Assembly: GCA_001770325.1 (NCBI GenBank) | Contig: MEQT01000241.1 | Location: 1-32,526 of the forward strand | Source: Betaproteobacteria bacterium RIFCSPLOWO2_02_64_14 | GTDB lineage: Bacteria > Pseudomonadota > Gammaproteobacteria > Burkholderiales > SG8-41 | DNA length: 32,526 bases | Reading direction: 5' to 3' | Part shown: positions 1-32,526 of the stretch, in pieces | Numbering within the stretch: position 1 is the stretch's first letter | How the letters are laid out: each line of letters opens with the position of its first letter | Made by a program: the position numbers and the translations under genes | The notes under the pieces: model-generated | Told to the model about the DNA's origin: nothing | Database searches by the model: none | Seen by the model: the letters and a program-made list of their open reading frames with translations, nothing else

Positions 1-478
1 CCGGCTCGGAGCGCCTGCCGGCCCGGATCTCCCCGCGGTCGATGCTTGCCTCCGCCGTCGTCCCGGGATCCAGCTCGAGGAGGCGTATGCTGCGATTGAC
101 CTTGGTGACGAAAACCGGCCGCAACCGCTCGCGCAGGCGCGGGGACGCGAAGATACTGGCAAGGGCCGGGTCGGTGATCCCGGCGTAGTCCGGCTCCGGC
201 CCCGCTACCGGCGTTTCAAGCTCGAGCCTCTGGTGCAGGCCAGCCTGCGCGGTGCCGCCGCCTTTGACCGTCTGGACCCAGCCGCGGCCATCGCCGCGCA
301 GGCGCAACGCGATTCCGTGCCGCCGGAGGTCGAATGCAGGCGTATCGAAGTAGATGCTGTAGAGCCTCGTCGTTACCGGTGGCGCGGCACCGCGCAGCAG
401 CCGGTGCGCCCGCAGGCGCCTGAGGGCCAGGTCGGACGCCGCGAGCTTGAGTTCGGTTTCCGTGGAAGACACATTCAC
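1..478 (-). CDS. CYTH-domain (triphosphatase-like) protein, C-terminal part off the window
   Basis: Not in the ORF track (GTG start, runs off the edge). Minus-strand reading from GTG 478: VNVSSTETELKLAASDLALRRLRAHRLLRG...TRLYSIYFDTPAFDLRRHGIALRLRGDGRGWVQTVKGGG...HQRLELETPV; ExExK-like start, YFDTP and LRLR...TVK are CYTH hallmarks. Confidence 0.8.
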   Translation of the reverse strand, partial: MNVSSTETELKLAASDLALRRLRAHRLLRGAAPPVTTRLYSIYFDTPAFDLRRHGIALRLRGDGRGWVQTVKGGGTAQAGLHQRLELETPVAGPEPDYAGITDPALASIFASPRLRERLRPVFVTKVNRSIRLLELDPGTTAEASIDRGEIRAGRRSEP

Positions 479-514
479 GCCATGGCGCGGAAGGCAGCCG
501 CCATCTTAATCGAG

Positions 515-2599
515 TCAGGGCGGCGGCGTCAGGCTGCGGCGGCGGTGCCCTGCCGTTCGCGCAGGGGCCGCGACCGGCTTGCCCCGGTGCGGCTTCGTGA
601 GCACGTAGCGGCCTTCCCGATCCATCTCCCAGGCCTGACAGTTGTCCTCGAGGTAGGGTTTGAGTCCCTCGCTGATGACCCGCTTCTTCAACCGGGAGTC
701 GAGCACCGGAAAGCAGACTTCGACGCGCCGGAAGAAATTGCGGTCCATCCAGTCCGCGCTGGAGAGAAAAACGTCCTCCGCCCCGCCGGCATGAAAATAG
801 AACACGCGCGTGTGTTCGAGGAAGCGGCCGACGATGGAACGCACGCGTATGTTCTCGGACACTCCGGGAACGCCGGGCTTCAGGGCACATACGCCGCGCA
901 CGATGAGATCGATCGCGACGCCCGCCTTGGAGGCCTCGTAGAGCGCGGCGATGACTTCGGGTTCGAGCAGCGCGTTCATCTTGGCGATGATCTGTCCCCT
1001 GCCCCCGCCGCGCGCGATCTGGGTTTCATTGTGAATCGCGCGCATCATCTGCTTGTGCAGCGTGAACGGCGCTTGCAGCAGGTGCCTCAACCGCAGGACC
1101 CGTCCGAGGCCGGTGAGCTGCATGAAGATGTCGTTGACATCGGCGCAGACGTCCTCGTTGCAGGTAAACAGCCCGATGTCGGTGTAGAGCCTGGCCGTGC
1201 GCGGATGGTAGTTGCCGGTCGAAAGATGGACGTAACGCCGCAACCTGTCCTCCTCGCGGCGCACCACCATCGCCATCTTCGCGTGCGTCTTGTGGCCGAC
1301 GACCCCGTGCACGACGTGGGCGCCGACTTCCTCGAGGCGATGGGCCCAGTTGATGTTCGCCTCTTCATCGAAGCGCGCCAGCAGTTCCAGCACCACGGTC
1401 ACTTCCTTGCCGCTGCGCGCCGCTCCAATCATGATCTCCATCAATTCCGATTCGGCTCCGGTGCGATAAACGGTCTGCTTGATCGCCACCACGTTGGGAT
1501 CGCGCGCCGCCTGCTCGAGAAACCGCACCACCGGCTGGAATAGCTGGTACGGATGATGGAGCAGGATGTCCCCGCTCCGGATCGCGTCGAACATGTTCTC
1601 CGTCTGCGCGAGTTCCTCCGGCAGGCCGGGCGCAAAAGGCGGGAACTTGAGGTCGGGGCGATCCACCCAGTCCGGGACACTCATCAGCCGCACCAGGTTG
1701 ACCGGGCCATCGACGCGATAGAGATCGTCCTCGTGAAGGCCGAAATGCGCCAGCAGATAGTCCAGGATCTGTTGCGGGCAGTTCCGGGCCACTTCCAGCC
1801 GCACCTCGTCGCCGAACTGGCGGTGCGGCAGTTCGCCGCGCAGCGCGGCGCGCAGGTCCTTCACCTCCTCCTCGTCGACGAACAGTTCGCTGTTGCGCGT
1901 CACCCGGAACTGGTAACAGTCCACGACCTTCATGCCGGCGAACAGCTCGCCGACGTGGGCGTGCAAGATCGAGGACAGGAAGATGAAATCGTACTCCGCA
2001 GTGGCGATCTCGCGCGGCAGGCGGATGACTCGCGGCAAAACCCGCGGCGCCTGCACGATGGCGATGCCCGAAGTGCGGCCGAATGCGTCCTTGCCCTCCA
2101 GTTCCACAGCAAAGTTGAGACTCTTGTTGAGCACGCGCGGAAACGGGTGCGACGGATCGAGACCGATCGGCGTCAAGACCGGCATGACTTCCCGCAGAAA
2201 AAAATTCCTGATCCACTCCGACTGTGCATTGTTGAGATCCGAGCGGTTCAGAAACCGGATTCCCTCACGCTCCAGCCCGGGCAGCACTTCCTCGTTGAGG
2301 AGCCGGTACTGGCACCTGACGAGATCATGGGCTTCGAGCGCGACCTGTTGGAACACCTGCGTGGGCGGAATGCGGTCGGGACTCGCCGCGGGTGAGCCGG
2401 TCTCGATCTCGGCCTGCAGCCCCGCCACCCGGATCTCGAAAAATTCGTCGAGGTTGCTGCTGACGATGCACAGATAGCGCAGGCGCTCGAGCAGCGGCGC
2501 ACCCCGGTCCTCCGCCTGCGCCAGCACGCGGCGGTTGAACGCGAGCTGCCCGAGCTCACGGTTCAGGTAGAGTTCCGGCGGGAGTGGGCTCTTGCTCAT
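515..2599 (-). CDS. ppk: Polyphosphate kinase 1
   Basis: 694 aa; LYLNRELGQLAFNRRVLAQA, SSNLDEFFEIRVAGL, HLSTGNYHPRTARLYTDIGLFT typical of PPK1. Confidence 0.96.
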   Translation of the reverse strand: MSKSPLPPELYLNRELGQLAFNRRVLAQAEDRGAPLLERLRYLCIVSSNLDEFFEIRVAGLQAEIETGSPAASPDRIPPTQVFQQVALEAHDLVRCQYRLLNEEVLPGLEREGIRFLNRSDLNNAQSEWIRNFFLREVMPVLTPIGLDPSHPFPRVLNKSLNFAVELEGKDAFGRTSGIAIVQAPRVLPRVIRLPREIATAEYDFIFLSSILHAHVGELFAGMKVVDCYQFRVTRNSELFVDEEEVKDLRAALRGELPHRQFGDEVRLEVARNCPQQILDYLLAHFGLHEDDLYRVDGPVNLVRLMSVPDWVDRPDLKFPPFAPGLPEELAQTENMFDAIRSGDILLHHPYQLFQPVVRFLEQAARDPNVVAIKQTVYRTGAESELMEIMIGAARSGKEVTVVLELLARFDEEANINWAHRLEEVGAHVVHGVVGHKTHAKMAMVVRREEDRLRRYVHLSTGNYHPRTARLYTDIGLFTCNEDVCADVNDIFMQLTGLGRVLRLRHLLQAPFTLHKQMMRAIHNETQIARGGGRGQIIAKMNALLEPEVIAALYEASKAGVAIDLIVRGVCALKPGVPGVSENIRVRSIVGRFLEHTRVFYFHAGGAEDVFLSSADWMDRNFFRRVEVCFPVLDSRLKKRVISEGLKPYLEDNCQAWEMDREGRYVLTKPHRGKPVAAPARTAGHRRRSLTPPP

Positions 2600-2604
2600 G
2601 CTTA

Positions 2605-2680
2605 GCGGGTTACGGCGGAGCCGCGGCGCGGCCCCTGGAACCCCGGTGTGTCAGCGGGGCGTGGGCGGCACGTAACCCGC
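2605..2680. repeat. 76-bp segment bounded by 10-bp perfect inverted repeats (GCGGGTTACG / CGTAACCCGC)
   Basis: Arms 2605-2614 and 2671-2680; right arm ends within 2 bp of where YggX homology stops. Confidence 0.6.
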
Positions 2681-2777
2681 GGTCGTAGAGCCGCTTGCCG
2701 AGCGGCCCCGGATAGGGCGGAAACTCGAGCCCTTCGGCTTCGCGGCCGAGCTTTACGCATTTCACCATTCTTGCCAC
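2610..2777 (-). pseudogene. yggX: Truncated Fe(2+)-trafficking protein YggX (N-terminal ~32 residues only)
   Basis: Minus strand from GTG 2777: [32 protein letters not shown], then non-homologous [23 protein letters not shown]. The opening matches YggX; the remaining ~55-60 residues are absent. Confidence 0.75.
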
Positions 2778-2791
2778 GGTCGACGCTCCAG

Positions 2792-2827
2792 AAGGATTTT
2801 GTCCGCCTCTTGTGCGACAAAATCCTT
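2792..2827. repeat. Perfect 12-bp inverted repeat, 12-nt loop
   Basis: AAGGATTTTGTC (2792-2803) / GACAAAATCCTT (2816-2827). Confidence 0.7.
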
Positions 2828-2947
2828 ACACGAAACAGCATGAGAGAATACAGGAAAAGCTTGGTCAACGTAGCAGGCTGGCGCGGGATCGGACCCATAT
2901 TCCTACGGTCATTTGGTGTATCTGCTGGCTAGCGGCGGTCTTATGTT

Positions 2948-2981
2948 AGGAATTTGACGGCTGCCAGGCTGACAAATTCCT
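2948..2981. repeat. Perfect 9-bp inverted repeat downstream of the GGDEF/EAL gene
   Basis: AGGAATTTG (2948-2956) / CAAATTCCT (2973-2981); no U-tract. Confidence 0.5.
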
Positions 2982-2987
2982 GGGGCA

Positions 2988-5480
2988 TCAAGCGCGGTGC
3001 GAAAATTGCCTGCGGATGCGGGTGGCGGTCCTCAGCAGCAGATGCTCCGCGTGCGGGCGCTCGAAGAAATAGCCCTGGACGTAATCCACGCCGAACGCAT
3101 TGAGCATGGTGAGCGTTTCTTCGTCCTCCACGCACTCGGCGATCGTGGTCTTGTGCAGTCCGCGCGCGACCGACACGATCGCCCTGACGAAGAGCTGGTT
3201 CTCGTAATCGCTGGGCAGGCTGCGGATGAAAAGTCCGTCGATCTTCACCGAGTCCACCTGCAGGTACTTGAGGTAGGCGAACGACGAGAACCCGGTGCCG
3301 AAATCGTCGAGCGAGACACGGCAGCCGGTTTGACGCAGCGTCTCGATGAATCGCTGCGCATCGTGAAGATCGGCCACCGCCGACGTTTCGGTGAGTTCCA
3401 CCAGCAGCCGGTGTGGCGCGACATCGTGGCTGCGCAACTCGTCCGCGATGTACTGGGGCAGCCGCGGCTCGCCGAACGAGCGCCCCGAAATATTCACCGC
3501 CAGCGCGGGAATCGTCGCGACCTCACCCAGCATGTTGATCGCCTCGTGCAGCACCCAGCGGTCGATATCGAGGATCTTTCCGGACTTCTCGGCATGCGGA
3601 ATGAACTGCCCGGGCATGAGGAACGCGTTGCGGTCGTCCTTGTCGCGCATGCGCACGAGCACTTCCAGATGCGAGAGCGCGCGGTCCGTGGCCGAGTAGA
3701 TTCCCTGGAACTGAAGATCGAGGAGGTCGTTCTCCAGCGCGTGCACGATGCGTTCGTTCCACGACAGGCGCGACGCCATCTGCTGCGAGGTGTCGAGATC
3801 GCTGCGGTAGATGCGCCAGGCATTCTTGCCGGCCTCCTTTGCCTGGTACATGGCGGTGTCGGCGCGCGCGATCAGGTCTTCCGCGTTGTCGGCGTGGTCC
3901 GGAAACACGGCGATGCCCACGCTGGAGGTAAGCCGCAGGCCCTGTCCCTCGTACTGGAATCGCACCGAGGCGATGAGGCGCGTAATGCGTTCGGCAAGCA
4001 TCCGCAGAATCTCGTCGGAGACGTCGGGTGCGAGAATCGCGAATTCGTCTCCGCCAAGCCGAGAGAAAATCTCGTTGCGCCGCACCTGGCCACCGATCTC
4101 GCCCGCGACGCGGATCAGCATGGCGTCCCCGGCACGGTGTCCGAAGGTGTCGTTGATGTACTTGAAGTCGTCGAGATCGAAAAACAGCAGCGCGACCCGC
4201 GACCCACTCCGCCCGGCCTCCGCGATCATGCGCGCGAGCTCCTCGTTGAAGCGATGCCGGTTGAAAAGCCCGGTCAGCGAGTCGCGCTCGGCGAGATAAA
4301 CCAATTGGTCCGCTGTCTGCCGTTCGCGCGTCACATCCTCGAAAATCCACAGAAACCCGACGGACCGCCCTTGCGTGTCCTCGACGTCATGGCCCTGCTG
4401 CGTGACCAGGCGTCCGTCGGCCAGCGGTATCTCGAGCGCCCCGAAGATCTCGCCGGGCTGCGGCTTGCGCAGCAGCAACGCCGATTGCTCTTCCGGTCGC
4501 GCGAGCGCGCACTGCGCGTTTTCGAACACCTCTCTCGACGAGCTGTCAATCAGGCGCGTAGCGGGGGGAATCATCCAGATGCGCGTGAAGGCCGGATTGC
4601 TATAGACCACGCGCTCATCGGAGTTCACGAACAGGATGCCGATGTCCATGGCCGCAAGCAACGCCGAAAGGCGCGCGTGCTCGTCCTGCGCGCGGGTGAG
4701 ATACTGCTGCTGCACGCTCTGCGCCTCCCGCAGGTCGGCGACTGTCGTCTCCAGCCGCTGCTCGGCCTCCCGCCGCTGGGTGACGTCGCGTATGCTGATG
4801 CGTATGCCCTGATACCTGCCGCCGGTGTCGTAGATCGGCCGCCAGTCCGCCGCCGCCCAGAATTCCGACGCATCCTTGCGCCGCGCGCGAAACTCAAAAT
4901 CCTGGCCCGTGTTGCCGCGCAGCGCCCTCTGAATCTGGCGCACGGTGCGGGCCGCATCCGCCTCGCTGATGAACGGCGCAGGGAAGTTCTGGGTCGCAAG
5001 GCACTCCGCCGGGGTGTAGCCGAACATGTCGTAGACCCGCGGGTTGATCCAGATGAGCTTGCCGCCGGTGTCGATCCACAGCTCGCAGTCGTAACTGTAG
5101 TCGGCGATTGCGCTGAACTTGGCCTCGCTCTCGGCCACCGCCCGCAGGCGCTCCTGCAGGGCGGCCGCCATGGTGTTGAACGCGTGGGTAAGGCGCGCGA
5201 TTTCATGACCTCCCTTTACCGGCAGACGCACGCCGAGATCGCCTGCGGCAAGCCGTTCGCTCGCCACGGTCAACTGCGTGAGGCCGCGCGTCAGCCAGTA
5301 GGACAGCGCCACCATCAGGACGATGGACACCCCGAGTGCGATGCCCGCGATGGCAAGAAGGCGGGCATCGAGCACGCTCACCCCGTCCGCAATCAGCAGC
5401 GCGAGCATGACGACCTGTATCGCCACGCCCGCCAGCAGCAGGCGCATCCGCAGCGAGAGCGAGTACGGTGCGGTCTTCAT
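2988..5480 (-). CDS. Membrane sensor with HAMP, PAS, GGDEF and EAL domains (cyclic-di-GMP turnover)
   Basis: N-terminal TM segments, HAMP-like region, PAS-like segments, FSRLGGDEFAIL, and EAL-domain motifs LEVLVRM (EVL variant), ELTET, DDFGTGFSSFAYLKYLQVDSVKIDG. Confidence 0.93.
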   Translation of the reverse strand: MKTAPYSLSLRMRLLLAGVAIQVVMLALLIADGVSVLDARLLAIAGIALGVSIVLMVALSYWLTRGLTQLTVASERLAAGDLGVRLPVKGGHEIARLTHAFNTMAAALQERLRAVAESEAKFSAIADYSYDCELWIDTGGKLIWINPRVYDMFGYTPAECLATQNFPAPFISEADAARTVRQIQRALRGNTGQDFEFRARRKDASEFWAAADWRPIYDTGGRYQGIRISIRDVTQRREAEQRLETTVADLREAQSVQQQYLTRAQDEHARLSALLAAMDIGILFVNSDERVVYSNPAFTRIWMIPPATRLIDSSSREVFENAQCALARPEEQSALLLRKPQPGEIFGALEIPLADGRLVTQQGHDVEDTQGRSVGFLWIFEDVTRERQTADQLVYLAERDSLTGLFNRHRFNEELARMIAEAGRSGSRVALLFFDLDDFKYINDTFGHRAGDAMLIRVAGEIGGQVRRNEIFSRLGGDEFAILAPDVSDEILRMLAERITRLIASVRFQYEGQGLRLTSSVGIAVFPDHADNAEDLIARADTAMYQAKEAGKNAWRIYRSDLDTSQQMASRLSWNERIVHALENDLLDLQFQGIYSATDRALSHLEVLVRMRDKDDRNAFLMPGQFIPHAEKSGKILDIDRWVLHEAINMLGEVATIPALAVNISGRSFGEPRLPQYIADELRSHDVAPHRLLVELTETSAVADLHDAQRFIETLRQTGCRVSLDDFGTGFSSFAYLKYLQVDSVKIDGLFIRSLPSDYENQLFVRAIVSVARGLHKTTIAECVEDEETLTMLNAFGVDYVQGYFFERPHAEHLLLRTATRIRRQFSHRA

Positions 5481-5529
5481 GCGTAGTGGAAGACTGCCAC
5501 GAGCCGGCCGGGCACTCTGAGGTTCGCGC

Positions 5530-6864
5530 TCAGACGCGCTTCACCAGCACGACCGAACGGCGCCGGTAGTTGTAGAGCGCGCGCTTCTGCCGCGGCAGCA
5601 CGTCGATTCCGGTTTCGGCGAAGCCGCGCTCGACGAACCAGTGCTCGGCCCGCGTCGTCAGCACGAACAGCCGCTTCAGTTTCTGGCGCCGCGCGCGCGC
5701 CTCGATCTCGTGGAGCAGCCGCTCCCCCGCGCCCTGGTTGCGAAAGTCCGGGCGCACGGCAAGGCACGCGAGTTCGCCGGCGCGCTCGTCGGTGAATGGG
5801 TAGAGCGCGGCGCACGCCACCACGATGCCGTCATGGTCGATCACCAGGAAGCGCGGCACTTCGCGTTCGAGCAGGCTGCGGTTGCGCTTGACCAGCGTAC
5901 CGTCGGCTTCGAGTGGTTCGATCAGCTGCAATATCCCGCCGATGTCGTCGAGCCGCGCCTGCCTCAATGTTTCGATGGGATCGGGCGTGATGAGCGTCCC
6001 GACGCCCTTATGGGTGAAAAGCTCCAACAGAAGGGCGTCGTCGATGTGGCCGGAAATGAGGTGCACGCGCTTCACGCCCTGCTGGCACGCGCGCAGCGCG
6101 CAAGGCAGGTAAAGCGCGACGTCGCTGCCATCCGCGCGGATCCGCGCAAGATGCGTCTGCGCCTGCTGCGCCGACAGCTCGCGCAGCAGTTCGCCGCGCC
6201 GGCCGGTCACGCCCACGGTGTCCATGATGAAGATCAGCTTGTCTGCCTTGAGCGCGATCGCCGTGGAGGCCGCGACATCTTCCAGCGCGAGATTGAAAAC
6301 CTCGCCCGTGGGCGAATAGCCGATCGGCGAAAGCAGCACCAGGTCGTTCTCCTGCAACCGCCGCTGGATGGCCACCGCGTCCACCTTGCGCACCTCTCCG
6401 GTGTGCATGTAATCCACCCCGTCGAGCACGCCGAGCGGCTTGGCAATGATGAAGTTGCCGCTCGCCACCCGGATATCGGCGCCCGCCATCGGCGAATTCG
6501 GCAGTCCCATCGACAGCAATGCCTCGATCTCCACCCGCAGCCGCCCGCTCGCTTCCTTGGCGCACGCAAGCGCGATGTCGTCGGTGACCCGCAGGCCGCG
6601 GTGGAACCGGCTGCGGCGGCGACGTTCCTTGAGTTTCGCCTCGATCTGCGGGCGCGCGCCGTGCGCGAGCGCGAGCCGCACGCCCAGCGCCGCAAGGAGA
6701 TTCAGGTCGTGCGTAAGTTCGAGAAAGCGTCCATCGTTCACCACCTCGCCGCCAAAAGCGATGACGAAAGTCTTGCCCCGGAAAGCATGGATATAGGGTG
6801 CGACCGACTGGAACCAGTCGATGAAGCGGTCCTGCGCCGACAGGCGCGGCCGGCGCGGCGGCAT
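5530..6864 (-). CDS. argA: N-acetylglutamate synthase (amino-acid kinase + GNAT)
   Basis: FIDWFQSVAPYIHAFRGKTFVIAFGGEVV and C-terminal GNAT segment LACLAVRPDFRNQGAGERLLHEIE. Start set at internal MPPRRPRLSAQDRF (6864) rather than ORF start 6987. Confidence 0.92.
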   Translation of the reverse strand: MPPRRPRLSAQDRFIDWFQSVAPYIHAFRGKTFVIAFGGEVVNDGRFLELTHDLNLLAALGVRLALAHGARPQIEAKLKERRRRSRFHRGLRVTDDIALACAKEASGRLRVEIEALLSMGLPNSPMAGADIRVASGNFIIAKPLGVLDGVDYMHTGEVRKVDAVAIQRRLQENDLVLLSPIGYSPTGEVFNLALEDVAASTAIALKADKLIFIMDTVGVTGRRGELLRELSAQQAQTHLARIRADGSDVALYLPCALRACQQGVKRVHLISGHIDDALLLELFTHKGVGTLITPDPIETLRQARLDDIGGILQLIEPLEADGTLVKRNRSLLEREVPRFLVIDHDGIVVACAALYPFTDERAGELACLAVRPDFRNQGAGERLLHEIEARARRQKLKRLFVLTTRAEHWFVERGFAETGIDVLPRQKRALYNYRRRSVVLVKRV

Positions 6865-7053
6865 AGCCCCTGCGTCAGGTGCGCCTGGGGGTGCGACGGT
6901 GGGATCCTGATGCTGCGGAATCTGCCTTCTCCCTGCTTGCCGGCCGGACGCGGCCCCTGAAACACATTGTGTCGCGATTTCAAGCACATAATATGCGAGA
7001 ACCGGCGCGAGGGAAAGATGAACCTGGGGCGGAGCCGCGAACGTTCCGGCCCG

Positions 7054-7800
7054 CTAGAAGTCGCCCCACAACGTCTGCAACGCGGCGATGGCGGCAACGG
7101 CGGCGGTCTCGGTACGCAACACACGCGGGCCCAGCTTCACCGGCGTAAAGCCGGCGCGCTCGGCCGCCTGCTGCTCTTCCGGGGCAAGCCCGCCCTCGGG
7201 ACCTGCGAGCAGCGTGATGGCGGTTCCAGGTCGCTGAAGATCACGTACGCCAAGGGTCGCACGCGGCGAGAGCAGTAGAGCCTGCGTGGCGCGAGGGTCA
7301 CACGCCCCAAGCCAGGACGCGAACGGCATCACCGGTTGCACGGGAGGCACGCGGTTGCGTCCGCACTGCTCGCAGGCAGCCGCCGCAACCGCCTGCCAAT
7401 GCGCGACACGCTTCGCGCCGCGCTGCGCATCGAGGCGCACCACGCTGCGGCTGCTCACGACCGGCTGGACCGCGGTCACGCCGAGTTCGACCGCCTTCTG
7501 GATCGTGTAGTCCATGCGTTCGCCGGCGGAGACCCCCTGTGCCAGCACGATGCGCAGGGGGGACTCACGGTCGACCGCACGCTGCGCGCCCACCTGGACG
7601 GTCACCCCCCCCTGGCCGACCCGGACGATCACCGCGTCGTGTTCGACGCCCTCGCCGTCGAACAGCGTAAGCGCAGCACCCGGATGCAGCCGCAGAACGT
7701 GCTGGACGTGATGGGCCGCAGCGGGCGGCAGCCGGCATTCGCCATGGGCTGCGATATCTCCCCGAAAATACAAACGCGTCAAGGGCTTGGCGTTTGCCAT
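7054..7800 (-). CDS. rsmE: 16S rRNA (uracil1498-N3)-methyltransferase
   Basis: MANAKPLTRLYFRGDI..., LAQGVSAGERMDYTIQKAVELGVTAVQPV, LLAGPEGGLAPEE, LGPRVLRTETA. Start re-set to 7800. Confidence 0.93.
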   Translation of the reverse strand: MANAKPLTRLYFRGDIAAHGECRLPPAAAHHVQHVLRLHPGAALTLFDGEGVEHDAVIVRVGQGGVTVQVGAQRAVDRESPLRIVLAQGVSAGERMDYTIQKAVELGVTAVQPVVSSRSVVRLDAQRGAKRVAHWQAVAAAACEQCGRNRVPPVQPVMPFASWLGACDPRATQALLLSPRATLGVRDLQRPGTAITLLAGPEGGLAPEEQQAAERAGFTPVKLGPRVLRTETAAVAAIAALQTLWGDF

Positions 7801-7885
7801 CGTGCTAAGATTATGCCACGCCGCGCAGCGGGAGCGGACATGCGGGGCACATGGAGTCGCGGTTTCTTTGCTGCGGGGCCGTATC

Positions 7886-9310
7886 ATGAGAATCGTCATA
7901 CTGGGCGCGGGTCAGGTGGGCTCGTCGGTCGCCGAAAGTCTGGTGTCCGAAGCGAACGACATCACGGTCGTGGACACCAACCCGGACCGGCTGAAGACCC
8001 TCCAGGACCGCCTCGATCTGCGTACGGTCACCGGCAACGCCGCGCACCCCGCGATCCTTGAACAGGCTGGCGCCCGCGACGCCGACATGCTGCTCGCCGT
8101 CACGCAGAGCGACGAAACCAACATGGTCGCCTGCAAGCTGGGCGCGACCATGTTCAACATCCCCAGCAAGGTGGCACGCATACGCTCGGCCGACTACCTT
8201 TCGCATCCCGAAATCTTTGCGCCCGAAAACTTCGCAGTGGACCTTGCGATCTGCCCCGAGCAGGTCATCACCGACTACATCGCCAAGCTGCTCGAGTTTC
8301 CCGAGTCGCTCCAGGTCCTGGAGTTCGCCGGCGGACGCGTGAGCCTGGTCGCGGTGCGCGCCTTTCACGGCGGGCCGCTGGTGGGCCATGAACTGCAATA
8401 TTTGCGCCAGCACATGCCCCAGATTGACACGCGCGTGGCGGCGATTTTCCGCCAGGACAGCCCCATCATCCCGGAAGGCAACACCATCGTCGAAGCGGGT
8501 GACGAGGTCTTCTTTCTCGCCGCGACCGAAAACATCCGCGGCGTGATGCGTGAACTCAGACGCCAGGACAAACCCGTCAAGCGCGTCATGATCGGCGGCG
8601 GCGGCAACATCGGGCGGCGGCTCGCCACGGCGATCGAACACAAGTACGACGTGAAAATCATCGAGCGCAACAAGGCCGGCGCCGAGCGGCTCGCGGCCAC
8701 CCTCAGCCGCACGTTGGTACTCGCGGGTGATGTGACAGATGAGCAATTGCTTGAATCCGAGAACATCGGGGACATGGACGTATTCTGCGCGCTCACCAAC
8801 GACGATGAAAACAACATCATGTCGTCGCTGCTCGCGAAGCGCATGGGGGCGCGCAAGGTCATTGCGCTCATCAACCGCGGTTCCTATGTCAACCTGGTAC
8901 AGGCAGGCCAGATCGACATTGCCATCTCGCCGGCGCAGTCGACCATAGGCACCTTGCTCGCGCAGGTACGCCGCGGCGACTGCGTCGCCGTGCACAGCCT
9001 TCGCCGCGGCGCCGCCGAAGCGCTCGAACTCGTCGCGCACGGCGACGCAAAATCATCGAAGGTGGTGGGCCGGCGCGTCGACGAAATCGAAACTCCCAAA
9101 GGCGCCACCATTGCGGCGATCGTGCGGCGCCTGGGGCAGTGGCCAGCCGAAGGGGGAGACGGCCGAAGCGCCGGCGGTGGTGCGCAGGTCATCATCGCCC
9201 ACCACGACACGGTCATCGAACCGGACGATCACGTGATTGTCTTCGTCGTGAACAAGCGCATGGTGCCGAGAATCGAGAAACTGTTCCAGGTCAACATCGG
9301 TTTCATCTAA
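7886..9310 (+). CDS. trkA: Trk potassium uptake regulator TrkA
   Basis: MRIVILGAGQVGSSVAESL, two Rossmann/RCK units (second: RVMIGGGGNIGRRLA). Start re-set to 7886. Confidence 0.95.
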   Translation: MRIVILGAGQVGSSVAESLVSEANDITVVDTNPDRLKTLQDRLDLRTVTGNAAHPAILEQAGARDADMLLAVTQSDETNMVACKLGATMFNIPSKVARIRSADYLSHPEIFAPENFAVDLAICPEQVITDYIAKLLEFPESLQVLEFAGGRVSLVAVRAFHGGPLVGHELQYLRQHMPQIDTRVAAIFRQDSPIIPEGNTIVEAGDEVFFLAATENIRGVMRELRRQDKPVKRVMIGGGGNIGRRLATAIEHKYDVKIIERNKAGAERLAATLSRTLVLAGDVTDEQLLESENIGDMDVFCALTNDDENNIMSSLLAKRMGARKVIALINRGSYVNLVQAGQIDIAISPAQSTIGTLLAQVRRGDCVAVHSLRRGAAEALELVAHGDAKSSKVVGRRVDEIETPKGATIAAIVRRLGQWPAEGGDGRSAGGGAQVIIAHHDTVIEPDDHVIVFVVNKRMVPRIEKLFQVNIGFI

Positions 9311-10768
9311 ATGTCCAGCTTGTTGGTTACAGCCCCGATCCTGGGGCTGATCGCAATGGTAATGAGCCTGACCCACCTCATTCCGATTTCCGTCTCTCTG
9401 ATCTATGACGATGGTTCGTTGTCGGCTTTCACGTTCTCGATGTTCCTCAACCTCGCCTGCGGTTACGTCATATGGATTCTGTCGCGCCCTTACGCGCGCG
9501 AGATCATGGCTCGAGACTCGATCCTGCTGGTAGTGCTCGCATGGTCGGGTGGAGCACTGTTTGCAACGGTGCCGCTGCTGCTGGTGCTGCCGGGATTGTC
9601 GTTCACCGACGCCTACTTTGAAACCATGTCGGGGCTGACCACGACCGGTTCGACGGTTCTGACGAATCTCGACTACCTCCCGCATTCGATCAACATATGG
9701 CGGGGACTGCTACAGTGGCTTGGCGGGATGGGAATCATCGTGCTGGCGGTGGCCATCCTGCCGCTGCTCGGCGTGGGGGGCAGACAGATCTACAAGGCCG
9801 AGACCCCGGGTCCGATGAAGGACACCAAGCTCACGCCCCGCATCGCCGAGACGGCCAAAGGACTATGGCTGGTTTACTTCGGTCTTTCGCTCGCCTGTCT
9901 TGCAGCCTACAGGCTAGCAGGCATGAGCTGGATAGATGCGCTCATGCACACGTTCACGACGATGAGCACGGGCGGATTTTCCACTCACGACGCCAGTTTC
10001 GGACACTTCGATTCTGCTCTGCTGGAGTTCATCTGCTTCGTGTTCATGCTGATTGCGGCTATCAACTTCGGTACCCACTTTGTCGCATCACGTGCGCGCT
10101 CGCTGGGACCCTATCGGCGAGACCCGGAGGTCGCCTGGTTCCTGGCGGTTGTATTGGGTAGCTGCGTAGGAATCGGCGGCTATTTGTGGATCATGGGTGT
10201 CTACCCTGATTTCCCCACCGCGTTGCGCCATGCGAGCTTCAACGCGGTGTCGGTTGCCACGTCCACCGGCTACGCGACGCAGGATTTCAACTTGTGGCCC
10301 GTATTTGCCCCCCTCTGGATGATGTTCCTGGTGAGCTTCGCGTCATGCTCGGGGTCAACAGGCGGCGGGATCAAGATGATCCGCGCCGTAATCCTCTACA
10401 AGCAGGTCTACCGCGAGTTCACGAGGCTGCTTCATCCGACCGCGGCCGTCTCGATGAAAATCAGCGGGCACCCCGTGGAGAACAGGGTGGTGTTCGCGGT
10501 ACTTGCCTTCCTTTTCATTTATATCGTATGCATCGTGTCTCTCACCCTGGTCCTGACCGCCAGCGGGCTGGATGCCGTCTCCGCCTTCTCTGCTGTCATT
10601 GCGTGCCTGAACAATCTGGGGCCGGGCTTGAATCAGGTGGGCCCTGCGACGACCTTTGAAGTGCTGAACGATTTCCAGATCTGGGTGCTGTCCGCGGCGA
10701 TGTTGGTAGGCCGGCTCGAACTGTTCACCGTCTTGATCATCTTCACGCCGGTGTTCTGGCGGAAGTAG
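9311..10768 (+). CDS. trkH: Trk potassium transporter membrane subunit
   Basis: TTTGSTVL, GGMGIIVLAVAILPLLGVGG, TMSTGGFSTHDAS, GSTGGGIKMIR; directly after trkA. Confidence 0.95.
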   Translation: MSSLLVTAPILGLIAMVMSLTHLIPISVSLIYDDGSLSAFTFSMFLNLACGYVIWILSRPYAREIMARDSILLVVLAWSGGALFATVPLLLVLPGLSFTDAYFETMSGLTTTGSTVLTNLDYLPHSINIWRGLLQWLGGMGIIVLAVAILPLLGVGGRQIYKAETPGPMKDTKLTPRIAETAKGLWLVYFGLSLACLAAYRLAGMSWIDALMHTFTTMSTGGFSTHDASFGHFDSALLEFICFVFMLIAAINFGTHFVASRARSLGPYRRDPEVAWFLAVVLGSCVGIGGYLWIMGVYPDFPTALRHASFNAVSVATSTGYATQDFNLWPVFAPLWMMFLVSFASCSGSTGGGIKMIRAVILYKQVYREFTRLLHPTAAVSMKISGHPVENRVVFAVLAFLFIYIVCIVSLTLVLTASGLDAVSAFSAVIACLNNLGPGLNQVGPATTFEVLNDFQIWVLSAAMLVGRLELFTVLIIFTPVFWRK

Positions 10769-11262
10769 CAGGGCGCAAGGACACGCTTGCGCGACGTGGC
10801 GTGATCGACGACCGGCGTCGGGTAGTTCTTGCCGGTCAACACCTCGTCCTTCTCGAAGATCACCTGGTCCTTGCGCGTATGGACGCGGATGCCCTGCTGC
10901 ATGAGCGAGCGCTCAACCGCCCGGTCGCGAGCGACGGCCTGAGGCTTGTAGTCGTGGTTGGCGTAGACTGCGCCCACGCCCACGCGTTCGGCGAGCGCCG
11001 GCACCTGCACCCGCGCCGATCCGTGAAGCACGATCAGGCCCTCGCCCAGCGCCCGCAATGCGGCGGCCGGTTCCCCTACGCTGGCCCAGATGAATTCGAC
11101 GCGCCGGATGCGGCGGCCTGGGAGCTTATCCAGAATATCAGTGTCGAACACGCATGCGCAGAACACCCGGCGGTGGACGGTGAGAGCGGCATGGGGCGCG
11201 GCATGGTCGTAGCAGCGAAGGTCGCGGCAATACCAGACGAGCGCGGCGGATCGAGCGGTCAA
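10769..11262 (-). pseudogene. phr: Internally deleted deoxyribodipyrimidine photolyase remnant
   Basis: ALVWYCRDLRCYDHAAPHAAL...VFEKDEVLTG (antenna-binding N-domain) followed directly by KNYPTPVVDHATSRKRVLA, which resembles the extreme C-terminus of photolyases. FAD/catalytic domain missing; the frame then runs antisense into trkH. Confidence 0.82.
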
Positions 11263-11336
11263 GGGCTATGTGGGCGGGTGATTTCGGGCACGATTGTGAA
11301 GGGCGCACCCCGTGTTTACAATAGGCGAGACGCCGC

Positions 11337-11897
11337 ATGCAACAAGTAAACCTCACCTACCATTTCCTGATCGCCATGCCCAGCATGGTGGATCCCAATT
11401 TTGCCCGGACCCTCACCTTCATCTGCGAGCACAACGATCAGGGTGCATTGGGCATCGTGGTCAACCGCCCGATCGAGATGAACCTGCACGCGCTGCTCGA
11501 GCAGATTTCCATTCCGCCCGCTACCGACGCGTTCAAGACCGTGCCGGTCCACTTCGGCGGCCCGGTGCAGGTGGACCGCGGTTTCGTCCTGCATACGCCG
11601 CTGGGCCAATGGCAGTCCACGCTGGCGGTGGGATCCGAGATCGGACTTACGACATCGAAGGACGTCCTGCAGGCAGTCGCGCGCGGCGCAGGCCCGGAAC
11701 AGATTCTGGTGACCCTGGGCTATGCCGGCTGGGCGCCGGGCCAGCTCGAACATGAACTCGCGCAGAACGCGTGGCTGACGGTGCAGGCCAAGGCCGAGGT
11801 GATCTTCGACCGCGCGCCCGAGGCGCGGCTACCGGCGGCGATGGAACTGCTCGGCATCAATTTTGCGCACCTCTCCGAACAAGCCGGGCACTCATAA
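11337..11897 (+). CDS. yqgE: YqgE/AlgH family protein (UPF0301)
   Basis: [41 protein letters not shown]. Confidence 0.93.
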
Positions 11898-11899
11898 GT

Positions 11900-11934
11900 G
11901 CAATGATGAATGCGGAATGCCGAATGCTGAATGA
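11900..11934 (+). repeat. Heptad array A1 (GCAATGA TGAATGC GGAATGC CGAATGC TGAATGA)
   Basis: Five consecutive 7-bp units between yqgE and ruvX. Confidence 0.85.
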
Positions 11935-11949
11935 GGCATACGCGCCGCG

Positions 11950-12435
11950 TTGAAGTTCACCCGTCATCCGTCACCCGTCACCCGTCACCCCCGGACCGGG
12001 ACGGTTTTGGCTTTCGATTTTGGCGAAAAGCGTACCGGCGTTGCAGTCGGTGACCTCGGGATGGGCACCGCGCACCCCCTGACGACGATAGCCGCCGAGG
12101 ATAACAACTCCCGCTTCGTGGCGATCTCCGCCCTGATCGATGAATGGCAGCCCGCAGAACTGGTGGTCGGCGTGCCGGCCTACGATGACGGCCGGGAGCA
12201 CCCGGTCGGCCGCCTTGCGCGGCGCTTCGCACAGCGCCTCGAAGGACGCTTCGGCATCGCGACCCATCTGGTCGATGAGCGCCTCACCTCCCACGCAGCC
12301 GAGGGCCGGCTGCGCGAGGCGGGCGCGGCACGGCGCAAGATCAGGCAGTCGCTCGATGCCGTTGCGGCACAGGTCATCCTGCAGACCTATTTTTCAACGC
12401 GACGGGAACCCGGCGCGGCCCAATCCGGAGCTTAA
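11950..12435 (+). CDS. ruvX: Holliday junction resolvase-like RuvX/YqgF (start uncertain; TTG at 11950 or TTG at 12007)
   Basis: VLAFDFGEKRTGVAVGDLGMGTAHPL, ELVVGVPAYDDGREHP, LVDERLTS. ORF start at 11950 places a heptad array inside the first codons. Confidence 0.88.
   Translation: MKFTRHPSPVTRHPRTGTVLAFDFGEKRTGVAVGDLGMGTAHPLTTIAAEDNNSRFVAISALIDEWQPAELVVGVPAYDDGREHPVGRLARRFAQRLEGRFGIATHLVDERLTSHAAEGRLREAGAARRKIRQSLDAVAAQVILQTYFSTRREPGAAQSGA
11958..11990 (-). repeat. Heptad array A2 (CACCCGT CATCCGT CACCCGT CACCCGT CACCC)
   Basis: Four full 7-bp units plus a partial one; opposite strand sense to A1. Confidence 0.88.
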
Positions 12436-12475
12436 GCGGCGCAGCAAGTTGTGCTACCCTACGCGCCGGGCTGAT

Positions 12476-12567
12476 AGAACCTATCTCAATATTAACTGCG
12501 CCCCGCTCCTAGCATTCATCGCGTTCTGGCCACAACGCATCACGCGTCCATTATTGAGATAGGTTCT
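12476..12567. repeat. 92-bp element with 16-bp perfect terminal inverted repeats (MITE-like or regulatory)
   Basis: AGAACCTATCTCAATA (12476-12491) / TATTGAGATAGGTTCT (12552-12567), ending 5 bp before the pyrR ATG. Confidence 0.7.
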
Positions 12568-12572
12568 GCTCA

Positions 12573-13076
12573 ATGCCGGGCACACCGCTCCCCGACGCCG
12601 AAGAACTGCTTGCGGCGCTCACCGACCAGATGCGCTCCCACGTCGGGCCGGACTGCGGTCTTATTGGAATTCACACCGGTGGTGTCTGGCTCGCGGAGCG
12701 CCTGCACCACGCGCTCGGAATCAAGGTGCCGCTCGGCACGCTCGACGTTTCCTTCTACCGCGACGATTATCGCAAGATCGGTCTGCACCGCGACGTCAAA
12801 CCCTCGCAGCTGCCATTCGACGTCGAAGGTCGCCACCTGGTGCTGGTGGACGACGTGCTCTACACGGGGCGCACGATCCGCGCTGCGCTGAACGAGCTGT
12901 TCGATTACGGTCGTCCCGCCAGCATCCGGCTCGCGGCCCTGGTGGACCGCGGCGGGCGCGAGCTGCCGATCGCGCCGCAGTTCGTGGGGGCTGCGATCAC
13001 CCTCGCGCCGGGCCAGAGCGTGGAACTGCAACGTGCCGGGAGCGGACGGCTCGCTCTCGTGCTCCACGAGGCTTGA
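12573..13076 (+). CDS. pyrR: PyrR bifunctional protein / uracil phosphoribosyltransferase
   Basis: [15 protein letters not shown] and PRPP loop [18 protein letters not shown]; overlaps pyrB by 4 bp. Confidence 0.92.
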
Positions 13077-14044
13077 GCGGCGCCATGTGGCTCGATCCCT
13101 CCAACCCGCAACTCAACAAAAACGGCGAACTTCATCACCTGCTGTCGATCGAAGGCCTGCCGGCAAACGTGCTGTGGCAGATTCTCGACACCGCCCGTTC
13201 CTTCGTCGGCGTGACGCAGCGCGAAGTGAAGAAAGTGCCGCTGCTGCGCGGGAAAGCGGTGTTCAACCTGTTCTTCGAGCCGAGCACGCGCACGCGCACC
13301 ACCTTCGAGATCGCCGCGAAGCGCCTGTCCGCCGACGTGATCAACCTTGCGATCAACGTCTCCTCCCAGACCAAGGGTGAATCGGTGCTTGACACCGTGG
13401 CGAATCTTTCGGCAATGCAGGCGGACATGTTCATTGTCCGGCACGCGGCAAGCGGCGCCCCCTACCTGATCGCGCGTCATGTCGCGCCCGAAATCCACGT
13501 GATCAACGCCGGCGACGGCCGGCATGCCCATCCCACCCAGGGCCTGCTCGACATGTTCACGATACGCCATTACAAGGAGAACCTCTCCAACCTTCGCGTG
13601 GCAATCGTCGGCGATATCCTGCATTCAAGGGTCGCCCGCTCCCAGATTCACGCGCTCACCACGCTGGGATGCCCGGAGATCCGCGTGATCGGACCACGAA
13701 CCCTGATGCCGAGCCAGGTCGAAAGTCTGGGCGTTCACGTCTACGAGGACATGCGCCAGGGTCTCAAGGGCGTCGATGTCGTGATGATGCTGCGGCTGCA
13801 GAGCGAACGGATGCAGGGCGCGCTGCTGCCCTCGGCGCAGGAATTCTTCAAGTATTACGGTCTCACGGAAGACAAGCTCGCGCTCGCCAGGCCGGATGCG
13901 ATCGTGCTGCATCCGGGCCCGATGAACCGCGGCGTCGAAATCGATTCCAGCGTGGCCGACGGCGCGCATTCGGTGATCCTGCCGCAGGTGACGTTCGGGA
14001 TCGCCATCCGGATGGCGGTGATGAGCATACTCGCGGGAAATTAG
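13073..14044 (+). CDS. pyrB: Aspartate carbamoyltransferase catalytic subunit (start TTG 13073 or ATG 13085)
   Basis: [45 protein letters not shown]. Confidence 0.95.
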
Positions 14045-14045
14045 C

Positions 14046-14073
14046 GATGGGTAATGAGTGATGAGTAATGGGT
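14046..14073 (+). repeat. Heptad array B1 (GATGGGT AATGAGT GATGAGT AATGGGT)
   Basis: Four 7-bp units immediately after the pyrB stop. Confidence 0.88.
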
Positions 14074-14108
14074 GAAAACCGGATCGCAGCAAACATGCCG
14101 CTGGCACG

Positions 14109-14140
14109 TTCCCATTACCGCTTACCCATTTCCCATTACC
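14109..14140 (-). repeat. Heptad array B2 (TTCCCAT TACCGCT TACCCAT TTCCCAT TACC)
   Basis: Inverted relative to B1 across a 35-nt spacer; ends just before pyrC'. Confidence 0.88.
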
Positions 14141-14147
14141 AGACGTC

Positions 14148-15425
14148 ATGAAGATACACATCAAAGGCGGCCGGCTCATCGACCCCGCCAACGGCATCGA
14201 CGCCAACCGGGATGTATACATCGCCGCGGGCCGCGTCGTTGCCATCGGGGAGGCGCCGAAGGGCTATTCGGCGAACCGCACGATCGATGCGTCGGGGCTC
14301 GCCGTGTGCCCGGGGCTGGTCGACCTTGCTGCACGGTTGCGGGAGCCGGGGTTCGAGTACATGGCCACGCTCGAATCCGAGATGCAGGCGGCGGTCGCCG
14401 GCGGCGTCACCAGCCTCGCCTGCCCGCCCGACACCGATCCCCCGCTCGATGAGCCGGGACTGGTGGAGATGCTCAAGTTTCGCGCCCGCAGCCTGAACCA
14501 GGCGCATGTGTATCCGGTCGGCGCGCTCACCGCAGGACTCAAGGGCGCGCGTCTGACCGAGATGGCGGAACTGCGCGATGCGGGTTGTGTCGCTTTCTCC
14601 CAGGGCGACGCACCGATGACGGACAACCAGGTCGCGTTTCTTGCGATGCAATATGCCGCGACCTTCGGATTCGCCGTCTGGCTGCGGCCGCAGGATGCCA
14701 TGCTGGCGCGCAACGGGGTCGCGCACGACGGGCAGGTCGCTACGCGGTTGGGTCTTCCGGCGATACCCGTATGCGCCGAAACCGTTGCGCTGTCATCCAT
14801 TCTGATCCTGGCGCGCGAAACCGGCGCACGCGTGCACCTTGCGCGGCTCTCCAGTGCGGAAGCAGTCAAGATGGTGCGACAGGCGAAAGATCTGGGCCTC
14901 GCCGTCACCAGCGACGTCGCCGCCCATCACGTTCATCTTTCCGAGATGGACATCGGTTATTTCGATCCCAACTGCCACGTGACGCCCCCGTTCCGCAGCC
15001 TGCGCGACCGGGATGCCCTGCGGCAGGGGCTCGCCGACGGCACCATCGACGCGCTGTGCTCGGATCACACGCCGGTGGACGACGACGCCAAGCAACTGCC
15101 GTTCAGCGAGGCAGAGAGCGGGGTGACGGGGCTGGAATTGCTGTTGCCGCTCACGCTCAAGTGGGCCGAGGAAACCGGCTTGCCCCTCGCCCACGGTCTT
15201 GCCCGCATCACGTCCGATGCCGCGCGCGTGCTCGGCATCGACGCGGGGCACCTTGCGGTGGGGGCCATCGCCGATGTGTGCATCTTCGACCCCGCGTATT
15301 ACTGGCGGGTCGATCGTGCGGCGCTCCGGAGCCAGGGCAAGAATACGCCCTTCCTGGGGCTCGAAGTCAAGGGCAAGGTGCGCTGGACGCTGGTCGAAGG
15401 CCAGGTCGTCTACGAGTCAAGATAA
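14148..15425 (+). CDS. pyrC': Dihydroorotase-like PyrC' (probably catalytically inactive)
   Basis: Type I dihydroorotase architecture (PGLVDLAARLREPG, CHVTPPFRSLRDRDALRQGLADGTIDALCSDHTP) but DLAARL replaces the DxHxH metal motif; pyrB-pyrC' neighbourhood. Confidence 0.88.
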   Translation: MKIHIKGGRLIDPANGIDANRDVYIAAGRVVAIGEAPKGYSANRTIDASGLAVCPGLVDLAARLREPGFEYMATLESEMQAAVAGGVTSLACPPDTDPPLDEPGLVEMLKFRARSLNQAHVYPVGALTAGLKGARLTEMAELRDAGCVAFSQGDAPMTDNQVAFLAMQYAATFGFAVWLRPQDAMLARNGVAHDGQVATRLGLPAIPVCAETVALSSILILARETGARVHLARLSSAEAVKMVRQAKDLGLAVTSDVAAHHVHLSEMDIGYFDPNCHVTPPFRSLRDRDALRQGLADGTIDALCSDHTPVDDDAKQLPFSEAESGVTGLELLLPLTLKWAEETGLPLAHGLARITSDAARVLGIDAGHLAVGAIADVCIFDPAYYWRVDRAALRSQGKNTPFLGLEVKGKVRWTLVEGQVVYESR

Positions 15426-15462
15426 GGAGGCAGGAACTCTGCCTCACCTGATGGGCTCTTAC

Positions 15463-15508
15463 TGAATCCTTGAACCTCAATCCGCAATCCTGAATCCTCG
15501 ATCCTGCC
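15463..15508 (-). repeat. Heptad array C (TGAATCC TTGAACC TCAATCC GCAATCC TGAATCC TCGATCC TGCC)
   Basis: Six 7-bp units plus a partial between pyrC' and prlC. Confidence 0.88.
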
Positions 15509-15514
15509 TTTTGC

Positions 15515-17563
15515 ATGAATCCTTTGCTCGATTTTTCCGGTCTGCCGCGGTTCGCGGATTTCAAGCTGGAGTACGTCACGCCCGCGGTCGATCAACTGCT
15601 GGCGGATAACCGTTCGCTGTTGCAGCGCCTCGTGGCAGGCACCGAGCCTGCAACCTGGCAGAATCTGGTCGCGCCGCTCGAAGACGCCAACGAACGGCTG
15701 GGGCGCGCCTGGGGACAGGTGGGGCATCTCAACGCCGTGATGAACAGCCCGGCGCTGCGCGAAGTCTACAACGCCAATCTGCCGAAGATCACCCAGTACT
15801 ACACCGAACTCGGCCAGAACCAGCAACTGTTCGAGAAGTACAAGGTGCTCGCGGTATCCGCGGAGTTTCCCGGCCTTGACCGTGCGCAGCGCAAGATCAT
15901 TGAAAACGAACTGCGCGACTTCCGGCTGGGCGGCGCCGAGCTGCCGCCGGAGAGCAAGGCGCGGTTTCTCGCGATCCGCGAGCGGCTCTCGCAGCTTTCC
16001 TCGCGCTTCAGCGACAACCTGCTCGATGCTACCAACGCCTTCGCCCACTACGTCACCACCGAAGACGGGCTCGCCGGAATTCCCGACGACGTGAAGCAGG
16101 GCGCGCGCGAGGCCGCGCAGGCGGAGGGCAAGGCGGGCTGGAAGCTTACGCTGCACGCGCCGTCGTATCTGCCGGTCATGCAATATGCGGACGACCGTGC
16201 GTTGCGGGAACTCATGTACCGGGCGTACGTGACGCGCGCGTCCGAATTCGGTGCGCCCGAACAGGACAACACGGCACTCATCGTGGAGATCGTCAGGTTG
16301 CGCCGCGAGCTGGCGCGCCTGCTCGGTTTCGCGGATTACGCGGAGTATTCGCTCGAGCCCAAGATGGCCGAGTCCCCCGGGCAGGTATGCGATTTTCTGA
16401 ACGAACTCGCCGGCAGGGCGAAGCCATATGCGCAACGTGATCTCGACGAGCTGGCAGCCCATGCCGGGAGCGAGCTCGGGCTGCCGCGGCTCGAAGCATG
16501 GGATCTCGCCTATGCGTCGGAGAAGCTGCGCATTGCGCGCTACGCGTTCTCGGATCAGGAGGTCAAGCAGTATTTTCCGCAGACCACGGTGCTGCCGGGG
16601 ATGTTCCGCCTCGTCGAGACGCTCTATGGTTTGAAGATTGCGCCGGCAGAGGCGCCCACGTGGCATCCCGACGTGCGCTTCTACGCTATCCACGACCGTG
16701 ATGGCGCGCTGGTCGGCGAGTTCTATGCGGATCTCTATGCCCGCCCGTCGAAGCGCGGCGGCGCGTGGATGGACGATGCGATCACGCGGCGCCGCCGCGA
16801 CGCAGAGGTGCAGACGCCCGTTGCCTATCTCGTCTGCAATTTCTCCGCTCCCCTCGGCGGCAAATCCGCACAGTTCACCCACGACGAAGTGACCACGCTG
16901 TTCCATGAATTCGGCCATGGACTGCACCACCTGCTCACGCGCGTGGATTACCTCGGAGTATCGGGAATCAACGGCGTCGAGTGGGACGCGGTGGAGCTGC
17001 CCAGCCAGTTCATGGAGAACTTCTGCTGGGAGTGGGACGTGCTGGAGCCGATGACACGTCACGCCCAGACCGGCGCGCCGCTGCCCCGCGCCTTGTTCGA
17101 CAGGATGTACGCGGCCCGGAATTTTCAGAGCGGCATGCAGATGATGCGCCAGATCGAGTTCGCGCTATTCGACCTGCATCTGCACCACGATTTCGACCCC
17201 GAAAGCGGCAGGACACCGCTGCAACTGCTTGACGAGGTGCGCTCGCGCGTCGCGGTCGTGTTTCCGCCGGCCTACAACCGTTTCCCGAATAACTTCTCGC
17301 ATGTGTTCGCAGGCGGTTACGCGGCCGGATACTACAGCTACAAGTGGGCGGAGGTGCTCTCCGCGGACGCCTACAGCCTGTTCGAGGAAAACGGCGTGCT
17401 CGATCGTGCGACCGGTCAGCGTTTTCACGACGAGGTTCTGGGTGTGGGCGGAAGCCGCCCGGCGCTCGAGTCATTCGTCGCGTTCCGCGGTCGCGAACCC
17501 CGGATCGATGCCCTGCTAAGGCATAGCGGCATGAGCGGCGGAACAGGTGCCACGGCGCCCTAG
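15515..17563 (+). CDS. prlC: Oligopeptidase A (M3 metallopeptidase)
   Basis: FHEFGHGLHHLLTRVDY zinc motif (HEFGH), 682 aa, QFMENFCWEW. Confidence 0.94.
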   Translation: MNPLLDFSGLPRFADFKLEYVTPAVDQLLADNRSLLQRLVAGTEPATWQNLVAPLEDANERLGRAWGQVGHLNAVMNSPALREVYNANLPKITQYYTELGQNQQLFEKYKVLAVSAEFPGLDRAQRKIIENELRDFRLGGAELPPESKARFLAIRERLSQLSSRFSDNLLDATNAFAHYVTTEDGLAGIPDDVKQGAREAAQAEGKAGWKLTLHAPSYLPVMQYADDRALRELMYRAYVTRASEFGAPEQDNTALIVEIVRLRRELARLLGFADYAEYSLEPKMAESPGQVCDFLNELAGRAKPYAQRDLDELAAHAGSELGLPRLEAWDLAYASEKLRIARYAFSDQEVKQYFPQTTVLPGMFRLVETLYGLKIAPAEAPTWHPDVRFYAIHDRDGALVGEFYADLYARPSKRGGAWMDDAITRRRRDAEVQTPVAYLVCNFSAPLGGKSAQFTHDEVTTLFHEFGHGLHHLLTRVDYLGVSGINGVEWDAVELPSQFMENFCWEWDVLEPMTRHAQTGAPLPRALFDRMYAARNFQSGMQMMRQIEFALFDLHLHHDFDPESGRTPLQLLDEVRSRVAVVFPPAYNRFPNNFSHVFAGGYAAGYYSYKWAEVLSADAYSLFEENGVLDRATGQRFHDEVLGVGGSRPALESFVAFRGREPRIDALLRHSGMSGGTGATAP

Positions 17564-17733
17564 CGCCGGGGTGTGACCCGCAAATGACGCTGAGCTGCCG
17601 ACACGATCCCGGTAATCTCGCGACGCCCTGTCAGAGGCAGCGGCATGGCTGATGCGGCAGCCTGACGCAGCGCGCTTTGCATGTCCGTGACCAAAATGCT
17701 AGAGTGAAATCCGGTCGCTGCTGGAGTGACGCC

Positions 17734-18504
17734 ATGAAAAAAGCTCTGGTTCTGCAGCTCGCGTTATGGATACTGGCCGCCCCGCTGGGTGCGGCGCAGC
17801 TCTACCGCTGGGTCGATGAGAAGGGCAACGTGGAATGGCGCGACACTCCACCCCCGCCGACCGCGAAAAAGGTCGAGCAGCGCAAGGTCGGCGCCACGCC
17901 TCCACCCGGCGGCGAGCTGCCGTACAGCCTGCAACTCGCGGTCAAGAACTTTCCAGTGACGCTGTGGACCACCAGCTGCGGCGATGCGTGTGACAAGGCT
18001 CGCGCGCACCTCAGTCGGCGCGGCGTGCCCCACACCGAGAAGAACCCGCAGTCCGACTTCGAGACCTTCAAGAAGGTCACCGGTGGAAGCGAAGTTCCGG
18101 TGCTGTTCGTCGGCAACAACCGCGTCAAGGGCTATCTCGAACCGGATTGGGATGCGGCGCTCGATTTCGCGGGCTACCCCAAGACCGCGCTCGTCCAGGT
18201 GAAGCCCAAGCCGGCCCCCGACTCTCCCCAGAAACCGGCACCGGCGGAGGCGGGCCCGGTGCGGCTCTACACCAATACGCAATGCGGGCCGAATTGCGAC
18301 GAGGCGAGGAAACTCCTCGCCGGCCGCGGCATAGGATTCCAGGAGATTGCCGTGGAAACTCCACCGCAGATCGAGGACCTGCGCAAGCTCTCGGGGGACA
18401 CCTTCGTGCCGGTGCTGGTGTCGGGCCGCTTCGTGGTGCGCGGCTTCAGCCCCTCCGAATACAACCGGGCGCTGGACGAGTCGGGACATCGCCGCGAGCA
18501 ATAA
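17734..18504 (+). CDS. Exported DUF4124 protein with two tandem glutaredoxin-like domains
   Basis: Signal peptide MKKALVLQLALWILAAPLGAAQ, LYRWVDEKGNVEWRDTPPP (DUF4124), then VTLWTTSCGDACDKARAHLSRRGVP... and VRLYTNTQCGPNCDEARKLLAGRGI.... Confidence 0.85.
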   Translation: MKKALVLQLALWILAAPLGAAQLYRWVDEKGNVEWRDTPPPPTAKKVEQRKVGATPPPGGELPYSLQLAVKNFPVTLWTTSCGDACDKARAHLSRRGVPHTEKNPQSDFETFKKVTGGSEVPVLFVGNNRVKGYLEPDWDAALDFAGYPKTALVQVKPKPAPDSPQKPAPAEAGPVRLYTNTQCGPNCDEARKLLAGRGIGFQEIAVETPPQIEDLRKLSGDTFVPVLVSGRFVVRGFSPSEYNRALDESGHRREQ

Positions 18505-18658
18505 CAGCGCCGCATGCGGCGCGGCGGGCTGATGCCGGACCCCGCGGACTTCCCTATCGTTGCGTCGCGCGAGGTGGTCGGGGTGGCCCCGCCACACGCG
18601 GTCGCCTCATGACGCGATTGCCGAGCGGTGGCGATCCGCGGCCTGGGACGGGAATGTC

Positions 18659-18682
18659 GTGAAGCTCGCGACCTGGAACGTC
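18659..18682 (+). pseudogene. 5' stub of xth left at the left end of the integrated element
   Basis: GTG AAG CTC GCG ACC TGG AAC GTC = VKLATWNV, the same opening as the full xth at 22975 (TTG AAA CTC GCG ACC TGG AAT GTG = MKLATWNV). Confidence 0.75.
18660..18681 (+). repeat. Putative attL core
   Basis: TGAAGCTCGCGACCTGGAACGT. Confidence 0.72.
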
Positions 18683-18805
18683 ATCACTATTCCAGCGGCA
18701 TCCGAAGAATTCCGGCGGTCTTAGAAACTCCTCCTAGCAGCGAAAAATTTTTCTAAATTTGTTCCGGCAGGATTGATCTTCTGCCGGCAGCAGCCGATAC
18801 TTCGT

Positions 18806-18826
18806 GTGTCCATCGCTGCGTCCATG
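18806..18826 (+). repeat. Putative left integrase arm site
   Basis: GTGTCCATCGCTGCGTCCATG, 19/21 identical to 22903-22923. Confidence 0.6.
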
Positions 18827-18873
18827 GCGCAGTTGATGTTCTTCCGCAAGAGCATGTACACACGGAGCGAGGC

Positions 18874-20102
18874 GTGAGCGCACTGACCGACACAACAATC
18901 CGAAACCTCAAACCGCGCGCGACAGCATATCAGGTCGCGGACGGCCGCGGACTCGTGCTCGAAGTACGTCCCACTGGGCAGAAGGCGTGGCTCTATCGCT
19001 ATCGCCTGTTCGGCCGCGTTGAAAAACTTTCCATCGGAACCTATTCCGATGTGTCGCTGGCCGAGGCGCGCGACCGGCATTTCGAGGCGCGCAAACTGGT
19101 CGCCGCCGGCAAGTCCCCGTCTCAGCTCAAGCAGGCAGAAAAGCATCGGCTCTCTGATGAGCTGCAAACGGTGCGCGGTCTGGCAAAGGCGTATATCGCC
19201 GATCACCTGGCGCCATTGGCTTCCGCGAGTCGCAGCCGCGACTATGTCGAGAACGAAGTCCTTCCGACTATCGGCGGCAAGTTCCTCCATGAGGTGACCC
19301 CGTCGGACTGCATTGCCATCGTCGAGTGCATCAAACAGCGTGGGGCGCCGTCAGTCGCGCGCAAGGTGCTGGAGCAGCTGCGCTCCCTGTTCGCCTACGC
19401 GGTGGATCGGTGTCTCATCACCATCAATCCTGCTGCGCAGGTGCGTGCCGCAAAAATCATCGGTGTGCAAACGTCCCGCAGCCGATTGCTCAGGGCCGAC
19501 GAGATTCGCCGATTCCTGACTGCCGCGGAGACCTTCCCTACGTCACAAAGCAATCGCATTGCGTTCAAGCTGATCCTGCTCACGCTTTGCCGGAAGGGAG
19601 AACTCGTCAAGGCCAGGTGGGAACACGTCGATTTCGACCGTGCCGAATGGCACATCCCGACCGTGAACGCGAAGAACCGGCAGGAGCACATGTCTATCTG
19701 TCACGGCAGGTGCGAGCACTTTTTGTTGAATTGAAAGGGCTTGCAGGCAAGAGCGACTGGGTGCTGCCGAGCCGCGATCCGGAACGCCACATCAGCGCCG
19801 CAACGCTGAACCAGGTCACGTTCGTCGCGAAGCGCCGGGATGAGAAGCTTGGCTGGCTGGCGGACATCTGGATACACGACATGCGCCGGACTGGTTCGAC
19901 ACACCTTCACGAGATGGGATGGCCCTCCGACGTGATCGAGAAGGCATTGAATCACACGATCGGCGGGGTTCGGGGTGTCTATAACAAGGCGCAATACGCG
20001 GATCAGCGGCGCGAGATGCTCCAAGCCTGGTCGGATGCCGTCGACCGCTACATGACCGCTCAGAGCACAGTCATTGCTGGGCGCTTCCCCGCTGCGGCAT
20101 AG
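18874..20102 (+). pseudogene. Tyrosine recombinase (P4-type integrase, DUF4102 N-domain), frameshifted near 19690-19692
   Basis: Frame 1 ends ...EWHIPTVNAKNRQEHMSICHGRCEHFLLN*; the -1 nt frame continues VYLSRQVRALFVELKGLAGKSDWVLPSR...WIHDMRRTGSTHLHEMGWPSDVIEKALNHTIGGVRGVYNKAQY, holding HxxR and the Tyr. Confidence 0.9.
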
Positions 20103-20113
20103 AACCGCCCGGG

Positions 20114-20338
20114 CTACGCTGGCTGCTGGCTGCCGTCGCGGGCGATCTTCACCCGTCCAGCAATCCACTCGCTGACATCTGACTCAAGCCAACCGACGGC
20201 GCGCGGGCCAAGCGGCACGGGCTTGGGAAACGCACCGTCCTTGACGTATTGATAGATCGTGCTGCGCGAAAGTCCCGTGCGTGCTTCGACCTGCTTCCGC
20301 CGAAGAATTGCGGGCTCGTGCTGGATGACCTGGGCCAT
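20114..20338 (-). CDS. AlpA-family DNA-binding protein (putative excisionase/regulator)
   Basis: MAQVIQHEPAILRRKQVEARTGLSRSTIYQYVKDGAFPKPVPLGPRAVGWLESDVSEWIAGRV; start re-set to 20338. Confidence 0.87.
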   Translation of the reverse strand: MAQVIQHEPAILRRKQVEARTGLSRSTIYQYVKDGAFPKPVPLGPRAVGWLESDVSEWIAGRVKIARDGSQQPA

Positions 20339-20834
20339 GTTCGTCACCTCGTGGCTAGTAATGGAAGGTGGCAAGATCGTTTCACGGCCGGAGAGAGTTG
20401 TCGGCCCGAATCGAGGCTTCGATGAGGCCCCGTAAACGCCTGACAGCCGCAAGGAATCGGAAGTGGCCCACGAATGCTCGCTACCGTCGCCCCTGTGAAC
20501 TTTCGGGTTATCCACGGTTCGATGCGTGCGCCCCCCTCTCTGGCAGGCACGGATCGGGCGGTGGGTAACCCGGCCTGACGGGAGGATTATTCGTTATTCG
20601 TCTAAAGGGCCGTATACAGAACGCGGCGAGCCTTGCAAGGCCGATTTGAGGCTTCGTCGAGGGCACGATTCCAGCTGCTGGAGGGAAAATAGGGGAGCAA
20701 TCGGCTTGATGGATTAACCGTTGTTCAGCGCGCGGAACCCAGGTACGATTCGCCGTCACCGGCGGCAGTCTCAATCACCGGAAGCACGGTCATCCGGTAC
20801 GCCACGATTCGGTCCTTTGTGGGGCGCTCCTGTC

Positions 20835-20858
20835 GATCAAAGTCATGATGCTTTGATC
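20835..20858. repeat. Perfect 8-bp hairpin downstream of darG
   Basis: GATCAAAG-TCATGATG-CTTTGATC; no U-tract. Confidence 0.5.
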
Positions 20859-20913
20859 ACAAATTAAACCGTGGGATACCCAATCTGGATATAAAGACGT
20901 TCTTAGCGCACGC

Positions 20914-22041
20914 CTATGCAGCGACGGCTTCTTCTTCCGGCAAAGGAAGATCGGGGCTTGCCTTCAGATTCAACCACCGCAGCATTCCCAAATCGCGGAT
21001 GGCGGAGCCAACGGTAACCTCGTCGAGCGGAGGGCGGCGCCTTTGCTTCCATTGCATAACCGCCTGCAGAACGTCCCGTTCGGAAGGTTGATCCTGGTTG
21101 TCCCGCGCCAGCTCGCGCGCGGCGAACAATACCGTGGCGATAACCTCTGCCTGGTTGGTGTCCACGCGCATGAACAAATCGACTACTTTGTCCAAGACTT
21201 TGGACCACCGTTCGAACGCCTGCTCGTACTTGTTACGAACGCGACTGAAGTTAGGGCCGACTTTCACCATAAACATTTTTCCATGTCGCTCTTCCTGCAG
21301 GAGGCCGCTATTGATGAGCTTAACTTCGACGTTCTTCAACTCCGCGGAGAACGGGCCAAAACTACTGCGCTTGTAGTTCAGGCCGGTCGGCAACCCGACG
21401 TCGGTCGCAACGTATGCGATCTTCTGGAAAATGACTCTCCCTATTGGCCAATGATAGGGGTGCTGCTCGATGCGATTGATGACTTCGACCAGCGCGACCC
21501 AGGATGGCTCAAGCGCCGTGGAGGCGCCGTTTCTCGTAGCCTGCTCTGCAGAGATCTCGCTGCCCTTTTCGACGAACTCGAGTGTCAACTCCCGGGGATT
21601 TGTACCGTAGGGAGCATACATCTCGACCGGAACGTTCATTTGCTTCGCATACCGGTAGATCAGCGGGCCGACAACGCGCCATTCCAATTGGCCGTTGCCG
21701 CAGCCGAGCGGCGGGATCGCCAGCGACTGCACGCCCCATTCCTGGTAGTGGGCCAGCAGATACTTGAGACCGCGATCAATATCGCTCACCTTCGATACCG
21801 ACTTCCAATGATCCTTCGTGGGGAAATTAATGATCTGCGGAGGTAGCAGCGATCGGTATATGAACGGCAGACCCGGCTTTACCTCGCCTCGCTTGCACCG
21901 GACGAGGTAGTCCTCATACATGTCAGGGAAGCGATTCTTGAACTCAAGGGCGATGCCCTTGCCCATGACCCCGACGCAATTGACCGTGTTGATCAGCGTC
22001 CGGGCCGTGGATTGCAGAATGTCGCCGACTAATATCTTCAT
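20914..22041 (-). CDS. darG: DarG-type antitoxin: macrodomain plus C-terminal domain
   Basis: MKILVGDILQSTARTLINTVNCVGVMGKGIALEFKNRFP, LAIPPLGCGNGQLEW; C-terminal HWPIGRVIFQKIAYVATDVGLPTGLNYKRSSFGPFSAEL. Adjacent to DarT. Start could also be 22050. Confidence 0.9.
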   Translation of the reverse strand: MKILVGDILQSTARTLINTVNCVGVMGKGIALEFKNRFPDMYEDYLVRCKRGEVKPGLPFIYRSLLPPQIINFPTKDHWKSVSKVSDIDRGLKYLLAHYQEWGVQSLAIPPLGCGNGQLEWRVVGPLIYRYAKQMNVPVEMYAPYGTNPRELTLEFVEKGSEISAEQATRNGASTALEPSWVALVEVINRIEQHPYHWPIGRVIFQKIAYVATDVGLPTGLNYKRSSFGPFSAELKNVEVKLINSGLLQEERHGKMFMVKVGPNFSRVRNKYEQAFERWSKVLDKVVDLFMRVDTNQAEVIATVLFAARELARDNQDQPSERDVLQAVMQWKQRRRPPLDEVTVGSAIRDLGMLRWLNLKASPDLPLPEEEAVAA

Positions 22042-22050
22042 CTGCAGCAC

Positions 22051-22641
22051 CTAGAAGAACATATCACTGCGCGTACGAACTGGCAATCCCGTATCGAGCT
22101 GTTGAAACGCCGAAAACGCGGTCTGATTCGCAACGTACGCCCCGATTACGAAATGGGCTTCCAAAGCGTCTGGAACCAATACCTCGGCGCACTTGAGAGC
22201 CTTATGTCGATCTTCTTCAATTCGGTCGTTTCGATGCAGCCAGAATTCTGCGTACAACCTGTCGCGATCTAACGCGACCAACCCTGTGCCGACATCGTAG
22301 AAGCGCACCGCCCCCCGGGCTGCGTTACGGTCAGTAACTATGACGCCCACTATATCCAACGCCGAAGAATCAACCCAGAGTACACAGATTTCGTTGTTCC
22401 TTGCCCGGCATTTGCTAAGCATGGGGTTGTGAGCGTCGAAATACAAGTTTGCATATTGGTGAAGGGGGCGGCCGCCGGGTATCTGTTTGTCCGCGCGTCT
22501 TTCCTGGATCTCCGGCATGGCGACCGAGTCGTGCGCAAGTTGTTCGGCCAAGGTGTGTGAAAGAATGCCGTGCCGCAGGATCGACGGCACGTTGGCGATC
22601 GCGGTGATGTAGTGCAGTTCCGTAACATCCGCGCGATTCAT
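22051..22641 (-). CDS. darT: DarT-type DNA ADP-ribosyltransferase toxin (DUF4433)
   Basis: ELHYITAIANVPSILRHGILSH, PLHQYANLYFDAHNPMLSK, CAEVLVPDALEAHFVIGAYV. Confidence 0.9.
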   Translation of the reverse strand: MNRADVTELHYITAIANVPSILRHGILSHTLAEQLAHDSVAMPEIQERRADKQIPGGRPLHQYANLYFDAHNPMLSKCRARNNEICVLWVDSSALDIVGVIVTDRNAARGAVRFYDVGTGLVALDRDRLYAEFWLHRNDRIEEDRHKALKCAEVLVPDALEAHFVIGAYVANQTAFSAFQQLDTGLPVRTRSDMFF

Positions 22642-22902
22642 TCGTCGTCATCGCCCCGTTATTGTCGTTGCCAAGCTGGTGTCCAATCTTGCCGTGAATG
22701 TGGTGAAAAGCGTTCCGCAGAATCGACGCCCTATTATGCTGCGGCCCGCCGCCACTATCCTACCGAACTGCATTCGGAGCAGGTGACGGCAGTCGGGCGC
22801 ACCCCGCCCGGTTCCACGCGGGCAACGTGAAGTCTGCCGTCTCGCTTAGAATTGCCCGATTGGCGTTGCCGGCAATCAATGAAGCGGCTGGGGCGAATCG
22901 CC

Positions 22903-22923
22903 GTGTCCATGGTTGCGTCCATG
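22903..22923 (+). repeat. Putative right integrase arm site
   Basis: GTGTCCATGGTTGCGTCCATG, 19/21 identical to 18806-18826. Confidence 0.6.
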
Positions 22924-22974
22924 AACTAGACTGAGACTTCCGAAGCCCATACAAATCAATATGTTGGATCAACA

Positions 22975-23775
22975 TTGAAACTCGCGACCTGGAATGTGAA
23001 CTCGCTCAAGGTGCGACTGCCCCAGGTGCTGGATTGGGTTGCCACGCACCAGCCCGATGTCCTGTGCCTGCAGGAAACAAAAGTCGAAGACGGGTCTTTC
23101 CCGCTCGAAGCGATCAATGGCGCCGGCTACCAGGCGCTCTACAGCGGTCAGAAAACCTACAACGGCGTCGCCGTTCTGAGCCGCACGCCGGCGCGCGACC
23201 CGGTCATGACGATGCCGGGACTGAACGACCCGCAGAAACGGATTCTTGCGGCGACGCTCGGCGAAGTGCGGGTGATCTGCGCGTACGTGCCCAATGGCGA
23301 AAGCGTGGCATCCGAGAAGTATCGCTACAAACTCGGCTGGCTGGAGGTCTTCGGATCATGGCTCACACATGAACTCTCGCGACACCCGCGGTTGGCGGTG
23401 CTGGGAGATTTCAACATCGCGCCAGAGGCCCGTGACGTTCATGATCCGGCGTTGTGGGAGGGAAAAGTTCTTTTCAGCGAGCCCGAACGCGAGGCGTTCT
23501 GCAGGCTTGCCGGAATGGGGCTTAAGGACGCGTTCCGGCTTTTCGAGCAACCGGAACGGTCGTTCACGTGGTGGGACTACAGAATGCAGGCTTTCCGCCG
23601 CAAAATGGGGCTGCGCATTGACCATATCCTGCTCTCGGATGAACTCGCGAAGGCATGCACCGCGTGCAGCATCGATATCGAACCGCGGCGCAATGAACGT
23701 CCCTCCGACCACGCACCCGTCATCGCCGAATTAAACCTCATAATTGATTCCGGTTCTTCCCGTATAGAAGCGTGA
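22975..23775 (+). CDS. xth: Exodeoxyribonuclease III (TTG start, 5' end apparently supplied by the element)
   Basis: MKLATWNVNSLKVRLPQVLDWVATHQPDVLCLQETKVED..., LGDFNIAPEARDVHDP, RIDHILLSDEL, PSDHAPVIAEL. Confidence 0.94.
   Translation: MKLATWNVNSLKVRLPQVLDWVATHQPDVLCLQETKVEDGSFPLEAINGAGYQALYSGQKTYNGVAVLSRTPARDPVMTMPGLNDPQKRILAATLGEVRVICAYVPNGESVASEKYRYKLGWLEVFGSWLTHELSRHPRLAVLGDFNIAPEARDVHDPALWEGKVLFSEPEREAFCRLAGMGLKDAFRLFEQPERSFTWWDYRMQAFRRKMGLRIDHILLSDELAKACTACSIDIEPRRNERPSDHAPVIAELNLIIDSGSSRIEA
22976..22997 (+). repeat. Putative attR core inside the xth start
   Basis: TGAAACTCGCGACCTGGAATGT. Confidence 0.72.
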
Positions 23776-23792
23776 CGCAGGTCACGCTTCTA
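23765..23792. terminator. Bidirectional hairpin between convergent xth and DUF427 gene
   Basis: TAGAAGCGTGAC-GCAG-GTCACGCTTCTA, 12-bp perfect stem, 4-nt loop; contains both stop codons. Confidence 0.6.
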
Positions 23793-24066
23793 CCTTCACG
23801 CCCTTCCAGAATGCGATGTAGCCGGCGATATTTTGCGCTGCGGGCTTGGGGTCTGCGTAATACCATGCTGCGTCCTTGTTGGCCTGCCCGTTCACCACGA
23901 CATCGTAGTACGAGGCCACGCCTTTCCAGCCGCAGGTCGTATGCGTCGCGCTCTCGCGCAGAACCTCGCGCCTCACTGCATCCGGCGGGAAATAATGATT
24001 GCCCTCCACGATCTCGCAACGGCCGCTCTCTGCGATCAACTGCCCGTTCCAGCTTGCGCGTGCCAT
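23782..24066 (-). CDS. DUF427 domain protein
   Basis: MARASWNGQLIAESGRCEIVEGNHYFPPDAVRREVLRES...TTCGWKGVASYYDVVVNG...AAWYYADPKPAAQNIAGYIAFWKGVKVEA. Confidence 0.9.
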   Translation of the reverse strand: MARASWNGQLIAESGRCEIVEGNHYFPPDAVRREVLRESATHTTCGWKGVASYYDVVVNGQANKDAAWYYADPKPAAQNIAGYIAFWKGVKVEA

Positions 24067-24170
24067 GGACTTGCCTCCTTGCTTCTCCTCGCTCGACGCG
24101 AGGGTAGAATGCCTGCCCGTCACCGAACTGCGGCTGATCGGTTCTTCACCGGGCGCGCCGAGTGACGAGA

Positions 24171-25571
24171 TCAATCTTCTTTCCGGGTTGGCTCGATCTC
24201 GAGTTCCTGTATCTTGCGGGTGAGCGTGTTGCGGCCCAGGCCGAGCAGCTGCGCGGCCTCGATCCGCCTGCCGCCCGTGTGGGCGAGCGCCCGTGCGAGC
24301 AACGTTTTCTCGAACTGCCGCAGCAGGTCGTCCATGATGCCGGTCGCGCCGCGACCGAGCCTCGCTTCGACCTCCTTCTCCAGCGCCGCCGCCCAATCCT
24401 GTGACGGCGCCGCCGCGGCTCCGGCCCGCAAATCCGGCGGCAGATCCTTGATCTCGATGGTGACCGATGGCGCCATCACCGTGATCCAGTGGCAGAAATT
24501 TTCGATCTGCCGCACGTTCCCCGGGAAGCTCTGCGCCGCCAGGTGCTTCAGCGTCGCTTCCGACAGGCGCTTCGGTTCGACCCCCAGCTCGCGCGCCCAC
24601 TTCTGGAGAAAGTGCTTGGCCAGCAACGGAATGTCTTCGCGGCGCTCGCGCAGCGGCGGCAGGCGCAGCCGGATCACGTTCAGGCGGTGGTAAAGATCCT
24701 CGCGGAACAGACCCTGTTTGACGCGTGCTTCGAGATCCTGGTGCGTCGCGGCGATCACTCGCACATTGGCCCTGATCGGCTGATGTCCGCCGACCCGGTA
24801 GAAATGCCCGTCCGAGAGCACGCGCAAGAGGCGTGTCTGCAGTTCCGGGGGCATGTCACCGATCTCGTCGAGAAACAACGTGCCGCCCTCCGCCTGCTCG
24901 AAGCGCCCCCGGCGCAGGCTCTGGGCGCCGGTGAACGCGCCGCGCTCGTGACCAAAGAGCTCCGACTCGAGCAATTCCTTGGGAATGGCCGCCGTATTGA
25001 TGGCGATGAACGGTTTGTCGGCCCGCGGGCTGTGCCGGAACAGCGCCCGCGCCACGAGTTCCTTGCCCGTGCCGGACTCGCCGGTGATGAGGACCGTGGC
25101 ATGCGATTGCGCGAGCCGGCCGATCGCGCGGAACACCTCCTGCATCGCCGGCGCGTGCCCGAGGATCTCCGGTGTCGCCCCCATCTCGACCGCCGCGTCC
25201 TCGCTGCGCGAACTTTCCTCGATGGCGCGACGAATGAGCTCGACCGCCTCGTCGACGTCGAACGGCTTCGGCAGATACTCATAGGCGCCGCCCTGGAAGG
25301 CCGTCACCGCGCTGTCGAGATCCGAGTACGCGGTCATGATGATCACCGGCAAGTGGGCATGTCGCGCCTTGGCCTTCTGCAGCAGCTCCAGGCCGGACTC
25401 CCCCGGCATCCGAATGTCGCTCACCAGCACCTGGGGCGATTCCACTTCCAGCGCGGCAGAGGCTTCGCGCGCAGAAGAGAAGGTCTTGAAAGCGATATTC
25501 TCGCGGGCAAGCGCCTTCTCGAACACCCAGCGTATCGAGCGGTCGTCGTCGATGATCCAGACGGGTTTCAT
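24171..25571 (-). CDS. ntrC: Nitrogen regulator NtrC (sigma54 activator)
   Basis: [36 protein letters not shown]-terminal Fis-like HTH. Confidence 0.96.
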
Positions 25572-25572
25572 A

Positions 25573-25607
25573 TCATCCTTCCGCCTTCATCCTTCCGCCT
25601 TCATCAT
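25573..25607 (-). repeat. Heptad array D (TCATCCT TCCGCCT TCATCCT TCCGCCT TCATCAT)
   Basis: Five 7-bp units spanning the ntrB 3' end, 2 nt upstream of the ntrC ATG. Confidence 0.88.
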
Positions 25608-26652
25608 CGCCGTTCACCGGCAGCAGCACCGTGAAACAGGTGTTGCCTGGAATGCTCTCGAAGGTCACCGTGCCGCGATGCTGCACGATGAAATTCTGCG
25701 CGATCGTCAATCCCAGCCCGCTGCCATCGGCGCGTCCTGACACGAGTGGGAAAAAAATGCGCTCGCGGATCGCCTCCGGGACACCGGGGCCGTTGTCGAT
25801 GACGTGCACGCAAACCGCGTGGCGATGGCGTCTGCGGGCGAGTGTCACCTGGCGCGCGATGCGCGTCCGCAACGTAATCTCGCCTTCGCCCTGCAAGGCC
25901 TGGGCAGCATTGCGCACGATGTTGAGGACGGCCTGTATCAGCTGTTCCCTGTCGCCCATCAGCGGCGGCAGGCTCGCGTCGTAGTCGCGGTGGATCGTGA
26001 TGCCGGTCGGATACTCGGCGCCGATCACGCTGCGCACGTGCTCCAGGACTTCGTGCACGTTGAGCAACGTCGGCTGCGGCAGGCGGTGCGGCGTCAACAG
26101 GCGATCCACCAGCGCTTGCAGCCGGTCCGCCTCCTTGATGATGACCTGGGTGTACTCGTGCAGGTTGGGACGTTCCAATTCCCGGTCGAGCAGTTGCGCG
26201 GCGCCGCGGATTCCGCCGAGCGGATTCTTGATCTCGTGGGCGAGGTTCCGGATCAGCTCGCGGTTCGCCTGAGTCTGATCCAGCAGCCGCTCCTCGCGCG
26301 CGATTCGCAACTGCTGCTCGATGCGCCTGAATTCCAGCAGGAAGCCCCCGTCGTGGTCGGTCTCCACCGGTGTCACGGTACAGGCGAGGTGCAACTTGCC
26401 TCGCCCGCCCGGCGCGAGCGTGAGATCGTGTTCCGTGTAGCTGCAGTTGTTGCTCCGCGCATACCGGATCGCGCCGGTGAGCTTCCCGTCCCCGCCAAAC
26501 AGCTTGGCGACGGCAACACCCGCTACATTGCGGTTACTGAGCTCGAACAAGTTTTCCGCCGAGGGATTGAGGTACCTGACCGTCAGCGGCGCATCCACCA
26601 GCACCACCGCGGTGTCGAGCAAGTCCAGGCCAGAGAGAGCTTCCGGTGTCAT
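25573..26652 (-). CDS. ntrB: Nitrogen sensor kinase NtrB
   Basis: MTPEALSGLDLLDTAVVLVDAPLTVRYLNPSAENLF, NLAHEIKNPLGGIRGAAQLL, GRADGSGLGLTIAQNFI; start re-set to 26652. Confidence 0.95.
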   Translation of the reverse strand: MTPEALSGLDLLDTAVVLVDAPLTVRYLNPSAENLFELSNRNVAGVAVAKLFGGDGKLTGAIRYARSNNCSYTEHDLTLAPGGRGKLHLACTVTPVETDHDGGFLLEFRRIEQQLRIAREERLLDQTQANRELIRNLAHEIKNPLGGIRGAAQLLDRELERPNLHEYTQVIIKEADRLQALVDRLLTPHRLPQPTLLNVHEVLEHVRSVIGAEYPTGITIHRDYDASLPPLMGDREQLIQAVLNIVRNAAQALQGEGEITLRTRIARQVTLARRRHRHAVCVHVIDNGPGVPEAIRERIFFPLVSGRADGSGLGLTIAQNFIVQHRGTVTFESIPGNTCFTVLLPVNGDDEGGRMKAEG

Positions 26653-26750
26653 CTTCCAGTCCGAGATAAAACTCGGAGCAAGAACTGCGCCAGTCCCCGG
26701 GTCGCACGCCCCGGGGCCCGGCAAGAGATCAGGCGCGCGTGCGGCGCCGC

Positions 26751-27212
26751 TTACCTGAGGTTGGCAAGCTCCTTTTTCAGGTTGGCGACGTTGTCCTCGT
26801 GGAGCTTGACCTTTTTCTGGTAGGGCTCCAGCCGGTCGAGGACGCGCTGGTAGTTACGCTCGCTGCCGAGACGTATCGACTCCTGCTCGGCGAGGTCTTT
26901 CCTGGCGAGCCCCAGCAACTGCTCTTCGCTTGCGAGCTCGCGTTCGAGAATCCTGCGGCGATCCGTGTCGCGCTGCTTCTGCGTCTGCGAATCAACCTTG
27001 GGGAAATTCGCGGGGCTGGCGGCCTTCCCCTGCTGGGATTTGGACGAGGGCGCGACATTTACCGGCCCGACATCCAACTGCCTGCAGCCTTTCGCTTCGG
27101 ACTTGACGTTGGTGAGGAGCTTGCTGCCGTCCGGCTTGATGCATTCAAAAATCTGCGCCCGAGCCCCGAAGGCGAGCATGGTGCCACACAACAATACGGC
27201 CAATTTTCTCAT
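26751..27212 (-). CDS. Exported DUF4124 protein with coiled-coil C-terminus
   Basis: MRKLAVLLCGTMLAFGARAQIFECIKPDGSKLLTNVKSEAKGCRQLDVGPVNV; start re-set to 27212. Confidence 0.8.
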   Translation of the reverse strand: MRKLAVLLCGTMLAFGARAQIFECIKPDGSKLLTNVKSEAKGCRQLDVGPVNVAPSSKSQQGKAASPANFPKVDSQTQKQRDTDRRRILERELASEEQLLGLARKDLAEQESIRLGSERNYQRVLDRLEPYQKKVKLHEDNVANLKKELANLR

Positions 27213-27293
27213 CCACAATCCTGTAGTCATGGTCCTGGAGAAACGTTCGAGGATTCCCCAGGTTGACCGCATCCAGCGCCAAGAGTTGCGCTA

Positions 27294-27339
27294 AGTCTAT
27301 GTGATAAAACTGAATTTGACAATGCACAATAATGGTGCA
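27294..27339 (-). promoter_or_regulatory. NtrC-type operator abutting a sigma70-like promoter for the DUF4124-ntrBC unit
   Basis: TGCACA-ATAAT-GGTGCA at 27323-27339; minus-strand TTGTCA (27322-27317), 17-bp spacer, TAGACT (27299-27294). Confidence 0.65.
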
Positions 27340-27356
27340 GCAACATTCTGGGCAAT

Positions 27357-27384
27357 AAAAAGGGCGGTGGATCACGCCGCCCTT
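27357..27384 (-). terminator. Rho-independent terminator of glnA
   Basis: Minus: AAGGGCGG-CGTGATCCA-CCGCCCTTTTTATT. Confidence 0.9.
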
Positions 27385-27404
27385 GAAGGATGCAGAGAGT
27401 TGAC

Positions 27405-28814
27405 TCAGAGGCTGTAATACATCTGGAATTCGATCGGGTGCGTGGTCATGCGAAAGGCCGTGACTTCCTCCATTTTCAAGGCGATGTACGCATCGATCAT
27501 GTCGTTGGAGAATACCCCGCCGCGCGTCAGGAAGTCGCGATCCTTGTCCAGGTAATCCAGCGCTTCGTCGAGCGACGCGCACGGATGCGGGATCTTGCTC
27601 GCGATCTCAGGCGGCAGGTCATAAAGGTTCTTGTCGATCGGGTCGCCGGGATGAAGCTTGTTCTGGATGCCGTCGAGACCGGCCATCATCATCGCGGTGA
27701 ACGCGAGATAGGGATTGCAGGTCGGGTCCGGAAAGCGCACTTCGATTCTGCGTGCTTTCGGATTGGACACCAGCGGTACCCGCACTGCGGCCGAGCGGTT
27801 GCGCGATGAGTACGCGAGATTGATCGGGGCCTCGAAGCCCGGCACCAGTCGCTTGTACGAGTTGGTGCCCGGGTTGGTGATCGCGTTCAGCGCCTTGGCA
27901 TGCTTGATGATGCCGCCGATGTAGTAAAGCGCGAGCTCCGACAGGCCCGCGTAGCTGCTGCCGCTGAAAAGATTCTGCCCGCCCTTGGCGAGCGACTGGT
28001 GCACGTGCATGCCGGAACCGTTGTCCCCCACGATGGGCTTCGGCATGAAGGTCGCGGTCTTGCCGTATGAGTGTGCCACATTATGCACCGCGTATTTCAG
28101 AATCATCATCCAGTCGGCGCGCTTGACCAGGCTGTTGAACTTGGTGCCGATCTCACACTGGCCTGGGGCGGCGACTTCATGGTGATGCACCTCGCATTCG
28201 ACACCCATCTCTTCCATCGCCAGCACCATGGCGGAGCGGATATCCTGGAGCGAATCCACCGGCGGCACCGGAAAGTACCCGCCCTTGATGGGCGCGCGAT
28301 GCCCCATATTGCCGCCCTCAAGGTCTTCGCCGGACGACCACGGGGCTTCTTCGGACTTGATCTTGTAGAACGCCTGCCCCATTTCCACCCTCCACGTGGC
28401 GGAGTCGAAAACGAAGAACTCCGGCTCGGGCCCGAAGAAAGCCGTGTCTGCGATGCCGGTCGATCTCAAGTAGGCCTCCGCGCGCTTCGCGATCGAGCGC
28501 GGGTCGCGATCGTAGCCTTTGCCATCGGAGGGCTCGATCACGTCGCATTGGAGAAGCAGCGTCGGCTCGTCCGTGAAAGGATCCATCCGCGCAGAATCCG
28601 GATCCGGCATCAGTACCATGTCGGAGGCCTCGATACTCTTCCAGCCGGCGATTGACGATCCGTCGAAAAAGTGGCCGTCGCTGAACTTGGCATCGGTGAA
28701 GGCTTTAACGGGGACGGAAACATGCTGCTCCTTTCCGCGCGTATCCGTGAAACGCAAGTCCACAAACTTCACCTCATCGTCCTTGATCATTTTCATTACA
28801 TCGGCAACTGCCAT
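27405..28814 (-). CDS. glnA: Glutamine synthetase type I
   Basis: 469 aa; [43 protein letters not shown]. Confidence 0.98.
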
Positions 28815-28868
28815 TGCTTTCTCCTGAGCACTGTTGGAAACAAATCGAATGATGGAAGTCCCGTTATG

Positions 28869-28884
28869 AGCACAAATTGTGCCA
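28869..28884 (-). promoter_or_regulatory. Sigma54 -24/-12 promoter of glnA
   Basis: Minus strand TGGCACAATTTGTGCT: GG and GC at canonical spacing, about 55 bp upstream of the glnA ATG. Confidence 0.85.
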
Positions 28885-28944
28885 AGTACCGGCGCGGGAA
28901 ATGCATTGTGTCACAAGATCTTATATTGAAAAAGGATGATCATA

Positions 28945-28961
28945 TGCACCGATTTGGTGCA
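28945..28961. promoter_or_regulatory. NtrC binding site (proximal)
   Basis: TGCACC-GATTT-GGTGCA perfect dyad. Confidence 0.88.
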
Positions 28962-28975
28962 AAGTATCTCATATC

Positions 28976-28992
28976 CGCACCTTGATAGTGCA
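28976..28992. promoter_or_regulatory. NtrC binding site (distal, imperfect)
   Basis: CGCACC-TTGAT-AGTGCA, 10/12 dyad positions, centred 31 bp from the proximal site. Confidence 0.75.
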
Positions 28993-29054
28993 TATCATAT
29001 TCGACTATCTCGGATAAAATTGCGGTTTCGTTTATTTGTTGAGTACTGGTCCTG

Positions 29055-29504
29055 ATGGCAATCAGCCAAATTCTAGACAATGCCCGTGAACGCGGACAGC
29101 GAATGGAGCTCCCGTACAATGGGGCTTTGTTGCCGCAAGAGGCTTATCAGCTATGCCGCGAAGCACCCGGCGCCAAAATCGTGGACGTGCGCACGCGCGC
29201 GGAGCTGGACTGGGTAGGTCGGATTCCGGGCGCCGTTGAAATCGAGTTGCTCAGCTATCCGGGCAGCCGGCCGAATCCGGGATTCCTCGCCGCACTCGAG
29301 CAGCAGGTCGACAAGGAGGCGATGGTGATGTTTATCTGCCGCAGCGGCGGGCGCTCGCACAACGCGGCCATGCTCGCCATGCAGGCGGGGTACACCGAGT
29401 CCTATAACGTGCTCGAAGGCTTCGAAGGCGATAAGGACGCACAGGGCCACCGCAATACGAAAGGGGGCTGGCGTAAGGCCGGATTGCCGTGGATCCAAAG
29501 TTAA
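29055..29504 (+). CDS. Rhodanese-like domain protein
   Basis: IVDVRTRAELDWVGRIPGAVEIE, active-site loop FICRSGGRSHNAAMLA. Confidence 0.92.
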   Translation: MAISQILDNARERGQRMELPYNGALLPQEAYQLCREAPGAKIVDVRTRAELDWVGRIPGAVEIELLSYPGSRPNPGFLAALEQQVDKEAMVMFICRSGGRSHNAAMLAMQAGYTESYNVLEGFEGDKDAQGHRNTKGGWRKAGLPWIQS

Positions 29505-29537
29505 GGATGAAGGATGAAGGCGGAAGGATGAAGAAGG
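29503..29537 (+). repeat. Heptad array E (AAGGATG AAGGATG AAGGCGG AAGGATG AAGAAGG)
   Basis: Four clear 7-bp units plus one degenerate; overlaps the stop codon of the rhodanese gene; shares a 23-nt exact string with array D (reverse complement). Confidence 0.88.
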
Positions 29538-29588
29538 ACACCGATTACCCGCATGTCAGTTGCGTTTTCTTCATGCGGTATTGCGTGC

Positions 29589-30410
29589 TCACGCTGACCA
29601 TGTAACGACGCCAGCGTAGCCCGTCACCAGCACCACCACGCCGAAGACGATCCGATACCAGGCGAACGCCGTGAAGTCGTGGGTGGCGATGTAACGCAGC
29701 AGCCACCGCACGCACAGGAACGCCGACACGAAGGCTGCTGCCGCTCCGACCGCGAAAATGCCAAGATCGCCGTCGCCCAGCAATGCCCGGTGCTTGTAGA
29801 GGTCATATGCGCCGGCGGCAATGAGCGTTGGCACTGCGAGGAAGAACGAGAACTCGGTTGCCGCCCGTCGCGACAGACCGAACAGCAACCCCCCGATGAT
29901 GGTCGCCCCGGAGCGTGAAACGCCGGGTATCAACGCAAGTGCCTGCGCGCAACCGACCTTGAGCGCGTCGCGCCAGGTCATCGCCTCCACATCTTCTATC
30001 CGGTGCCCGCGCCGGCCGCGTTCGACCCACAGTATGACCAGACCGCCCGCGATGAACGCGGAGGCGACCGGGACAGCCTGAAACAGGTGCTGTTTGATTA
30101 GGCCGCCAAACGCGAGTCCCAGCAGCGCGGCGGGCAGGAAAGCCACGATCAGATTCGCCACAAAGCGCCGCGCCGCGGCGTCACGCGCGAGGCCCGCCAC
30201 AATCCGGCCGAAGCGCCGCCGGTACTCCCAGATGATCGCCAGCATCGCACCGCTCTGAATCACGATCTCGAACAGTTTGCCCTTTTCATCGTTGAAGCCG
30301 AGCAGGTCGCCGACCAGGATCAGGTGTCCGGTGCTGGAAATCGGCAGGAATTCGGTGAGCCCTTCGACGATGCCGAGTATCAGGGCCTTGAGGTAGAGCG
30401 CGAGGTCCAT
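29589..30410 (-). CDS. uppP: Undecaprenyl-diphosphatase
   Basis: [64 protein letters not shown]. Confidence 0.96.
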
Positions 30411-30547
30411 GAGGCAGCCGCTATTCTACGTGACCGGGAACGACGAGTCGCTGGTGGCGCCAGTCGTCACTCGCGACCGCGCGCTGCGAACCTCGTGTCT
30501 TCCCACGAACCCGCGGGAAGAGGGTGATTTCTCGATAACCGCGGAGC

Positions 30548-30931
30548 CTAGAGCGGCGTAGACGGGCTTGCGGGCGGCAATACGGGGCGAGGTGTCGGAA
30601 TTTCCCGCAGAGCCTGCTTCGCGCGTTGTTCCAGGGCAGCGAGCAACGCGAGGGCTGCGAGCGCGCCTTGCGCTTTGAGCGCCTGGCCGAGCACCTCTGC
30701 CCGTCCGGTCAGTTCATCCGGCACCGGCGGCGGCTCGTGGCCGTGAATTCCGGCAATAAGGGATTCGCGCACAAAGTCGAAGAGCAGGGAAACATCGCGC
30801 TCGCGCACCAGACCCCGGAGGATCTGTTCCGCCCCGGTCGATGCGGGCGCATCGCCCGCGTCATCAGCCGCTGCCGGAGCGGCGACAGCAAGACCAGCAC
30901 AAAGTGCGGCGATACCGACGAACGCGCGCAT
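30548..30931 (-). CDS. Small exported protein of unknown function
   Basis: MRAFVGIAALCAGLAVAAPAAADDAGDAP signal peptide; no family recognised. Confidence 0.5.
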   Translation of the reverse strand: MRAFVGIAALCAGLAVAAPAAADDAGDAPASTGAEQILRGLVRERDVSLLFDFVRESLIAGIHGHEPPPVPDELTGRAEVLGQALKAQGALAALALLAALEQRAKQALREIPTPRPVLPPASPSTPL

Positions 30932-30992
30932 AAACCCTATCTCCACAGGGAACTCCCCGTAACTTGGTACAACGCCCGGCGTTTCTCCAAGT

Positions 30993-32526
<1,534 letters not shown>

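Follow-up and report, generated by a model that had tools for sequence, protein, structure and literature searches.

An integrative element carrying DarTG inserted at the start of xth

The window analysed here is a stretch of 32,526 nucleotides from Betaproteobacteria bacterium RIFCSPLOWO2_02_64_14 in which the first codons of xth occur twice. The intact gene (22975..23775, + strand, Pfam Exo_endo_phos) is a 266-aa frame of the exonuclease III family that begins TTG AAA CTC GCG ACC TGG AAT GTG. An orphan xth start, or stub, lies upstream and reads GTG AAG CTC GCG ACC TGG AAC GTC. The two form a direct repeat (18660-18681 and 22976-22997) that is identical at 20/22 nt, far above chance. Elsewhere on the + strand of the window the best agreement with the xth start is 15/22 positions, and none of 30 simulated windows exceeded 16. 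The original prediction had noted the orphan start at 18659, the intact xth at 22975 and the replacement of a GTG start codon by TTG, and the two junctions read accordingly. attL (18659..18681, +) holds the host-derived left half with its GTG start, and attR (22975..22997, +) is the rebuilt xth start, with a TTG codon and leader from the element.

The open reading frames between the repeats encode an integrase, an AlpA-like protein, DarG and DarT. Pfam domains bear out the tyrosine integrase, AlpA-like protein and DarTG named in the original prediction, and PADLOC also recovers DarT and DarG. The integrase gene (18874..20102, +) is followed by an AlpA-like helix-turn-helix protein (20114..20515, -), a candidate excisionase; relatives of AlpA are known to act as recombination directionality factors (PMC10111431). 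The DarG antitoxin (macro domain, 378 aa; 20914..22050, -) adjoins DarT, a ssDNA thymidine ADP-ribosyltransferase of 196 aa (22051..22641, -). Both match their families over the full length, and the pair shows nothing notably different from the known DarTG toxin-antitoxin and anti-phage system. DarTG is the sole recognisable cargo. A Pfam scan of the element ORFs found no primase-type replication gene, so the element does not qualify as a PICI or P4-like satellite, and the same ORFs include no relaxase or conjugation genes, as an ICE or IME would. A tRNA target was ruled out, as the window contains 0 tRNA genes.

The ends of the element carry candidate protein-binding sites. The motif GTCCATNNNTGNGTCCATG occurs in the window solely at 18808-18826 and 22905-22923, and two copies were seen in 0/100 shuffles. 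The left copy, GTCCATCGCTGCGTCCATG (18808..18826, +), lies ~148 nt from the stub, and the right copy, GTCCATGGTTGCGTCCATG (22905..22923, +), has its TGTCC 71 nt upstream of where xth begins. The pair fits the left and right arm-type sites of an integrase. A perfect IHF consensus, AATCAATATGTTG (22954..22966, +), lies in attR adjoining its core and is the only one in the window, where 0.34 are expected by chance. From these positions we infer that the arm repeats and the IHF match are integrase and IHF binding sites.

The integrase gene itself is broken, a feature absent from the original prediction. Its coding sequence passes from the frame 18874-19734 into the C-terminal part of the frame 19326-20102, with the break near 19.70-19.73 kb. 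Arm-binding, core-binding and catalytic domains (PF13356, PF22022 and PF00589; Arm-DNA-bind_3, Phage_int_M and Phage_integrase) are all found across the frameshift, and this architecture suggests a P4-type integrase. The window copy is not an intact, potentially active gene as it reads. The source assembly is fragmented (304 contigs) and the frameshift could be an assembly error.

An uninterrupted site was found in a genome of the same genus (G003, locus L002). There the genes for an M3 peptidase and a glutaredoxin-like protein and xth follow one another without interruption, and the junction, ...GTC GTGAAGCTCGCGACCTGGAATGTGAACTCGCTC..., agrees letter for letter with the empty site that had been predicted. 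BLAST of L002 against the window gave a left piece that runs up to 18678 (888 bp, 97.7% identity) and a right piece that starts at 22976 (2297 bp, 97.8% identity). The two pieces overlap by 19 nt, so that window position 18678 is joined to 22976 in this cargo-less relative, exactly at the predicted bases. The overlap and the empty site indicate a 4316-bp insertion, a crossover in CTCGCGACCTGGAA and an attP with its own xth-like start. Site-specific insertion into the first codons of xth, as first proposed, is upheld by this comparison. The contiguous arrangement is also present in most other sampled family members.

Relatives of the window integrase are few. A scan of the genome collection matched only a Gallionellaceae MAG (L031) and Thiobacillus sp. 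UBA3361 (L032). The L031 integrase is 68% identical over its 181 residues, being cut by the contig end, and the stub ATGAAGATCGCCACCTGGGACATC lies ~250 nt before it. The L032 integrase (61% identical) is interrupted by an in-frame stop and apparently lacks part of its catalytic domain. In L032, xth lies ~4 kb beyond the integrase, and the stub and xth share a 26-nt repeat (24/26). TGTCC starts 150 nt from the stub in both L031 and L032, compared with 148 in the window. The L032 element carries a group II intron-type reverse transcriptase, a MarR-like protein and DUF2442, which makes DarTG a variable cargo. The reverse transcriptase (L032:9147-10640) has weak similarity to group II intron maturases. 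No further relative above 60% identity was found in 399 genomes of the order, 117 of the L031 family, 369 of the class or 74 of the window's own family, and none of at least 60% in plasmid and phage collections. No intact copy of the lineage was seen among the window, L031 and L032. With its frame broken and no intact copy seen, the window copy is probably stranded, or else mis-assembled. Barring an assembly error or help in trans from a second integrase, it probably cannot move.

Repeats similar to the right arm repeat were also seen at contig edges in two members of the same genus (L008:1-306 and L009:1-384), at -71 and -72 from xth compared with -71 in the window. The glutaredoxin gene is on a different contig in both, and a search of the two genomes for the stub did not find it. 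These repeats may be relics or parts of unassembled elements.

A search for other integrases beside xth uncovered a second lineage. A genome of the window's own family (G032, locus L087) has an intact 434-aa P4-type integrase that is only ~33% identical to that of the window. Its element is 2.59 kb long, lies between the glutaredoxin gene and xth, and is bounded by a perfect 23-bp repeat, ATGAAACTCGCCACCTGGAACGT. L087 is the only one of 78 oriented relatives with a P4-type integrase beside xth. The first stub pattern, which required that the second base of codon 9 not be A, was run over 399, 74 and 117 genomes. Because it misses true stubs (L031, L087), its near-zero counts there understate the frequency of occupied sites. 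One match to this pattern, in G140, was rejected, as it had no sign of an integrase and continues as another endonuclease-like frame.

Proviruses use the same site. A scan of IMG/VR with a DNA pattern of the xth start gave 3 contigs, and 3/3 have a P4-type integrase ~200 nt downstream. Seven proviruses (2630968739_000005, 2765235870_000001, 2582581007_000006, 2858914445_000001, 2860472259_000002, 3300039917_000042 and 2814123442_000001) have a relative of one of these integrases at one end and the host xth at the other. These proviruses are 42-58 kb long, and the contig stops 0-20 nt after xth. In the six cases where the sequence covers the integrase-side flank (L200, L209, L210, L211, L213, L221), a stub is present that ends in GCCACCTG and lies 217-224 nt upstream of the integrase match. 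Every stub found with downstream sequence is followed by a P4-type integrase, and neither of the two refuting results named in the original prediction appeared. Comparison of attL with attR of 2858914445_000001 suggests that crossover occurs within GCCACCTG, assuming that the host xth had the reading of the stub side. An integrase resembling this lineage (64%) also borders a prophage-like region in Ideonella dechloratans (L234; NZ_CP088082.1, 558500-607500), which contains diversity-generating retroelement genes and no annotated xth within the stretch read.

The phage integrase nearest to that of L211 (58.6%) belongs to Burkholderia phage BcepC6B (NC_005887). Beside int, the free phage genome reads ...GGCGAAGAGGATTTA ATG AAA ATC GCA ACT TG..., and over 101 aligned columns this attP shares 85-91% identity with the sequence surrounding the start of xth in the proviruses L228-L231. 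The phage thus carries the leader, the ribosome-binding-like AGAGGA and the ATG of the integrated xth. Like the window element, BcepC6B and its related proviruses have a P4-type integrase and an attP with an xth-like start beside int, and the proviruses end at the host xth. They differ in having a separate integrase lineage, other arm repeats and 40-80-kb phage genomes, compared with a 4.3-kb element.

Two trees were built to place the integrases. The first used the N-terminal 215-225 residues. It groups the window integrase with those of L031 and L032 (100/99) and places L087, L179 and L180 in another group (100/99) among other P4-type integrases; L192 in this tree repeats the L087 gene. The second tree, which also takes in the provirus integrases and that of BcepC6B, parts the lineages by a 100/100 branch. 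The second lineage then comprises 15 xth-associated rows and 7 without usable flanks, and the three-member first group has lower support (93/75). Integrases of G002, G003 and G004 with 32-34% identity lie outside both xth lineages. The start of xth is a real and recurrent attachment site used by two distantly related integrase families. On the tree topology, targeting of xth would either have arisen at least twice or be very old with losses in between. The integrative-element reading of the original prediction holds for the insertion, with the qualifications that the integrase copy is frameshifted and that the target is not private to the window element.

The junction lies in the 5' coding end of xth, and the element rebuilds the frame and the start codon. 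The frame is kept, with pN/pS of 0.19 relative to the empty-site gene, a value drawn from just 21 nucleotide differences. A consensus scan of the + strand at the right end of the window found no clear promoter for xth. Of 40 sampled relatives whose xth has an ATGA start, 13 have a long upstream frame that ends on the TGA overlapping the xth ATG. The glutaredoxin-like gene of L087 (7733-8326) has such a stop, with xth beginning at 8323. This overlap makes it probable that xth is translationally coupled there, and insertion can then cut the coupling. At dusA the element supplies a promoter, yet expression falls (PMC8409611). By analogy, expression of an occupied xth is most likely reduced but continued.

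These observations are almost certainly explained as a whole by a small integrative element that entered at the start of xth through a tyrosine-recombinase crossover. The attP of the 4316-bp element would have recombined with an attB formed by the first xth codons (K-L-A-T-W-N), at a point in CTCGCGACCTGGAA in the window that may be narrowed to GCCACCTG from the related proviruses. Because attP holds a copy of the xth start, recombination leaves a short dead stub at the integrase side (attL), while at the other side (attR) the leader and start codon of xth are replaced by new ones. The right end would supply expression signals for xth, AlpA would direct excision, and DarTG would serve as stabilising or defensive cargo. 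The frameshifted integrase of the window, the broken one of L032, the lack of a clear xth promoter in the scan of the right end and the fragmented source assembly count against this explanation. It is highly improbable that the stub has nothing to do with the integrase and arose instead by chance or by partial duplication of xth. Just ~22 nt are repeated, 2 bases differ, and near-equal repeats arise by chance upstream of xth in 1-2/78 relatives, but L002 has a single xth start joined to both flanks, and the duplication or chance reading was rejected on this empty site. P4-type integrases moreover adjoin stubs in unrelated hosts and in 3/3 of the IMG/VR contigs found by pattern.

What condition the insertion is now in is a separate matter. 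We put at slightly under even the chance that it is an old stranded remnant, with a dead integrase, kept solely by the cost of losing DarTG. DarT and DarG are intact while the integrase is frameshifted, the L032 integrase is degraded, and right-end arm repeats precede xth in L008 and L009, whose genomes yielded no stub. On the other hand attL and attR are still well matched, and a lone frameshift may be no more than an error of the fragmented assembly. With flanks only ~2% different from those of the empty-site relative, the insertion does not have to be an old one. Such a state is compatible with crossover at the xth start, as its present condition. We also wondered whether the element is a regulatory switch that interrupts xth expression until excision restores it, a form of regulated gene integrity. 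The lack of a strong promoter in the consensus scan of the right end, the weaker TTG start and the coupling that would be cut in some relatives point this way. The rebuilt frame and start codon and the pN/pS of 0.19 do not, nor do the ribosome-binding sequence and ATG in the BcepC6B attP, and replacement sequence in attP usually signals gene restoration (PMC10111431). A switch is very unlikely.

Insertion at xth is of the known 5'-end-replacement type described for dusA and prfC. In dusA-associated genomic islands (PMC4482086; IMEVchUSA3, PMC8409611), as in the window element, the target of a tyrosine integrase is the 5' end of a housekeeping gene, ~21-bp imperfect repeats mark both junctions, and the gene receives its new start and 5' end from the element. 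The target there is dusA rather than xth, and the integrases are described as Rci relatives; the Arm-DNA-bind_3 architecture of the window integrase suggests a P4-type enzyme. SXT/R391 ICEs insert in the 5' end of prfC, as cited in PMC8409611; going by that citation, the window element differs in its 4.3-kb size, lack of conjugation genes and target. The TIGER database places 43.4% of islands in protein-coding sequences (PMC12424338). No relevant paper naming xth or exonuclease III as an integration site was found in the open-access literature, the scope of this search as distinct from TIGER entries; the original prediction likewise knew of no described xth 5' target. Within that literature, the target gene xth and its use by two integrase lineages appear to be new, and the kind of insertion is already known.

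These results add a protein-gene attachment site common to small defence-carrying elements and full-size prophages. They yield an attP/attB rule for predicting the insertion sites of BcepC6B-type integrases, and integrases that are candidates for site-specific engineering. Whether prophages and defence elements alter base-excision repair by replacing the xth leader is testable. A broader proposal is that separate tyrosine-integrase lineages adopted the first xth codons as a general attachment site because the N-terminus of exonuclease III that they encode is nearly invariant, and that occupancy re-wires xth expression so that Burkholderiales phages and defence elements alter host base-excision repair. 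Taken together, the two halves of this proposal are speculative and rather doubtful.

The glutaredoxin-xth locus takes up other insertions as well. In L090, L102 and L108 an additional 2.6-5.4 kb separates xth from the glutaredoxin gene and contains no P4-type integrase; lacking an xth repeat, these gaps are not claimed as elements. A length difference of ~118 bp between the window (17515-17790) and L002, unrelated to the element, lies between the peptidase and glutaredoxin genes.
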